From contig JAJXWD010000007.1 in the NCBI GenBank assembly GCA_021781835.1, forward strand, positions 36,659-100,658: a stretch of DNA of 64,000 nt, in the 5' to 3' direction. This DNA comes from Pseudomonadota bacterium (GTDB lineage: Bacteria; Pseudomonadota; Alphaproteobacteria; Acetobacterales; Acetobacteraceae). Made by a program: the position numbers and the translations under genes. Shown here piece by piece: positions 1 to 64,000 of the stretch (the first letter of the stretch is position 1; every line of letters starts with the position of its first letter). Under the pieces are notes generated by a model. It had not been told where the DNA came from. It did no database searches and saw only the letters and a program-made list of their open reading frames with translations.

Positions 1-1
1 G

Positions 2-2005
2 GATTACCAGAAACGCCGGGCGGCGGTGGAGCAATCCATACAGGCCAAGACCGAGCAGGCTTTTACGGGGCTGACCGAAAAAGCCGCGGCGCTCGACATC
101 GCGCTGCTGCGTACCCCCATGGGGTTTGGCCTGGCCCCGATGCGCGATGGCAAGGTGGTGCCGCCGGCCGAGTTCAATGCCTGGCCCGAGGAGCAGCAGA
201 AACAGGCGCGCGACCATATTCACCAGCTGGAAAAAGAGCTGGAGGAGACGCTGCGGGGCATTCCGCGCATAGAGAAGGAACAGCGCGACGCGCTGCGCCA
301 GCTGGCGCGCGACACGGCGGAGCGCGCCGTTGCCCCGCCCTTCGAGCAGCTTGGCGCCGCCTTTGCCGACCTGCCCGACGTGCTGCGCCATATCGGCGCG
401 CTGCGCGCCGACCTGGTCGAAAATCTCGGCCTGTTCATGCCCCAGGAAGGCGCCGCCCCCGGCCGGGCCGCCATGCCGCCGGGCGGGGCGTTCGACCGTT
501 ATGAGGTCAATGTGCTGGTTACCCCGCTCGACCATGCGCCGGGGGCGCCGGTGATCGAGGAGCTGAACCCCACGCTCGGCAATCTGTTCGGGCGGGTGGA
601 GCATATGCAGGTGGAAGGCGCGCTGGTGACCAATTTCCGCCTGATCAAGGCCGGCGCGCTGCATCGCGCCAATGGCGGCACCATCTTGCTCGATGCGCTG
701 GCCGTGCTGAGCGAGCCTTTCAGCTGGCCCGCCCTCAAGCGCGCGCTGCGCCGACAGGAGATCGTGATCGAGGATATCTCGCATTTCATCGGGCTCAATG
801 CCACCGTCTCGCTCGAACCCGACCCGATACCGCTGGATGTGAAGGTGGTGCTGGTGGGCGACCGGCGGCTTTATTACATGCTGGCCGCGCTCGACCCTGA
901 GCTGGCGCATTATTTCAAGGTGCTGGCCGATTTTGACAATGACGCCGCGCGCACGCCCGAGAACGAGGCGATGCTGGCCAGGCTGGCGGGCGCCATGGCC
1001 TCGCAAAACGGGCTGCTGGCGCTCGACCGCGGCGGGGTGGAGCGGGTGATAGAGCAGGCCGCGCGCTGGGCGGGGGATGCGGGCAAGGTCTCGCTGCTGA
1101 CCGAGCCGCTGCACGACCTGATTACGGAAGCCGACCATGTGGCCCGCGCGCAAGGCCGGGCGGCGATTGCGCGCGCGGATGTGGAGCAGGCGATCGGGCA
1201 GCGCATCACCCGCCAGTCACGCGTGCGGGAGCTGAGCCATGAGGCGATCCTGCGCGGCATATCGCTGATCGACACGCAAGGGGCGCGGGTGGGCCAGGTG
1301 AACGGCTTGAGCGTGATGAGCCTGGGCGAATACGCCTTTGGCGCGCCGGCGCGCATTACCTGCACGGTGCGCGCGGGCGGGGGCAAGATTGTCGATATCG
1401 AGCGCGAGGTGGAGCTGGGCGGGCCGATCCACTCGAAGGGGGTGCTGATTCTCTCGGGCTATCTGGCCGGGCGCTATGCGCTCGAAGCCCCCATGTCGCT
1501 CTCGGCCAGCCTGGTGTTTGAACAATCCTATGGCGGGGTGGAGGGGGACAGCGCCTCCTCGACCGAGGCTTATGCCCTGCTCTCGGCGCTCTCGGCGCTG
1601 GCGCTGCGCCAGGATCTGGCGGTGACCGGCTCGGTCAACCAGCATGGCGAGGTGCAGGCCATTGGCGGGGTGAATGAGAAAATTGAAGGGTTTTTCGATG
1701 TCTGCCGGGCGCGCGGGCTGACGGGCACGCAGGGCGTGATGATTCCGGCCGCCAATGTCATGCATCTGATGCTGCGCCAGGATGTGGTGGCGGCCTGCGC
1801 GCAAGGCCTGTTCGCCATTTATCCGGTCCGCACGATCGATGAGGGAATCGCGCTGCTGACCGGCCGGCCCGCCGGGGCCAGGGGCGCGGATGGCGCCTAT
1901 CCCGCTGGCTCGGTGAACCAGCTGGTGGAGGCGCGGCTGGGGCATTTCGCCGAACTCCGCAAGGCGGCGGGCGGCAAGGCGCCCGAGGCACGGGGAGAGG
2001 TGTGA
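2..2005 (+). CDS. Lon-like ATP-dependent protease (AAA_32 plus Lon C-terminal domain), 5' truncated by window edge
   Basis: The reading frame is open from the first bases, so the true start lies upstream; a GTG at 26 is only the first possible start inside the window. The product belongs to the Lon-like family in which an AAA_32-type ATPase region precedes a Lon protease domain. The Walker A part should be in the missing N-terminus. The protease domain occupies about residues 430-640 and shows the serine of the Ser-Lys dyad in GDSASSTEAY and the lysine in GGVNEKIEGF. It lacks the N-terminal substrate domain of classical LonA. The stop overlaps the ATG of the next gene, suggesting translational coupling to a UspA-like protein in a small stress operon. 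Family assignment is firm; substrate is unknown. Confidence 0.9.
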   Translation, partial: DYQKRRAAVEQSIQAKTEQAFTGLTEKAAALDIALLRTPMGFGLAPMRDGKVVPPAEFNAWPEEQQKQARDHIHQLEKELEETLRGIPRIEKEQRDALRQLARDTAERAVAPPFEQLGAAFADLPDVLRHIGALRADLVENLGLFMPQEGAAPGRAAMPPGGAFDRYEVNVLVTPLDHAPGAPVIEELNPTLGNLFGRVEHMQVEGALVTNFRLIKAGALHRANGGTILLDALAVLSEPFSWPALKRALRRQEIVIEDISHFIGLNATVSLEPDPIPLDVKVVLVGDRRLYYMLAALDPELAHYFKVLADFDNDAARTPENEAMLARLAGAMASQNGLLALDRGGVERVIEQAARWAGDAGKVSLLTEPLHDLITEADHVARAQGRAAIARADVEQAIGQRITRQSRVRELSHEAILRGISLIDTQGARVGQVNGLSVMSLGEYAFGAPARITCTVRAGGGKIVDIEREVELGGPIHSKGVLILSGYLAGRYALEAPMSLSASLVFEQSYGGVEGDSASSTEAYALLSALSALALRQDLAVTGSVNQHGEVQAIGGVNEKIEGFFDVCRARGLTGTQGVMIPAANVMHLMLRQDVVAACAQGLFAIYPVRTIDEGIALLTGRPAGARGADGAYPAGSVNQLVEARLGHFAELRKAAGGKAPEARGEV

Positions 2006-2802
2006 TGGCCGGGCCGACCCGCATTGTGCTGACCCTGCCGGCGGGCGACCAGGCCTGGCTGCGCATGGCCGCCGATCTGGCCCGGCTGCTCGATGTCGGG
2101 CTGCATGGGCTGTTCATCGAGGATCGCGGGCTGCTGGCCTTTGCCAGCCTGCCCTTCGCGCGCGAGATCAGGCTGCCCACCTATGAGTGGCACGCGCTCT
2201 CGCCCGAGCAGATGACCCGCGACCTGCACCAGACGGCCGCCCTGATGCGCCGGCGGCTGGACGAGGCGGCGCGCAAAGCCGGCGTGCCCAGCAGCTTTGA
2301 GACCCTGCCCGGCCCCGAAGCACCACCCCCCTACCGGGTGGGCGATGTGATCATCGCCGCGCACCCCGGGGCCGCGGTGCGGCGGGTGAGCGTCTCGGCG
2401 GCGAAGGGGTGCGAAACCGGCTTTACCCTGCTGGTGCCGCCCCAGGCACCCGCGCGCGCCAGCGGGCCGTTTGCCGCCCTGGTCACGCCCGATGGCGGGG
2501 CGGCGCTCGACATGGCCTGCCGCCTGGCGCTGGCGGCGCGCGAGGGGCTGATTTTGCTGGGCACCGGCGAGGCGCCCCTGCGCGCCGCCGCCGAGCAGGC
2601 CGCCGCCATGGGGGTGGCGCCGGGCCGCATTGTCCGACGGCTGGTGCCCACCACCAACCGGGCCGAGCTGCTGCGCGCCCTGGCGGGGCTGCGCGAGCGG
2701 CTGGTTGTGATGCCCCCGCCCCAGCCGGCCGATGAGGCCTGGCCACTGGCCATGGCGCTGCATGTGCCGGTGCTGCTGGTTGAGCAGCATTGCGCCATGT
2801 GA
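2005..2802 (+). CDS. Universal-stress-like protein (hypothetical)
   Basis: This 265-residue protein starts with a stretch (RIVLTLPAGDQAWLRMAADL) like the first beta strand and helix of UspA-fold proteins, followed by a GLHGLFIEDRGLLAFASLPF segment typical of long two-lobed Usp-like proteins. I see no clear ATP-binding G-2X-G-9X-G(S/T) motif. The ATG at 2005 overlaps the Lon-like stop by one base; a GTG one codon earlier is a less likely start. With the Lon-like protease before it and a metallo-beta-lactamase-fold protein and a second UspA-like protein after it, a stress role is likely but inferred from context. Confidence 0.6.
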   Translation: MAGPTRIVLTLPAGDQAWLRMAADLARLLDVGLHGLFIEDRGLLAFASLPFAREIRLPTYEWHALSPEQMTRDLHQTAALMRRRLDEAARKAGVPSSFETLPGPEAPPPYRVGDVIIAAHPGAAVRRVSVSAAKGCETGFTLLVPPQAPARASGPFAALVTPDGGAALDMACRLALAAREGLILLGTGEAPLRAAAEQAAAMGVAPGRIVRRLVPTTNRAELLRALAGLRERLVVMPPPQPADEAWPLAMALHVPVLLVEQHCAM

Positions 2803-2881
2803 CCCGGGACCAGGCCGTTTTTGTTTGCCGGGCGGCCATTTTGCGCCAAACTGCCCGCAACCGCACCAACAAGGCCCTGAA

Positions 2882-3751
2882 ATGACCGCCGCCGCGCCTG
2901 ACATCAAAGCCTTTTTCGACCCAGAGACGTTCACGATCTCCTATGTTGTTGCCGACCCGGCGAGCAGGGCGGCGGCGGTGATCGATTCGGTGCTCGATTA
3001 TGACCCCAAGGCCGGACGCACCCGCACGGAATCGGCCGCGCGGATTGTGGCTTATGTGCGCGAGCGCGGGCTGCAAGTGGCCTGGCACCTGGAGACCCAT
3101 GCCCATGCCGACCATCTCTCGGCCGCGCCTTACCTGCAGCGGCAACTCGGCGGGAGGATTGCCATTGGCGCGCACATAACCGCCGTGCAGGCGGTTTTTG
3201 GGCGGGTTTTCAACGCCGAGGCCGGGTTTGCCACCGATGGACGGCAATTTGACCATTTATTCACCGATGGCGAGTTGTTCTCCATCGGCGGGCTGACGGC
3301 GCGCGTGCTGCACACGCCCGGCCATACGCCGGCTTGCGTGACCTATCTGATCGGCGATGCCGGGTTTGTCGGCGATACGCTGTTCATGCCCGATTACGGC
3401 ACCGCGCGTTGCGATTTTCCGGGCGGGGATGCGGGCGTGCTGTACCGCTCGATCCGCAAGCTGCTGGAGCTGCCCGGCGGAACGCGGCTGTTTATGTGCC
3501 ATGACTACCAGCCCGGCGGGCGCGCGCCGCTGTGGGAAACCACCGTGGCGGCGGAGCGGGCGGGCAATATTCATGTGCATGAGGGCATCGACGAGGCGGC
3601 GTTTGTGGCCATGCGCACGGCGCGCGACAAAACACTGGGCATGCCCATGCTGATTTTGCCCGCCGTGCAGGTGAATATGCGCGCCGGGCATTTGCCGCCG
3701 CCCGAGGCGAACGGGGTGAGCTATTTGAAAATACCGCTCAACATGCTGTAG
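2882..3751 (+). CDS. Metallo-beta-lactamase-fold hydrolase, persulfide dioxygenase/BLH type
   Basis: The 289-residue product carries the metallo-beta-lactamase metal motif H-x-H-x-D-H in THAHADHLSA (about residue 65), a later histidine in HTPGHTPACVTY, the metal-bridging aspartate region FVGDTLFMPDYGTARCDFPGG, and a histidine in MCHDYQPGG. This set matches glyoxalase II/ETHE1-like persulfide dioxygenases and the Blh (beta-lactamase-like hydrolase) group, which handle sulfane sulfur with glutathione. A glutathione synthetase gene lies 0.9 kb downstream on the other strand, which is compatible. ATG 2882 was chosen because the conserved fold begins just after it; the frame stays open further upstream but overlaps the previous gene. 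Confidence 0.85.
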   Translation: MTAAAPDIKAFFDPETFTISYVVADPASRAAAVIDSVLDYDPKAGRTRTESAARIVAYVRERGLQVAWHLETHAHADHLSAAPYLQRQLGGRIAIGAHITAVQAVFGRVFNAEAGFATDGRQFDHLFTDGELFSIGGLTARVLHTPGHTPACVTYLIGDAGFVGDTLFMPDYGTARCDFPGGDAGVLYRSIRKLLELPGGTRLFMCHDYQPGGRAPLWETTVAAERAGNIHVHEGIDEAAFVAMRTARDKTLGMPMLILPAVQVNMRAGHLPPPEANGVSYLKIPLNML

Positions 3752-3778
3752 CGGGCCGGAAACGGGGAGGAACGTGAC

Positions 3779-4594
3779 ATGACCAATGTGGTGCTGGCGC
3801 TGCTGACCCGCCCACAAGGCGCGCCCACGGTGCTGGCCGCCGCCGCGCGGCTGGCGGCCTTGACGGGCGGGGCGCGGATTGAGGCGCTGACCATGCGCAC
3901 ACCGCCGCTCGCCACCATTTTGGTGACCGAGGAGGTGCTGACAGAGGCGCAGGAGCGCCAGATCCGGGCCGCCGAACAGGCCCGCGCCGCCGCGCTGCAT
4001 GATATTTTCACGCGTTGGGTGGCCAGCCAGCCCGGCGCCAACGCCCCGCGCTGGCTGGACGAGGAGGGCTTGGCGGCGACGCTGGTGAAGCAATGGGGGG
4101 AGCGGGCGGATTATATCGTCATCGGTCAGCCGCCGCCCCATGCCACCCGCCCCGAGCACGATGCCCTGCACAGCGCGCTGTTTGAGTGCGCGCGCCCGGT
4201 GCTGCTGGTGCCACCCCAGGCGGACACCGCGTTTGGCGCGCGGGTGGCCGTGGCGTGGCGCGAGGATAAATTCACCCTGCGCGCGGTGATGGCGGCGCTG
4301 CGCTGCATTCCCGCAACCGCCGCCCTTCATGTGCTCATGGGCCGCCGGGCGGGCGCGGCCGCGCCCGCGATTCCCGCCGTGCTGCTTGAGCATGGCATGG
4401 CGGTGACCGGCCATGAGTTGGCGCTGGGGGCGGATGTCTTCGGCGCCCAGCTGCTGGCCAAGGCCCATGAGCTGAACGCCGATCTGCTGGTGATGGGGGC
4501 TTATGTGCATAATGCCTGGCGCGCCCTGCTGTTTGGCGGCGTGACCCGCTACATGCTCGCCCATGCCGACCTGCCGGTGCTGCTGCGCCACTGA
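3779..4594 (+). CDS. UspA-family universal stress protein
   Basis: This 271-residue protein has two UspA-like lobes. The C-terminal part (ADLLVMGAYVHNAWRALLFGGVTRYMLAHADLPVLL) is a typical Usp end, with the G-A-x-H-x(n)-GGVTR pattern where nucleotide phosphate is bound in related proteins. A good ribosome site (GGGGAGG) lies 9 bases before the ATG. It follows the metallo-beta-lactamase-fold gene by 27 bases and is probably in the same stress operon. The ligand and stress condition cannot be told from sequence. Confidence 0.8.
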   Translation: MTNVVLALLTRPQGAPTVLAAAARLAALTGGARIEALTMRTPPLATILVTEEVLTEAQERQIRAAEQARAAALHDIFTRWVASQPGANAPRWLDEEGLAATLVKQWGERADYIVIGQPPPHATRPEHDALHSALFECARPVLLVPPQADTAFGARVAVAWREDKFTLRAVMAALRCIPATAALHVLMGRRAGAAAPAIPAVLLEHGMAVTGHELALGADVFGAQLLAKAHELNADLLVMGAYVHNAWRALLFGGVTRYMLAHADLPVLLRH

Positions 4595-4612
4595 CGGGCA
4601 AAGCAGGCGGCC

Positions 4613-5557
4613 TCAGCCTCTTTTCGCCTCGATCGCGTCCCAGATGGAGGCCGCCAGATTGACGCCGTCAAAGCGCGCGATCTGCTGCAGGCCGGTCGGC
4701 GAGGTGACGTTGATTTCGGTGAGGTAATCACCAATCACGTCGATGCCCGTGAAGATCAGCCCCTGGGCGCGCAGGGTCGGGCCGATGGCCTCGCAGATCT
4801 CGCGCTCGCGGGGGGTGAGCTTGGTGGGCTCGGGCCGCCCGCCCGCATGCATGTTGGAGCGCGAATCGCCCGCCGCCGGCACACGGTTGAGCGCGCCCAG
4901 CGCCTCGCCATCGACCAGGATGATGCGCTTGTCGCCCGCCCGCACGGCGGGCTCGTAACGCTGCACCATCAACGGCTCGCGCGAGGCGGCGAAGAACATG
5001 TCGAGCAGGGAACCGAGATTTTCATCGTCGGGCTTGATGCGAAACACCCCGATGCCGCCATTGCCAAACAGCGGCTTGACGATGATGTCTTGATGCCTGG
5101 CGCGGAATTCGCGGATCGCCGCCCGGTCCCAGGTGACCAGGGTGGGGGGCATCAGCGCGGGGAAATGCGTGACCAGCAGCTTCTCGGGTGCGTTGCGCAC
5201 GGATTTGGGATCGTTCACCACCAATGTGTGGGGGTGGATATGCTCGAGCAGATGGGTCGCGGTGATATAGGCCATGTCGAAGGGCGGATCCTGGCGCATC
5301 AGCACCACATCCATGGCCGCGAGGTCGGTGATCTCCTCGGCGCCGAATTCATGGTGGGCGCCGGGCACGGGCTTGACCCGCACCGGCTTGACCCGCGCCT
5401 TGAGCGCCGCGCCATCCAGCCACATATGCGGCACTTCATAGTAAAACAGGCTGTGGCCGCGGTGCTGGGCTTCCAGCATCAGGGCGAAGGTCGAGTCGGC
5501 GGTGATGTCGATGGCGTGCAGAGGGTCCATCTGCACCGCGACCTTGAGTGAGGACAT
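4613..5557 (-). CDS. gshB: Glutathione synthetase
   Basis: The 314-residue protein matches prokaryotic glutathione synthetase from end to end: N-terminal [19 protein letters not shown], the ATP-grasp segments [15 protein letters not shown] and [21 protein letters not shown], and the C-terminal metal/substrate loop [20 protein letters not shown]. It joins gamma-glutamylcysteine to glycine using ATP in the cytosol. It is convergent with the UspA-like gene, with only 18 bases between stops, and stands alone. Confidence 0.96.
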
Positions 5558-5629
5558 GCGTAGCTCCCGTTATCCGGGGCCACCTTACCAGCTGGGGGCG
5601 GGAGGCTCCAGTATCGGCCGGGGCGGCGC

Positions 5630-6013
5630 TCAGTCGTAGGAGGTGACGGGCCGGACCGCCAGGGCGGCCGCGGTGGTGGGCGGGCGCTGGAAACTCTCGA
5701 CGCAGGCTTGCGGATCGGCGCCGTCGGGCACCACAGAGGTCACGCGGGGCGTGCCCGCGGCATCGGGGTAGAGAAACAGATCCATGCCGCAGGTGGCGGA
5801 ATGATAGAGCCAGACCTGGGCCGGACCATCGACACGCAGCAAGGTCGGCGGGCCGAAATCGGCATTGATGACGGCCGGCGTCGCCCCCGAGAGCGCCGCT
5901 ATGTTTACCGGGGCCATGTTGCCGGCGGTGGCATCGCCGCCAGAGGCGCAAGCCGCCAGCCCAACCAGCCCCGAACACGCCAGAACAATACGCAAAACAG
6001 CAGGCAAGGCCAT
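5630..6013 (-). CDS. Small predicted lipoprotein of unknown function
   Basis: From the ATG at 6013 the product is 127 residues with a hydrophobic signal peptide and a lipobox (VGLAAC, cysteine about residue 22), so it is probably lipid-anchored. A GTG at 6031 would add six residues. The mature part has two further cysteines (SATCGMDLFLYPD and PQACVESF) that could form a disulfide. It lies just upstream of gshB in the same direction but 72 bases apart. No family was recognised. Confidence 0.65.
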   Translation of the reverse strand: MALPAVLRIVLACSGLVGLAACASGGDATAGNMAPVNIAALSGATPAVINADFGPPTLLRVDGPAQVWLYHSATCGMDLFLYPDAAGTPRVTSVVPDGADPQACVESFQRPPTTAAALAVRPVTSYD

Positions 6014-6230
6014 GAACAAACCCAAACGCACAGCGGACGCGGCTTTATAACAAGCCGTTTAAATTTGACCATGGGGAAACGGGCCGCGAAGGGCTGGAAT
6101 CGGCCGTCTGATGAAAAAATTAATCTGTCACAATCCCTTCAAGGCACCGCCTTAATGCTGCCTTGGTTGGGCGAGAAAACATCTCTCATGGACGGTTCGT
6201 CCAGATGAAAAAAATTCGGAGTTAGCCCCA

Positions 6231-6395
6231 ATGCCTGTCAACATGCTGAAAACCGAAGCCGAGCTGCGCACCGCCGTGATCGACCGGCTGATCGCCGCGT
6301 CGTTGCAGGACGGCAAGCCCGCCCGGGAAGCCACCCTCGCCCGCTGGCGCGCGCTGAGCCTCGATAAGCTCGCCGCCGACAGCCACAAGGCCTGA
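6231..6395 (+). CDS. Small 54-residue hypothetical protein
   Basis: The frame from ATG 6231 to TGA 6395 encodes MPVNMLKTEAELRTAVIDRL and continues as a mainly helical, charged protein ending in LDKLAADSHKA. A GGAG lies about 10 bases before the ATG. Codon use is typical of the neighbouring genes, with strong third-position GC. It sits between a divergent lipoprotein gene and msrB. Function is unknown; it resembles the many short helical proteins of alphaproteobacteria only in a general way. Confidence 0.5.
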   Translation: MPVNMLKTEAELRTAVIDRLIAASLQDGKPAREATLARWRALSLDKLAADSHKA

Positions 6396-6536
6396 CCCAC
6401 ACCGCCCGGCGCACCCAAACCACATCGCGCCGAGCCGCAAGCCCCCGCCCGCGCGACGGGGGCCGCTTGTCTCCCCCCCCCTTTGGTTTCCCAATCGCCA
6501 CGCTTATATTTGGCCAGAACCGCCAAGGAGAGCGAT

Positions 6537-6941
6537 ATGAGCGGGGAAGCTTTTCCCTTTACACTGAGCGACGCCGAATGGCGCTCACGGCTGAGCCCGG
6601 AGCAATATGCCATTTTACGCGGCCACGCGACCGAACGGCCGGGCAGCTGTGCGCTCAATGACGAAAAACGACCGGGACGGTTTTACTGCGCGGGATGCGG
6701 GCAGGTGCTGTTTGTCTCGGGCGGAAAATTTGACAGCGGCACAGGCTGGCCGAGCTTTACCACCCCCGAGGATGGCGCGATCGGCGAGACCGTGGACCGC
6801 AGCCATGGCATGGTGCGCACCGAAGTGCATTGTGCCACGTGCGGCGGCCATCTGGGCCATGTCTTCCCCGATGGCCCGCCTCCCACCGGGCTGCGCTATT
6901 GCATCAACGGCATCGTGCTGCGGTTTGAGCCGGCGGGCTGA
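6537..6941 (+). CDS. msrB: Peptide-methionine (R)-S-oxide reductase
   Basis: At 134 residues this is a standard MsrB. It shows the two zinc-binding CxxC pairs (FYCAGCGQ and VHCATCGGHLGH), the GTGWPSF substrate loop and the catalytic cysteine in LRYCINGIVLRF. It reduces the R form of methionine sulfoxide in proteins. AAGGAG lies 8 bases before the ATG; an earlier ATG at 6483 in the same frame has no such site. A strong bidirectional terminator follows. Confidence 0.95.
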   Translation: MSGEAFPFTLSDAEWRSRLSPEQYAILRGHATERPGSCALNDEKRPGRFYCAGCGQVLFVSGGKFDSGTGWPSFTTPEDGAIGETVDRSHGMVRTEVHCATCGGHLGHVFPDGPPPTGLRYCINGIVLRFEPAG

Positions 6942-6950
6942 GCGGACATA

Positions 6951-6982
6951 AAAAAACCGCCCTGGAAACAGGGCGGTTTTTC
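6951..6982. terminator. Bidirectional intrinsic terminator between msrB and the convergent repeat-protein gene
   Basis: A 13-bp perfect stem (AAAAACCGCCCTG, loop GAAA, then its complement) ends in a T run on the plus strand and begins with an A run that serves the minus strand. It lies 10 bases after the msrB stop and 22 bases after the stop of the convergent gene. Confidence 0.9.
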
Positions 6983-7003
6983 TGAGCCGTGATGGTCGGC
7001 CGG

Positions 7004-8653
7004 TTAGACGTAGGTGGCCATGGTGCCATTATACTGCAGGGTGATGTGCGAGGTGCTGACGCCCTTGAGCGTGACCACCGTGCCATCCGAGAGCCAAAGC
7101 TGCGAGCTGTTGCTGCCATAGGCCGAGACCGCCGAGATGGATACCGTGGTCGAACCCGCGGTGCCCGTGCTGTTCGTCACCAGGAAGGAGCTGTTGGCCC
7201 CGAAATCGGTGATGGTGAAGGTCGAGCCGGCGGTCTGGGAGGCCGTCTCGAAGCGGTAGGTGTTGGTCGCGCCGGTGACCGTGGAGCCGGTGAGCGTTTC
7301 CGCCTGCGCGTTGCCGATGAAGAAGATCTGCGAACCCGACCCATCGGTCGACGCCATGCCGCCCGCGGCCTCGTTCCAGGCCAGGGTCTGGCCGTTATAG
7401 GTGCCGATATTGAAATCATTGGCGCCCGTGGTGCTCGACGCCAGCAGCTTCTCGCCGGTACCGGGGCCGCCCCACAGCTGGTTGGTACCCGTGCCGCCCG
7501 TGGCGTACAGCGTATCGTTGCTGCCGCCCGCATAAAGGGTGACGGCGCCACCGGCAACGCTTGAGGTATCCGTCGGCACGCCGGCGACGCTGGCGGCGGT
7601 CGAGTCGTAGATGCCACCCACCAGCAGCGAATTGCCGCCCGCGCCGGCGACATACTGGCCACCAGCGGCGCCGCCATACACGGTCACCGAGTTGTGCGAG
7701 TTATGGAGCGTGCCGCCGATGATGAAGCTCGAGTAAAGCACGCTGCCAGCAACGCTGGAGTTGTTGATGAAGAACAGCGACGAACCGGAGTCGGGCTCGA
7801 AGAAGACGTACGAGTTGGCGCCGCCGGACGCGCTCACCGTCGCGTTCATCGACTCGCCGACCTGGAAATTATCCGTGGTGCCCGTGCCGCTTTCGTTGAT
7901 GATGGCCGAGGTGGTGGCCGCGCCCATGACCGAGATGTTTTCCGACCCGGTGGCGTTCACAACCGCCGTGACGGTGGTGTTCTGGTTGTTGAGGTAAACA
8001 TTGTCGGTGCCGTTGGCGTTCACGGTGCCGTTGAAATCATACAGGCGGATATTGTCCGTGCCGTCGGACGTGACCACCGGGCGCACCGAGCTGGCGTAAT
8101 TGCCGCTGGACAGGCCGTTGCCGCTGTTATTGACCACCACCGTGTCGGTGCCCGAGGCCCAGATGCTGCCCGAGAAATCGGTCATGTTCAGCGTGTCCTG
8201 GCCGCCCGCGGCATAGACGCTGCCCGCGCCATTGGCGACGGAATAGAACACGTTGGACTGGCTGCCAAGCAAGGCGAACTTGGTGCTGGACTGGCCTTGC
8301 ACGGTCTCCTGACCCGGGGCCTGCACCACAAAATCGGTCACGCCGGCGGCGACGGTGTAGGCACCCGAGACCGAGCCGGTGCTGACCGCGCCGGTGGAGT
8401 CGCGGTTGCTCAGCTCTTCGAAGCTGCCCACGGCGCCCGCCTGGACGGTGGAGAAGCTCGACCCGTCAATGATGTTGTTGTTTTGAAAGTCGTAGGTTCC
8501 GCCGTGAATGCTCGTCGAAAGCGACGACAGATAGGCCTGCAGGGCCTCATTCAGGGAGCCGGACGTTGTGGCCGAGCCCGAAAATGACGAAGGAACCGAA
8601 ACGACCCCCGTAATCGCGTTAAACGCGCTACCAACTGTTAATGAAGTCGCCAT
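7004..8653 (-). CDS. Large cysteine-free, Gly/Ser/Thr/Asn-rich beta-repeat protein, probably secreted or surface-exposed
   Basis: The 549-residue product is low in charge, contains no cysteine, and is built of short beta-prone units such as TDNIRLYDFNGTVNANGTDN, YAGGSNDTLYATGGTGTNQL and GAGGNSLLVGG. These resemble imperfect hemolysin-type (RTX) or other beta-helix repeats, although the exact GGxGxDxUx nonapeptide is not seen. There is no N-terminal signal peptide; the end (TLKGVSTSHITLQYNGTMATYV) looks like the C-terminus of proteins exported by type I secretion, which is inference. A 400-base AT-rich region lies upstream. No transporter genes are adjacent. It could be an adhesin or S-layer-like protein. 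Confidence 0.65.
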   Translation of the reverse strand: MATSLTVGSAFNAITGVVSVPSSFSGSATTSGSLNEALQAYLSSLSTSIHGGTYDFQNNNIIDGSSFSTVQAGAVGSFEELSNRDSTGAVSTGSVSGAYTVAAGVTDFVVQAPGQETVQGQSSTKFALLGSQSNVFYSVANGAGSVYAAGGQDTLNMTDFSGSIWASGTDTVVVNNSGNGLSSGNYASSVRPVVTSDGTDNIRLYDFNGTVNANGTDNVYLNNQNTTVTAVVNATGSENISVMGAATTSAIINESGTGTTDNFQVGESMNATVSASGGANSYVFFEPDSGSSLFFINNSSVAGSVLYSSFIIGGTLHNSHNSVTVYGGAAGGQYVAGAGGNSLLVGGIYDSTAASVAGVPTDTSSVAGGAVTLYAGGSNDTLYATGGTGTNQLWGGPGTGEKLLASSTTGANDFNIGTYNGQTLAWNEAAGGMASTDGSGSQIFFIGNAQAETLTGSTVTGATNTYRFETASQTAGSTFTITDFGANSSFLVTNSTGTAGSTTVSISAVSAYGSNSSQLWLSDGTVVTLKGVSTSHITLQYNGTMATYV

Positions 8654-9060
8654 CCCATCACCCCTGTCACATTAGCACCGTATCGTTACGGTCTTTAGCG
8701 CTGCACTGCGGCACAAGCAAGGGAAAACCCCTCAACGATTTATAAAAATCTCGTGACTATCCCCAGAAAAACGGAGAAAAAACCAGAGTTAGTATCATTT
8801 TTAGATGAAAATAGCAAAAATAACACAGCCTCACCTAAGGAATTTTAAAATAATATGAATAACATCCTATTTATTTATGTTTTATTCATTATATATTAGG
8901 TCAACACAGACGTTTAATAACATCCCTCACGTACCCGAGACCGCGCCTCCGGGAAACATGATGTTGCCATCGGAAACTTTCCCGATCGTATAGAACTGGC
9001 CCCGCCCCCGTGGGCGATGGCGGCAATTTTACTTTTTAGACGGAATTTATTTCCGTTCCC
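8654..9060. other. AT-rich intergenic region upstream of the repeat-protein gene
   Basis: About 400 bases between two minus-strand genes. Roughly 8740-8920 is far richer in A+T than the surrounding sequence, with runs such as TTATTTATGTTTTATTC. It probably holds the promoter of the repeat-protein gene, and may be a site of curved DNA or silencer binding. I found no ORF or RNA gene in it. Confidence 0.5.
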
Positions 9061-10824
9061 TCACGCGCCCGAGATCTCGCGGTGCCGGCGGTCGAGTTCC
9101 TCGCTGTAGCGCCGCAAAGCGTGCTGCTCGGTCACCAGCCCCAGAACCTTCAGACCCTCGGCATCCTCAACCACCGCCAGCGCGTCGGCCGCCGCTTGTT
9201 CAAAAGCATCGAGCGCCTCGCGTACATTCATGCCCGGCACCAGAAACCGCCCCTGATGGTGCATCAGATCCGCGACCTTGCGGCCCTCGCCGGTCGCCAC
9301 CGCAGCCTCGGGCGGGTAGATCATGCCGGCATAACGCTCCTGCGCGTCCACCACGATCACCCGCGCCAGCGCGCCGGCGGGCACTTCGCGGCGGAAATCG
9401 GCCAGGCTCATCTCGGCCTGCACGATCTTGGGGGCGCTGCGCATCATGCGCCCGACCGTCAGCGTCCGCACCCAGCCAATATCGACACCCGAGCGGATGG
9501 GCGCCCCGCGCAGATGAAAGCGCCAGGTGGTGAACGAATAGCCGAACAGCCGCCTGGTGGTGAGGGTGGCGGCAATGGCGGCCGCCAGCACGGCCATGGT
9601 GGCGGTGAAATTGCGGGTGGATTCGAGCGCCAGAAAGGTCATGGTCATTGGCCCGCCGACCACAGAGGCGGCCAGGCCGCTCATGCCCACCACGGCAAAC
9701 AGCCCGGGCGGCAGAGGGGGCATGAAGGGTATCACCCCCAGCAGCCCGGCAAACACCTTGCCCAGCAGCGCCCCCAGAAACAGCGAGGCGAAGAACAGGC
9801 CACCGCGAAACCCGGCGCCGATGGACACCGCCGAGGCCGAAGCCTTGATGACAAAAAACCCCAGCACCACGAAAAACGGAAAACTGACATTTATATAAGC
9901 GTGCAAGGCCGAGTGGCCCGACGACATGGCCTTGGGCGTGATGCAGCCCAGTGCCCCCACCACCAGCCCGGCCAAGGCAGGGCGCGCCCAGGGGGGAATG
10001 CCGGAGGCGCGGAAGCCCGCCTCGATGAGCGTTGCCCCGCGCATGATGACAATGCCCGCCAGACCGCACACCACGCCCAGCACCAAAATGAGCACATAGG
10101 CCAAATCGGGGATGGTCTGCGGCAAGGTGACGCTGAGCGGCGGCGTGCCGAACCCCAGGGCCTGCACCGTGAGCGTGCCCGCCAGCGCCGCGATCACGAC
10201 ATAAGGCAGGCTGGCCATGGTATAGACGCCCATGACCAGCTCGATGCCATAAAACGCCCCGCATAGCGGCGCGTTGAACGCCCCGCCAATGGCCGCCGCC
10301 GCCCCGCACCCCACCAGCACGCGCAGATCATTGCGGCGCAGGCGCAGCGCCTGGCCGAGCTTGGAGGCAAGGCCAGCACCAAACTGGGCGTAGCCCGCCT
10401 CCATGCCCACCGAGGCACCGACCCCGTTGGAGAGCATGGTCTGGGCCGTCACCAAAATCGAGTCTGTGAGCGACATGCGCCCGCCATACAGCGCGTTGGC
10501 CTCGATCGGGTCGACCGGCACGCGCGGGCGGAAGCGGCTGAGCACCGCCATGGCCAGCCCCAGCACCAGCCCGCCGCAGCCCGGCACCAGCAGCAGCCGC
10601 AGCCACGGCAAATGAGACGCCTCCGAGATGCCCCCGCCCGGCGGCAATAAAAACAGATGGCCATGCATCAGGCCGGTGATGGCATTGACCGCCGCCACGC
10701 CGCAGCCCGCCGCCATGCCCACGCCAGCCGCCAGCACCGCCAGCCAGGCTTCATCCGCCCGGGCCAGCGCGCGCAATCTCTGCACGGCCTGGCTCCAGGC
10801 CGAGTCGGGGAGGGCTTCGCTCAT
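9061..10824 (-). CDS. ClC-type chloride channel/antiporter with C-terminal CBS region
   Basis: The 587-residue protein has about ten hydrophobic segments in residues 25-420 followed by a cytosolic tail (about 450-587) of CBS-domain type (MNVREALDAFEQAAADALAV and LGLVTEQHAL). ClC signatures are present but altered: the GREGP loop reads GMEAGYAQFG, keeping the gating glutamate but replacing proline, and GxFxP reads GFRGGLFFASL. The serine loop GSGIP is not recognisable; the equivalent part reads VPVDPIEANALYGG. Whether it works as a Cl-/H+ exchanger or a channel cannot be said. It is divergent from rsmA with 42 bases between starts. Confidence 0.88.
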   Translation of the reverse strand: MSEALPDSAWSQAVQRLRALARADEAWLAVLAAGVGMAAGCGVAAVNAITGLMHGHLFLLPPGGGISEASHLPWLRLLLVPGCGGLVLGLAMAVLSRFRPRVPVDPIEANALYGGRMSLTDSILVTAQTMLSNGVGASVGMEAGYAQFGAGLASKLGQALRLRRNDLRVLVGCGAAAAIGGAFNAPLCGAFYGIELVMGVYTMASLPYVVIAALAGTLTVQALGFGTPPLSVTLPQTIPDLAYVLILVLGVVCGLAGIVIMRGATLIEAGFRASGIPPWARPALAGLVVGALGCITPKAMSSGHSALHAYINVSFPFFVVLGFFVIKASASAVSIGAGFRGGLFFASLFLGALLGKVFAGLLGVIPFMPPLPPGLFAVVGMSGLAASVVGGPMTMTFLALESTRNFTATMAVLAAAIAATLTTRRLFGYSFTTWRFHLRGAPIRSGVDIGWVRTLTVGRMMRSAPKIVQAEMSLADFRREVPAGALARVIVVDAQERYAGMIYPPEAAVATGEGRKVADLMHHQGRFLVPGMNVREALDAFEQAAADALAVVEDAEGLKVLGLVTEQHALRRYSEELDRRHREISGA

Positions 10825-10866
10825 GGGCGCATTGTTGCCACGCCCGACAATGCGCTAACAAGCGCC

Positions 10867-11706
10867 ATGACGGATTTTTCTGCGCCCCCGCCGCCTTTGC
10901 GCGACATTATCGCCCGTTTCGACCTCAAGGCCGACAAATCTCTCGGCCAGCATTTTCTGCTCGAGCCCGGGCTGCTCGCGCGCATCGCCGGGCTGGCGGG
11001 CGATCTTGCGGGCCTCAACGTGGTCGAGATCGGCCCTGGCCCCGGCGGCCTTACCCGCGCGCTGCTGGCGACCCCGGCCCGGCATGTCACCGCCATCGAG
11101 TTCGACCCGCGCGCCGTCGCGGCGATAGAGGATCTGGCCACCCTCACGCCGCGCCTCTCGGTGGTGGCGGGGGATGCCATGAAAACCGACATCCCCGCCC
11201 TGGTGCCGGGACCGCGCGCCATTGTCGCCAACCTGCCTTATAATATCGGCACGCTGCTGCTGGTGCGCTGGCTGCACGAGGCCGCCGCCTATCGCTCACT
11301 GACGCTGATGTTTCAGCTTGAAGTGGCCGAGCGCATCTGCGCCAGCCCCGATACGGGGGCCTATGGGCGGATCGCGGTGCTCAGCCAATGGCTGTGCGAT
11401 GTGGATTTGGCCATGACCGTGCCGGCGGGCGCCTTTTCGCCGCCGCCGAAAGTGGAGTCGGCGGTGGTGCGGCTGGTGCCCAAACCCGTGCAGCCGCCCA
11501 AACATGAGCTGCGCGCCATGGAGCGGCTGACCGCGGCGGCCTTTGGCCAGCGGCGCAAAATGCTGCGAGGCGCGCTCAAGCCCCTGGGCGGAGCGGCCCT
11601 GCTCGAGGCGGCGGGCATCGACCCCGCGCGCCGGGCCGAGACGCTCGCGGTCGATGAGTTCGAGCGGCTGATGCGGACGCTGCTGGCGCGCGAGGCGGGA
11701 GGCTGA
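10867..11706 (+). CDS. rsmA: 16S rRNA dimethyladenosine transferase
   Basis: The 279-residue product is a RsmA/KsgA methyltransferase that dimethylates two adjacent adenosines near the 3' end of 16S rRNA. SAM motif I is EIGPGPGGLTRAL and the adenine-binding motif IV is NLPYNIGTLL; KSLGQHFLLEP at the N-terminus is also typical. The listed start at 10867 is chosen because homologues begin just before the DIIARFDLKADKSLGQ segment. The frame extends upstream but would overlap the divergent ClC gene. Confidence 0.95.
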   Translation: MTDFSAPPPPLRDIIARFDLKADKSLGQHFLLEPGLLARIAGLAGDLAGLNVVEIGPGPGGLTRALLATPARHVTAIEFDPRAVAAIEDLATLTPRLSVVAGDAMKTDIPALVPGPRAIVANLPYNIGTLLLVRWLHEAAAYRSLTLMFQLEVAERICASPDTGAYGRIAVLSQWLCDVDLAMTVPAGAFSPPPKVESAVVRLVPKPVQPPKHELRAMERLTAAAFGQRRKMLRGALKPLGGAALLEAAGIDPARRAETLAVDEFERLMRTLLAREAGG

Positions 11707-11712
11707 GCGCGC

Positions 11713-12174
11713 TCAGCTCACCATCAGCACCACCACATGGCTGTCATCGACCTCGCCCAGCGCCTCGTAAAGCGCGCTGATGCCCGCCAGCATGGCCGCG
11801 CCCTGATCTTCATCGTCCTCTTCGGTGAAATCGGCATACAGCTCGCCCAGCTCCTCGGGGTCGAAGCTCTCGGGGTCGAGGGCGGCGCGGTACTCGGCGC
11901 GCTCATCGGCGGTCAGGATCACCACCAGGGCGTTCGAGCGCTCGGCCAAATCACCGACCAGGGCGTTTTCGCTGGTTTCCAGGTCGATGTCGAAATCCTC
12001 GGCCAGCACCGGCAGCAGCACGGCGAACAGCCCGCCATCGCCATCGAACTCGGCGGCCACCGTGCCGTTATCGGCCAGATAGGCGGTCAGGGCGCGCGGA
12101 TCTGCATCCTCGGCCGCGCTGGTCAGCCCCGCGAGGTCGGTGCGGTCGAGGCGGGTGAAGCTGGCTTGAGCCAT
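11713..12174 (-). CDS. Acidic hypothetical protein
   Basis: From ATG 12174 the product is 153 residues and very acidic, with clusters such as [12 protein letters not shown]. No signal peptide, membrane segment or cysteine is seen. A GGGAG site precedes the ATG; an upstream in-frame ATG at 12204 is less likely. It is convergent with rsmA (6 bases between stops). I do not recognise a family. Confidence 0.6.
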
Positions 12175-12352
12175 GGTCGGTCTCCCTGGGGGTTGCGCGG
12201 GCATGATTATCAGCGCCGCCCGCGCCTGCCAACGCTCACCCCTTGGCGCCGGGCGCTTGGCACCTTACAATAACGCCACCTACCTCGCCGCCCCGGCTTG
12301 CCGCGGCAGCGGGCCGGCGGAGGGGGTTTGTTCGCTCATGATTGAGGAATAC

Positions 12353-14140
12353 ATGGCTGAAGAAACACATGATTTTGGCACCGAAGTCGGGCGTCTGCTC
12401 GACCTCGTGGTGCATTCTCTTTACTCTGATCGCGAAATCTTCCTGCGCGAGCTGGTGGCCAACGCCGCCGACGCCACGGATAAGCGCCGCTTTCTGGCGC
12501 TCTCCGACGAGGCGCTGGCCCTGCCCGATAACGCCGCCATCCGCATCAGCGCCGACAAGGGGGCGCGCACCATCCGCATCGAGGATTGCGGCGTGGGCAT
12601 GACGCGCGAGGAGATGGCCGAAAATCTCGGCACCATCGCACGCTCGGGCACGGCCGCCTTCGCCGCCAATCTGGGCGCCGCCAAGCCCGAGGACCGGCCG
12701 AGCCTGATCGGCCAGTTCGGCGTCGGGTTTTATTCGGCCTTCATGGTGGCCGAAAAGGTCGAGGTTGTTTCCCGCAAGGCCGGGCATGAGGAAGCCTGCG
12801 CATGGGCCTCGGACGGCAAGGGGACATATACGCTGGGCGGCGCCACGCGCGAGGCGCCCGGCACCACCATCTTGCTGCACATCAAGCATGACGCCGAGGA
12901 ATTCCTCGAGCCGCTGCGCCTGAAAACCATCATCCGCAAATGGGCCGATCATATCGCCCTGCCCATCGAGCTGGAGGAGGAGAGCAAATTCACGGCCGTG
13001 ACCTCGGGCACCGCGCTCTGGCGCCGGGGCAAGAGCGAGATCAAGCCCGAGGAGTACCAGGATTTTTACCGCCATGTGGCGCACAGCTTCGATGAGCCCT
13101 TCGCCACCATCCATTGGCGGGCCGAGGGCACGCTGGAATTTTCGGCGCTGCTGTTCATCCCCTCCGAGAAGCCGTTTTTTCCCGTCGAGGATGACCGGGA
13201 ATCCAAGGTGCGGCTGCATGTGAAGCGCATGTTCATCACCGACCGCGCCGAGCTGCTGCCGCGTTGGCTGTCCTTCGTCTCGGGCGTGGTGGATACCGAG
13301 GATCTGCCGCTCAATGTCAGCCGCGAGATCCTGCAATCCACCCCGGTGCTGGAGAAGATCCGCAAGGCGCTGGTCAACCGCGTGCTGACCGAGCTGAAGG
13401 CGAAGGCCAAGGAGCCCGAGAGCTTCGGCAAGTTCCTCGAGGCGTTCGGGCCGGTTTTGAAGGAGGGTATTTACGAGGATACCGGCCATGCCGCCGAGAT
13501 CGCCGCCCTGCTGCGCTTTGCCTCGACCACCGAGGCGGCCACCACGCTCGATGAGTATGTTGGGCGGATGAAGGAGGGACAGGAGGCGATCTATTATCTC
13601 TCGGGCGAGGGCGCGCTGGCCAAGACCTCGCCGCAGCTCGAGGGGTTTGCCGAAAAAGCCTATGAGGTGCTGCTGCTCGCCGACCCGATCGACGCCTTCT
13701 GGCCCCAGCGCCTGGGCACGTACAAGGAGAAGAAGCTGGTCTCCGCCTCGCAAGCGGGCGCGCTGTTCGAGGCGGCCACGCCCTCGGACGAGGTGGCCGG
13801 GCTGTGCGCCAAGCTGCAAGAGGCGCTGGGCGACAAGGTTTCGGGGGTGGCGGCCTCGAGCCGGCTGAAAGACAGCCCGGTGATGCTGGTTGCCGCCGAG
13901 GGCGGGCCTGACCTCGCCATGCAAAAGCTGCTCAAGCGCGCCGGGCGGCCGGTGTTCGGCCTGCCGCCGAAGCTCGAAATCAACCCGGCTCACCCGCTGA
14001 TCGCCAGCCTGAGCGGGCGTGAGAGCCTGGCCAGCGCGGCCGGGCTGCTGCTCGACCTCGCCCGGCTGCAAGAAGGCGACCTGCCCGATGAGCCGGCCTC
14101 GTTCGTGAAATCCATCGCCGCGGCGCTGGCCAAGGCGTGA
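12353..14140 (+). CDS. htpG: Molecular chaperone HtpG (bacterial Hsp90)
   Basis: The 595-residue product matches HtpG: N-terminal ATPase domain with [21 protein letters not shown], the [19 protein letters not shown] lid region, and [13 protein letters not shown]; the middle domain has [20 protein letters not shown] with the catalytic arginine; a shorter dimerisation domain follows. GAGG lies 7 bases before ATG 12353. Another ATG at 12338 would add five residues. The natural terminator of this gene is split by an insertion sequence that starts 22 bases after the stop. Confidence 0.95.
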
Positions 14141-14145
14141 GGATA

Positions 14146-14162
14146 AAGGGGGCCGCGAGGCC
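14146..14162 (+). terminator. Left half of the htpG terminator, interrupted by an insertion sequence
   Basis: The bases before the insertion sequence, joined to those after it at 15501 with one copy of the 11-bp duplication removed, give AAAGGGGGCC-GCGA-GGCCCCCTTTT followed by GGTTTT, a standard intrinsic terminator. The duplicated target (gccgcgaggcc) is the loop and upper stem. In the present state the two halves lie 1.3 kb apart. Confidence 0.75.
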
Positions 14163-14180
14163 CATAGGCGCTAACTTAAG
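14163..14180 (+). repeat. Left terminal inverted repeat of the IS element
   Basis: CATAGGCGCTAACTTAAG, an exact inverted copy of 15472-15489. The 11 bases before it (14152-14162) are repeated exactly after the right end. Confidence 0.95.
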
Positions 14181-14218
14181 CCTGGACGTTCTGAATCGTG
14201 ATGTGATTCACAGGAGGG

Positions 14219-15304
14219 ATGAAGCTTTCATCTCTCCTGACGTCGGACTGGTCGTCGCTGGTATCTGCGCTTCCATCGTCGCTTGATTTAACGGCTTTGG
14301 CGCGAGCCAAGAAAGCCATTGTTCGGGGGCGCCAAGTCAGCGATGGCGAGACGTTGCTACGTCTTGCGCTGTGGTATGGCCCGTGCGGGATGTCGCTGCG
14401 CTCGGCTTCGGCCCTGGCGACGGGAACGGGAGCGGCGATTTTATCGGATGTCGCCCTTCTCAAGCGCTTGGCTGGGGCATCGGCTTGGCTGGAAGCGGTG
14501 ATCACCGCGCTTTTGGCTGAGCGTCAATTGGCGGCGCGGTTATCTGATCGGCCTTTGGTCATGATTGATGGCACGTCGATCAGCCGTCCCGGCAGCATTG
14601 GCAGCGAGTGGATTCTGCATAGCCGTTATGATCCTGATATCGGGTTCAACGGATTTGAACTGACGGATTGTCATGGTGGTGAGAGCCTGAAGCGTCATCA
14701 TTTTGGTCCGGGTGATATTGTCCTTGCGGATCGTGGCTATGCCCAAGCCCGTGGTTTGCTTCATATTCTTGAGCAGAAGGCCGATTTTGTCGTGCGGACG
14801 GGATGGCGTTCCCTGGCTTTCCGCGATGCGGACGGGAACCGTTTTGATCCCTTGGAACATTTTAAGGGTTTGCCGTCAGGACAGGCGGATGAGATCAGGA
14901 CCGGCATCGCCGTGGACGGTAAGCGCTTGTCTGTCCGTCTCGTCGTCTTCTCCAAGGACGACACCGCGACCCAGGCTGAACTGAAACGCGTCAAATACAA
15001 GGGCAGAGATCAGCGCAGTACCCACCCTCACAGTCAATTGGCGGCTCGATATACGATGATCGTCACATCTTTGGATGCCGCGACGTACCCTACAGAAACG
15101 GTTCTCTCCCTCTATCGTCAACGTTGGCAAATCGAACTGGCCTTTAAACGGCTGAAAAGCCTGCTCCACATCGACAGATTGCCCGCCAAAAACAAGAATT
15201 TGGCGCGGACTTGGCTGTATGCCCACCTCGTTCTCGCCATTCTGATCGATACCATGACCCAGCAAATGCTGGACTCCCCCCCCTCTACGGAAGGTCTCGA
15301 ATAA
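14219..15304 (+). CDS. IS4-family DDE transposase, C-terminus lost through a frameshift at a C8 tract
   Basis: The 361-residue frame holds the DDE triad of IS4-type transposases: first D in LVMIDGTSIS (about residue 119), second D in IVLADRGYAQ (about 170), and E in the Y-x2-R-x3-E-x6-K signature YRQRWQIELAFKRLK (about 301-315). It ends soon after a run of eight C (15276-15283) with an unlikely tail, SPPSTEGLE. Reading one base further on opens a second frame of about 64 codons that ends inside the right inverted repeat, as is usual for such elements. Full length would be about 418 residues. The shift may be a disabling mutation, a slippage switch or a sequencing error. Confidence 0.9.
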   Translation: MKLSSLLTSDWSSLVSALPSSLDLTALARAKKAIVRGRQVSDGETLLRLALWYGPCGMSLRSASALATGTGAAILSDVALLKRLAGASAWLEAVITALLAERQLAARLSDRPLVMIDGTSISRPGSIGSEWILHSRYDPDIGFNGFELTDCHGGESLKRHHFGPGDIVLADRGYAQARGLLHILEQKADFVVRTGWRSLAFRDADGNRFDPLEHFKGLPSGQADEIRTGIAVDGKRLSVRLVVFSKDDTATQAELKRVKYKGRDQRSTHPHSQLAARYTMIVTSLDAATYPTETVLSLYRQRWQIELAFKRLKSLLHIDRLPAKNKNLARTWLYAHLVLAILIDTMTQQMLDSPPSTEGLE

Positions 15305-15476
15305 CCGCCGCCCATCACGATGGCGAAATGCTCAGATGATGATCAGGGTCGTCATGACCGCAATCCATGACGGCATCCTAAAGGCTTGGGACAACAGGGA
15401 GGCAATGGCATACCGACTATGCGAGCCACCACGAAAAAGAGCACTCCAGTTAATTGGAGTGCTCTTCAGTGCTTAA
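15285..15476 (+). pseudogene. Shifted C-terminal segment of the IS transposase
   Basis: Continuing after the C8 tract in the next frame gives a stop-free, protein-like sequence including KVSNNRRPSRWRNAQMMIRV and HDGILKAWDNREAMAYRL, ending with TAA at 15474-15476 inside the right inverted repeat. It has no start codon with a ribosome site of its own, so it is read as the missing end of the transposase. Confidence 0.7.
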
Positions 15477-15489
15477 GTTAGCGCCTATG
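15472..15489 (-). repeat. Right terminal inverted repeat of the IS element
   Basis: CTTAAGTTAGCGCCTATG, the exact complement of the left end. It overlaps the stop of the frameshifted transposase end. Confidence 0.95.
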
Positions 15490-15610
15490 GCCGCGAGGCC
15501 CCCTTTTGGTTTTATACCATCCCGCCAAATGTTTGACGCTTCTCGTCCGGTGGCGGGGCGGCATACCTCTTTGAGTTTGCGCGTGGCGCCCAACCAACCC
15601 CACGCTTATA

Positions 15611-15634
15611 CCCGTCAGCCTCAGGGCTGACGGG
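15611..15634 (-). terminator. Hairpin just after the tandem glycine-zipper genes
   Basis: A perfect 10-bp stem (CCCGTCAGCC, loop TCAG) two bases after the stop of the minus-strand gene. The following T run on the minus strand is weak, so it may act as a terminator or as a message-stabilising structure. The rest of 15501-15636 holds no gene. Confidence 0.55.
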
Positions 15635-15636
15635 TA

Positions 15637-15879
15637 TTATTCGCCCAGATTGATCTGGTGATGGGTGGTGACCGCGCCCGTGATCGCGCCGGCGGCGCCG
15701 CCGAGCAGCGCGCCCTCGGCCGGGCCCATGCCGGTGGCCGCGCCGATGATCGCCCCCGCGCCAGCCCCGATGGCACCGCCCGTTAACGCGCGGTGGCCCG
15801 GCGAATAGCCGCACCCGGTCAATGCCAGCATCAGCACCGCCGCGCCGGCCAAAACCCTGTTTTTAGACTGTATGACCAT
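15637..15879 (-). CDS. Glycine-zipper lipoprotein
   Basis: From ATG 15879 the product is 80 residues. A signal peptide ends in a lipobox (MLALTGC, cysteine about residue 20), followed by a run of small-residue repeats (GGAIGAGAGAIIGAATGMGP and GALLGGAAGAITGAV) typical of glycine-zipper outer-membrane proteins such as the SlyB/OsmB class. GGAGG lies 7 bases before the start. It is a paralogue of the gene directly upstream (about half identical by eye) and probably forms an operon with it. Likely a small envelope-stress lipoprotein. Confidence 0.8.
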   Translation of the reverse strand: MVIQSKNRVLAGAAVLMLALTGCGYSPGHRALTGGAIGAGAGAIIGAATGMGPAEGALLGGAAGAITGAVTTHHQINLGE

Positions 15880-15899
15880 GATATCCTCCGGCCGCTGTT

Positions 15900-16154
15900 T
15901 CACTCGCCGACCAGCGGCTTGCCAAGATTGAGTGTATGCGGGCTGATGGCCGCCCCCGCCACCGCCCCGACCGCGCCGCCAATGGCCGCGCCGGCCCCAG
16001 GCCCAATGCCCGTGACCGCGCCGACAATCGCGCCCGTGCCCGCGCCGATGGCGCCGCCCGAGAGCGCGCGCGACCCAGGCGTGTAGCCGCACGCCGCCAA
16101 GGGCAAAATGAGGCCCAGAAGAATCAAGGGCTTGGTTATACGCTTCGGGGTCAT
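15900..16154 (-). CDS. Glycine-zipper lipoprotein, tandem paralogue
   Basis: From ATG 16154 the product is 84 residues with a signal peptide, lipobox LPLAAC (cysteine about residue 22), and the glycine-zipper core GGAIGAGTGAIVGAVTGIGP followed by GAAIGGAVGAVAGAA. Both this protein and its neighbour begin the mature part with CGY(S/T)PG and end with a short polar tail containing NLG, so they arose by tandem duplication. Only 20 bases separate them. Confidence 0.8.
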   Translation of the reverse strand: MTPKRITKPLILLGLILPLAACGYTPGSRALSGGAIGAGTGAIVGAVTGIGPGAGAAIGGAVGAVAGAAISPHTLNLGKPLVGE

Positions 16155-17625
<1,471 letters not shown>

Positions 17626-17661
17626 GGCGTTGTATTAAGGCGTTGGTTACATATTAGGATC

Positions 17662-17689
17662 TTGGCCCCTTTTTGAAAAAAGGGGCCAA
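17662..17689 (+). terminator. Terminator-like hairpin after mreB
   Basis: Stem TTGGCCCCTTTT with its complement AAAAGGGGCCAA, 4-base loop. No T run follows on the plus strand, so termination strength is uncertain. Confidence 0.45.
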
Positions 17690-17756
17690 ACCGCCACAAA
17701 CTTTTAATCTCATTCCCGCCCTGGTTTCAGGCGCCCGCCCTCGCTATTCTAGAGCC

Positions 17757-18578
17757 ATGTCTCTCAGTTTCACCAAGATGCAGGGCGCGGGGAATGACTT
17801 TGTCGTGCTCGACGCCCGCGCCACGCCGCTCTCCCTGCCCGCCCCGCTCGTGCGCCGCATCGCCGACCGGCGCTTTGGCGTGGGCTGCGATCAGCTCATC
17901 ATCATGGAGCCTGGCGACAGTTCCGCCGATGTGTTCATGCGCATCCTCAATGCCGACGGCACCGAATCGGGCGCCTGCGGCAATGCCACGCGCTGCGTGG
18001 CCGCGCTGATCGCCGAGGAAACGGGGGCGCGCGAAATTGGGGTGCGCACCGCGGCCGGACTGTTGCGCGCCGAAATTCTGGGCCCCGGCCTGGTCGAGGT
18101 GGATATGGGCACGCCCAAGCTAGGCTGGGAGGATGTGCCCGTGGCCCATGAAGCCGATACGCTGCACCTCTCGCTCGGGCTCGGCCCCGTCTCCGACCCC
18201 GCCGCCTGCTCGATGGGCAACCCGCACGTGACCTTTTTTGTCGATGGCTTCGCGCATCTGCCCATCGACACGCTGGGCCCCAAGCTCGAAACCCACCGGC
18301 TGTTTCCCGAGCGCGCCAATATCGGCTTCGCCCATGTCGAGGCGCCAGAGCGCATCCGCCTGCGGGTGTGGGAGCGCGGCGCCGGGCTGACGCTGGCCTG
18401 CGGCTCGGGCGCCTGCGCCACGCTGGTCAACGCGCATCGCCGCAAGCTCACGGGGCGGCGGGCCTTGATCGTCATGGATGGCGGGGAGCTGCTCGTCACC
18501 TGGCGGGCGGATAACCATGTGCTCATGCGCGGCCCCGCCGAGACCGTGTTTACCGGCATGCTGCCGGAGGCCGCGTGA
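17757..18578 (+). CDS. dapF: Diaminopimelate epimerase
   Basis: At 273 residues it matches DapF, which interconverts LL- and meso-diaminopimelate for lysine and peptidoglycan. Both catalytic cysteines are visible, in [10 protein letters not shown] (about residue 75) and [10 protein letters not shown] (about residue 218), and the substrate region [14 protein letters not shown] is at the N-terminus. ATG 17757 gives the standard [15 protein letters not shown] start. The stop overlaps the ftsY start. Confidence 0.96.
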
Positions 18579-19498
18579 TGGCCGTTTCCGGTTTTTTCGC
18601 CCGGCTCAAATCCGGCCTCTCGCGCTCGGCCGCCAAGCTCACGGGCGGCATCGTCGCCACCTTCACCAAGCGCAAGCTCGATGACGAGGCGCTCGAGGAG
18701 CTGGAAGACCAGCTGATCGCCGCCGATCTCGGCCCGGCGGTCGCGGCGCGCATCATCAAATCCTTCCGCAAAACGCGCTTTGGCAAGGAAGTGACCGCCG
18801 AGGAGGTGCGCGAGACGCTGGCCGCCGAGATCGGGGAGATTCTCGGCCCCGTGGCCCGGCCCCTCGCGCTCGACCGCGGGCACAAGCCTTATGTCATCCT
18901 CATGACCGGCGTGAACGGGGCGGGCAAGACCACCACCATCGGCAAGCTCGCCGCCCGCTACCGCGATGAGGGGCTGAAGGTGATGCTGGCCGCGGGCGAT
19001 ACGTTCCGCGCCGCCGCGGTCGAGCAGCTCCAGGTCTGGGGCAGCCGGGCCGGCGCCGAGGTGGTGACCGCCCCGCCCAATTCCGACCCCGCCTCGCTCG
19101 CCCATGACGCGCTCTCGAAAGCCATCAAGGCCGGTGTTGATGTGCTGCTGATCGACACCGCCGGGCGGCTGCACAACAAGAACGCCCTGATGGAGGAGCT
19201 GCGCAAGATCCTGCGCGTCATCCGCAAGCTCGACGCCAGCGCCCCGCACGCCACGCTGCTCACCCTCGATGCCACCACCGGCCAGAACGCCGTGACCCAG
19301 GTGGGCGTGTTCAAGGACATGGTGGAGCTGACCGGGCTGGTGGTCACCAAGCTCGACGGCTCGGCCAAGGGCGGCATTGTGGTGGCGCTGGCCGAAAGCT
19401 ACGGCCTGCCCATCCATCTGGTCGGCACCGGCGAGCAGATCGACGATCTGCGCCCCTTCGAGGCCGCCGAGTTCGCCAGCGCCCTGCTCGAGACCTGA
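18578..19498 (+). CDS. ftsY: Signal recognition particle receptor FtsY
   Basis: The 306-residue protein has the N and G domains of the SRP receptor GTPase: G1 GVNGAGKTTTIGKLA (about residue 110), ATLAAGDTFRAAA-type G2 region (MLAAGDTFRAAAVEQL), G3 DTAGRLHNK, and TKLDGSAKGG. There is almost no acidic A domain, as in many alphaproteobacteria. It targets ribosome-nascent-chain complexes to the Sec translocon. The start overlaps the dapF stop by one base; a GTG one codon earlier is possible. Confidence 0.95.
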   Translation: MAVSGFFARLKSGLSRSAAKLTGGIVATFTKRKLDDEALEELEDQLIAADLGPAVAARIIKSFRKTRFGKEVTAEEVRETLAAEIGEILGPVARPLALDRGHKPYVILMTGVNGAGKTTTIGKLAARYRDEGLKVMLAAGDTFRAAAVEQLQVWGSRAGAEVVTAPPNSDPASLAHDALSKAIKAGVDVLLIDTAGRLHNKNALMEELRKILRVIRKLDASAPHATLLTLDATTGQNAVTQVGVFKDMVELTGLVVTKLDGSAKGGIVVALAESYGLPIHLVGTGEQIDDLRPFEAAEFASALLET

Positions 19499-19745
19499 CG
19501 CGCGCCGGAAATATTACGGAAACATTATTTGGATCGATATCGGGTGCGCTTACGCCGGCCAAGGCGCGCCAACCCGATGCCATCGATCGCCACAATGAGA
19601 GGGAGGCGGGGGCGCGACAGCGCATCCGCCCCTAAAGTTTTTGAAATCATGTTGCGCGGAAGGCGGGTTTTTGACATAAATCGTCCGCCGCTGATCATGA
19701 TGCGCTCCCTCCTCGCCTGCCGGTCATAGCGGCATGTTTCCAGAA

Positions 19746-19767
19746 CCGGAGACCAACCGGAGACCAA
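19746..19767 (+). repeat. Tandem 11-bp repeat that duplicates a ribosome binding site
   Basis: Two exact copies of ccggagaccaa directly before the ATG at 19769. Each copy carries a GGAGA; the second lies 5 bases from the start codon and is the likely working site. Confidence 0.8.
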
Positions 19768-19768
19768 C

Positions 19769-20140
19769 ATGACATACCAAGAGAGTCTCAGCCGCCTTGA
19801 AACCCTCGCCCCGTCGGGCGAATTCATCGCCTCTTGCCTCGCCAAGACCAACAACGCCTTCACCGAGGCCGCCAACCAGATTTATCAGTGCCAGCGCAGC
19901 ATCCTGGACAATATGGCGACCTCCCTGCGGAGCGATGCCCTGACCCCCGGCGGCCTGCCCGATTACGCCAAGCTGACCGAGCAGATGCACGACCAGGCCG
20001 AGTGCTTCCTCTCGAACGCCCGCAAGATGCAGGACACGATGCGCGAGCTCGGCTGGACCGTCACCTCGCTTTACGCCGACGCGGCAACCGATACGGCCGC
20101 CCATCTCAAGGCGCTGATGCCCAAGATCCCCGCCGGCTGA
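19769..20140 (+). CDS. Phasin-like helical protein
   Basis: The 123-residue protein is almost entirely amphipathic helix, begins MTYQESLSRLETLAPSGEFI and continues with AANQIYQCQRSILDN and MHDQAECFLSNARKMQDTM. Size and heptad-like pattern resemble phasins that coat polyhydroxyalkanoate granules, but I cannot show this from a signature motif. Three cysteines are unusual for a phasin. It stands alone between ftsY and the convergent metF gene. Confidence 0.5.
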   Translation: MTYQESLSRLETLAPSGEFIASCLAKTNNAFTEAANQIYQCQRSILDNMATSLRSDALTPGGLPDYAKLTEQMHDQAECFLSNARKMQDTMRELGWTVTSLYADAATDTAAHLKALMPKIPAG

Positions 20141-20148
20141 GCACCCGC

Positions 20149-21075
20149 TCAGGCTTGCGGCCGCACGCCCAGAATATGGGCGATGGCGAAGGTCAGATCG
20201 GGGCGGTTGAGGGTGTAGAAATGAAACTCATCCACCCCGTTGGCCTGGAGCGTGCGCACCTGCTCGGCGGCCACGATGCTGGCCACGATGCGCCGTATCT
20301 CGGGGGCGTTCTCGGTGCCCTCGAATAAATGCCCCAGCCAGGCGGGCACGCTGGTGCCGCACATGGCGGAAAACCGCACCGCCTGCCCGTAATTGGAAAC
20401 CGGCATGATGCCCGGCACGATGGGCGCGGTGATGCCCGCCGCCAAGGCGCGATCCAGAAAGCGCAGATAGGTCGAGGTGTCGAAAAAATACTGCGTGATG
20501 GCGCGGGTCGCCCCCTGATCGAGCTTGCGCTTGAGATTGTCGAGGTCGGCCGCCGGGCTTGGCGCCGCCGGGTGGGTTTCGGGGTAGGCGGCCACCGAGA
20601 TCTCGAAATCCGCCACCCGGCGCAGCCCCGCCACCAGGTCGCTGGCATAGGCATAGCCGCCGGGATGGGGCGTGCTGGCGCTGCCCGCCGGGGCATCGCC
20701 ACGCAGCGCCACGATGTGGCGCACCCCCGCCGCCCAATAGGCGCGGGCGGCATCGTCCACCTCCTCACGCGTGGCGCCCACGCAGGTGAGGTGGGCGGCG
20801 GGCACCAGGCTGGTCTCGCGCGCCAGCCGCGACACGGTGGCATGGGTGCGCTCATGCGTGCTGCCGCCCGCCCCATACGTGACCGAGACAAAGCGCGGCG
20901 CCAGCGGCGCCAAGCGCTTGATGCACGCCCAGAGCTGCTCTTCGAGCGCCTCTGTCTTGGGCGGGAAGAACTCGAACGAGAGCGCGGGCGGCGGGGCGGC
21001 CTGGTTGCGGGGCGGCAGCGGGCCTATGCGCTCGCCCGCCAGCCAGCGCCGCAGGGTGGGGGCGAGCGCGTTCAT
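20149..21075 (-). CDS. metF: 5,10-methylenetetrahydrofolate reductase
   Basis: At 308 residues this matches MetF, the FAD enzyme that makes 5-methyl-THF for methionine synthase: [17 protein letters not shown] near the start, [36 protein letters not shown] and the [16 protein letters not shown] segment. ATG 21075 overlaps the metE stop (ATGA), so the two are translationally coupled and metF is the second gene of the operon. Confidence 0.95.
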
Positions 21076-23360
21076 TGGCCGGCCTCGGCGCGCAGCCTGT
21101 GCGCGGCGGCGACCAGGCTGGCGAGGGCGGGCGTCACTTCCTGCCATTGGCGCGTCTTCAGCCCGCAATCGGGGTTCACCCACAGGCGCTGGGGGGGAAT
21201 CCGCTCGGCCGCCTTTTTCATCAGCGCGATGATCTGCGCCTCTCCGGGGATGTTGGGCGAGTGAATGTCATAGACCCCCGGGCCGATCTGGTTGGGGTAG
21301 TTGAAATCCTCAAACACATCGAGCAGCTCCATGTCCGAGCGCGAGGTTTCGATGGTGATGACATCGGCATCCATATCCGCGATGGCCTCGATGATGTCGT
21401 TGAACTCGGAATAGCACATATGGGTGTGGATCTGGGTTTCATCGGCCACGCCGTTGGCCGTGACCCGGAACGCCCCGACCGCCCAATCGAGATAGGCCCG
21501 CCACTCGGCGCGGCGCAGCGGCAGCCCCTCGCGCAGCGCCGCCTCGTCGATCTGGATGATCCGCACCCCCGCGGCCTCGAGGTCGAGCACCTCCGCGCGG
21601 ATGGCGAGCGCCAGCTGCTGGCACGAGACCGAACGCGGCTGGTCATCGCGCACGAAGGACCAGTTGAGGATGGTGACGGGGCCGGTGAGCATGCCCTTCA
21701 TCGGCTTGTCGGTGAGGGAGGCGGCGTATTTGATCCAGGCCACCGTCATCGGGGCGGGGCGGCTGATGTCGCCGAACAGGATGGGCGGCTTGACGCAGCG
21801 CGAGCCGTAGGACTGCACCCAGCCATTGCGGCTGAACACATAGCCTTCCAGCTGCTCGCCAAAATATTCCACCATGTCGTTGCGCTCGGCCTCGCCATGC
21901 ACCAGCACGTCGAGCCCAAGCTCTTCCTGCGCGCGCACGGCGTGCTCGATCTCGCGGCGCATGGCGGCCTCGTAGGCGGCATCATCGATGGTGCCGGCCT
22001 TGAAGGCGCCGCGGGCGACGCGGATTTCGCGCGTTTGCGGAAAGGAGCCGATGGTGGTGGTGGGGTAGAGCGGCAGGTTGAGCAAGGCCGCCTGCGTCTC
22101 GGCGCGCACGGCGAACGGGCTGTGGCGGTGGCCCAGCGCCGGGGTGATGGCCGCCACCAAGGCCTTGACCGCCGGGTTATGCACCCGCCGGGATGAGCGC
22201 CGCGCCGCGATGGCCCCGGCATTGGCCGCCAGCGCGGGGGCCACGGCCTCGCGGCCTTCATTCAGGGCCTTGGCCAGCAGGGCGACCTCATCGAGCTTTT
22301 GCACCGCGAAGGCCAGCCAGGATTTCACCTCGGGGTCGAGCTTTTGCTCAGACGCCAGATCGACCGGCACATGCAGCAGCGAGCAGGAAGGCGCCAGCCA
22401 CAGCCGGTTGCCCAGCCGCTCGGCCACCGGCTCCAGCCAGCTCAGCGTGGCGGCGAGGTCGGTCTTCCAGATGTTGCGGCCATTGACCACGCCCAGCGAA
22501 ATGACCCGCCCCTCCGGGCAGGCCGCCACCAGCGCCTCGACCTCGTCGCGGGCATTGATGGCGTCGAGATGCACGCCCTGCACGGGGAGGGCGGCGACCA
22601 GCGGCAGGTTTTCGAGCAGCCGGCCGAAATAGGTGGCCAGGAGCAGCTTGACCGACCCGGTGTCGAGCGCCGCATAGGCGGTCTTGAAGGCTTCCCGCCA
22701 TGCGTCATCCTGCTCGGTGACGAGGAGCGGCTCATCGATCTGCACCCATTCGGCCCCGGCCTGGCCCAGCGCCGCCAGCAATTGGGCATAAACGGGCAGC
22801 AATTTGGGCAGCAGGGCCAGCTTGTCGGTGCCGTCCTTGGCCTTGCCGAGCGCCAGATAGGTCACCGGCCCGATGATCACCGGCTTGGCGGCCACGCCCT
22901 GGGCCTGGGCCTCGCGGAGCTGGGCGAGCAGGCGCGTGGCATCGAGCGCGAAGCTGGTGTCGGCGTCGAATTCCGGCACGATGTAATGGTAATTGGTGTC
23001 GAACCATTTGGTCATCTCACCCGCCGCCACGCCACCGCAGCAGGCGGCGTGGGCCTCGGCCGAGCGCCCGCGGGCGACGCGGAAATAATTATCCAGCGTA
23101 TCGCCATGAAAGCCCCGCACGCGGGCGGGCAGGTTGCCGAGGGTGAAGCTCATGTCGAGCACCTGGTCGTAGAACGAGAACTCGCCCACCGGCACGAGGG
23201 TGAGCCCCGCCTGGTCGCGCCAATGGCGGGCGCGCAGCCCGGCGCCCGCTTCCAGCAGCGCCTCGCGCGGGGAGTCGCCCCGCCAATAAGCCTCGAGGGC
23301 GAATTTCAGCTCGCGCCGGGCGCCGATGCGCGGATATCCGAGGGAATGGGTAAGGACCAT
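21072..23360 (-). CDS. metE: Cobalamin-independent methionine synthase
   Basis: The 762-residue product matches MetE across both barrel domains. The N-terminus reads [20 protein letters not shown]. Zinc ligands are visible in [11 protein letters not shown] (H and C) and [11 protein letters not shown] (C), with the conserved [16 protein letters not shown] segment. It transfers the methyl group from 5-methyl-THF-polyglutamate to homocysteine. The start at 23360 is fixed by homology; the frame runs further upstream across metR. Regulation by MetR is expected from the divergent metR gene and box. Confidence 0.96.
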
Positions 23361-23447
23361 GAAACACCACCTGAGCAGATCAAAAAACCGACCCGTGCTA
23401 TAGGCCGTTGAACATATGAATAAAAATGATATGATTTCATTTATCGA

Positions 23448-23460
23448 TGAACAATGTTCA
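23448..23460. promoter_or_regulatory. MetR box between metE and metR
   Basis: TGAACAATGTTCA is an exact palindrome of the MetR consensus TGAA-N5-TTCA. It lies 13 bases before the metR start. A related half site, TGAACATATGAAT, lies 30-40 bases further toward metE, so two MetR dimers may bind the 112-base spacer and control both directions. Confidence 0.8.
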
Positions 23461-23472
23461 TAAAGGCCCATC

Positions 23473-24372
23473 ATGCCCATCCTCGACCGCATCCATCTCG
23501 CCATCATCCATGAGGTCGAGCGCGAAGGTTCGCTGACAGCGGCCGCGCGCAAGCTCAACCTCACCCAATCGGCGCTCTCGCACGCCATCGCCAAGCTCGA
23601 GGCCCAGCTCGATGTGCAGATCTGGCGGCGCGAGGGGCGCAGCCTGGCGCCCACCCAGGCGGGGGCGTTTTTGCAGGCGGTGGCGGGCCGGCTATTGCCG
23701 CAATTCTCGCTCGCCGAGGAGCGGCTGGCGCAGTTCGCCGCCGGCTCGCGGGGCAAGCTGCGCATCGGCATGGAGTGCCACCCTTGCTATCAATGGCTGC
23801 TCAAAATCGTTGCCCCCTATCTCGATGCCTGGCCGCGCGTGGAGGTGGATGTGCGCCAGAAATTCCAGTTCGGCGGCATCGGCGCTCTGTTTGGGCATGA
23901 GATCGACATGCTCGTCACCCCCGACCCGCTCCACAAGCCAGGCCTGCGCTTCACGCCGGTGTTCGATTATGAGCAGGTGCTGGTGGTGGGGCCAAACCAC
24001 CCCTTGCGCGCGGCGCCCTTCGCCCGGCCCGAGGCGCTGAACGATGAAGTGCTCATCACCTACCCCGTGCCCGCCGACCGGCTGGATATTTTCACCCAGT
24101 TTCTCACCCCCGCCGGAATCAGCCCGCGCCGGCACATGCCCATCGAGACCACCGACATCATGCTGCTCATGGTCGCCCATGGGCGGGGGGTTGCCGCCCT
24201 GCCGCGCTGGCTGGTGGTTGAGTATGGCGCGCGCTTTGATGTCCACCCGGTCAAGCTGGGGCCAGAGGGCGTGGCCAAGCAGATTCATCTCGGCCTGCGC
24301 GAAGCCGATGAGGATATCGACTATATGCGCGCCTTCGTGGCGTTGGCCCGCACCAATCCGGCGCGGGGGTGA
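23473..24372 (+). CDS. metR: LysR-family regulator of methionine genes
   Basis: The 299-residue protein has an N-terminal LysR winged helix-turn-helix ([20 protein letters not shown]) and a C-terminal effector domain with the MetR-like segments [10 protein letters not shown] and LVVGPNHPL. Divergent orientation from metE-metF and an exact MetR box between them support the assignment. MetR proteins activate metE with homocysteine as co-activator and commonly repress their own gene. Confidence 0.9.
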
Positions 24373-24512
24373 AGCAGGCGCCGGGCGCGCGGCGTGGCTG
24401 GGCGCGGCCGCGCTCCACAAGCTCAATCGCCGCACGTGCCGGCTGGCCGGTTTGCGGCGCGCGGGCATTTGGCTTAAGAGCCGCGCGCCCCTTTTCCCAG
24501 CCCCGAGGCCCC

Positions 24513-26135
24513 ATGATCCGCCTGGACAATATCAGCAAGCAAAACGGCACGCGCCTTATTTTCGTCGAGGCCTCGGCCGCCTTGCAGCGCGGCGAGAAGA
24601 TCGGCCTGGTTGGCCCCAATGGCGCGGGCAAATCCACGCTGTTCCGGCTGGTCACCGGCCAGGAGACGCCAGACGAAGGCCATGTGCTGATCGACAAGGG
24701 CGTGAGCATCGGGCTGTTTGGCCAGGATGTGGGCGAGATGGCCGGGCGCAGCGCCGCGGCCGAGGTGATGGCGGGCGCAGGCCCGGTGAGCGAGGTGGGC
24801 GCCGAGCTGGCCGAGCTGGAAGCCGCCCTGGCCGATCCCGACCAGGCCGACCGGCTCGATGAGATTCTCGAGCGGTTCGGCGAGGTGCAGGCCCGCTTCG
24901 AGGAGCTGGGCGGCTATGCGCTGGAGGGCAAGGCGCGCGAAGTGCTGGCCGGGCTCGGCTTCTCGCAGGAGATGATGGATGGCGACGTCGGCCGCTTGTC
25001 AGGCGGCTGGAAAATGCGCGTCGCGCTCGCGCGCATCCTGCTCATGCGCCCCGATGTCATGCTGCTCGACGAGCCCTCGAACCATCTCGACCTCGAAAGC
25101 CTGATCTGGCTCGAACAATTTCTGGCCGGCTATGACGGCGCGCTGATGATGACCTCGCACGACCGCGAATTCATGAACCGGGTGATCAACAAGGTCATCG
25201 AGATTGATGGCGGCACGCTCACCAGCTTCTCGGGCGATTATGAATTTTACGCCCGCCAGGCGGCGCTGAACGAGAAGCACCAGCAGGCGCAGTTTGAGCG
25301 CCAGCAGGCCATGCTGGCCAAGGAGATCGCCTTTATCGAGCGTTTCAAGGCCCGCGCCAGCCACGCCGCGCAGGTGCAAAGCCGGGTGAAGAAGCTCGAC
25401 AAGATCGAGCGCGTGGAGCCGCCCAAGCGCCGCCAGACCATCGAGTTCGAGTTCAAGCCCGCCCCGCGCTCGGGCGATGACGTGGCCAATCTCCGCGGTG
25501 TTTCAAAAACCTATGGCAGCCGCACGATTTACGATGGGCTGGACCTGCTGATCCGCCGCAAGGAACGCTGCTGCGTGCTGGGCGTGAACGGGGCCGGCAA
25601 ATCCACGCTGCTCAAGCTGGTTACCGGCACCACCACCCCCGATGCCGGCACGGTCACGCTGGGCGGCAGCGTCAAGCTCGGCTATTTCGCCCAGCACGCC
25701 ATGGATCTGCTCGACCCCGGCGCCAGTATTTTCGAGACCCTCGACGCCGCCTTTCCCCATGCCGGCCAGGGCGTGCTGCGCAACCTCGCCGGTGCGTTCG
25801 GCTTTTCGGGCGATGAGGTGGAAAAGCGCGTGCGCGTGCTCTCGGGCGGTGAGAAGGCGAGGCTGGTGATGGCGCTGATGCTGTTCGACCCGCCGAATTT
25901 TCTGGTGCTCGACGAGCCGACCAACCATCTCGACCTCGCCACCAAGGAAATGCTGATCAAGGCGCTCGCCAATTTCGAGGGCACCATGCTGTTTGTCTCG
26001 CATGACCGTCATTTTCTGGCCGAGCTCTCGAACCGCGTGCTCGAACTCACCCCCGACGGGGTACATTATTACGATGGCGGCTACACCGCATACGTGACCC
26101 GCACCGGCCAGGAAGCCCCCGGCCTGCATGGCTAG
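24513..26135 (+). CDS. ABC-F family ATPase (ribosome-associated type)
   Basis: The 540-residue protein has two ABC domains in one chain and no membrane segment. Domain 1 has Walker A GPNGAGKST, signature LSGGWKMR and Walker B VMLLDEPSNHLD; domain 2 has GVNGAGKST, LSGGEKAR and FLVLDEPTNHLD. A charged linker of about 70 residues (RQAALNEKHQQAQFERQQAM onward) joins them, as in ABC-F proteins that act on the ribosomal E site. It resembles the YbiT/Uup group. ATG 24513 gives MIRLDNISKQ, the normal start. The TAG stop is the first part of the repeat that follows. Confidence 0.9.
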   Translation: MIRLDNISKQNGTRLIFVEASAALQRGEKIGLVGPNGAGKSTLFRLVTGQETPDEGHVLIDKGVSIGLFGQDVGEMAGRSAAAEVMAGAGPVSEVGAELAELEAALADPDQADRLDEILERFGEVQARFEELGGYALEGKAREVLAGLGFSQEMMDGDVGRLSGGWKMRVALARILLMRPDVMLLDEPSNHLDLESLIWLEQFLAGYDGALMMTSHDREFMNRVINKVIEIDGGTLTSFSGDYEFYARQAALNEKHQQAQFERQQAMLAKEIAFIERFKARASHAAQVQSRVKKLDKIERVEPPKRRQTIEFEFKPAPRSGDDVANLRGVSKTYGSRTIYDGLDLLIRRKERCCVLGVNGAGKSTLLKLVTGTTTPDAGTVTLGGSVKLGYFAQHAMDLLDPGASIFETLDAAFPHAGQGVLRNLAGAFGFSGDEVEKRVRVLSGGEKARLVMALMLFDPPNFLVLDEPTNHLDLATKEMLIKALANFEGTMLFVSHDRHFLAELSNRVLELTPDGVHYYDGGYTAYVTRTGQEAPGLHG

Positions 26136-26340
26136 AGCGGGATGCGTTGTCACGCACCCGCTCCAGTTATATTTTAACGATCAATTTCATTGGTTTAGCT
26201 TGCGTCTGTCGACTCAATCTAAACCAATATCGATCTAGAGCGGGATGCGTTGTCACGCACCCGCTCTAAGGATATTTTAACGATCAATCTCATTGATTTA
26301 GCTTGCGTCTGTCGACGCCATCTAAACCAATATTGATCTA
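26132..26340. repeat. Tandem direct repeat, two 103-bp units each with two hairpins
   Basis: Unit 1 is 26132-26234 and unit 2 is 26235-26340, differing at only a few positions. Each unit starts with a GC-rich stem (GAGCGGG-A-TGCG, loop TTGTCA, CGCA-CCCGCTC) and contains a second, AT-rich stem (ATTGGTTTAG pairing with CTAAACCAAT in unit 1, with one mismatch in unit 2). No ORF is present. It may be a dispersed intergenic element; the first hairpin may also terminate the ABC-F message. Confidence 0.88.
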
Positions 26341-26367
26341 ACGCGCGGGGGGCACCAATGGCCGCCC

Positions 26368-27261
26368 CTATCCCCTGGCCAAATAGCCATGCAGACGCGG
26401 GTAAAACACACTCACCCCCAGCCCCAAAATCACCAGCGCCGCCGCCGCCAGCTTCCATGCCGGCATCGGCTCGCCCAGCCACAGCACCGCCGCCCCCATG
26501 CCAAAAACCGGCACCAGCAGCGCCATGGGGCTGACCGTGGCGGACGGGTAGCGCGCCAGCAAAAACGCCCAGCTGGCATAGCCGAACCAGCTATTGCCCA
26601 GAGACTGCCAAACCACGGCCGCCCAGCCGCCCAGCGTGGCATGGCCGAGCGCCTGGCCAATCGCCGCCGGGCCTTCCACCAGTAACGACAAGGCCAGCAA
26701 GGGCGGCGCCGAAAACAGGCTGCCCCACACCACATAAGCCAGAAAATTGCTCGCCCGCCCCTCGCGCGCGACAATATTGCCCACCGCCCAGGAGGCCGCT
26801 GCCAGCACCACCAGCGCCAAACCCAGCGGCGTGGTCCGGCCATTGACATGCGCCGCGATCACCGCGATGCCCGCGACCGCCAGCAGACAGGCCAGGATCT
26901 GAAAACCGCGCACCCGCTCGCCGCTGCGCGCCATCGAGAGAAAAATGGTGAAAAACACCTGCACCTGGATCACCAGCGAAGCCAGACCCGGCGAGATATG
27001 GCCATCCATCGCCAAAAACAGCAACCCGAACTGCCCAGCCCCGATGAGCACGCCATAGGCCGCGAGGTTAAGCCAGGTGACGTTTGGCCGGGGCAGAAAG
27101 AAAATGCCCGGCAAGGCCGCGAGCGTGAAGCGCAGGCCCGCGAACAGGAAAGGCGGGAACTGGTCCAGCCCCAGACGGATGACGACGAAATTACTTCCCC
27201 AAACCGCCATCACGGCCAAAGCCAGAAGCCCGTGCCGCAAGCTGAGCGTGGTATGCTGCAT
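26368..27261 (-). CDS. EamA-family (DMT superfamily) metabolite exporter
   Basis: The 297-residue protein has about ten hydrophobic segments forming two EamA repeats. The first starts ALAVMAVWGSNFVVIRLGL, the second near LVVLAAASWAVGNIVAREG. The DMT pattern at the end of the second repeat (LVPVFGMGAAVLWLGEPMPAW) is clear. Members export amino acids or other small metabolites; the substrate here is unknown. GGAGG lies 4 bases from the ATG. Confidence 0.9.
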   Translation of the reverse strand: MQHTTLSLRHGLLALAVMAVWGSNFVVIRLGLDQFPPFLFAGLRFTLAALPGIFFLPRPNVTWLNLAAYGVLIGAGQFGLLFLAMDGHISPGLASLVIQVQVFFTIFLSMARSGERVRGFQILACLLAVAGIAVIAAHVNGRTTPLGLALVVLAAASWAVGNIVAREGRASNFLAYVVWGSLFSAPPLLALSLLVEGPAAIGQALGHATLGGWAAVVWQSLGNSWFGYASWAFLLARYPSATVSPMALLVPVFGMGAAVLWLGEPMPAWKLAAAALVILGLGVSVFYPRLHGYLARG

Positions 27262-27759
27262 GTTCCCTCCCCGTCGGCGCGGACCGCGCGCCCCGGGCGG
27301 GAGTTAGGCAGGTTCCGCGCGGGGTGAACATGCCCCCGCGCGCAGGTCTCTCCTGCGCGCGGGGGCTCCCATCGCCGGCCATGCTTAATCGGTCGGATGA
27401 CCTGCCCTTTGGCTCTTTTGCCTCTTATATGCGCGAAAATGGGGTTCGGCTGTTGACAACGCGTCGGGAGGTCAGTGCCCATCCATCGCCACGCCCTGGC
27501 GCGGAGGCTGACGAATTGGCCCGCATGTCGCCGGTTTGAGTGAAAAGGCTTCGGACCTCATCAAAAAAAACAAGTTATAACAATGTAGTGCGGAAATTTT
27601 ATGCACGTTTGGCGCGAATCGCGTGAGGGTTGGGAAAATTGTGCTACAAGCGGGTGCAGGAGGGGCTTTGGTTAGGCCTTGTCCCGCGTTCAGCTTTACC
27701 TGGCCCTGGGGGCGGGGAGCGAAAGAGCGGCAAAGAGCGGAAGAGAGAGGAGGTGTGTG
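27262..27759. other. Intergenic region with a strong GC hairpin
   Basis: About 500 bases. It contains a perfect 13-bp stem, CCCCCGCGCGCAG with its complement (27333-27345 and 27353-27365), loop 7, without a T run. Around 27560-27600 an A-rich stretch (TCAAAAAAAACAAGTTATAA) contrasts with the surroundings and could be part of a promoter for the next plus-strand gene. No coding frame is convincing. Confidence 0.45.
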
Positions 27760-28191
27760 ATGGATAGTCCCGAGAGCCTGGCGGCGACCACCGCGCTGGC
27801 GATGAGGAACCATGCCAACCGGATGCGGGCGCAGGCGGAGAATGACGCGGCAAGCTGGCAGCAGGCCTATGAGGAGATGAGGCTTGCCCGCAAAAAAATG
27901 CTGCAGGAGCTCAACGATGAAGTCATCCAAGGCTGGTACCGAGGAGCTGCCGAAAAATCATTGGTCAAGATCATCGTGGAACTTGCCAAACGCTATCCGG
28001 CCGATCCGCTGTTCAAGCCGACTGGCCGTAGAATGGCCCAGGGAGAGCAGGAGCTGGAAATACACAAAGTCTTTGCTCGGTATGTCACCGATGAGGCAAA
28101 ATCCTTCCCGGCGGAAGTTCCGCGCGGGGAGAGATTTACGAAGTTCCAGCAAGCCTATGATAAGCGGCTAAGTATTGCTAAGGCCCCTTAA
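27760..28191 (+). CDS. Hypothetical helical protein
   Basis: A 143-residue protein starting MDSPESLAATTALAMRNHAN, with a strong ribosome site (AGAGAGGAGG). It is charged and mainly helical with no membrane segment or cysteine, and contains a basic-aromatic C-terminus (GERFTKFQQAYDKRL). I recognise no family. Its GC content is lower than that of its neighbours and it ends next to a fragment of a conjugation-type gene, which suggests both may be mobile-element remnants. Confidence 0.55.
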   Translation: MDSPESLAATTALAMRNHANRMRAQAENDAASWQQAYEEMRLARKKMLQELNDEVIQGWYRGAAEKSLVKIIVELAKRYPADPLFKPTGRRMAQGEQELEIHKVFARYVTDEAKSFPAEVPRGERFTKFQQAYDKRLSIAKAP

Positions 28192-28215
28192 GGCGGCCTT
28201 AGCTTTATGAGAGAG

Positions 28216-28749
28216 TCAGGTCTTATTTCTTCCAATTTTTGTCTCGCCGTCGCCCTCTGCCGGATCGGAGCGCGGAGTTGCATTCCGCTGCCTGTCATTT
28301 CCCAGTTGCGCCCAGACGTTTGACAGTGAGCTGCGGGCGCCCATGGAAATCATGCCATAGACGTTGGACACGTGGCTTTCGACACTGCCGAGCCTGCCCA
28401 GGCCGCCGCCCACGATGTCGGTTACCGCCTCGGGCACGGTGCTGATGAGGTGGATTGAGCGCACACAGAGCTGCCATTGAACGAAGAACAGCAGCAGGCA
28501 GATCACCACGATCCCCACGGGGCCGATCACCCCATTGCCCACGGCCGAGGCGACGCCGAGATTGAACGTGGCGTTGAGCACCGCCGAGATGGCCGAGAAC
28601 ACATAGGTGGAAATCGCCAAACCAAAAAGCAGCAGAGAGGGGCGCAAGACGCCTTGCATGAAGGCGATCATGAAGAACGCCCGTTGCTCTTGGCCCACAG
28701 GCTCGGTGCCGGTGACACGCATGAATTGGTAGGCCGCCAGGGGCGCCTC
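28216..28749 (-). pseudogene. C-terminal fragment of a DotA/TraY-type (IV-B secretion) membrane protein
   Basis: The reading frame starts as EAPLAAYQFMRVTGTEP directly at the modC stop codon and continues QEQRAFFMIAFMQGVLRPS then LLLFGL, two further hydrophobic segments, and a lumenal-type tail. To my knowledge EAPLWA...MRxxGxExxxQxQR...LLRPSLMxFGL is typical of the C-terminal third of DotA/TraY proteins of IncI-like conjugation systems. The internal ATG at 28722 has no ribosome site, and the family is normally several times longer, so this looks like a remnant whose 5' part was lost at the modC junction. No other conjugation genes are in the window. Confidence 0.55.
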
Positions 28750-29812
28750 ATGCGGCCGCGAGGGCCTCGGCCTTGATCTGGGCGATCACCCCCTGTCCCA
28801 CCGCGAGGCCAAGCATGTCCCAGGATTTGCGGGTGATATGGGCCAGCAGCCGCGCCGGGCCAACCCCCAGCACCACCGCCATATGCGGCCCGCCCGCCGG
28901 GGTCACGGCCAAAATCTCGGCGGGGAGCTGGTTCAGGATGCTGCTCTCTGCCGCCGTCCGCAGCAAACTCACATCGCTCGCCCGCACGCGCAGGCGCACC
29001 AGCCCGCCAAGCGGCCCGACCCGCCCCGGCACATGCAGACAAAGCGGCGGAAAGCCGCACAGGCTCAGCTCATAGCCCATGTCAAAGCCGGTCACCGGCA
29101 GATCGAGCACGGTCGCGGCGCCGGCGCGGGCGGCGAAGGGCTGGGCGAGGTCGGTCAACAGATCGGCGAGCGGGCCGGCGGCGGTGATCCTGCCCGCGCG
29201 CATGACCAGCAGATGAGACGCGACACGCTCGATCTCGTCTATGCTATGGGAGACGAACAAGGCCGGCACGCGAAACCGCGCCGAGAGCGCGCCGAGACGG
29301 GGCAATATGTCCTCGGCGGCGGCACGGTCGAGGGCGGAGAGCGGCTCATCGAGCAGCAGCAGGCGGGGCTGGGCAAGCAGGGCGCGGCCCAGCGCCACGC
29401 GCTGGCGCTCACCGCCCGAGAGCGATGCCGGCGCGCGGGCCAGCAGGGGACCAAGGCCCAGCGCGTCGATCACCTCGTCCCAGGCAATCCCCCCTGCCGC
29501 CGCGCGGCGCAGGCCAAAACGCAAATTCGCCGCGACATCGAGATGCGCGAACAGGCGCGCATCCTGAAACACATAGCCAGCCGCGCGGCGCCAGGGCGGC
29601 ACAAAGGTGGCACCCTGTTGCCAGACAGCACCATCCACCCGCAACGCGCCACCCGGCATGCGCTCCAGCCCGGCGAGGCAGCGCAGCAATGTCGATTTGC
29701 CGCAACCCGACGGACCGAACAGGCCGGTGATGCCGGCCGCCGGAATCTCGAACCCGGCATCGAGCGCAAAGCCGCCGAACGGCCCGGCAAAGCGCGCCGC
29801 GATCACGCCCAT
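28748..29812 (-). CDS. modC: Molybdate ABC transporter ATP-binding protein
   Basis: The 354-residue protein has an ABC domain (Walker A GPSGCGKST, signature LSGGERQRVALGRALL, Walker B LLLLDEPLSALD, H-loop FVSHSIDE) followed by a TOBE-type molybdate-binding domain from about residue 285 (SSILNQLPAEILAVTPAGG). It powers molybdate import. ATG 29812 lies inside the end of modB (10-base overlap). With modA and modB upstream it forms an operon directly beside the nif cluster, supplying molybdenum for FeMo-co. Confidence 0.94.
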   Translation of the reverse strand: MGVIAARFAGPFGGFALDAGFEIPAAGITGLFGPSGCGKSTLLRCLAGLERMPGGALRVDGAVWQQGATFVPPWRRAAGYVFQDARLFAHLDVAANLRFGLRRAAAGGIAWDEVIDALGLGPLLARAPASLSGGERQRVALGRALLAQPRLLLLDEPLSALDRAAAEDILPRLGALSARFRVPALFVSHSIDEIERVASHLLVMRAGRITAAGPLADLLTDLAQPFAARAGAATVLDLPVTGFDMGYELSLCGFPPLCLHVPGRVGPLGGLVRLRVRASDVSLLRTAAESSILNQLPAEILAVTPAGGPHMAVVLGVGPARLLAHITRKSWDMLGLAVGQGVIAQIKAEALAAA

Positions 29813-30462
29813 GGCCGCCGCTCCAGCCGCAGCAGCAGCCAGATGAACAAAAACGACACCAGCGCCAACGCGCCGGCGAGATGCCCGGCCGCGCTCCAAT
29901 TGAGGGTCTCGACATCATCGAAAATCAGGATCGAGAGCGTCTCGGTCTTGCCCGGGATATCACCGCCGATCATCATCACCACGCCAAACTCTCCCAAGGT
30001 ATGGGCAAAGCTGAGCAGCGCGCCGGTGAGGATGGGGCCGCGCGCGAGCGGCAGCATGACGGTGACAAAGGCATCGAGCGGCGCGGCCCGCAGCGTCAGC
30101 GCCGCTTCCCAGGCACTCGACCCCAGCGCCGCGAAGCCGGCCCGCACCGGCTGGACCATGAAGGGCAGCGAATAAAGACAGGAGCCGATGACCAGGCCGG
30201 GAAAGGAGAACGCCAGGGTCGTGACCCCAAATAGCGGCGCCAGCGGCCCGCGCGGCCCGAGCAGGATGAGCAGATAAAACCCCAGCACGGTCGGCGGCAG
30301 TACCAGCGGCAGCGCGATCAGCGCCCCCGCCACGCCGGCCAGCGCGCCGCTCCAGCGCGCGCGCGCGCGCGCCAGCGCCCAGGCCAGCGGCACGCCCAGC
30401 AACAGCAGGATGGCGGTGGTCAGCCCCGCCAATTCCAGTGTCAGGAGGATGGCGGGGCCCAT
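29803..30462 (-). CDS. modB: Molybdate ABC transporter permease
   Basis: The 219-residue inner-membrane protein has about five hydrophobic segments and the permease EAA loop (EAALTLRAAPLDAFVTVMLP) that docks to ModC. The segment PLVLPPTVLGFYLLILLG is characteristic of ModB. It lies two bases after modA and overlaps modC. Confidence 0.94.
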   Translation of the reverse strand: MGPAILLTLELAGLTTAILLLLGVPLAWALARARARWSGALAGVAGALIALPLVLPPTVLGFYLLILLGPRGPLAPLFGVTTLAFSFPGLVIGSCLYSLPFMVQPVRAGFAALGSSAWEAALTLRAAPLDAFVTVMLPLARGPILTGALLSFAHTLGEFGVVMMIGGDIPGKTETLSILIFDDVETLNWSAAGHLAGALALVSFLFIWLLLRLERRPWA

Positions 30463-30464
30463 GA

Positions 30465-31217
30465 TTAGGGCGCGGCCGCGTAGCCGTAGGACGAGATGAG
30501 CTTCACCGCCCTGGGCGTCTTGAGATAGGCGAGGAAGGCCTTGGCCACGGGGTCATGCTCACCGGCCTTGAGCAGCACGGCGTCTTGGATGATCGGCTGG
30601 TAATCCTTGGCCGGCACCAGCCATTGCGAGCCGGTCTTGATCTTGATGACCTGCGAGAGCGCGACAAACCCCAGCGCGGCATTGCCGGTGGCGATGAACT
30701 GGTAGGTCTGCGCGATGGACTTGCCGGTGACGATCTTGGGCGCCACCGTGGCATAGACGCCAAGCGTCTTTAGCGTCTCGATGCCGGCCGCGCCATATGG
30801 CGCCGCCTTGGGGTCGGCAATGGCGATGTGCGCGAACGAGCCACTGCCCAGCACCTTGCCCGCCGCATCGACATAGCCCGGCTTGGCGCTGAACAGCACC
30901 AGCTTGCCTACCGCATAGGTAAACAGCGAACTCTCGTCGGCAAGGCCGAGCGCGATCAGCTGTTTGGGCCGCTCCTCATCGGCTGAGAGGAGAATTGCAT
31001 AGGGCGCGCCCTGCGTCACCTCGGTGGCGAACTGCCCCGAGGCACCGAAGCTGAGCACGATGTTGTCGCCGGTCTTGCGCTCGAACGCGGCCGCGAGACG
31101 CTTGGCGGGTTGGGTGAAATTCGCCGCCACCGCGACCGTGGTCGAGGCCGCGCGCGCGCCGAGCGGTACAAGGGTGAGAGCCGCCAGCAGCGCCAGCAGA
31201 GAAAGGCTTGACTTCAT
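30465..31217 (-). CDS. modA: Molybdate-binding periplasmic protein
   Basis: From ATG 31217 the product is 250 residues with a signal peptide cleaved after ARA (about residue 23). The mature part begins STTVAVAANFTQPAKRLAAA, as in ModA, with FGASGQFATEVTQGAPYAIL forming the oxyanion site and a later IADPKAAPYG. GGAGG lies 7 bases before the start. The longer in-frame extension to 31376 lacks a signal peptide and is rejected. Confidence 0.94.
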   Translation of the reverse strand: MKSSLSLLALLAALTLVPLGARAASTTVAVAANFTQPAKRLAAAFERKTGDNIVLSFGASGQFATEVTQGAPYAILLSADEERPKQLIALGLADESSLFTYAVGKLVLFSAKPGYVDAAGKVLGSGSFAHIAIADPKAAPYGAAGIETLKTLGVYATVAPKIVTGKSIAQTYQFIATGNAALGFVALSQVIKIKTGSQWLVPAKDYQPIIQDAVLLKAGEHDPVAKAFLAYLKTPRAVKLISSYGYAAAP

Positions 31218-31339
31218 ATCGGCCTCCGGATCGAAAAATTTGTTCCCGTTCACGATGATAGGCGCGCCTTGCCCGCCGCGCACCCCGCGCGTAGGCGCCT
31301 CTAGCGGGAAAGCCCCCAGCGTGGCCCGCGCGCCACGCG

Positions 31340-31363
31340 CCCTTGTCGGAAACCCGACAAGGG
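31340..31363 (-). terminator. Hairpin between the nifB operon end and modA
   Basis: A perfect 10-bp stem, CCCTTGTCGG with its complement CCGACAAGGG and 4-base loop, starts 10 bases after the ferredoxin stop. It probably ends or stabilises the nifB operon message and separates it from modABC, although no strong T run follows. Confidence 0.6.
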
Positions 31364-31372
31364 CCGGCCGCA

Positions 31373-31681
31373 TCAAACCCCGGATGAAAACCCCAGCAGC
31401 TCAATCTTCACATCCTCGGTGCCCAGCATGATTGCTTGGCAGGCCAGGCGCGATTTCGAGCCAACCCCGACGATCGTGTCAAGCCGCTCATTTTCCTCCC
31501 GCGCGATGCGGCTTACCCCCTTGCGTCCCTCCTGCACGAAGATATGGCAGGTGCCACACGCCGCCTTGCCCTCGCATTTATGATGAATGCTCTCATCGGC
31601 CGCGAGAATCGCGGTGAGCAGCTTCGTGCCGGCGGTGACTTCGATGCTTTTGCCCGACGGCATGATGGTCAGCAGTGACAT
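31373..31681 (-). CDS. [2Fe-2S] ferredoxin
   Basis: From ATG 31681 the product is 102 residues, a plant/adrenodoxin-fold ferredoxin with ligands in C-x5-C-x2-C (HKCEGKAACGTCHIF, about residues 36-45) and a fourth cysteine in SRLACQAIML (about 80). It is the last gene of the nifB operon. It could pass electrons to nitrogenase or take part in cluster assembly; a protective role like Shethna protein II is possible because its C-terminus (LACQAIM...VKIELLG) recalls that family, but the cysteine spacing differs. Confidence 0.85.
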   Translation of the reverse strand: MSLLTIMPSGKSIEVTAGTKLLTAILAADESIHHKCEGKAACGTCHIFVQEGRKGVSRIAREENERLDTIVGVGSKSRLACQAIMLGTEDVKIELLGFSSGV

Positions 31682-31713
31682 GTCCGATATTCCTCTCTGG
31701 TGGTGATGAAAAT

Positions 31714-31983
31714 TCAACAAATGGCCGCGCGCCGCGCCAGCAGCACCCCGCTCGCCGCCGCCGGCTCATGCGCGAGCTTTAGGCAATGCCCGGAACAATC
31801 AAGAAAATGCAAATCAAGCCCTGGATATTGGCGATAGGGTTCCTCATCGATATCCGCCGCCTCGCAGCCGCGCCAGCGCAGATGCGGCAAATGCGCACGC
31901 AAGATGGCCAAGGCCTCGGGCAATGTCTGGGCCGCCGCGGCCGTGTGCTCGATGATAGCGAACTCCTCATTGGTGATGGCCAT
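31714..31983 (-). CDS. Conserved small nif-cluster protein (possibly DUF6129-like)
   Basis: An 89-residue protein, MAITNEEFAIIEHTAAAAQT at the start, then PHLRWRGCEAADIDEEPYRQ and a tail with several cysteines (FLDCSGHCLKLAH, final C). From memory, similar small proteins occur in other alphaproteobacterial nif clusters, but I cannot confirm the family. It has an AGGA site before its ATG and lies between the DUF3024 gene and the ferredoxin, so it is co-transcribed with nifB. Confidence 0.65.
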   Translation of the reverse strand: MAITNEEFAIIEHTAAAAQTLPEALAILRAHLPHLRWRGCEAADIDEEPYRQYPGLDLHFLDCSGHCLKLAHEPAAASGVLLARRAAIC

Positions 31984-32028
31984 GCGCCTTGTCCTTTCCT
32001 GGCTGAATTGACGGCAGGCAATGCAAAT

Positions 32029-32352
32029 TCATTGCCAGAATTTCCGCTCCACATCCTCGGCAAGCAGGCCGAGCGCCGCGGGCAGGTGGCCGAACACATC
32101 GACCAGAAGCCATTCATTCTCACCATGATTCTTACGGTAAAGCGCCCATAAATGGTCTTCGGATTCAAAGATCAGCAGCGCGATGTCGATGATGCCGCCA
32201 TCGCCGTTTATGTTTCGAGAACAACACGGGCTCTCGATCCGGTAGCCGCGCTCCACCGCGACCACGCGCGGCGCCACGTAGCGATAGCGGATGCGCCGGG
32301 CGAGTGCGCGCTCGATACGGTGCTGATCCAGTTCATTGGGATGAGGCATCAT
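32029..32352 (-). CDS. DUF3024 family protein
   Basis: The 107-residue protein begins MMPHPNELDQHRIERALARR and contains RYRYVAPRVVAVERGYRIES followed by PCCSRNI, features I associate with DUF3024. The CC pair could bind metal. Its ATG overlaps the stop of the nifZ-like gene (ATGA). Members are found beside nifB/nifZ in several diazotrophs; biochemical role unknown. Confidence 0.75.
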   Translation of the reverse strand: MMPHPNELDQHRIERALARRIRYRYVAPRVVAVERGYRIESPCCSRNINGDGGIIDIALLIFESEDHLWALYRKNHGENEWLLVDVFGHLPAALGLLAEDVERKFWQ

Positions 32353-32594
32353 GGCGAGGCGAGGGCGATCTCCTCCTCAAGGCAGCCAACCACGCGCCCA
32401 CGCGGAAACTCGACGAGATAAACCGGCAGGTTGGCATCAACATGCATGCCGACATTGACAATCTCGCCATATTCGCCAATGCCGACGAGCAGCGCTCCAT
32501 CTTCCGTATCCGGAAAACTGCCGTCATTGAACAGATCCTCAAGCGCCTGCACCTTCTGGCCCCATTCATATTTCGCTTGCCGCGCGTCGATCAT
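32349..32594 (-). CDS. NifZ family protein, second copy
   Basis: The 81-residue protein has the NifZ core: YEWGQKVQALEDLFNDGSFP, then EIVNVGMHVDANLPVYLVEF and the GCLEEEI end. NifZ acts in formation of the P-cluster in the MoFe protein. It overlaps both neighbours by four bases (ATGA), so translation is coupled to the first nifZ. Being shorter, it may be the member with a specialised role. Confidence 0.8.
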   Translation of the reverse strand: MIDARQAKYEWGQKVQALEDLFNDGSFPDTEDGALLVGIGEYGEIVNVGMHVDANLPVYLVEFPRGRVVGCLEEEIALASP

Positions 32595-32908
32595 GCCGGT
32601 CTCCTCCTGGGCAGGGGCAATTCATCATCGTCAATCATCCGCACGGGCTCAAGCTCTCGGCGCTTCATGCCCACACGGCGGCCAGAGTCTGGAAACTCGA
32701 CGCCATAGATATAGAATTGCTGAAGGAATGTGCCTATATCAACGATGAATCCCTCCTCGCCTTTCTTCACCAGCAGATCACCTATATCCTTGCCAGGATA
32801 GGTGCCGTCATTTCTGATAACGCGGCGTGAGCGCACCTTCTCGCCATAGGAAAATATCGGCGGGCCGCTCAGTTCAACCTCGTCATCATCACGCACGATG
32901 TTGGTCAT
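32591..32908 (-). CDS. nifZ: NifZ, P-cluster maturation protein
   Basis: The 105-residue protein shows the NifZ domain: PPIFSYGEKVRSRRVIRNDG, then DIGDLLVKKGEEGFIVDIGT, VYG-like IYGVEFPDSGRRVGMKRREL. It assists fusion of the two [4Fe-4S] pairs that make the P-cluster. It lies between a 48-residue ORF and the second nifZ with four-base overlaps at both ends. Confidence 0.85.
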   Translation of the reverse strand: MTNIVRDDDEVELSGPPIFSYGEKVRSRRVIRNDGTYPGKDIGDLLVKKGEEGFIVDIGTFLQQFYIYGVEFPDSGRRVGMKRRELEPVRMIDDDELPLPRRRPA

Positions 32909-33051
32909 GATGCCAGCTCCACCAGACGTCGTTGCGCGGCTTGGGCAACGAGCACATCAGAGGTGCTGGCCAACTCAAGGCGTATGCGCCAACTCTTGCC
33001 ATGGCGCGGCCTCGACGGGCAGCCCCGCATCGGGCATGATGGAAAATGCAT
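32905..33051 (-). CDS. Small 48-residue protein between fdxN and nifZ
   Basis: The frame starts at ATG 33051, four bases after the fdxN stop, with AGGAG about 9 bases before it, and ends in an ATGA overlap with nifZ. The sequence begins MHFPSCPMRGCPSRPRHGKS and continues RIRLELASTSDVLVAQAAQR. Tight packing on both sides and the overlap support translation. CPMRGCP could be a metal site. I do not recognise the family; a shorter start at 33030 is possible. Confidence 0.55.
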   Translation of the reverse strand: MHFPSCPMRGCPSRPRHGKSWRIRLELASTSDVLVAQAAQRRLVELAS

Positions 33052-33055
33052 GCGC

Positions 33056-33280
33056 TCAGGCTCCTGGCCGATAACGCAGGGGGGCACCATCGATGACGCA
33101 TGTATCATCGACCGGGCAAACAGAGACACATTGCGCCACATCATAATGGCCGACGCATTCGGTGCATTTCTCCGGATTTATGACAAACATTCCCTCGATT
33201 TCCGCAATGGCCTTGTTTGGACATTCGGCCTCGCAGGCCGAACAGCCGGTGCATTGCGCGGCGATGATCTTGTAGGCCAT
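33056..33280 (-). CDS. fdxN: 2[4Fe-4S] ferredoxin FdxN
   Basis: The 74-residue protein carries two ferredoxin motifs: [12 protein letters not shown] and [18 protein letters not shown], the second with the long insert typical of the FdxN/ferredoxin I group. It is 14 bases downstream of nifB, as in other diazotrophs, and supplies electrons for NifB-cofactor synthesis and nitrogenase. A close paralogue is encoded at 36056-36250. Confidence 0.93.
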
Positions 33281-33294
33281 GCTTGTTCCCCTCC

Positions 33295-34842
33295 TTATGC
33301 CGCGATGATGAGCCCGCCCTGGCGAATCTCCGCATCGCCACGCGGCCGATGCGCGATCTCTCCAGAGGCAATCTTGGCGAGATAGGCGCGGAACCAGGAA
33401 ATGGCGGATTTTTCGATGAATTCATAGGCGAACTCCTCGACCGGCTCGATCCCCGCCGCGGCCAGATCCGCCTTTGGACAACCGCCGATCTTGGCGACAA
33501 ACACTGCATGGCAGTCATTGATCGCGCGGATGACGGTCTCGAGCGTATCTTCCTCGCCATAACCGCCCTGACAATACATATCGACGCGCCGATGCCCAAC
33601 AAATTTCGCACCACGTACCGAGATCTCATAAATCTGAAATTCCTTGGCATGTCCAAAATGTTCGTTGATCAGACCGGATCCCTTGGTGGCCACGGCGACG
33701 AGCATGGTGAGATCGCTCTCCTCGCCCGCCAGCGCGCTCAACTCCTCCTCGTGAGCCGTGAGCTTGGCCTCGCGCTCCAGCTCAACCGCCGCCTGGTAGG
33801 CACGCCGCGCCGTCAGATCGTAATTCACCTCCATATCCATGATCTTGTCGGTGGTGAACTCGGCCGAACGGTCCTCGCCAATCAGACCGACCGCATCAGC
33901 ACGGCACTGGCGGCAATGGCGCATCATGTTCATCTCCCCCTGGCACTCATCCTGCAGCGCCTTCAGTTCCTGCGCGCTCGGCCCGCGCTGCCCCGCGAGG
34001 CCAAACACCGTGCCATGCTCGGGCGCCGAAATCAGCGGCATGATATTGTGCAAGAAAGCACCCCGCGCTTTCACTGCCCTGTTGACCTCGACGAGATGCT
34101 TGTCATTCACGCCAGGAATCATCACCGAGTTGATCTTGCATAAGATGCCGCGCGCGGTCAGCATCTCAAGCCCGCGCAGCTGATGCTCGGAGAGAATCCG
34201 CGCCGCTTCGATACCCGTATAACGCTTGTGATTCCAAAAAATCCATGGATAGATTTTCGCGCCGATTTCAGGATCGACCATATTGATGGTGATGGTCACA
34301 TGGTCGATATTATATTTCGAAATGCGATCTACATAATCGGGAAGTGCGAGGCCGTTGGTCGAGAGGCAGAGCTTGATGTCGGGCGCCGTCTCGGCGACCA
34401 ACTCGAAAGTCTTGAAGGTTTTCGCGGGATTCGCCAGCGGGTCTCCGGGGCCGGCGATTCCCAGCACGGTCATTTGCGGAATCACCGATGCCACCGCGAT
34501 AACTTTTTTTGCCGCCTGCTCGGGCGTCAGCTTTTCGCTCACCACACCGGGGCGTGATTCGTTGGCGCAATCATATTTCCGATTGCAGTAATTGCACTGG
34601 ATGTTGCAGGCTGGCGCGACCGCCACATGCATGCGTGCGAAATGATGATGCGCCTCTTCGGAGTAGCATGGATGGTTCTTGACCTTTTCCCAGATCTCGG
34701 CCGGCAGATCACCCTGGCCGGCGGCTGAGCCGCAGCTTGCCTTGCCATCACCGCCAGTCGTGCCACAGCCTTTATGTTCGGCGATCCGCTGCATGGCCTG
34801 CGCGGGATCGGGGCTGGAAATCGGCGTGATCATCTCAACCAT
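33295..34842 (-). CDS. nifB: FeMo-cofactor biosynthesis radical-SAM protein NifB
   Basis: From ATG 34842 (AAGGAG 6 bases before it) the product is 515 residues. The radical-SAM cluster motif is CNIQCNYC (about residue 79) after VAVAPA, followed by [12 protein letters not shown] and [12 protein letters not shown]. From about residue 385 there is a NifX-like cofactor-binding domain ([20 protein letters not shown]). It makes the [8Fe-9S-C] core of FeMo-co from two [4Fe-4S] clusters and SAM. It has its own -24/-12 promoter and NifA site upstream. Confidence 0.96.
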
Positions 34843-34914
34843 GTCAGCTCCTTCATTGTTTAGAGCCAAGGCATTCATCGCCGGTGGCTTCGGATACATC
34901 CGGCCTGATGCCGA

Positions 34915-34929
34915 GCAAATGCCATGCCA
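34915..34929 (-). promoter_or_regulatory. Sigma-54 promoter of nifB
   Basis: Minus strand TGGCATG-GCAT-TTGC: the invariant GG and GC pair at the correct 10-base spacing. It lies 72 bases before the nifB start. Confidence 0.85.
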
Positions 34930-34957
34930 CTCAAAACCACCGCTTCATTCCTGGACC

Positions 34958-34973
34958 TGTCCGGTTATGGACA
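34958..34973 (-). promoter_or_regulatory. NifA upstream activator site of nifB
   Basis: TGT-CCGGTTATGG-ACA, an exact TGT-N10-ACA, 28 bases upstream of the -24 element, which is close for a NifA site. Confidence 0.75.
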
Positions 34974-34996
34974 GATCCAGCGTCAGAAACCCGACG

Positions 34997-35839
34997 TCAG
35001 AAACAAGACAGCAGCTCATCCAGCGCGTCTCCGAAGGGCAGCGCGATGGGGGTGATGCCCTGCTCAGCGAGGAAACGCGATTCGTTGCGGGCCAGTGCCC
35101 CCCCTGGCAGCAGCGCGTAATGCCGCGCGCCGCTGCGCTTCATGATCTGGCGGGCATAGGAGCGCAGCATCTGGTCGTGAAACCGGCAACCGATGAACAC
35201 GAAGCCACGCCCCGCACGGCGGTCGCGCACGATGTCGGGAATTGGCGTCTGAATATCAATCTCGGTTAAAACCTCGACATAATCAGCGTCCGAGATCAGA
35301 TAATTGCGCGCCGGCGAAACGCCGCCATGCGGGCGATAGAGCAGCGTCGTCCATCCGGCCGCGGCTTCTGGCATAACCTGGACACCGCCCGCATCATAGA
35401 AGCGGAACCAGCGATCCTCGCCGATTCCAGCGCGGGTGATACCCTGCACCTCACCCCACCCCTCCCCGAGCGCCGCACGCATCGCGTCATCATACCAGCT
35501 CTCGACGATCAAGGGCAGGCGCAAGGAGGCCAGCGCCCGGTGCAGCGGCGCGGGCGGCACGGGGATGGCAAAGGCCTCGCTCATCAGGGCGGTAACGGTG
35601 TTGCGGTGCTTATAACTCTCAATATGCTGCGCCGCCGCCCAGACATTGCCTTTCGCGCGCCGGGGCAGTGCCACCTTGGCACCCAAAAACCCAGCCAGCG
35701 CCTCGGGCGTGCGAGGGCCTGGCGCCTCGGGCACGATGCCGGGGCCAAGATACGGCACCGCCGCACCATCAGCAAGCATGCAGGCGGCGTCGTGCAAGGC
35801 CGCGCGCGCGGCCTTTTGGGTATCGAATGCCGCGCTCAT
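34997..35839 (-). CDS. SIR2-like domain protein in the nif cluster
   Basis: The 280-residue protein has a SIR2-fold pattern: AVPYLGPGIVPEAPG near residue 30 corresponds to the NAD-binding GAGIS loop in altered form, with PLIVESWYDDAMRAAL and GFVFIGCRFHDQMLRSYARQ matching the middle and C-terminal SIR2-like segments. The catalytic histidine of deacylases is not evident, so it may bind NAD or ADP-ribose without deacylating. It follows nifT by one base and ends just before the nifB promoter, so it belongs to the fdxN2-nifT operon. Its role in nitrogen fixation is unknown. Confidence 0.7.
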   Translation of the reverse strand: MSAAFDTQKAARAALHDAACMLADGAAVPYLGPGIVPEAPGPRTPEALAGFLGAKVALPRRAKGNVWAAAQHIESYKHRNTVTALMSEAFAIPVPPAPLHRALASLRLPLIVESWYDDAMRAALGEGWGEVQGITRAGIGEDRWFRFYDAGGVQVMPEAAAGWTTLLYRPHGGVSPARNYLISDADYVEVLTEIDIQTPIPDIVRDRRAGRGFVFIGCRFHDQMLRSYARQIMKRSGARHYALLPGGALARNESRFLAEQGITPIALPFGDALDELLSCF

Positions 35840-35840
35840 C

Positions 35841-36059
35841 TCACGCCTCCTCGCCGCCGCGCTTGCGCGCCACCACCGTCACCGGCAGACGCGTCTCGGG
35901 CGGCATTTCGGGCAAATCGAGCACCCAACCATTGGCGACCTTCACCCACCCGCCCCACAGCCCCTCGAACTCGACCTCAATGATCGGCTCCTCGAGATCC
36001 TTTTTCGGCACATAAATCGACAGCCCGGTCTCGGGGGACCGGCGGATCATCACCTTCAT
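35841..36059 (-). CDS. nifT: NifT/FixU family protein
   Basis: From ATG 36059 the product is 72 residues: [40 protein letters not shown] then [10 protein letters not shown]. This is the usual NifT sequence pattern. Function is not established in any organism; it is non-essential where tested. The start overlaps the fdxN2 stop (ATGA). Confidence 0.9.
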
Positions 36060-36250
36060 GCCGGCACGCAGGTCTTGGGCACGGGGCAAACCTCGGTGCA
36101 TTTTGGCGCGTCAAAGGAACCCTGACATTCCGTGCATTTTTTCGGATCGATGATAAAGGTCTCGCCCTTCATCGAAATCGCGGCATTCGGGCACTCGAAC
36201 TCACAGGCCGAGCAGCCGGTGCATTGAGAGGCTATGATCTTGTAGGCCAT
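36056..36250 (-). CDS. 2[4Fe-4S] ferredoxin, second FdxN-type copy
   Basis: The 64-residue protein begins [20 protein letters not shown] and has the second motif [20 protein letters not shown]. It is close to the FdxN downstream of nifB in its first 20 residues, but the second cluster loop and tail differ. ATG 36250 is supported by matching the N-terminus of its paralogue. It is the first gene after a -24/-12 promoter. Confidence 0.9.
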
Positions 36251-36292
36251 GGTCAGTCTCCTGTTGCGAAGCAAAGCGTCACCAGAGACCGA

Positions 36293-36307
36293 GCAAGCCG
36301 CATGCCA
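36293..36307 (-). promoter_or_regulatory. Sigma-54 promoter of the fdxN2-nifT-SIR2 operon
   Basis: Minus strand TGGCATG-CGGC-TTGC, with correct GG/GC spacing, 42 bases before the ferredoxin start. No exact NifA site was found; a degenerate one, CGT-CGGATTTACG-ACG, lies at 36359-36374. Confidence 0.8.
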
Positions 36308-36424
36308 AAGAACGGGGCCCGCAAACCCCCGGTACGCCCGCACGGGCCGACAATGTCGCGTCGGATTTACGACGAACCCGACAAAAATCAAGGCGCTTGC
36401 GCCTGCACCGACGCGTGTCCGCCC

Positions 36425-38179
36425 TCAAAATTTTTTTATCGGAATATTATGTTTTCGCAACGCATAGCCAATCTGGCGCGGCGTCAGCTTCAGCAGGCGC
36501 GCCGCCTTGGCCTGCACCCAGCCAGTCGCCTCCATGGCCAGCACGAGTTGCTCGCGCTCAAGATGCGCCTCGTTGGTGAGCGAACGGCAGGTCTCGGCCT
36601 GCGGGCAGGCCAAGGGATCGGGCTCGGCCGGAGGCGCCGGCTGCGGCAGCGGCCGCGCCTCGAGCGGCAGGATGTTGAACAATTCCGGCCCGGCCGCGCC
36701 GCGCCACAAGGTCGCGGAGAGGCATTCGCCATGCCGGCAGGCGAAATCGTCAATGGCCAGCTCCTGGTTTTTGGCGAGGGTAGCGGTACGGCGGATGCAA
36801 TTTTCCAGTTCACGGACATTGCCAGGAAAACCGCATTCACGCAGCAGCCTGGTCGCCTGGCCGCCAAGGCGCAGCGCCGTGCCGTGCTCATCATTGAACC
36901 GGCGCAGAAACTCGCGCGCCAGCGGGCCAATATCCTCGGGGCGGCTGCGCAGCGGCGGCAGCAAAATCGAGACGACATTGATGCGGTAATAAAGATCTGC
37001 GCGGAACTCGCCCTTGGCCACCGCCTCCTCGAGATTTTTGTTGGTCGCGGTGACCAGGCGGACATTGACCTTGATCGTCTTCATGCCCCCCACGCGCTCG
37101 AACTCACCCTCCTGCAACACACGCAGCAGCTTAGCCTGAAAGGCGGGCGAGATCTCGCCGATCTCATCGAGAAACAGCGTGCCTTCATCGGCCAGTTCAA
37201 AACGCCCCTTGCGCTGGCCGAGCGCGCCGGTGAAGGCGCCTTTCTCATGGCCGAACAATTCCGATTCCAACATCGTCTCGGGCAGCGCCGCGCAATTCAC
37301 CTTCACAAATGGCCCGTCGCGCCGTGGCGAAAGATCATGCGTCGCACGTGCGAACAGCTCCTTGCCGGTGCCTGATTCGCCGCGCAGCAGCACGGTCGAA
37401 TGGCTGCGCGCGACGATGCGGATCTTATCGATGACCGTGCGGATCGCCTCGCTCTCGCCGATGATGGTCAGCGAGCGCGGCTCATGCTCGGTCTTGACCA
37501 CCTGTAAAAGCTCTTTCTCCAGCCGCCGTTGCTCGTTCATCAGCCGCTCGCGGTCTCGTCCAACGGCATCGTGAAGCCGCACGGTCTGTCCAACGAGATT
37601 GGCGATCATCACGAGAAACCGTACATCCTGGTCCATGCCAAACGTCGCGTGCCGGTCCCAGACCCGGTCGAGCGTGATCGTGCCGATGACATTGTCCTGC
37701 ACCTTGATCGGCACGCCAATGAACGAGACCATCGCCGCACTGTGCCCCCATTCGGCCTCCCACCAACCTGAAAATAACGGGCTCTTGCTGATATTCTCGA
37801 TCACCACCGGCATCTTGGTGGTAACGATCTGACCAACCGCACGTTCAGGAATACGTTTAAAATTATGCTTGGCGGTTTCTTCGGTCCAACCGCAGCCCAC
37901 CGCGACATCAGCCATGCCGTCGGCATTGAGCAGGGCAATGATGCCGTGATGCATGTCCATGAAGCTTGAGAGCACGCCAAGCACGTTCGAAAGCGTTGCC
38001 TCAAGCCTGGCGGGCGTTGCCAGGACTTTGGAGACTTCATAGACGCCATGCAGCGCAATCTCGGCGCGCGAGGCATAGGCGCCAAGGCTCGGCGATGCCG
38101 CGCCCCCCGGGCCATCTCCAGCGCTCTCGTCAACGCCCATTGACACGCGGCGATCAGAATTTACGACCTGCATAGGCAC
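36425..38179 (-). CDS. nifA: Nif-specific sigma-54 activator NifA, oxygen-sensitive type
   Basis: The 584-residue protein has an N-terminal GAF domain (about 45-190), an AAA+ domain with Walker A GESGTGKE, the sigma-54 contact loop GAFTGA and Walker B TLFLDEIGE, and a C-terminal Fis-type helix-turn-helix (AKAARLLKLTPRQIGYALRK). The end of the AAA+ domain and the linker carry C-x11-C-x19-C-x4-C, starting at ECGFPGNV and ending at CRHGEC, the cysteine set of NifA proteins that sense oxygen or iron directly without NifL. No nifL is present. It should drive the -24/-12 promoters found across this window. Confidence 0.95.
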   Translation of the reverse strand: MPMQVVNSDRRVSMGVDESAGDGPGGAASPSLGAYASRAEIALHGVYEVSKVLATPARLEATLSNVLGVLSSFMDMHHGIIALLNADGMADVAVGCGWTEETAKHNFKRIPERAVGQIVTTKMPVVIENISKSPLFSGWWEAEWGHSAAMVSFIGVPIKVQDNVIGTITLDRVWDRHATFGMDQDVRFLVMIANLVGQTVRLHDAVGRDRERLMNEQRRLEKELLQVVKTEHEPRSLTIIGESEAIRTVIDKIRIVARSHSTVLLRGESGTGKELFARATHDLSPRRDGPFVKVNCAALPETMLESELFGHEKGAFTGALGQRKGRFELADEGTLFLDEIGEISPAFQAKLLRVLQEGEFERVGGMKTIKVNVRLVTATNKNLEEAVAKGEFRADLYYRINVVSILLPPLRSRPEDIGPLAREFLRRFNDEHGTALRLGGQATRLLRECGFPGNVRELENCIRRTATLAKNQELAIDDFACRHGECLSATLWRGAAGPELFNILPLEARPLPQPAPPAEPDPLACPQAETCRSLTNEAHLEREQLVLAMEATGWVQAKAARLLKLTPRQIGYALRKHNIPIKKF

Positions 38180-38302
38180 CCCCTTCTGTCGGGCGCCTCC
38201 CCCCAGAAACCGGACACGCGATCAGCCTCATAAAGCGATCGCGCCGACGGTTTCCAGAGTTGCAGATCACCCCCGGCTTGGCAAGACATACTTGGTCGAG
38301 GG

Positions 38303-38628
38303 TCACAAATCTTGCGCTTCCTGTTTATTGTTTTTCAAATAGTACGCTGATATCAAGCGGTTTCGCCATGAACGCGCGGAGGTGACGAGCGTATCGGCCC
38401 CCGCTTGCACCTCCTCGTGCGCGCCAAGCGCGTTAGTCACCTCAACCATCACCGTACGCGCGGGCGCATGACGCCACGCGGCCGCCGCGCCCCACGCGAC
38501 CCAACGCCCCGCACGCTAGAAACTGATGCGCCCTGGTACAGCGCCCGCGTGGTCAGACCGACATACTCGGCCAGCAGCGCGCGCAACGCCGCCTCGTCGG
38601 TGAGCGGCTCAAAGCCCAGCACCGCCAC
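38303..38628 (-). pseudogene. Possible decayed gene between fixX and nifA
   Basis: Two bases after the fixX stop, a GTG opens a frame with VAVLGFEPLTDEAALRALLA and EYVGLTTRALYQGAS, then becomes arginine-rich. After a -1 shift near 38515-38530 the next frame reads RAGRWVAWGAAAAWRHAPAR, MVEVTNALGAHEEVQAGADT, and SWRNRLISAYYLKNN, ending at TGA 38303-38305. The two parts look like one protein of about 108 residues broken by a frameshift. I cannot name it. The remainder of 38180-38302 should hold the nifA promoter; no clear -24/-12 element is seen there. Confidence 0.35.
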
Positions 38629-38630
38629 GC

Positions 38631-38939
38631 TCAGCCAAACTTATAGAGCACGCCGTACCCGCCACGCGGATATTGCCACTCGATCTCGCCGGTCTTGGCC
38701 GTCACCACGCGGCACGTGCCGCATTCCATGCAGCCATCCGTCACCAACTCGATTTGCCCTTTCTCGTTATCCGTGTAGCAACCCGCCGGGCAGGTGGTGA
38801 CCAGCGAGCGCAACGCCGCCGACGGCTCGCCGTTGATGCTCAGGCGGATATGGGGCCGTCCAGCATCCACCATATACCTGTTTTGAAACAATTTTTCCTC
38901 GACCTTGGGCAGCACCGTCCCAACACTCGTCCCGCTCAT
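38631..38939 (-). CDS. fixX: Ferredoxin-like protein FixX
   Basis: The 102-residue protein matches FixX, with [12 protein letters not shown] and the cluster motif [12 protein letters not shown]. It is part of the electron-bifurcating FixABCX complex, which uses NADH to reduce quinone and a low-potential ferredoxin or flavodoxin for nitrogenase. ATG 38939 overlaps the fixC stop (ATGA); an ATG two codons earlier (38945) is possible. Confidence 0.93.
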
Positions 38940-40243
38940 CGCCATGCCCTCGCCAGTTTAAACGCATCGCCCAACAGCCCGCTCAGCGACCGACTGCGAG
39001 TGAAGCTCTTGATGATCTCGCTTTCCTTGGCGCGCTTGTCCTTGCCATCGACCCGGAACCAAGTCTGTGCCGCCTGAGCGATGAGGCGCGGATAGAGGCC
39101 AAACAGATGCGCCCCGCTCTTGTGCAGGAAGTCTGGAATATTTTTGTATTTTTTCAAATCTTTCATGACAAAGCTGGCGTCCAGCCGGCGCTGATACTCG
39201 CTCAGATTGGCCGCCGTCGCCGCATCGCGCCTGACCTTGAGCCAAGCGATCGTCTCCCCCGCGATCCGCCCGGTGGTCATGGCGAGGTTGGAGCCCTCGC
39301 GATGCACGGCATTGACGAACTGCCCGGCATCGCCGACCACCAGCCAGCCATCGCCATAAAGCTGCGGAATCGCCTTGTAGCCGCCTTCGGGGATCAGATG
39401 CGCGGCATATTCCTTGCACTCCGACCCAGCCAGCAGCGACTTGATGCTCGGATGATTCTTGAAAGCCTCTAGCAGCCCGTAGGGTGTCTGACCCGTGCCC
39501 TGGAAATCGGACACGAGGCAGCCAATGCCGACCGAGATCGATTCCGCGTTGGTATAGAGAAAGGCCGTGCCGGTCATGCCCTTGGTGATCGTGCCCATCG
39601 CCTCGATGACCACCCCCTCATTACCCTTGAGGTTGAATCGCTCCTCGATCACCTCGCGGGGGAGGAAATGCATCTCCTTGACCGCCAGCGCGACGCTCTC
39701 GGGCGTCACCACATCGCGCAGCCCGGCGCGCTGGCCGACCAAACCATTGACCCCCTCGGCCAGCACAACGATATTGGCAAACGCCACGCCATCCGCCCGG
39801 TCCGTCCGCACGCCGATGACCGCGCCGCTGTTATTGCGGAGCAGCTCGGTGACGGTGGTTTCGCACAGCAACGTGACCCCCGCCTCGCGCACCTTGCGGC
39901 TGAACCATTTATCGAACTGCGCGCGCACGATGGTATAGCGGTTCGGCCGGTCCTCATTGAACTCCTCGGAGCGGAAATGCATGCCGACATGGGCGCTGTC
40001 GGTCATCGTCCATTGCCGTTGCTCGACGATATGGCGCTCGAGCGGCGCGTCGTCGCGGAAATCGGGGATGATTTTTTCCAGCGCATCGGCATAGAGAATC
40101 GCCCCCTGGACATTTTTCGAGCCAGGATACTCGCCACGCTCTAGCTGCAAAACCTTCAACCCCAGCTTGGCCATGGTGTAGGCACAGGCATTGCCCGACG
40201 CCCCCGCGCCCACCACGATCGCGTCAAATTTTTCCTCGATCAT
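38936..40243 (-). CDS. fixC: FixC, FAD-dependent quinone oxidoreductase of FixABCX
   Basis: The 435-residue protein is ETF-quinone oxidoreductase-like: the FAD Rossmann motif [19 protein letters not shown] is at residues 8-26 and the second FAD motif [20 protein letters not shown] is near residue 300. It transfers one branch of the bifurcated electrons to quinone and the other to FixX. It is 11 bases downstream of fixB. Confidence 0.95.
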
Positions 40244-40254
40244 CGCTCACCCCC

Positions 40255-41328
40255 TCAGCCCGCCAGACGGTTGACGGACAAATAAGACCGGAACGCCTCG
40301 GTCAGCCTGGGCAGGAACTCGATGGCGTCCGCGACAATGCCCAGATGCGCGAACTGGAAAATCTGCGCGTTCGGGTCGGTGTTGATGGCCACGATCAGAT
40401 CTGCCCCCTCAACGCCGACACGGTGCTGAATGGCCCCCGAAATCCCCGCCGCGATATAGAGCTTCGGCCGGATGGTTTTGCCCGTCTGGCCGATCTGGCG
40501 TTCGGCCGTGATCCAGCCTTTCTGCACCAGCGGCCGCGAGCCGCCATACTCAGCGCCCAGCACCTCGGCCAAGCTCTTGACCAGTTGAAAATTTTCCGCC
40601 GAGCGCAACCCCAGCCCGCCCGCCACCACAATGTCGGCATAAGCCAGCTGCGCCTTGTTCGACGCACGATCGGCAATGAATTTCAATACCTTGGTGACCA
40701 CCTCATCCTCGGCAAGCCCCAACGGATGTTCAACAATCCGCCCCACACGCCCCGGCTGGCGGGCCGGCATCGCCATCACGCGCGGACGCACGGTGGCCAT
40801 TTGCGGGCGGAAATTCAGCGTCATGATCGTGCACAGCAGCGAGCCGCCAAAGGTAGGGCGGGTCGCGGCCAGCGAGCCTTCATCATCGATTTCGAGCCCG
40901 GTCGAGTCGGCGGTCAATCCGGTCCTGAGCGTCGTCGCCACCGAGCCGGCGAGGTCGCGGCCAAGATTGGTCGCGCCCAGCAGCAAGATCTCGGGCTTAT
41001 AGCTGTTGACCAGATCGGTCAGCGCCTTGGTCGCCGTCTCGTTACGGTAATCGGCGAGCACCTTGTCGGTGACCGTATAGACGAGGTCGGCGCCGTACTC
41101 GAAACATTCCTGCGCGGCGGCCAAAACACTCGCCTCGTCGCCCCCCATGACCACACCAGCCAGATCGACGCCACGCTTATCCGCGAGCTTGCGCCCCTCG
41201 CCCAGCAGCTCGAACGAGACCGGGTGGACCACACCATGTTCAAGCTCCACGGCCACCCACACATGCTTATAGGCCTTGAAATGCTCAGGCAGCGCCTTTT
41301 TGGTGCTGGCTCGGCTGGTATCGGACAT
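40255..41328 (-). CDS. fixB: FixB, electron transfer flavoprotein alpha-type subunit
   Basis: From ATG 41328 the product is 357 residues. The FAD-binding ETF-alpha C-terminus is plain: [40 protein letters not shown] and [10 protein letters not shown]. It pairs with FixA to hold the bifurcating flavin. The N-terminal 20 residues before [13 protein letters not shown] are variable in the family. The frame is open 186 bases upstream but overlaps fixA. Confidence 0.95.
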
Positions 41329-41339
41329 TGACGGTCTCC

Positions 41340-42179
41340 TTATTGGCCGGAAGCAAAGCGCATCAGCTCGGCCTCCAGCGCCGGCTGGCGGACAAAAATC
41401 TCGGTCATCACCGCCTCGGCGCCATCTTCCACGGCCAGCATCCTGGCTGCCTCGGCGCGCGCCTGGGGAGCGAAAACCTTTTTCACGATGGTCGGCGAAC
41501 CGCGCAGGCCGCATTTGGCAAGGTCCACGATCCCGGCATCCGCCGCGTTCCAGCTGACGAGTTTCGCCGACGCCGCGCGATAGGCGTCAGCCAGTGAGCC
41601 GCGGCGGATTTCGTTGGTGCCCTCGAGCATGGTGATCAGCACGGGCAACCTGGTCTGGAGCAGTTGCACCCCGCCCTCAGCGCGCCGCTCGACCGTGATC
41701 GTCTGGCCCGCCTGATCGACCTCGGCAATGCGCGAGACATAGGTGAGCTGGTTGAGCCCCAGGCGCTTGGCAATGCCCGGCCCGACCTGGGCGGTGTCGC
41801 CATCAATGGTCTGCTTGCCCGTGAACACGATCGGCGTCTCGCCGAATTCGGCGGCGATTTTCTCAAGCGCGGCGGAGAGCGCGAAGCTGGTGGCCAGCGT
41901 GTCGGAGCCGGCGAAGAACCTGTCGGTGAGCAGTACCGCGCGGTCGGCGCCAAAGGTCAACGCCTTGCGGAGCGAATCCTCGGCCATCGGCGGGCCCATG
42001 GTCAGCACTGTCACCTCGCCGCCGAATTTGTCACGCAGGCGCAAGGCCTCCTCGAGCGCGAACAGATCATAGGGGTTGATGATGGTCGGCACGCCCTGGC
42101 GCATGATGGTGTTGGTCACCGGATGCACGCGGATTTGCGCGCTGTCGGGCACCTGCTTCATACACACCGCTATATGCAT
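41340..42179 (-). CDS. fixA: FixA, electron transfer flavoprotein beta-type subunit
   Basis: The 279-residue product begins [20 protein letters not shown] and has [20 protein letters not shown] and [11 protein letters not shown], typical of ETF-beta/FixA. It is the first gene of fixABCX and lies 44 bases after an exact -24/-12 promoter. In the complex it takes electrons from NADH. Confidence 0.95.
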
Positions 42180-42223
42180 CACACGGTCTCTTTCCTGTCT
42201 GATCCATCCATGCGGGAGACTGA

Positions 42224-42238
42224 GCAAACAACGTGCCA
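42224..42238 (-). promoter_or_regulatory. Sigma-54 promoter of fixABCX
   Basis: Minus strand TGGCACG-TTGT-TTGC, a perfect match to the -24/-12 consensus, 44 bases before fixA. Confidence 0.92.
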
Positions 42239-42320
42239 AACCCCCGCGCCGGCACAACGCCAAAATCGATGGTCCGAACAGGTGGCTCTCGACAAGGGCG
42301 CCGCACAAACCGCACCATCA

Positions 42321-42336
42321 TGTCGGATCACCGACA
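42321..42336 (-). promoter_or_regulatory. NifA upstream activator site of fixABCX
   Basis: TGT-CGGATCACCG-ACA, an exact TGT-N10-ACA with a dyad (CGG/CCG) in the centre, 82 bases upstream of the -24 element. It begins 3 bases after the nifW stop. Confidence 0.85.
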
Positions 42337-42339
42337 TTG

Positions 42340-42684
42340 TCACACCCCGCCGGTGAGGGCGCTGAGCGGCACAAAGGCCAGGGCGGGCTCGGGCTTGAGC
42401 GCAACCGCGTCCTGGTGGACCTTGAACAGCCGCTCCTTGATCGGCGAGGAGATGACGAAATCCTGATAGGCCTTGGCCAAATGGTCGCGGCAGAGCAGCC
42501 GGATCTGGGCATCATCCATGCGCGCGAACGCCTCGCGCGTTTGGCTCTCGCGCAGATACTGGCCCATACGGCGCAAAATATGCAGCCGCGCGACATTCAC
42601 CAGCGCCGGGTCATAACCAACATCAAGATAGGTGAAAAACTCCTCGGCCGCCGAAAGGCGCGAAAGCTCGTCAAGAACGCTCAT
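42340..42684 (-). CDS. nifW: Nitrogenase-stabilising/protective protein NifW
   Basis: From ATG 42684 the product is 114 residues: [40 protein letters not shown], then [12 protein letters not shown] and the F-x-V-H end. This is the standard NifW pattern. NifW binds oxygen-damaged or immature MoFe protein. Its start lies within the end of cysE (14-base overlap), and it is the last gene of the iscA-nifUSV operon. Confidence 0.94.
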
Positions 42685-43378
42685 GTATCTGTCTCCCGTC
42701 AGAAGCAGCGCGCAGGCGCTGAAAACCGCGCAGATGCGCGACCTGGGTTTCGAGAAAGGCGACGCGGTCGATGAGCAGCACGAGCACATCGCCGACCGGG
42801 TCCGGGATTTGGTGATGATCGAGGTCGATGCGCCCGTCATACGCCCCCCCGGCATGCGGCGCGCGCACGATCCGCCCCGGAATCCCGACCACCGTCATCT
42901 GTGCCGGTACATCCGCGACCACTACCGAATTCGCCCCCACGCGCGCGCCGACGCCGACCGTGACGGGCCCCAAAATCTTTGCCCCCGCGCCGACCAGCAC
43001 GCCATCACCCAGCGTCGGGTGGCGCTTGCCCGGCGACCAGCTGACGCCGCCCAGCGTGACGCCGTGATAAAGCGTGACATCCGCGCCAAGCTGGGCGGTC
43101 TCGCCAATCACCACCCCCGCGCCATGGTCGATAAAACAGCGCCTGCCGATCTGGGCGGCGGGGTGAATGTCGATATTGGTGACAAGGCGCGCGAACCAAG
43201 ACAGCAACCGCGCCCCAAACCGCGCGCCGCGCCGCCAGAGCGGATGGGCCAGCCGGTGGCAAAACAGCGCATGCACGCCCGGATAGGTCAGCAAGATCTC
43301 AAGTGTGCCGCGCGCCGCCGGATCACGCGCGCGTACACAGGCAACATCCTCGCGCCACAGCGCCCAGGGGCCGCTCAT
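42671..43378 (-). CDS. cysE: Serine O-acetyltransferase, nif-cluster copy
   Basis: The 235-residue protein has the left-handed beta-helix hexapeptide repeats of Cys[41 protein letters not shown], and [20 protein letters not shown]. His-Gly (DHGAG) and YHGVTLGG mark the active site. It makes O-acetylserine, raising cysteine supply for NifS. Position between nifV and nifW is a known nif arrangement. It overlaps nifV by four bases. Confidence 0.93.
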
Positions 43379-44526
43379 TCGGCGGCCAACGGCGCGGGGC
43401 CATGCGCCGCGCGGTAAAAGGCCATGAGCTCAGCGTCACTCACCGCGCGCTTGGTGCTTTCCGCGCACAGCCTCACCCGCGCCAGCACATGCTGCACCTC
43501 CTCGCGGCTGGGCTCAAAACCGAGCCGCTCAAGCGCATGTCCGACAGACGCCGTGCCCGAATGTTTGCCCAGCACAATCTCACGCCGCCTCCCAACGGTC
43601 GCGGGGTCCAGCGCCTCGTAACAGAGCGGGTCGCGAAGCAGGCCCGAAACATGAATGCCCGATTCATGCGTGAACACCGCCGGCCCGACAATCGGCTTGG
43701 CGGCATCGATGGTGCGGCAGGCCGCGCGCGCGACCAGGGCAGCAAGCTCGGGCAGATGTGTCAGCTCGATATGCGAGCGCATGCCCAAAACCGGTGTCAG
43801 CGCGGCGGCCACCTCCTCGAGCGCGGCATTGCCCGCGCGCTCGCCTAGCCCCAGCACGCACACGCTGGCATGAGTCGCGCCACCGCGCAGGGCGGCCAGC
43901 GTGTTGGCGGTGGCGAGGCCTAGATCGTCATGGCCGTGAAACTCCAACTCCAGATCGGTATTGGCCCATAATGTCTGAAACACGCCAAACGTCTTGAACG
44001 GGTCGAGCACGCCGAGCGTGTCGGCATAGCGCAGACGATGCGCCCCGGCATCCTCGGCGGCCTCCAACACCTCGAGTAAAAACGCCATATCCGCGCGGCT
44101 GGCATCCTCGCACCCCACCGCCACCTCGAGCCCGGCATCGCGCGCCAGTCCGACAATCCGGCGCAGGCGCGCCAGCGCCTCCGCCCGGCCCGTGCCAAAT
44201 TTCGCCTTGATCTGATGGTCCGACACCGGCAGCGACAAATTGACCCGCGCCACCCCAGCCGCGCGGGCGGCGGCGAGGTCGGCCTCACTCATCCGGCACC
44301 AAGCGACGACGGCAGCCCGCGCCACCGTCTCGCGCACGGCGGCGATCGCCGCGATCTCGGCCGCCCCCATGGCGGGCACCCCGGCCTCGATCTCATCGAC
44401 CCCGGCGGCGTCAAGCGCGCGCGCGATCTGGAGCTTTTCCGCCAGCGTGAAGGCCACGCCCGGCGCCTGCTCACCATCGCGCAACGTGGTGTCGTTGAAA
44501 ATCACCGGAACCGGATACGGGATCAT
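43375..44526 (-). CDS. nifV: Homocitrate synthase
   Basis: From ATG 44526 the product is 383 residues. [17 protein letters not shown] near residue 10 is the DRE-TIM metal motif; [12 protein letters not shown] carries the metal histidines; [17 protein letters not shown] is the C-terminal region. It condenses acetyl-CoA and 2-oxoglutarate to homocitrate, the organic ligand of FeMo-co. The start overlaps the nifS stop (ATGA). Confidence 0.94.
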
Positions 44527-45704
44527 GACCTCACCTCCTCCTGCTCTGCCCCACGTCCAACCCAAAATGGCGAGCGCGCCCGTATGGCCGCGACAATGCC
44601 AGGCAGAACCGTCAGAACATGCTCGATCTCGGCCGCCTTGGTCTCGGCCGAGAGCGAAAACCGCACCGCGCCATGCAGCGCGCGCACCGGCACCCCCATG
44701 GCGCGCAGTACATGCGACGGCTCCATCACGCCCGACGCGCAGGCCGCGCCAGACGAGGCCGCGATGCCCGCCTGCGCCAGACCATGCAGCACGGCCTCGC
44801 CGTCAGTATCCTCAAAGGCCAGATTGCAGGTGTTGGGCAGCCGGTTGGCACAATCGCCATTCACACGCACGGCGGAAATGGCGGCCAATACCCCAGCCTC
44901 CAGCCGGTCGCGCAGCACCGCCATGCGCGCCCAGGCCGCCGGCTCTGTAAGCGCCGCCGCCGCGCCCAGCCCAACAATGCCCGGCACATTCTCCGTGCCC
45001 GCGCGCCAACCGCGCTCCTGGTGCCCGCCGCGCAGCAGCGGCGCCAGCTTACTCCCCGCGCGGACATAAAGCGCGCCAATGCCCTTTGGCCCGTGCAATT
45101 TGTGGCCGGAAAGCGAGAGCAGATCGATCCCAGTCTCCACGAGCCGGATCGGCAGCTTGCCCGCGGCCTGCACCGCATCCGTGTGAAACAGCGCCCCGGC
45201 GCCCTTCGCCATCGCCGCCAGTGCGGGAACGGGAAACAGTGTGCCGGTCTCATTATTCGCCCACATGAAGCTGACCAGCGCCGTGCGGGGCCCGAGCGCG
45301 GCGCGGTAGGCCTCCATATCCAGCCGCCCCCGCCCATCCACCCCGATGATGTGAAGCCTGATCCCCCGGCGCCGCCGCGCCTCGGCCAGCGGCGCCAAAA
45401 TGGCGGCATGCTCGACGGCGCTGGTGATCACCTCATCGCGTCCCCCCGCCGCCTCGAGCGCGGCATGGATGGCGGTATTATTAGCCTCCGTGCCTCCCGA
45501 GCAGAATACGATCTCCTGCGCCGCGGCCGCGCCCAGCAGGTCCCGCACCTGCGCGCGCGCCGTGCGCAACGCCTTGGCCACATCGCCCGCCAGCCCATGC
45601 GTCGAGGACGGATTTCCAAACATCTCGGTAAAACAGGGCAACATGGCGGCAACCACCCCAGGCGCGGCGCGGCTGGTGGCGTTATTGTCGAGATAAGCCT
45701 GCAT
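44523..45704 (-). CDS. nifS: Cysteine desulfurase NifS
   Basis: From ATG 45704 the product is 393 residues starting [20 protein letters not shown]. The PLP lysine is in [17 protein letters not shown] (about residue 203) and the persulfide cysteine in [10 protein letters not shown] (about 325). It provides sulfur for nitrogenase clusters. The in-frame extension to 45746 lacks homology. Confidence 0.95.
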
Positions 45705-45720
45705 CACCCCCCCTGATGGT

Positions 45721-45993
45721 TCAGTGCCCCGGCACCAGCCGCACAAACTCCCCTAGCCGCTCGACGATGCGCGCCTGGATGCCCTCGAGCGTCGCCGCAG
45801 AGAGCTTGCAGAACATGCACGCGCCGGTCAGCCGCACGCGCACCTCGCGCCCCTCGACGCCAAGCAGCACGCAATCCCCTCCATCGCGGCGCAAATGCGG
45901 GCGAATTTCCTCGATCGCCGCGGCAATCACCTGCCAGCGCGGATCTGTGGTGGTAGCCGGCGGCAGGTGCCGCGCCTCTTGCTGAACAAACAT
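45721..45993 (-). CDS. NifU C-terminal (Nfu-type) domain protein
   Basis: The 90-residue protein corresponds only to the last domain of NifU: IEEIRPHLRRDGGDCVLLGV, VRLTGACMFCKLSAATLEGI with the C-x2-C that holds a transient [4Fe-4S] cluster. The IscU-like scaffold domain and the central [2Fe-2S] domain of full-length NifU are absent, so scaffold work may fall to this protein together with the adjacent IscA-type protein. Many annotators would call it NifU. Confidence 0.88.
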   Translation of the reverse strand: MFVQQEARHLPPATTTDPRWQVIAAAIEEIRPHLRRDGGDCVLLGVEGREVRVRLTGACMFCKLSAATLEGIQARIVERLGEFVRLVPGH

Positions 45994-46002
45994 GGCCCCC
46001 CC

Positions 46003-46323
46003 TTAGCCGAATGATTTGCCGCAGGAGCAGCTTTTATTGGCGTTGGGATTCTCAAAGGTGAACCCCGAGCCCTGCAACGCCACGACGAAATCGATGGTGG
46101 TGCCGTCGAGCAGCATGCGGCTCTTGGGGTCGACCACCACCCGCACACCCTCACGCTCAACAACATCGTCCTCATCATTTGCCTCGGGCACCAGCCCCAT
46201 CATATATCTATATCCCGCGCAGCCGCCGCTCTCGACCATGATCCGCAAGCCCAAGACCGGCCCCAAAGCCCCCGCCATCGCCGTCCGCACCGCATTCAAC
46301 GCACTGTCCGTCAGATTGATCAT
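46003..46323 (-). CDS. IscA-type Fe-S assembly protein of the nif cluster
   Basis: From ATG 46323 the product is 106 residues, beginning MINLTDSALNAVRTAMAGAL. The three conserved cysteines of A-type carriers are present: GGCAGYRY (about residue 38) and the C-terminal KSCSCGKSF. Often named nifIscA or HesB-like. It is first in the operon behind an exact -24/-12 promoter. The frame is open far upstream but that part overlaps the promoter and lacks homology. Confidence 0.93.
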   Translation of the reverse strand: MINLTDSALNAVRTAMAGALGPVLGLRIMVESGGCAGYRYMMGLVPEANDEDDVVEREGVRVVVDPKSRMLLDGTTIDFVVALQGSGFTFENPNANKSCSCGKSFG

Positions 46324-46386
46324 GGCCCACTCCTTCACATGTTGGCGCGGTATGCCGCGCTTGCTAAAACCCTGAAGCAAACCCCA

Positions 46387-46401
46387 GCAAGCCCCGTGCC
46401 A
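46387..46401 (-). promoter_or_regulatory. Sigma-54 promoter of the iscA-nifU-nifS-nifV-cysE-nifW operon
   Basis: Minus strand TGGCACG-GGGC-TTGC, perfect -24/-12 consensus, 63 bases before the first gene. Confidence 0.92.
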
Positions 46402-46460
46402 TGGCGAAGCGACATGAATTGTCATGGTTTTTCCGCTAACTGTCGCAAGTGCTGCGCTCT

Positions 46461-46476
46461 TGTCGGCTTCCCTACA
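46461..46476. promoter_or_regulatory. NifA activator site, shared by divergent promoters
   Basis: TGT-CGGCTTCCCT-ACA, exact TGT-N10-ACA. It is 59 bases from the minus-strand -24 element and 51 bases from the plus-strand one, so it can serve both. Confidence 0.8.
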
Positions 46477-46484
46477 GGCCCCGC

Positions 46485-46500
46485 TGTCAGGTGCCCGACA
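46485..46500. promoter_or_regulatory. Second NifA activator site in the divergent region
   Basis: TGT-CAGGTGCCCG-ACA, exact TGT-N10-ACA, 83 bases from the minus-strand -24 element and 27 bases from the plus-strand one. Confidence 0.8.
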
Positions 46501-46527
46501 CGCCCCCCCAAACCCCGCCCCACATCG

Positions 46528-46542
46528 CGGCACGGTCCTTGC
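46528..46542 (+). promoter_or_regulatory. Sigma-54 promoter facing the unrecognised plus-strand gene
   Basis: CGGCACG-GTCC-TTGC keeps the invariant GG and GC at the right spacing; only the first base departs from TGGCACG. It is 55 bases before the ATG at 46598. Confidence 0.8.
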
Positions 46543-46597
46543 GTTATCTGCCCCGCGCGGCATCGCGCTGCTCAACCATTCCAAGAAGGACGATGAC

Positions 46598-47188
46598 ATG
46601 ACCAGTATCGACACCACGGCGCTCGGCCGTCTGGAGCAGGCTCACCGGCTGCTTAACGCCGTGCTCAAGGCTCCCACCACCAAGCCTGGCCGCTTCGGGT
46701 TTCGCGGCGACATCGCGTTGAAATTTCAGCAGCAACTCGCCGACGAAAAGCGCCCGCCCGAATATTCGATCGAGCAGGTGCTGGTGATCGCGCCTGAAAA
46801 TGGCGGCAAGTTGCCCTTTCTGGCTGGCTATCTGCACTCCTTCGCCTATCTCGCCGATGTCGCCGAGCTGCTCGGGCCGCTGCTCTCGCCCGAGGGAAAA
46901 TACTTCATGTTCTGTAACAATATCGACCTGCTCGCCAAATACAGCGTGAAAATCGGTGATATCACCTTTATCGTCCTCCCGCTCGATGAATCGACCGTCT
47001 GGGTCGAAATGCTTGAACTCACCGGCATCGACAAGAATGACGTGAAAAAATTGACCACCGCTGGCAAGCTTGATTATCTGGCTGACAAAGCCTCAGATTT
47101 TTCCGAACCATTCGAGGCGGTCAGCTATGAAGACGGCATGAAGCGCATGGGCCCCATAAAAAACCGCAACGAAAACCGCCCGGTTTGA
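46598..47188 (+). CDS. Unrecognised protein under apparent NifA/sigma-54 control
   Basis: This 196-residue protein is the only plus-strand gene inside the nif cluster. It begins MTSIDTTALGRLEQAHRLLN, has a conserved-looking core (EYSIEQVLVIAPENGGKLPF, LAGYLHSFAYLADVAELLG, GDITFIVLPLDESTVWVEML) and a polar tail ending NRNENRPV. No signal peptide, membrane segment or Fe-S motif is visible; there is one cysteine (MFCNN). It looks like a cytosolic alpha/beta protein. AAGAAGGA precedes the ATG, and a -24/-12 promoter with two NifA sites lies upstream. I do not recognise the family. Its control strongly suggests a function during nitrogen fixation. Confidence 0.8.
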   Translation: MTSIDTTALGRLEQAHRLLNAVLKAPTTKPGRFGFRGDIALKFQQQLADEKRPPEYSIEQVLVIAPENGGKLPFLAGYLHSFAYLADVAELLGPLLSPEGKYFMFCNNIDLLAKYSVKIGDITFIVLPLDESTVWVEMLELTGIDKNDVKKLTTAGKLDYLADKASDFSEPFEAVSYEDGMKRMGPIKNRNENRPV

Positions 47189-47190
47189 AA

Positions 47191-47236
47191 ATTCTTGCGC
47201 GCGTTTGGGGGCGCTTTTAACAAGCCCCCCAAGAAT
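47191..47236. terminator. Hairpin between the convergent orphan gene and Rieske gene
   Basis: ATTCTT and AAGAAT form the base and GGGGG/CCCCCC the upper part of an imperfect stem-loop directly after the plus-strand stop (47188). It may terminate both the orphan message and the long nifHDK message ending at 47279. Confidence 0.5.
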
Positions 47237-47278
47237 CATAACTAATTTTCAAAAAGCAGGCTAAAAAAACAAAAAATT

Positions 47279-47647
47279 TCAGTCATCAACAAGATCAACA
47301 CCAAGCAGACAGATTTCACCATCCTCAACGGCAACCCGCAAAGCCGTTAGCCCCCTACCCGCGCACGGACCCTCGGCGCAGCACCCGGTATCAATCTCGA
47401 ACAACGAGCCATGCTTGCCGCAAATCAAAAATTCTCCTGAACCATCGATGAACTGATTGGCCTCCCAATCCAGGCGCGTGCCCTGGTGGGGGCATTTATT
47501 TTCATAGGCAAATACATGTCGTCCCCAACGTAAAATCAGCACCGGCCAGGGCGTTTCCTCGCCACGGCGCACCAGCAAAAACCCCCGCGCCTGGCGGTTG
47601 GGAACCTCATCGAGCCGGCAAATGACAAACACAGCCTCATCGGACAT
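47279..47647 (-). CDS. Rieske-type [2Fe-2S] protein
   Basis: From ATG 47647 the product is 122 residues with both Rieske ligand loops, NKCPHQGTRLD (C-x-H) and ICGKHGSLFEIDTG (C-x2-H), as in soluble Rieske ferredoxins. A cysteine-rich stretch TGCCAEGPCAGRGL follows. It is the last gene of the nifH transcription unit, 19 bases after nifQ. It may feed electrons to nitrogenase or an assembly step; partner unknown. Confidence 0.88.
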   Translation of the reverse strand: MSDEAVFVICRLDEVPNRQARGFLLVRRGEETPWPVLILRWGRHVFAYENKCPHQGTRLDWEANQFIDGSGEFLICGKHGSLFEIDTGCCAEGPCAGRGLTALRVAVEDGEICLLGVDLVDD

Positions 47648-47666
47648 GCATCGCCCCCTTGCTACA

Positions 47667-48287
47667 TCACCGCGCCGACAAAATAAAGCCGCTACTGATC
47701 CGCGCCATGCGCGCTTCACCATCTTCGGTACCAAAGCAATTGTCAAACTCGTCACAGGCCGAACAAACCGGCGCCGCGCACAGCGCCCCCCCCTCCGAAC
47801 GGCAAATCAGCCGGTAGAAAAATTTCTTCCATTTCATATCCTGGCTGTTGCGCGCTTTGAGGCGCGGGAAATGCCGCCCAATGAGTGCCGAGCCTTCGGC
47901 CCGGCAGGCCAGCCCTAGATCCTGCCATAGATGATTGGGCATCTGCGCGCGCCGCGCGATCATCGCGCCAATATAAAAGGTTAATTCAGAAGCATCGCAC
48001 GCATATAACCGCAACAAGTCGCGTAATGCCTGCTCCTGCTCAGGCACATCAAGCCCGATACCGGCATCAAGCCCTTCAAAAATCTTCCCCTGCCCGGCAA
48101 ACATCATCTTGATCAGCGCGCGCAGCTGCACGCCGGTCAGCCCCACCTTCGCGCAGACATCGCATAAATTTCCCCCCGCTTCCGCGAGCCCCAGCGCCAG
48201 CACGCAGGCAACCGCATGGCGGTCATCAGCGCCCACACCGCCGGCCGGTTCGGACATCAGCCAGCCATAAACCAGCGCCGCATCCAT
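47667..48287 (-). CDS. nifQ: NifQ, molybdenum donor for FeMo-co
   Basis: The 206-residue protein ends with the NifQ cysteine motif C-x4-C-x2-C-x5-C in LCAAPVCSACDEFDNCFG (about residues 170-186), which binds a Mo-Fe-S cluster, preceded by MKWKKFFYRLICRSEG. It delivers molybdenum to the NifEN/NifH complex. It starts directly after the fdxB stop. Confidence 0.94.
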   Translation of the reverse strand: MDAALVYGWLMSEPAGGVGADDRHAVACVLALGLAEAGGNLCDVCAKVGLTGVQLRALIKMMFAGQGKIFEGLDAGIGLDVPEQEQALRDLLRLYACDASELTFYIGAMIARRAQMPNHLWQDLGLACRAEGSALIGRHFPRLKARNSQDMKWKKFFYRLICRSEGGALCAAPVCSACDEFDNCFGTEDGEARMARISSGFILSAR

Positions 48288-48572
48288 TCAAGCCGCGCCA
48301 TGCGTCTGGCAGCTGGTTGGGCAAACGCGCGCACACGCACCGCAGCCAATGCATGCACCGGCATCCACCAAAACCATGACCTTCTTCTCGATTTCGTCGT
48401 CATCCTCATCATCGAGGGCGACAAGCTCGCCATCCTCATTGGCGCCCTTCAGCGTCATCACCCCGCGCCCGCAAACCTTGTAGCAACGCCCGCAGCCAAT
48501 GCATTTTTCCACGTTGATCGCGAGCAGATATTCCGGCTCCCAGCCCCTCCCGTCCCGCGTCGCCTGTGTCAT
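48288..48572 (-). CDS. fdxB: Ferredoxin III, FdxB-type
   Basis: The 94-residue protein carries two [4Fe-4S] motifs, CIGCGRCYKVCGRG and CIGCGACARVCPTSC, separated by an acidic stretch (ALDDEDDDEIEKK), the layout of nif-linked FdxB. The start overlaps the upstream gene (ATGA). Presumed electron donor in FeMo-co synthesis. Confidence 0.92.
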   Translation of the reverse strand: MTQATRDGRGWEPEYLLAINVEKCIGCGRCYKVCGRGVMTLKGANEDGELVALDDEDDDEIEKKVMVLVDAGACIGCGACARVCPTSCQTHGAA

Positions 48573-48784
48573 GCCCCCGCCCCTTCCATCTCCAGAATTC
48601 TCAATACTTCCCGCTTTGCCTCTAGCAAAGCAAACGCTTCATGCGCACACCGCGCGACCTCCATGATCGAGAGCCAATTCACCGGCAATTCCTCCGACAG
48701 ATCATGAAGATCCATTTTCGCCTTCATGGCCTTTGCCGATAGTTTCCTCAGCTCCGCCTTTGCCGCCTCGATCCCGCTCATCAT
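48569..48784 (-). CDS. CCE_0567/DUF683 family protein
   Basis: The 71-residue protein is a helical hairpin: MMSGIEAAKAELRKLSAKAM, then KAKMDLHDLSEELPVNWLSI, the conserved NW followed by MEVARCAHEAFALLEAKREV. This family sits between the nifX-associated gene and fdxB in most alphaproteobacterial nif clusters. GAGGGG precedes the first of two adjacent ATG codons. Confidence 0.88.
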   Translation of the reverse strand: MMSGIEAAKAELRKLSAKAMKAKMDLHDLSEELPVNWLSIMEVARCAHEAFALLEAKREVLRILEMEGAGA

Positions 48785-48791
48785 CTGCCCC

Positions 48792-49235
48792 TCAACAATT
48801 CGCGACATCGGGGAATTTCCCAATCATCTCAATGCCCGCCCGCATATATTTATTGCCTTCAGCGGCCAGCTTGCCCAAATTTTCAAACCCAAACCGATGC
48901 ACATCGCGCAACTGTTTATTGACGACAATGAGCCGCCCGCCGATCAGCACCATACGCCCGAATCCCTCATGGCTCATCTTGAGCATCGGCGTCACCATCA
49001 CCCCCGTCGCGCGCTCTATGCCAAGCGCAACGGCGTTGAAAAACAGCTCAAGCCGCCAGATCGTCTCAGGATCTGGATCCCCAATAATCGGCAATGCGCG
49101 CCTCGCTTCCTTGTCTAGAATATAAGGAGCGAGCAATTCACCATCCGCCTTTCTATCCCATGTGCCATGCGAATCCTGGGCGCGCCAGAGTTTGACCAGC
49201 TCCTTGATGAACCCCGCCTCAATTGTGTCCAACAT
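48792..49235 (-). CDS. NifX-associated protein (DUF269)
   Basis: The 147-residue protein contains [40 protein letters not shown], and [20 protein letters not shown], the usual DUF269 pattern. It follows nifX by three bases. A role in FeMo-co trafficking is suspected from context only. Confidence 0.92.
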
Positions 49236-49238
49236 GGC

Positions 49239-49634
49239 TTACTCCTCAAAATTCATCATTTTTTTGCGATCCTTGATCAGCGCCTTACGTAACCATGGTG
49301 GCGGCGTACCTTTCAGAACAGCTTGCAATTTTTCAAGCAATTCCTCGATCGACTCCGGCTCGTTCACCTTGATCGGGTGGATATTGGAAGCCACAACGCG
49401 CGCCGCACCCGACCCGCCAATCGCCGCGACATAAAGAATCGCGCAATCCCTGATCGCCTCGAGTTTGGGCGCGAGCTTATCCTCATCGCCATCCTCCTTG
49501 AGATCACCATCGAACTGAACACTGGCAAGAAATCTGTGTCCCTCGGGTCCGACTTCATGAATGGCGATATGTTTGGCCCATCCGAAATGAGCGTCGACGC
49601 GCTTGAGATCCTGCGTTGCAAAAGCGATTTTCAT
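49239..49634 (-). CDS. nifX: NifX, FeMo-co precursor carrier
   Basis: From ATG 49634 (AGGAG 6 bases before it) the product is 131 residues: MKIAFATQDLKRVDAHFGWA followed by DKLAPKLEAIRDCAILYVAA and IGGSGAARVV. It binds NifB-co and the NifEN-bound precursor. The same domain fold is found at the C-terminus of NifB here. The start overlaps the nifN stop (ATGA). Confidence 0.94.
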   Translation of the reverse strand: MKIAFATQDLKRVDAHFGWAKHIAIHEVGPEGHRFLASVQFDGDLKEDGDEDKLAPKLEAIRDCAILYVAAIGGSGAARVVASNIHPIKVNEPESIEELLEKLQAVLKGTPPPWLRKALIKDRKKMMNFEE

Positions 49635-50989
49635 AAGGACTCCTGTTCCATGGTCGGGCACCAGCTTGCCTGGTTGACATCGTGATGAACCTCACGATGC
49701 GCGATGAGCATATTGGCGATGGCGAAGATGAGATCGCGCGTGCCCTGATAACCAACCGTGACGATATGCGCGGCCCCTAGCCGGTCGAAGATCGGCAAAC
49801 CAATGCGAAAAAATGGCAATTTCAGCCGCGCCACCATCTGCCTCCCATGCGCGTTCGTAATCAAAAATTCTGCTCCCCGTACCTTGGCTCGGCTCTCCAA
49901 ATCCTCGAGATCGCCAATCAACACTTCCTCGGTGGGAAGCCGGTCAAGCACAGGAGATGCCGTCGTCGTCACCACTGCGACCAGCTCCATGCCCATATCA
50001 TGAAGCAAAGACCCAACATCAAACAGTAAATCTGGCTCCGCGCCGATCGCCAGCTTACACCCGCCCGTGTGAAAATGCCCATCCAGCATGGCATCAACCA
50101 ACTGGCTCCGCTGGCGCCGATATTTCTGGGGCACAGGCTGGCCGCTGATCTCGGCGAGAAAGGCAAAAAACTCATCATTCGCGACCAACCCGCAGAGACG
50201 TTCAAAAACCCGAAACGGCACATTGCTGATCCGTTCAAGCGCCTCGGCCGCGGTGCGCATCTGCGCGCCGATGGCAATCGTCCAGACAGCCCGCCCCATC
50301 TTGCCAATTTCATCAACACTGATGCCACCAAGCGTGGTCGGCGTGAAATCATCGGGAATATGGCCATCGAGCGAACCAGATAGGTCTGGCAAAAACGACG
50401 GCTCTAGGCCAAAATCCTCAAAAATTTGGCGCAAGGCGTCGAGATCACCAGGCGTCATATGGCATCCCGGCAAAACATTCACCCGTGTTTCAGCACGCCG
50501 CCCAGAAGGCATGGGGGCAATCGTCTCGATAATACGCGTCACCGTCTTTTCCCAACCATCCTGAAACGCCCCGGAAAAATCTGGTGTAGACACGGCAATC
50601 AATGGAAAATTGATAAAATCAGGATGATTTTTGCGAAAGACTTTTATAAAACCATCAACATCGTCACCCTTGATCTCTGTTACCCCCGTTGAACAAATGC
50701 CTATGAGATCAGGTGATGTCCGCTTATAGATATTCAAAATCGCCTGCTCGACATTCTCATACCCGCCAAGAACTGTTGCAACCTCGCTCATCGCGGTGGT
50801 CTGCAACGGAATCGCCTCCTTGAAATGCCGCACCAGCAGCACAAGCCCGAACGAGGTGCAGCCCTGGCTGCCATGCAACAGCGGCATGGTGTTGCACACC
50901 CCCATGAAAGCCAGCGCTCCGCCAAGCGGCTGGCTCATCTTGAGCGGATTGACGGTACATGATTTCTTGACCTGAGATACAATAGCCAT
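49631..50989 (-). CDS. nifN: NifN, FeMo-co assembly scaffold subunit
   Basis: From ATG 50989 the product is 452 residues. Conserved parts are KKSCTVNPLKMSQPLGGALA, PLLHGSQGCTSFGLVLLVRH, ICSTGVTEIKGDD and LPGCHMTPGDLDALR. With NifE it forms the scaffold on which NifB-co is converted to FeMo-co. It lies four bases after nifE. Confidence 0.95.
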   Translation of the reverse strand: MAIVSQVKKSCTVNPLKMSQPLGGALAFMGVCNTMPLLHGSQGCTSFGLVLLVRHFKEAIPLQTTAMSEVATVLGGYENVEQAILNIYKRTSPDLIGICSTGVTEIKGDDVDGFIKVFRKNHPDFINFPLIAVSTPDFSGAFQDGWEKTVTRIIETIAPMPSGRRAETRVNVLPGCHMTPGDLDALRQIFEDFGLEPSFLPDLSGSLDGHIPDDFTPTTLGGISVDEIGKMGRAVWTIAIGAQMRTAAEALERISNVPFRVFERLCGLVANDEFFAFLAEISGQPVPQKYRRQRSQLVDAMLDGHFHTGGCKLAIGAEPDLLFDVGSLLHDMGMELVAVVTTTASPVLDRLPTEEVLIGDLEDLESRAKVRGAEFLITNAHGRQMVARLKLPFFRIGLPIFDRLGAAHIVTVGYQGTRDLIFAIANMLIAHREVHHDVNQASWCPTMEQESL

Positions 50990-50993
50990 GCGC

Positions 50994-52418
50994 CTACTCC
51001 GCCGCCATCGCCATGCCCAACTTGGCAATACGCCCCTCCCCATCCCACGGCGCTGGTCTACGAACCTGTAACCATATAGGATTATAAAGGCTTTTTTCGA
51101 TCTGCCTGACAAGCTCAACCATGCCGTCATAGCCCATATAAGCATGATGCCTCTCCTGGTTGATATCAAGCCATGGCATCGCCGCCTTCAAGGCCACAAA
51201 CTGCGAGCGCCCGCCAGAGAGCATGATATCGGCCCGCGCCTCACGCAGCATCTTATACATTTCACGCGGTGTCATGTCCTCGATCATGTGAGCGACCTCG
51301 CCCATGATCTGTTTTATGCGCTCCTTGTCCTCCTTGGTTGATTTTTTGACGCTGGTGCCAACAATCTTAAGACCTGCCTCCTGAAGCGCCGCGACAACCG
51401 ACCAGGACTTTACTCCCCCCGTGATCAACAACACACGCTTGCCTTCGAGACGATATCGAAATGGAACGATGGCCGCATAAGCCTTTGCCTCCTCCCGCGC
51501 GATCAGCGCCTCGGTCCTCGCCATAAGTTCTTCAGGCGCGCCACGGCTGATCAGCAGCCGTGAAATTTCCCGTAAAGCCTCACTAGTATCTCCGATACCG
51601 TAGAAAGAGCCTTCAAAAAACGGTATCTCGTAGCGCTCATTCATTTTTCGCGCTACATTGATCATCGCCTTCGAGCATACCATCATCGCCGCCTTCGCAC
51701 GATGAGAATAAGCCGCCTCCTGGTATTTTCCGTCACCAGATATGCAAGATAAAATGCGTATGCCCAATTCATCCAGCAGCGGCTTTACCTGCCACAACTC
51801 ACCGGCAAGGTTATATTCACCGATGATGTTGATATCATAAGGCGTCACATAGTCAGGCTCCGCGGTACCGATCACATGATCAAGCAAAGCTTCGCCCGCG
51901 AGCTTGTTTCCCAGATTTTTTGGACCGACAAAACCTGGTGCATTCACCGGAATCACCGGCCTTCCGAATTTTTCAGACGCGGCCTTACACACCACATTGA
52001 TGTCATCTCCAATCATCGCCGGCACGCAGGTCTGATAGACAAAAATCGCAGCGGGATCGTATTTTTCTCCGATTTCCTTGATCGCCTTGTAAAGCCGCTT
52101 CTCACCGCCAAAAACAATATCGGTTTCGTTCATATCGGTGGTGAAGCCGGTACGCCACAGCGCCGAACCTGAAGACCGCGCGCCACGATTATCCCATGAA
52201 TTTCCTTCGCACGCGATCGGCCCATGTACCAAATGCGCGACATCGGTAAAGGGTTGCAGCGCAATCTTGGCACCGTCAAAAGCGCAACCACCGGCCGCGC
52301 CACCCGGCTGCAATTGCTTGGCGCATCCCTTCTTGCGTTCTTTTTCTGATTTTCCCTGATTGATTCCGCAAGCAGGCTCGCTGAAAACTTCCTGGATTTT
52401 CGCATTCAGTGGCGTCAT
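50994..52418 (-). CDS. nifE: NifE, FeMo-co assembly scaffold subunit
   Basis: The 474-residue protein shows the NifE hallmarks: [57 protein letters not shown], and [12 protein letters not shown]. It resembles NifD in fold and forms the NifE2N2 tetramer. GGAG lies 9 bases before the start. A 12-bp hairpin separates it from nifK. Confidence 0.96.
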
Positions 52419-52458
52419 TCAAACAGCTCCTTTATTGCGAATAGGTACACCCAAACGC

Positions 52459-52491
52459 TAGACCTCCGCCACACGCGGCGGCGGAGGTCTA
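52459..52491 (-). promoter_or_regulatory. Intercistronic hairpin between nifK and nifE
   Basis: A perfect 12-bp stem, TAGACCTCCGCC with its complement, loop 9, begins 6 bases after the nifK stop and has no T run. It may protect the nifHDK message or reduce read-through into nifEN, matching the need for far more structural protein than scaffold. Confidence 0.65.
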
Positions 52492-52496
52492 AGTTA

Positions 52497-54059
52497 TCAA
52501 CGAATAATGTCGTATGAATAATCGGTCTGGCCAGTGTTATTCGTGGTTGCATCCATCTGGTCAAATATCCGGTCGAGGATGGTGATCAGCACATTCATCG
52601 CGCCTTGATAGCCCCAGACCGGCCGGCGGTGATGGTGGTGACGGTCAAAAATCGGGAAGCCGATGCGGATCAGTGGCGTGCCCGTATCGCGCTCCAGATA
52701 CTTGCCATAAGTGTTGCCTATCAAGAAATCTACCGGCCCAGTAAAGAGCAGGGAGCGCATGTGCCACAAATCCTTGCCAGGATAGGCCTTGCAGTTCACC
52801 CCGAATGGCGAGCTGTCAAAAAGCGTCCGCATCTTCGCGGCCCAGGCCTTATTGCCGTTGGTCGCGAGCACATGCACCGGCTCGGCGCCAAGCTCGAGCA
52901 GGAAAGCCGCGAGGCCATAGGTCAAGTCGGGATCGCCATAGATCGCGAATTTCTTACCATGGATATGGCTGTTTGAATCCGCGATGGCATCGACCAGACG
53001 GCCGCGCTCTTTTTCAAGTTCCGCTGGAATCTCGTGCCCCGTAATGCGCGCAACCGCCATCAGAAACTCATCGGTTGCCTTGACGCCGACCGGATGGTTG
53101 AACGATACCACCTCCTGGCCGTGATTGGCGATCAGCTCAAGCGTCTTCTCGGTACAGAATTGCTGCATCGAAATGGTACCGCGGGCATTGATGGCGCTCT
53201 CCACCTCCGCGAGCTTGGTGCCACCGTCGTACATGCGGAATTCACCATCGGCCGGTGTATCCCACACCTCTGAATTATCTCCTAAAATCGTGTACTGAAC
53301 GTTCATGAGGTCAAAGATACGGCGAATTTCGCGCATATTTCCGACCGTGTAGCCGTCGAACCCACCAATGAAATTTATGGCGTTCGTCTCGGTGCGCTCG
53401 AGTTTTGGCGCAGTACCCGCCTTGCCATCCCAGAAATGCTCGACAATACCCTTCATGGCATTGTCATACCCGGTCACATGGCTGCCTACAAAAGCCGGCG
53501 TGTGCGCGAACGGCACATCAAACTCGGCTGGTACCGAGCCTTTTTCCTTTGCTGTCTTGATAAAGGCATTGAGATCGTCTCCGATCACTTCCGCCATGCA
53601 AGTCGTCGAGACCGCAATCATCTTCGGCTTATACATCGCGTAGGTGTTGGCGAGGCCGTCAACCATGTTGTTTAGCCCACCAAACACCGCCGCGTCCTCG
53701 GTCATCGAGGAGGACACGCACGAGGTCGGCTCCTTAAAATGGCGCGAGAAATGGCTACGGTAATAGGCAACGCAACCTTGGGAACCATGTACGAACGGCA
53801 GCGTGCCCTCGAACCCCAGCGAGGCGAACACGGCGCCGAGCGGCTGGCAAGCCTTGGCCGGATTGACGACAAGCGCCTCTCGGGCGAAATTCTTCTCTTG
53901 ATATTCTGGTGTCTTCGCCCACTCACGCACACGCTCAACCTCGCCATCCGCGTGGCGGTTCTCGAAATTTTTCTGCTTGTTGGCAAACATTTCCTTATAT
54001 TCCGCACCGCGGAACAGCTCAAAATGGTCGAGCACCTTATCGGCATCCTGAGTCATCAT
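52497..54059 (-). CDS. nifK: Nitrogenase MoFe protein beta chain
   Basis: The 520-residue protein has the P-cluster cysteine regions [40 protein letters not shown] and [12 protein letters not shown], and later [13 protein letters not shown] and [20 protein letters not shown]. With NifD it forms the MoFe heterotetramer. Two ATG codons are adjacent at the start. Only 33 bases separate it from nifD, leaving no room for a delta subunit, as expected for the molybdenum enzyme. Confidence 0.97.
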
Positions 54060-54092
54060 GAAGCCCTTTTCTGATATCTTACGAATGGCTGC

Positions 54093-55592
54093 TTATTCGG
54101 CGGCCAGCGGCAAAGGCTGCGGCTTGGGCGTCCAAGGCGCCTTGGTCAGCTTCCATACGGGCGAGTTGATCGCCATATCCATGTCGCGGGCAAAAATCGC
54201 GAACCCGTCATAGCCGTGATAAGGCCCCGAATAATCCCATGAATGCATCTGGCGGAACGGTACACCCATTTTCTGGAAGATGTATTTCTCCTTGATGCCC
54301 GAGCCCACCAAATCGGGTTTCATGCGCTCGACGAATTTTTCGAACTCATAGCCAGTGACGTCATCATAAATCAGCGTCGCGTCCTTCACATAATTTTGTG
54401 CGGTACGCTGATAATCGTCATTATGCGCGAATTCATAGCCAGTGCCGACAACCTCCATGCCAAGATCCTCATAGGCGCCAATGACATGACGCGGACGCAG
54501 CCCGCCGACATAGAGCATCACGGTCTTACCCTCGAGGCGCGGCTTATACTTCGCAATCACGGAATCCACCAACGGCTGATACTTGGCGATCACACGCTCA
54601 GCGCCATCCTTGATCCTGTCATCGAAGAAACTTGCGATCTTGCGCAGCGATTCGACAATCTTGGTTGGCCCGAAGAAATTATACTCGACCCACGGCGTAC
54701 CGTATTTTTCTTCCATATGGCGTGAGATATAATTCATCGAGCGGTAGCAATGCAGTACGTTGAGTTTGGCGCGCGGCGTGGCCTCCAGCTCGGCGAGCGT
54801 GCCATCGCCCGACCATTGCGCGATCACGCGCAACCCCATCTCCTCAAGCAGGATACGCGAAGACCAGGCATCACCGCCGATGTTATAATCACCAATGATC
54901 GCGACATCATATGGACTAGGCTCGAACGCCAAAGGCTTTCCATCTGATTTGTCAAAAATCCAATCTCTAACGGCATCATTGGCAATATGATGACCAAGAG
55001 ACTGCGATACCCCACGGAACCCCTCGCAGCGTACCGGTACAATGGTCTTGCCATCATATTCCTTGGATTTATTCTTCGAGACAGCCTCGATATCGTCACC
55101 GATCAACCCGATCGGGCATTCAGACTGCACCGAGATGCCGCGATTGAGCGGGAACAAGGTCTGGATTTCATCGATTACCTTGGAGAGCTTCTTGTCTCCA
55201 CCAAAAACAATGTCGTTTTCCTGAAAATCCGAGGTAAACTGCATCGTGCCGAACGTATCGATACCGGTGACACCGATATAATAATTGCGCCGTGATGCCC
55301 AGCTATATTGCCCGCAGCCAACAGGGCCGTGGCTGATATGGATCATGTCCTTGATCGGCCCCCACACCACGCCCTTCGAGCCGGCATAGGCACAGCCTCT
55401 GATTGTCATCACGCCCGGAATGGACTTGATGTTCGACTTCACACCACAATCCGACTTGCCGCTTTGGTGCACATTTATATGCTTGGCGCGGCGCTTGGCG
55501 GTTTTCTCCGGATAGATCCGGAGCACCTCTTCGATCAGTTCCTTATTGCGCGCCTTGATATCCTCGACGCTTAAAGGTTCAACAATGCTCAT
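54093..55592 (-). CDS. nifD: Nitrogenase MoFe protein alpha chain
   Basis: The 499-residue protein carries the P-cluster segments [20 protein letters not shown] and [11 protein letters not shown], the FeMo-co cysteine in [20 protein letters not shown] and the cofactor histidine in [17 protein letters not shown]. It holds FeMo-co, where N2 is reduced to ammonia. It follows nifH by 62 bases that contain a strong hairpin. Confidence 0.97.
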
Positions 55593-55624
55593 ATTGTCTG
55601 CTCCTTGGCTTATCCGGTGAGTGG

Positions 55625-55647
55625 CCCTGGCCGGATGCCGGCCAGGG
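55625..55647 (-). promoter_or_regulatory. Intercistronic hairpin between nifH and nifD
   Basis: A perfect 10-bp stem, CCCTGGCCGG, loop ATG, and its complement, lies 8 bases after the nifH stop with no T run. Such a structure can stabilise the 3' end of a nifH message and raise Fe protein over MoFe protein. Confidence 0.7.
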
Positions 55648-55654
55648 GGTTGGC

Positions 55655-56647
<993 letters not shown>

Positions 56648-56680
56648 TCAGCCCTCACTCGCCGTCCCGCAGGCTGATAA

Positions 56681-56695
56681 GCAACCCCCGTGCCA
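56681..56695 (-). promoter_or_regulatory. Sigma-54 promoter of nifHDKENX
   Basis: Minus strand TGGCACG-GGGG-TTGC, perfect consensus, 153 bases before the nifH start, giving a long untranslated leader. Confidence 0.93.
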
Positions 56696-56749
56696 AACAA
56701 TAATCATATGAAATATTTGTATTTTTAAGAAGCTTTTCCGCCCCCCCGA

Positions 56750-56765
56750 TGTGCCGAACCTGACA
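56750..56765 (-). promoter_or_regulatory. NifA activator site 1 of nifH
   Basis: TGT-GCCGAACCTG-ACA, exact TGT-N10-ACA, 54 bases upstream of the -24 element. Confidence 0.85.
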
Positions 56766-56779
56766 CCCTCTGTCGCGCC

Positions 56780-56795
56780 TGTCTCAAACAGAACA
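56780..56795 (-). promoter_or_regulatory. NifA activator site 2 of nifH
   Basis: TGT-CTCAAACAGA-ACA, exact TGT-N10-ACA, 84 bases upstream of the -24 element and 30 bases (about three helical turns) from site 1. It lies 61 bases before the divergent receiver-domain gene. Confidence 0.85.
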
Positions 56796-56856
56796 ATCAG
56801 GCACGGAACGCTTCTTGCTTGGCAAACGGCCAGGCTTTTGAAAGCGGAGGATAAGG

Positions 56857-57282
56857 ATGCAGATTGGTGTTGCCACGAGCCACGCGGTCGACCAGCGCCG
56901 GGTGTTCATCATCGAACCCGACGAAATCACCCGCGCCGCGCTCACCTTTATGCTGCAAGACGAGATCGAGACCCATGAGATGGCCTCGGCGGCCGCGGCC
57001 TATGCGGCCGGGCAGGATTGGCGCAAGCCAGATCTGGTGTTGGTCTCGGCGCTGCTGGCGGGGGCGGACGGCGCGGCCCTGGTCACCGGCCTGAGCACGG
57101 CCTTCCCCGGCGTGCGCGTGCTGGTGGTGCACGACCAAGCCAGCGAGGGCGAGGCCCTGGCGGCGTTGCGCGCGGGCGCTCATGGCGCGCTGGCCAAACC
57201 ACTGACCATCGCCGCGGTCCGCAAAAAGGTGGACGCACTGCTCGGCCGGGGCGGCGCGCCGTTGATCCAGCTGAGCCTGTGA
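56857..57282 (+). CDS. Degenerate response-regulator receiver protein, divergent from nifH
   Basis: The 141-residue protein has a CheY-like fold: RRVFIIEPDEITRAALTFML at the start, the late lysine in GALAKPLTIAAVRKKVDALL and a receiver-type helix ALAALRAGAHG. The strand that should end in the phosphorylated aspartate reads DLVLVSALLAGADG, with serine at that place, so ordinary phosphorylation is unlikely. No output domain follows. GGAGG is 7 bases before the ATG. It shares its upstream region with nifH, and may modulate nif expression or bind a partner protein. Confidence 0.8.
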   Translation: MQIGVATSHAVDQRRVFIIEPDEITRAALTFMLQDEIETHEMASAAAAYAAGQDWRKPDLVLVSALLAGADGAALVTGLSTAFPGVRVLVVHDQASEGEALAALRAGAHGALAKPLTIAAVRKKVDALLGRGGAPLIQLSL

Positions 57283-57366
57283 CGAAGGCGATCACACAGC
57301 TAAAAATCCCATCTGAACCATTTGAGGGGACGCTTTGTCAAAAAGCGCCCTTCAAGCCGCCGCCTT

Positions 57367-57702
57367 TCACCGCGTCAGCACCATCGCCAGACGCTCGACG
57401 ATCTGTCCCTCCCGCAAATGCGTGGTGACAATCTCCTCGACATCCTCGGGCGTCCGCGGCCGGTACCAGACCCCCTCGGGATACACGACCATCAACGGCT
57501 GGGCCGCGCAAAAACCCAGGCATCCCGTACTGGTCAGGCCAATATCGCCCCCCAGCCCCAAAACCTCGAGCCTTGCCTTCATCAGCTCAAACAGCTTGGC
57601 GTTCCCCGCCGCGCCGCAACTGCCATGCGGATGCCCGGGCGGGCGCTGGGTCAGGCACATGAACACATGGCGCTTGAAAACCTGTGGCAAAGCCTCGCTC
57701 AT
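57367..57702 (-). CDS. Thioredoxin-like [2Fe-2S] ferredoxin (Shethna I type)
   Basis: The 111-residue protein begins MSEALPQVFKRHVFMCLTQR and has four ligand cysteines spaced C-x12-C in FMC...HGSC and C-x3-C in TSTGCLGFCAAQP, typical of thioredoxin-like 2Fe-2S ferredoxins. It may carry electrons for nitrogen fixation, as similar proteins near nif genes are thought to. It overlaps the upstream glutaredoxin gene (ATGA). Confidence 0.88.
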   Translation of the reverse strand: MSEALPQVFKRHVFMCLTQRPPGHPHGSCGAAGNAKLFELMKARLEVLGLGGDIGLTSTGCLGFCAAQPLMVVYPEGVWYRPRTPEDVEEIVTTHLREGQIVERLAMVLTR

Positions 57703-58040
57703 GGCGTCCCCCCCGGCAGCGCCACATGATGCGCCCGCAACATCCCGATCAGTTCGCCGGTTGCCATCATGTCACGCACAATGTCGGCGCCCCCGACAAA
57801 TTCCCCGCCAATATAGAGCTGCGGAATCGTCGGCCAGTCGGCATAGGCCTTCACCCCCTCGCGGATCTCGGGCTCCTCGAGCACATTGACGCTTGAAAAC
57901 GCCACACCGAGCTGCATCAGCACCCGCGTGACATTGGCCGAGAAGCCGCATTGCGGCGCCAGGGGCGTCCCCTTCATGAACAGCACCACCGGATCGGCGG
58001 TGACGATCCGCGCGATCCTTTGCCTCACCTCATCTCTCAT
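57699..58040 (-). CDS. grxD: Monothiol glutaredoxin (Grx4/GrxD type)
   Basis: At 113 residues this matches monothiol glutaredoxins: VVLFMKGTPLAPQCGFSANV with the CGFS active site, WPTIPQLYIGGEFVGGADIV for glutathione binding. These proteins carry [2Fe-2S] clusters with glutathione between scaffold and target. AGGAGG precedes the start. Pairing with a [2Fe-2S] ferredoxin next to nifH suggests cluster delivery for nitrogenase partners; a second, housekeeping copy may exist elsewhere. Confidence 0.88.
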   Translation of the reverse strand: MRDEVRQRIARIVTADPVVLFMKGTPLAPQCGFSANVTRVLMQLGVAFSSVNVLEEPEIREGVKAYADWPTIPQLYIGGEFVGGADIVRDMMATGELIGMLRAHHVALPGGTP

Positions 58041-58239
58041 TTAGCCCCTCCTGCTGCATCCGCATCGGCCCCTTTCAAAAACCGGGCCAGACAAAACCAT
58101 CTACAAACACCCCAAACCACCCAGCCAGCGTCGCCAACCCGACAAAAACCCGACAATCGCGTCCAGCCCCCCCGCCGCCCCTCCTGGCCCGGAATTTGCT
58201 TGCCATTTCATAACGACACCCTCTCATGACAGGAGCCCC

Positions 58240-59067
58240 ATGCCGGCACCGCCTCTGCGCGCTCCCTCCCGCGGCTTTGCCGTCATCCTCGGGACCAACG
58301 AGATCGCCTCCGCCACCGCCGTGCGCCTGCACCAGCAGGGCTATTTCACCGTGCTCTCCCACGACCCGCACCCGCCGGTGATCCGTCGGCGCATGGCCTT
58401 TCACGATGCGCTCTATGACGACACGATCATCCTCGACGGCATCGGCGCCCAGCGCGCCGACGGGCTGCGCGACCTGCTCTTGCAACGTCGGCAAGGTGGG
58501 CGCGTGGCGGTCACCGAAATGGGCCTGACCGACCTGCTGGTGCTGCAAGTCCCCGACCTGCTGATCGACGCACGCCTGCAAAAATACCACATCACCCCAG
58601 ATTTGCGGCATCTGGCGCGGCTCACCATCGGCCTCGGCCCTAGCTTCGTGGCCGGCGAAAATTGCCAGCTCGCGGTCGAGACCCGCCCCCTCCGGCGCGG
58701 GCGCATCGTACAGGCCGGCGCCACCGACCGGCCAGATGGCCGCGCCCGCCTGCTCGGCGGGCGCGGCGCCGAGCGTTTCGTGCGTGCCCCCTTCGCTGGG
58801 CGCTGGCACACACCGCTCGAAATCGGCACGCGCATTTTCAAGGATTACCCGGTCGGCTTTCTCGACGGCGCGCCGATGCTGGCGCCCTTTGACGGCGTGC
58901 TGCGCGGCGTGGTGCGCGACGGGCTGGAAGTCCAGCCGGAGGTGAAACTGCTTGAGATGGACCCGCGCGGCCGCCAGGCGGTCTGGTGGGGGCTCGAGGA
59001 CCACGCGCTGAGCCTCGCCAATGCCGTGCTCAAGGCGGTGATCCTCCACGCAAGCCGGGTGCATTGA
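58240..59067 (+). CDS. YqeB/XdhC-like molybdo-enzyme accessory protein
   Basis: The 275-residue protein opens with FAVILGTNEIASATAVRLHQ, a Rossmann-like start, then GYFTVLSHDPHPPVIRRRMA and later TIGLGPSFVAGENCQLAVET, PVGFLDGAPMLAPFDGVLRG. This resembles the YqeB family linked to selenium-dependent molybdenum hydroxylases and XdhC-like proteins, which insert or sulfurate molybdenum cofactor. No molybdenum hydroxylase is in the window. Its place next to the nif cluster may be chance or may reflect molybdenum handling. AGGAG precedes the ATG. Confidence 0.65.
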   Translation: MPAPPLRAPSRGFAVILGTNEIASATAVRLHQQGYFTVLSHDPHPPVIRRRMAFHDALYDDTIILDGIGAQRADGLRDLLLQRRQGGRVAVTEMGLTDLLVLQVPDLLIDARLQKYHITPDLRHLARLTIGLGPSFVAGENCQLAVETRPLRRGRIVQAGATDRPDGRARLLGGRGAERFVRAPFAGRWHTPLEIGTRIFKDYPVGFLDGAPMLAPFDGVLRGVVRDGLEVQPEVKLLEMDPRGRQAVWWGLEDHALSLANAVLKAVILHASRVH

Positions 59068-59303
59068 CCGTCTTCGCCTGGTTGGGGACTTCGCAGACGC
59101 CCGGGGCCTAAACGCCACTCCCCCGGCGGCAAGGCTGGCCGCGCGCCATTGTGCGGGGCAATGCCCCTTGCTAAGAGCATCCGCACCATGTCTCGCAGGC
59201 TCGTTCGATGATTGGGCTCACCTCTGGCGCGCGGCGTCTGGCCGGTTACGCGCCAGACCGGCCCGGCACAAACGGGGCGGCTTCATATAAGACTGATTTT
59301 TAA

Positions 59304-61463
59304 ATGGCGGGGCTGCTCGCCAAAGCTTTCTGGTGGACGGCCAGCCTGCCGTTTGGCGCCCGCTACCGGCGATGGCGCGGACGCAAGGTCGCTCTTCAGC
59401 GTCTGCGCCTGTTTGCGCCGGCCAGCCCCAAGGGCAAACCAAGGCCGCCCCTCATACCGTCTCCGCGCGCCATCATCATCCCGGCTTCGGAGACCCCGAT
59501 TGTCTCCATCATCATTTCAACCTATGGGCAGGTGGATTTCACGCTGCTCTGCCTCTCCTCCATCATGGCGTCCGCCCCCACGGTGCCGCTGGAGGTTGTG
59601 CTGGTCGATGATGCCTATCCCGGCCCGGAGGATGTCAGCCGGCTGCGTGAGATCCCGGGCATCATCTTCACACGCAACGAAACAAACCTTGGCTTTTTGT
59701 TGAGCTGCAACCGGGCGGCTGCCCTGGCCAAGGGGCGCTATCTTTACATGTTGAATAACGACACCGAGCTTCTGCCCGGTGCGATAGACCAGCTGGTGCA
59801 GACCCTGGAAGCCCGCCCGGATGTGGGGCTGGTGGGGTCGAAGCTCATTTTCGCGGATGGCAGCCTCCAGGAGGCGGGCGGCATTCTCTGGGGCGACGGC
59901 TCGGGGTGGAATTTTGGGCGCGGCGGTGACCCGGCCCGGCCTGAGTTCAACTATCCGCGCGAAGTGGATTATTGCTCCGGCGCGTCGATCATGCTCGCCC
60001 GCGCCCTCTTCACGGCCCTTGGCGGGTTCGATCCGGCCTACGCGCCCGCCTATTACGAGGATTCCGACCTCGCGATGCGCATTCGCGCGCGGGGGCTGAA
60101 AACGCTCTACGTTCCGCGCTCCGTGGTGATCCACCATGAGGGCAAGTCTCACGGCACGGATACCAAACGCGGCGTCAAAGCCTATCAGGCCACCAATCAG
60201 GCTAAATTCGCCGCGCAATGGGGGGCGGTGCTGCGGCGGGACCATTTCGCCGGTCCGCACGATTGGCCACGCGCCCGCGACCATGGCAAGCAGCGCAAGC
60301 TGATCCTGATCATCGACCGTTACGCGCCAGAGCCTGACCGCGACGCGGGCTCACGCTCTGTTCTGGGGATTATCGAGTGCCTGATCGGCGCGGGCTGGAT
60401 TGTCAAATTATGGTCGCATGAGCGGGGCCGCACGCCTGTTTATGCGGCGGCCGTGGAGCAAATGGGCGTCGAGGTGCTCGATGAGCGCTGGCCTGGCTCT
60501 CTCTCGGCCTGGCTGGCGGAAAACGGCGCCGGTCTGGACCATGTGCTGATCAGCCGCCCCACCATCGCCCGGGCCGTTTTGTCCGCCGTCAAGGCCGGCA
60601 CGCGGGCGCCCATAAGCTTCTATGGGCATGACCTGCATTTCGCGCGGTTGCGCAGACAGGCGATGTATGCGCAAGCGCCCCAACAGGCGCGCAAATTTCT
60701 GGCCAAGGCCGCCGCCGCCGAAAAAATGGAGCGGCGCATCTGGGGGCGGGTCGATCTGGTTCTCTACCCGTCTGAAACGGAAACGATCGTGGTCCGGGAG
60801 GTTGCGCCCTGGGCGCTGGCCAAAACGATCACGCCGTTTTTCTTTCCCATCGCCGAGGCGCGTACCCCCCCGCCACAACGCGCGCTGCTCTTCGTGGCGG
60901 GATTCGCGCATTTGCCCAATGTCGATGCGGCGCATTTCCTGGTCTGTGAAATCCGGCCGGTGCTTGAGAAAATGGTTGGCCCTGTCAGCATTATTTTGGC
61001 CGGCGCCAACCCGACCGACGCCGTGCGGGCCCTGGCTGGCCCTAATGTCGAGGTCACGGGCTATATTTCAGATGAGGCGTTGGCCCGTTTATATGCGCAA
61101 GCGCGCGTCGCCATTGTGCCGCTCCGCTTTGGCGCGGGCGTGAAGGGCAAAGTGGTTGAAGCCCTGAGCCACGGGCTGCCGCTGGTTACCACCAGAACCG
61201 GCGCGCAGGGCATTCCGGGCCTCGAGGCGGTTATACCCGTGCATGACGAGGTTGCCGCCATTGCGCGGGCCTTGGCTTTGCTGCTGCAAGATGACGAAGC
61301 CTGGCAGGCCCGCTCCGACGCGCAGCGCGCCTTCGCGCGGGCGCATTTTTCAGCCGCCGCCATGCAAAAATCCGTTCTGGAAGCGTTTGAGGCCGTGGCG
61401 GCCACGGCAAAATCACATACAGGCGAATTGCCGTTAAAATCTGAAATGCCTTGGGGCTTTTAA
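59304..61463 (+). CDS. Two-domain glycosyltransferase (GT2 plus GT4-like)
   Basis: The 719-residue protein joins an N-terminal GT2 domain (about 65-320) with PIVSIIISTYGQVDFTLLCL, the acidic VVLVDDAYPG and NNDTELLPG sites, and GGFDPAYAPAYYEDSDLAMR, to a C-terminal GT-B domain (about 335-690) with LPNVDAAHFLVCEIRPVLEK and the GAGVKGKVVEALSHGLPLVT nucleotide-sugar region. It probably adds two sugars during surface polysaccharide synthesis. The ribosome site is weak. The next gene starts three bases after its stop. Confidence 0.88.
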   Translation: MAGLLAKAFWWTASLPFGARYRRWRGRKVALQRLRLFAPASPKGKPRPPLIPSPRAIIIPASETPIVSIIISTYGQVDFTLLCLSSIMASAPTVPLEVVLVDDAYPGPEDVSRLREIPGIIFTRNETNLGFLLSCNRAAALAKGRYLYMLNNDTELLPGAIDQLVQTLEARPDVGLVGSKLIFADGSLQEAGGILWGDGSGWNFGRGGDPARPEFNYPREVDYCSGASIMLARALFTALGGFDPAYAPAYYEDSDLAMRIRARGLKTLYVPRSVVIHHEGKSHGTDTKRGVKAYQATNQAKFAAQWGAVLRRDHFAGPHDWPRARDHGKQRKLILIIDRYAPEPDRDAGSRSVLGIIECLIGAGWIVKLWSHERGRTPVYAAAVEQMGVEVLDERWPGSLSAWLAENGAGLDHVLISRPTIARAVLSAVKAGTRAPISFYGHDLHFARLRRQAMYAQAPQQARKFLAKAAAAEKMERRIWGRVDLVLYPSETETIVVREVAPWALAKTITPFFFPIAEARTPPPQRALLFVAGFAHLPNVDAAHFLVCEIRPVLEKMVGPVSIILAGANPTDAVRALAGPNVEVTGYISDEALARLYAQARVAIVPLRFGAGVKGKVVEALSHGLPLVTTRTGAQGIPGLEAVIPVHDEVAAIARALALLLQDDEAWQARSDAQRAFARAHFSAAAMQKSVLEAFEAVAATAKSHTGELPLKSEMPWGF

Positions 61464-61465
61464 AC

Positions 61466-63013
61466 ATGCGCCTTCTGTCTGTGTTGCCCCCAAGCCCCTC
61501 TTTCAGCCAGCTCCGCGGTGCCGCGGCAAATCCCTTTGTTCAGCTGTCATTCTGTCTTGCGCTTGGCATGATCCTCTCGGTCATTTTGGGTACAGACGCC
61601 AATTTTGACCTGCAAAACTACCATCTCTACGATCCTTGGGCGTTGTTTCACGCAAGGCTTGGCGCGGATTATTACCCCGCGAACAAACAATCCTATTTCG
61701 ACCCTCTGGCCGATATTCCTTATTACCTCCTCACATTCGTTTTGCTGCCCAACGCGCCTCGGCTGGTGGCCGCCCTTGCCGGGTTGCCCTATGGCCTGTT
61801 GGTGTTTCTGGTTTTCAAACTATCATCGCGTTTCGTGGCCGATCGACCCTCCGCCAGCCTCGCCGCGCTTATCGGCCTCACGGGGGCAACGACGATCTCC
61901 GAAATCGGCACCACCTTCAATGACATTCTCGCCACGGACATCCTGCTCATTTCGGTGTGGTTGTTATGCCGCAATGGGTTGGGCGTGGCTTTGTTGGCTG
62001 GTTTTTTGTGTGGCTTTGGCGTTGGCCTCAAACTGACCTTGGGCGTGTTCGCCCCGTCTCTCGCGCTGTTTTTGCTTTTGTCGCCGGGCGGGCAGCGCCG
62101 GGGCCGTCTGGTGCTGCTCGGTCTTGGCATCGCCCTGGGCTTCGCGCTGGCTTATGGCTGGTGGGGCCTGGTTCTGTGGCACAGCTTCGGCAACCCGCTC
62201 TATCCCATGTTCAATTCGCTGTTTCCCTCGCAATGGGCGGCGCCGGTCCACACCATCGATCCCCGCTTTTTTCCCAAAACGGCGCTGCAATGGCTGGCCT
62301 ATCCGTTTTTTTGGGTACAGGGCAACCCGTATGTGGTGTCGGAGTTCAAGCTGCGCGACCCTCGTTTCGCGCTCGCCTATACAGCCTTGGCCCTGGCGCT
62401 GGGCGGGGTGTTTTGCAAAGCCCGGCCTTCGCGCCAAACCATTGCCTTATGGCTGTTTTTCGCCACCGCCTATGTGGTCTGGCTGCTGACCTTTTCAATA
62501 TTGCGCTATGCCCTGCCCCTTGAAGTGCTTAGCGGCATCATCGTCGCGACTGTTCTGGAGGGCCTATTGCCCAGGCCACGGCTACGTTGGACAGTGGCGG
62601 TGCTGGCGGTTTTTTGCCTCGCCTTCACGAGGCCGATCAGCTGGGGGCGGATCGGCTACGGGGAAAGCCTGATTTCCGCCCCCTTGCCCGTGCTGCCCGC
62701 CCATACCGTGCTGCTGATGCAGGGCGTTCCGCTCGGCTATGTGGTGCCGTTTTTCACGCCCCCGCCCGCCCATGCCATCCGCCTTGAAGAGCTGGATGCA
62801 CGATCCCCCGAATGGCCCCGCGTGCAGGCTCTGTTGAACCAGCACCCGCCAGTCTGGCTGCTGACCAATATGCCCGGTGTGCAAGATGGCGCCCTCCCCG
62901 TGCTGAACCAGCTAAATCTGCGGTTTGTGGAGGGTGGGAAGAGATGCGTCCATGTCGCCACGTCGGTGCAAGAGACCATCGAGCTTTGTCCGTTAGCCCC
63001 TGTGTCTCCCTAG
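61466..63013 (+). CDS. Multi-pass membrane protein, possibly GT-C-type glycosyltransferase
   Basis: From ATG 61466 the product is 515 residues with about ten hydrophobic segments and an acidic first loop (GTDANFDLQNYHLYDPWALF) that could hold the catalytic carboxylate of a GT-C transferase. A long loop with FGNPLYPMFNSLFPSQWAAP follows, and a soluble C-terminus of about 110 residues. I do not know the exact family. It lies between a glycosyltransferase and a flippase, so a polysaccharide role is likely. Confidence 0.65.
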   Translation: MRLLSVLPPSPSFSQLRGAAANPFVQLSFCLALGMILSVILGTDANFDLQNYHLYDPWALFHARLGADYYPANKQSYFDPLADIPYYLLTFVLLPNAPRLVAALAGLPYGLLVFLVFKLSSRFVADRPSASLAALIGLTGATTISEIGTTFNDILATDILLISVWLLCRNGLGVALLAGFLCGFGVGLKLTLGVFAPSLALFLLLSPGGQRRGRLVLLGLGIALGFALAYGWWGLVLWHSFGNPLYPMFNSLFPSQWAAPVHTIDPRFFPKTALQWLAYPFFWVQGNPYVVSEFKLRDPRFALAYTALALALGGVFCKARPSRQTIALWLFFATAYVVWLLTFSILRYALPLEVLSGIIVATVLEGLLPRPRLRWTVAVLAVFCLAFTRPISWGRIGYGESLISAPLPVLPAHTVLLMQGVPLGYVVPFFTPPPAHAIRLEELDARSPEWPRVQALLNQHPPVWLLTNMPGVQDGALPVLNQLNLRFVEGGKRCVHVATSVQETIELCPLAPVSP

Positions 63014-63063
63014 GCATGACCCTTCCCTATTCAGCCCAACCAGACTAAACGCACCCCTGACCC

Positions 63064-64000
63064 ATGGAAACCCAGCCGCCCCCTGCCATGACCATAACGC
63101 CCTTTGCCCGCGCCATGCGCAATGCGGGCTATTTGTTGGGGGGGAACGGCATTGGCGCGGTTTTGGGGTTTTTGACCACCGTGTTTGCCGCCCGGCAGCT
63201 GGGGTTGCAGGGATATGGCATCTTGCTGCTCATCAACTCCTTTACGGGCGCCCTGGCCACCGCCACCAGGCTGCAAACATGGCAGCCCATGCTCCAATTC
63301 GGCACCGCCCTGTATGAGGCCGAAGACCGCCCGCGCTTCCAGACCCTGCTGCGGCATTGCCTGCTGCTCGATGGGGCGGGCGCCCTGGCCGCCGTGATGA
63401 TCGGCGTGCCCATGTCCATCGTCGGCAGCCATTATCTGGGCTGGGGCGGGCATGAAAAAACCACCGCGCTCTATGTAACCTGCGCCCTGTTCATGAATAC
63501 CGGGGCGACCATTGGTGTCATGCGGATTACCGACCGCTACAGAATGGCGGTGATCGCGGATAATCTGAGCGCGCTCATCCGCTTCACCGGCGCCATCGCG
63601 GGCTATTGTCTCCATTGGAACCTGACGTTTTTCCTGGTCTTTTGGTATGCCTCCATCGTTGTGGCGTTCCTGGCGGATGGCGCGTTGTTGTGGCGGCTCA
63701 CCAGGCTCATCCCCAGCCTGCGGGGCTTCCGCTTGACCGGCGTGCCCTGGCGCAGCCACCAAACAGGATTTTGGAAACTGCTGCTGCCCACCAGCGCCGA
63801 CCAGGCCTTGATCAACGTGGCCTCACGCATCGATATTTTGATCGTCGGGGCGGTTTTGGGCGGGGCGGGCGCGACGCTCTACCGGGTCGCCACGCAGGTT
63901 AGCGATGCTCTGATGCAACCGGCGGTCTTTTTATCCCCCGCCTTGTACCCCGAATTCGTGCGCCTGCGTGAGCAGCAAGACTGGGCCAATCTGCGCAAGA
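63064..64000 (+). CDS. Wzx-like polysaccharide flippase, 3' truncated by window end
   Basis: The frame opens at ATG 63064 and is still open at the window end (312 codons visible). The product has repeated hydrophobic segments and begins, after a short leader, MRNAGYLLGGNGIGAVLGFL then TTVFAARQLGLQGYGILLLI, the N-terminus typical of polysaccharide translocases of the MATE-like fold. ATG 63088 is an alternative start. It should flip lipid-linked sugar units across the inner membrane. Confidence 0.82.
   Translation, partial: METQPPPAMTITPFARAMRNAGYLLGGNGIGAVLGFLTTVFAARQLGLQGYGILLLINSFTGALATATRLQTWQPMLQFGTALYEAEDRPRFQTLLRHCLLLDGAGALAAVMIGVPMSIVGSHYLGWGGHEKTTALYVTCALFMNTGATIGVMRITDRYRMAVIADNLSALIRFTGAIAGYCLHWNLTFFLVFWYASIVVAFLADGALLWRLTRLIPSLRGFRLTGVPWRSHQTGFWKLLLPTSADQALINVASRIDILIVGAVLGGAGATLYRVATQVSDALMQPAVFLSPALYPEFVRLREQQDWANLRK

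What the first reader, a model, noticed from the sequence alone, without database searches (positions are those of the whole stretch)
46598..47188. Unrecognised protein with its own NifA/sigma-54 promoter, divergent inside the nif cluster
All other genes between 31373 and 56527 are on the minus strand. This one faces the other way, has a -24/-12 promoter (46528-46542) and shares two exact TGT-N10-ACA sites with the iscA-nifUSV operon. The 196-residue product has no family I recognise, no Fe-S motif and no membrane segment. A gene kept under nif control yet unlike known nif genes is a good candidate for a new nitrogen-fixation accessory factor.
Basis: partly seen in the sequence, partly recalled or inferred. 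Interest (0 to 1): 0.78.

Follow-up and report, generated by a model that had tools for sequence, protein, structure and literature searches.

The report
Unnamed NifA-driven nitrogenase helper protein
A 196-residue protein with no known family is encoded inside a nitrogen-fixation gene cluster; its relatives sit beside such genes in many nitrogen-fixing bacteria, and it likely helps nitrogenase by docking to one of its proteins through a tail that is identical in all close relatives examined.

Summary
The ORF at 46598-47188 (+) faces away from its nif neighbours, has a 10-of-12 match to the -24/-12 consensus at 46528-46543, and lies next to two exact TGT-N10-ACA sites. The promoter recurs 70-96 bases before the start in 81 of 85 related loci. 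The protein matches no Pfam or NCBIfam family, yet has 1716 homologues.

The family is nif-linked. In 398 genomes of the phylum all 13 carriers (7 of them distant members) have nifD, out of 41 nifD genomes. In print, both Paraburkholderia phymatum copies show the largest numeric drops in a nifA mutant; the syntenic gene of Bradyrhizobium diazoefficiens is induced in microoxia.

New here: a C-terminal NRPV tail in 286 of 286 listed proteins; association with a nif-type Rieske ferredoxin (16 of 21 nifD genomes with the family, 0 of 18 without); and Rieske-paired copies outside nif clusters without the tail. AlphaFold2 gives a confident model (pLDDT 92) without a confident PDB match. Best reading: a nitrogenase accessory protein that docks by its tail. 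The mechanism is inferred.

The parts
46598..47188 (+). Gene of the family, 196 aa; folded part about residues 4-183 in the model, conserved C-terminal tail NRNENRPV
46528..46543 (+). Predicted sigma-54 -24/-12 promoter of this gene, 10 of 12 consensus positions
   Evidence: a site scoring 9 or more in 81 of 85 loci
46461..46476 (.). NifA-type upstream activator site TGT-N10-ACA, placed so that the iscA operon could share it
   Evidence: at least one such site upstream in 74 of 88 loci
46485..46500 (.). Second NifA-type activator site TGT-N10-ACA
46386..46401 (-). Predicted divergent -24/-12 promoter of the iscA-nifU-nifS-nifV operon, 12 of 12
46003..46323 (-). iscA-type Fe-S assembly gene, divergent neighbour (the same neighbour in 83 of 89 loci)
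   Evidence: PF01521
47279..47647 (-). nif-type Rieske ferredoxin gene, convergent neighbour, 122 aa, ligands CxH and CxxH
   Evidence: PF00355

Best explanation
This gene encodes a member of an unnamed family that sits in nif clusters and has a conserved sigma-54-type promoter sequence; it is predicted to be switched on by NifA, and it likely works as a non-catalytic nitrogenase accessory protein that would dock to a nitrogenase-system protein through its C-terminal NRPV tail. Shown: the family, its nif context, the conserved promoter sequence, the tail in every listed homologue, the association with a nif-type Rieske ferredoxin in most carriers of one bacterial family, and tail-less copies paired with a related Rieske gene outside nif clusters. 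Shown in print for relatives: NifA-dependent transcription (P. phymatum) and microoxic induction (bll1754, related by synteny). Inferred: the globular domain handles a partner such as the Rieske ferredoxin, while the tail, absent from the non-nif copies, brings it to nitrogenase or to the machinery that builds or protects it (NifH or the IscA/NifU side). The likely benefit is redox protection or upkeep of an Fe-S protein of the system.
For: No Pfam or NCBIfam match at E up to 10, but 1716 homologues. All 13 carriers of 398 phylum genomes (own genome included; 6 main-branch, 7 distant) are among the 41 with nifD over its cut-off, Fisher p 2e-14; 3 of 3 carriers in the class sample. iscA is the divergent neighbour in 83 of 89 loci. 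The gene is divergent from nifH in 6 of 8 betaproteobacterial plasmid loci read, out of 9 places found, with a truncated haemoglobin gene between in two; in Methylococcus with two genes between; and in the five carrier genomes without the Rieske. P. phymatum has two nifH copies, each with its own divergent copy. Promoter site in 81 of 85 loci. P. phymatum copies -11.54 and -11.11 log2 in a nifA mutant. bll1754 protein log2 +6.2 in microoxia, transcript 120.9-fold in bacteroids. Tail NRPV in 286 of 286 listed proteins, unstructured in two models led by different sequences (pLDDT about 44), and missing in 4 of 4 non-nif copies read. nif-type Rieske in 16 of 21 nifD genomes with the family and 0 of 18 without, p 1e-6. 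The non-nif copy is directly beside a Rieske gene in 4 of 4 loci read, out of 8.
Against: No binding or activity is shown. Five of 21 carrier genomes, 14 of 80 loci and all 8 betaproteobacterial loci read show no nif-type Rieske, so the Rieske link cannot be the whole function. 28 of 41 nifD genomes lack the family, so it is not essential to fixation in general. PMC6515984 marks bll1754 as not in the earlier-defined NifA+RpoN regulon of B. diazoefficiens; it marks nifS, nifT and nifW the same way. A distant branch (53-71 bits) ends in G-[PA]-[VI] instead of NRPV. 'Non-catalytic' is not proven: E50, Q60, E137 and K150 are invariant and an acid-x-lysine at 148-150 is kept in 54 of 56 sequences, so an active site is possible.
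Confidence: 0.5

Rival explanations
1. It is an oxygen or redox protection factor for nitrogenase: with the Rieske ferredoxin or a group II truncated haemoglobin it shields the Fe protein under oxidative stress.
For: Annotated group II truncated haemoglobin gene immediately upstream in Methylococcus, P. aromaticivorans and P. sprentiae; a related gene between the family gene and nifH in G784; one close by in L083 (named from my reading of its translation). Rieske pairing. Divergence from nifH.
Against: A haemoglobin gene was found in only 4 of 89 loci (L083, L086, L087 and, 8 kb away, L008). The protein itself has no cofactor motif. No oxygen phenotype is known to me.
Confidence: 0.25
2. It is an assembly chaperone of the Fe-S or FeMo-cofactor pathway, acting with IscA, NifU and NifS and needing no redox partner.
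For: The two activator sites lie between it and the iscA-nifUSV operon, and iscA is its divergent neighbour in 83 of 89 loci. Its relatives respond like nif genes.
Against: In beta- and gammaproteobacterial plasmids and in five carrier genomes it lies beside nifH and not iscA. The non-nif copy pairs with Rieske alone.
Confidence: 0.2
3. It is a DNA- or RNA-acting regulator or nuclease of the PD-(D/E)XK kind.
Confidence: 0.06

Closest known systems
bll1754 of Bradyrhizobium diazoefficiens (hypothetical protein)
   Same: Same place by synteny: between the Rieske-type gene blr1753 and the iscN/iscA-type gene blr1755, on the opposite strand going by the locus tags; strongly induced in microoxia and bacteroids (PMC6515984, PMC8632152, PMC4926349; passages seen)
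   Different: Identity rests on synteny; its sequence was not fetched here. No function is assigned in those passages.
Bphy_7752 and Bphy_7807 of Paraburkholderia phymatum (hypothetical proteins)
   Same: Family members with the NRPV tail (the first 52% identical over 193 residues); strongly NifA-dependent (PMC8305402, whole Table 1 seen)
   Different: Divergent from nifH instead of iscA; no Rieske gene found in the stretches read
Small nitrogenase accessory proteins (NifW, NifT, NifZ, CowN, Shethna FeSII protein; roles recalled, not from a call)
   Same: Small, nif-linked, not needed by every diazotroph, presumed to act on nitrogenase or its maturation
   Different: The window protein matches no Pfam or NCBIfam model at all; it has no Fe-S motif, unlike FeSII
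Rieske-paired non-nif copy in L098-L101
   Same: Same family (132-143 bits), beside a Rieske gene 42-51% identical to nif-type ones where compared
   Different: No NRPV tail and no nif genes found in the 14-18 kb read around it; such a copy is in 8 of 149 genomes of one family, all of which also carry the main copy

Membership tests
Named nif accessory families in Pfam or NCBIfam | Score over the curated cut-off of a family model | tested here: not met
   0 families at E up to 10 for the window protein. Over 56 members the best Pfam E was 0.017, in a single member and to an unrelated family. Four distant members gave nothing over a cut-off
NifA/sigma-54 regulon | -24/-12 promoter before the gene | tested here: met
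   10 of 12 at 46528; a site scoring 9 or more in 81 of 85 loci against 47 of 4250 shuffles
NifA/sigma-54 regulon | TGT-N10-ACA activator site upstream | tested here: met
   Two in the window; at least one in 74 of 88 loci
NifA/sigma-54 regulon | Transcription lost without NifA, in this organism | not testable with these tools
   Published for P. phymatum relatives only (PMC8305402); bll1754 is marked as not in the B. diazoefficiens regulon table
nif-specific gene family | Found with nifD and absent from genomes without it | tested here: met
   13 of 13 carriers in 398 genomes. In one family 22 of 23 carriers have a nifD-model match (one of them only below the cut-off); the exception, G468, is a 79% complete genome in 770 contigs
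PD-(D/E)XK nuclease fold | Shared fold | tested here: inconclusive
PD-(D/E)XK nuclease fold | Conserved acid-x-lysine catalytic motif in the right place | tested here: inconclusive
   One acid-x-lysine is conserved, at 148-150 in 54 of 56 sequences, but in a helix region; strand residues 59-61 read [ED]-Q-V. No 3D superposition of the site was made
Fe-S or Rieske protein | Conserved cysteine or histidine ligands | tested here: not met
   One cysteine in the window protein; no invariant or nearly invariant cysteine or histidine among 56 sequences

The most novel reading that the evidence does not exclude
The family is the adaptor of an undescribed nitrogenase protection module: a nif-specific Rieske ferredoxin works with it, and its C-terminal NRPV tail is a docking signal that plugs the pair into nitrogenase. 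The pair exists at a second site as a unit, where the tail is absent.
Probability: 0.25. Interest if true: 0.8.

Novelty: new member of a known kind. Interest (0 to 1): 0.62.

Why it matters
Engineering nitrogenase into new hosts depends on knowing every accessory gene that makes it robust. This family is nearly confined to diazotrophs in the samples searched, strongly NifA-dependent where that was measured, and identical at its C-terminus in every listed homologue, yet it has no name that I found and no model in Pfam or NCBIfam. The tail makes the question directly testable: delete four residues and ask what stops binding and whether fixation or its oxygen tolerance falls.

Tried and rejected

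Papers: searches returned nothing; one search returned one review that I did not open; some searches were followed up. Passages only were seen of PMC4999443, PMC3916325 and PMC13207237; the passages seen do not name this gene. The statement that no function is in print rests on the locus-tag searches and, in an open-access library only; the 2007 B. japonicum NifA regulon paper was not read. The locus tags, and two of the five, were guessed from memory; one of the latter brought in an Azorhizobium genome paper that I did not open.

Full report
The ORF at 46598-47188 (+) encodes 196 residues. Most listed homologues have 196 residues or close to it. The frame is open from an ATG at 46424, but a transcript from the predicted promoter would begin after it, so 46598 is the likely start. 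The promoter region carries a 10-of-12 -24/-12 site at 46528-46543, two exact TGT-N10-ACA sites at 46461 and 46485, and a perfect divergent site for the iscA operon at 46401 on the minus strand. Taking transcription to begin about 12 bases after the -12 element, the two activator sites are centred about 60 and 85 bases upstream of this gene's start and about 95 and 120 bases upstream of the iscA start, so both genes could use them (inference). In 81 of 85 loci (L001-L083, L088, L089) a site scoring 9 or more lies 70-96 bases before the start codon; 47 of 4250 base-shuffled controls reach that. The four misses are L008, L051, L081 and L083. At least one TGT-N10-ACA site is upstream in 74 of 88 loci; one locus was too short to test.

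Surroundings in the window: nifHDK, nifEN, nifX, DUF269, the PF05082 protein, fdxB, nifQ and a Rieske gene run up to the 3' end of this gene; iscA, a NifU-type gene, nifS, nifV, a cysE-like gene, the fix genes, nifA, fdxN, nifT, a SIR2-like gene, nifB and nifZ lie on its other side, all on the minus strand. Models matched here are NifA and NifT over their cut-offs and Fe-S_biosyn, Rieske, NifQ, Rop-like, DUF269, NifU, SIR2_2 and DUF3024; the other names are my reading of the translations. The window lies in a 2.9 Mb genome; the nearest named locus of the genome-contig scan is an Acidocella metagenome assembly, 74% identical, from which I infer that class and phylum are Alphaproteobacteria and Pseudomonadota.

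Family: three homology searches gave 1716, 1215 and 1835 proteins under their limits, of which the best 120 each were listed. No Pfam or NCBIfam model fits. Among 56 sequences invariant residues include T7, L12, L18, F35-R36-G37, A40-L41, E50, R52-P53-P54, Q60-V61, Y102, N108, T133-V134, E137, K150, K157, P186 and N193-R194-P195-V196; an acid at 148 is kept in 54 of 56. This counts the best-listed homologues only.

Arrangements and branches. (A) iscA-divergent copies: 83 of 89 loci. The two Cupriavidus loci have the gene without nifH within the stretch read. A further copy outside nif clusters (132-143 bits) occurs in 8 of 149 genomes of one family, all with the main copy too. In the four loci that I read it lies directly beside a Rieske gene on the same strand, and the protein ends without NRPV in 4 of 4. 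A -24/-12-like site of 9, 9 and 11 of 12 precedes the Rieske gene in three of these four, two of them close relatives; the fourth has none better than 6. In G433 and G502 the corresponding Rieske gene is present without a detectable copy beside it.

Distribution: 3 of 385 genomes of the class carry the family, all among the 13 with nifD over the cut-off. In the phylum 13 of 398 (6 of the main branch, 7 of the distant branch), all among 41 (p 2e-14). In one family 23 of 149; 21 of these carriers are among the 39 nifD genomes over the cut-off, G534 has only sub-threshold nifD-model matches, and G468 has none but is 79% complete in 770 contigs. Of 61 genomes drawn as relatives of the window's genome, itself included, 2 carry the family; nifD was not searched in that set. 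The samples overlap in a few genomes. So the family marks a subset of diazotrophs: 28 of 41 nifD genomes in the phylum sample lack it.

Rieske link: a profile of 11 Rieske proteins, nine from nif loci and two from the non-nif units, with ligands CxH and CxxH plus further invariant cysteines, was searched at E up to 1e-8 in the 39 nifD genomes of that family. It found 16 of 21 with the gene family and 0 of 18 without (p 1e-6); in all 16 one Rieske gene lies within 750 bases of the family gene. The five exceptions (G426, G438, G480, G497, G536) all have the nifH-divergent arrangement. In the 80 loci a Rieske gene is found in 66; the 14 misses are Bradyrhizobium loci, one of them with a short flank. 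No Rieske gene was found in the 8 betaproteobacterial loci. Genomes in this test are related, so the p-value overstates independence.

Published expression: Table 1 of PMC8305402 (whole table seen) lists 142 plasmid genes. Bphy_7752 (-11.54) and Bphy_7807 (-11.11) have the two largest numeric drops in nifA-mutant nodules; 11 further genes had no reads in the mutant and are given as NA, so they may be at least as dependent. Bphy_7752 is the nifH-divergent gene at 516643-517251, 52% identical to the window protein. Bphy_7807 is BPHY_RS38505. In PMC6515984 (passages seen) bll1754 protein rises by log2 6.2 in microoxia and its transcript 5.5-fold, and 120.9-fold in bacteroids; that table does not mark it as a NifA+RpoN target. 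PMC4926349 and PMC8632152 list it too (passages seen). That bll1754 is the family member rests on its place between the Rieske-type gene blr1753 and blr1755.

Mechanism, inferred: a tail that is identical up to the last residue in all listed homologues, unstructured in the monomer and missing from the non-nif copies is most simply a docking peptide for a nif partner. The conserved globular domain with no metal ligands argues against a redox centre of its own. The pairing with Rieske genes, seen in three gene orders (convergent in A; downstream on the same strand in Methylococcus, where the Rieske protein is only about 32% identical to the window's over 80 residues; upstream on the same strand in the non-nif copy), suggests a redox partner in many but not all lineages. 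Divergence from iscA in one arrangement and from nifH in the other leaves both Fe-S assembly and the Fe protein open as the docking site.

Noticed in passing
34997-35839 (-): SIR2-like protein (PF13289) between nifB and nifT; a relative was found in 57 of 89 related loci. A second conserved nif-cluster gene of unclear role.
   Followed up: partly
31714-31983 (-): 89-residue ORF with no Pfam or NCBIfam family at E up to 0.001; a relative in 58 of 89 related loci.
   Followed up: no
47279-47647 (-): nif-type Rieske ferredoxin family with invariant extra cysteines (C10, C90, C95, C113) beside the cluster ligands, in 11 aligned sequences.
   Followed up: partly
L098 8361-9484, L099 6176-7296, L100, L101: Rieske gene plus tail-less family copy as a two-gene unit outside nif clusters, with a sigma-54-like site upstream in three of four.
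   Followed up: partly
L116 19725; further genomes: A second, more distant Rieske gene about 10-17 kb from the family gene in many of these nif clusters.
   Followed up: no
L009/L060, L022/L034, G506 C125: Some Bradyrhizobium genomes, and G506, carry two family copies; the Bradyrhizobium copies each lie in their own nif context.
   Followed up: no
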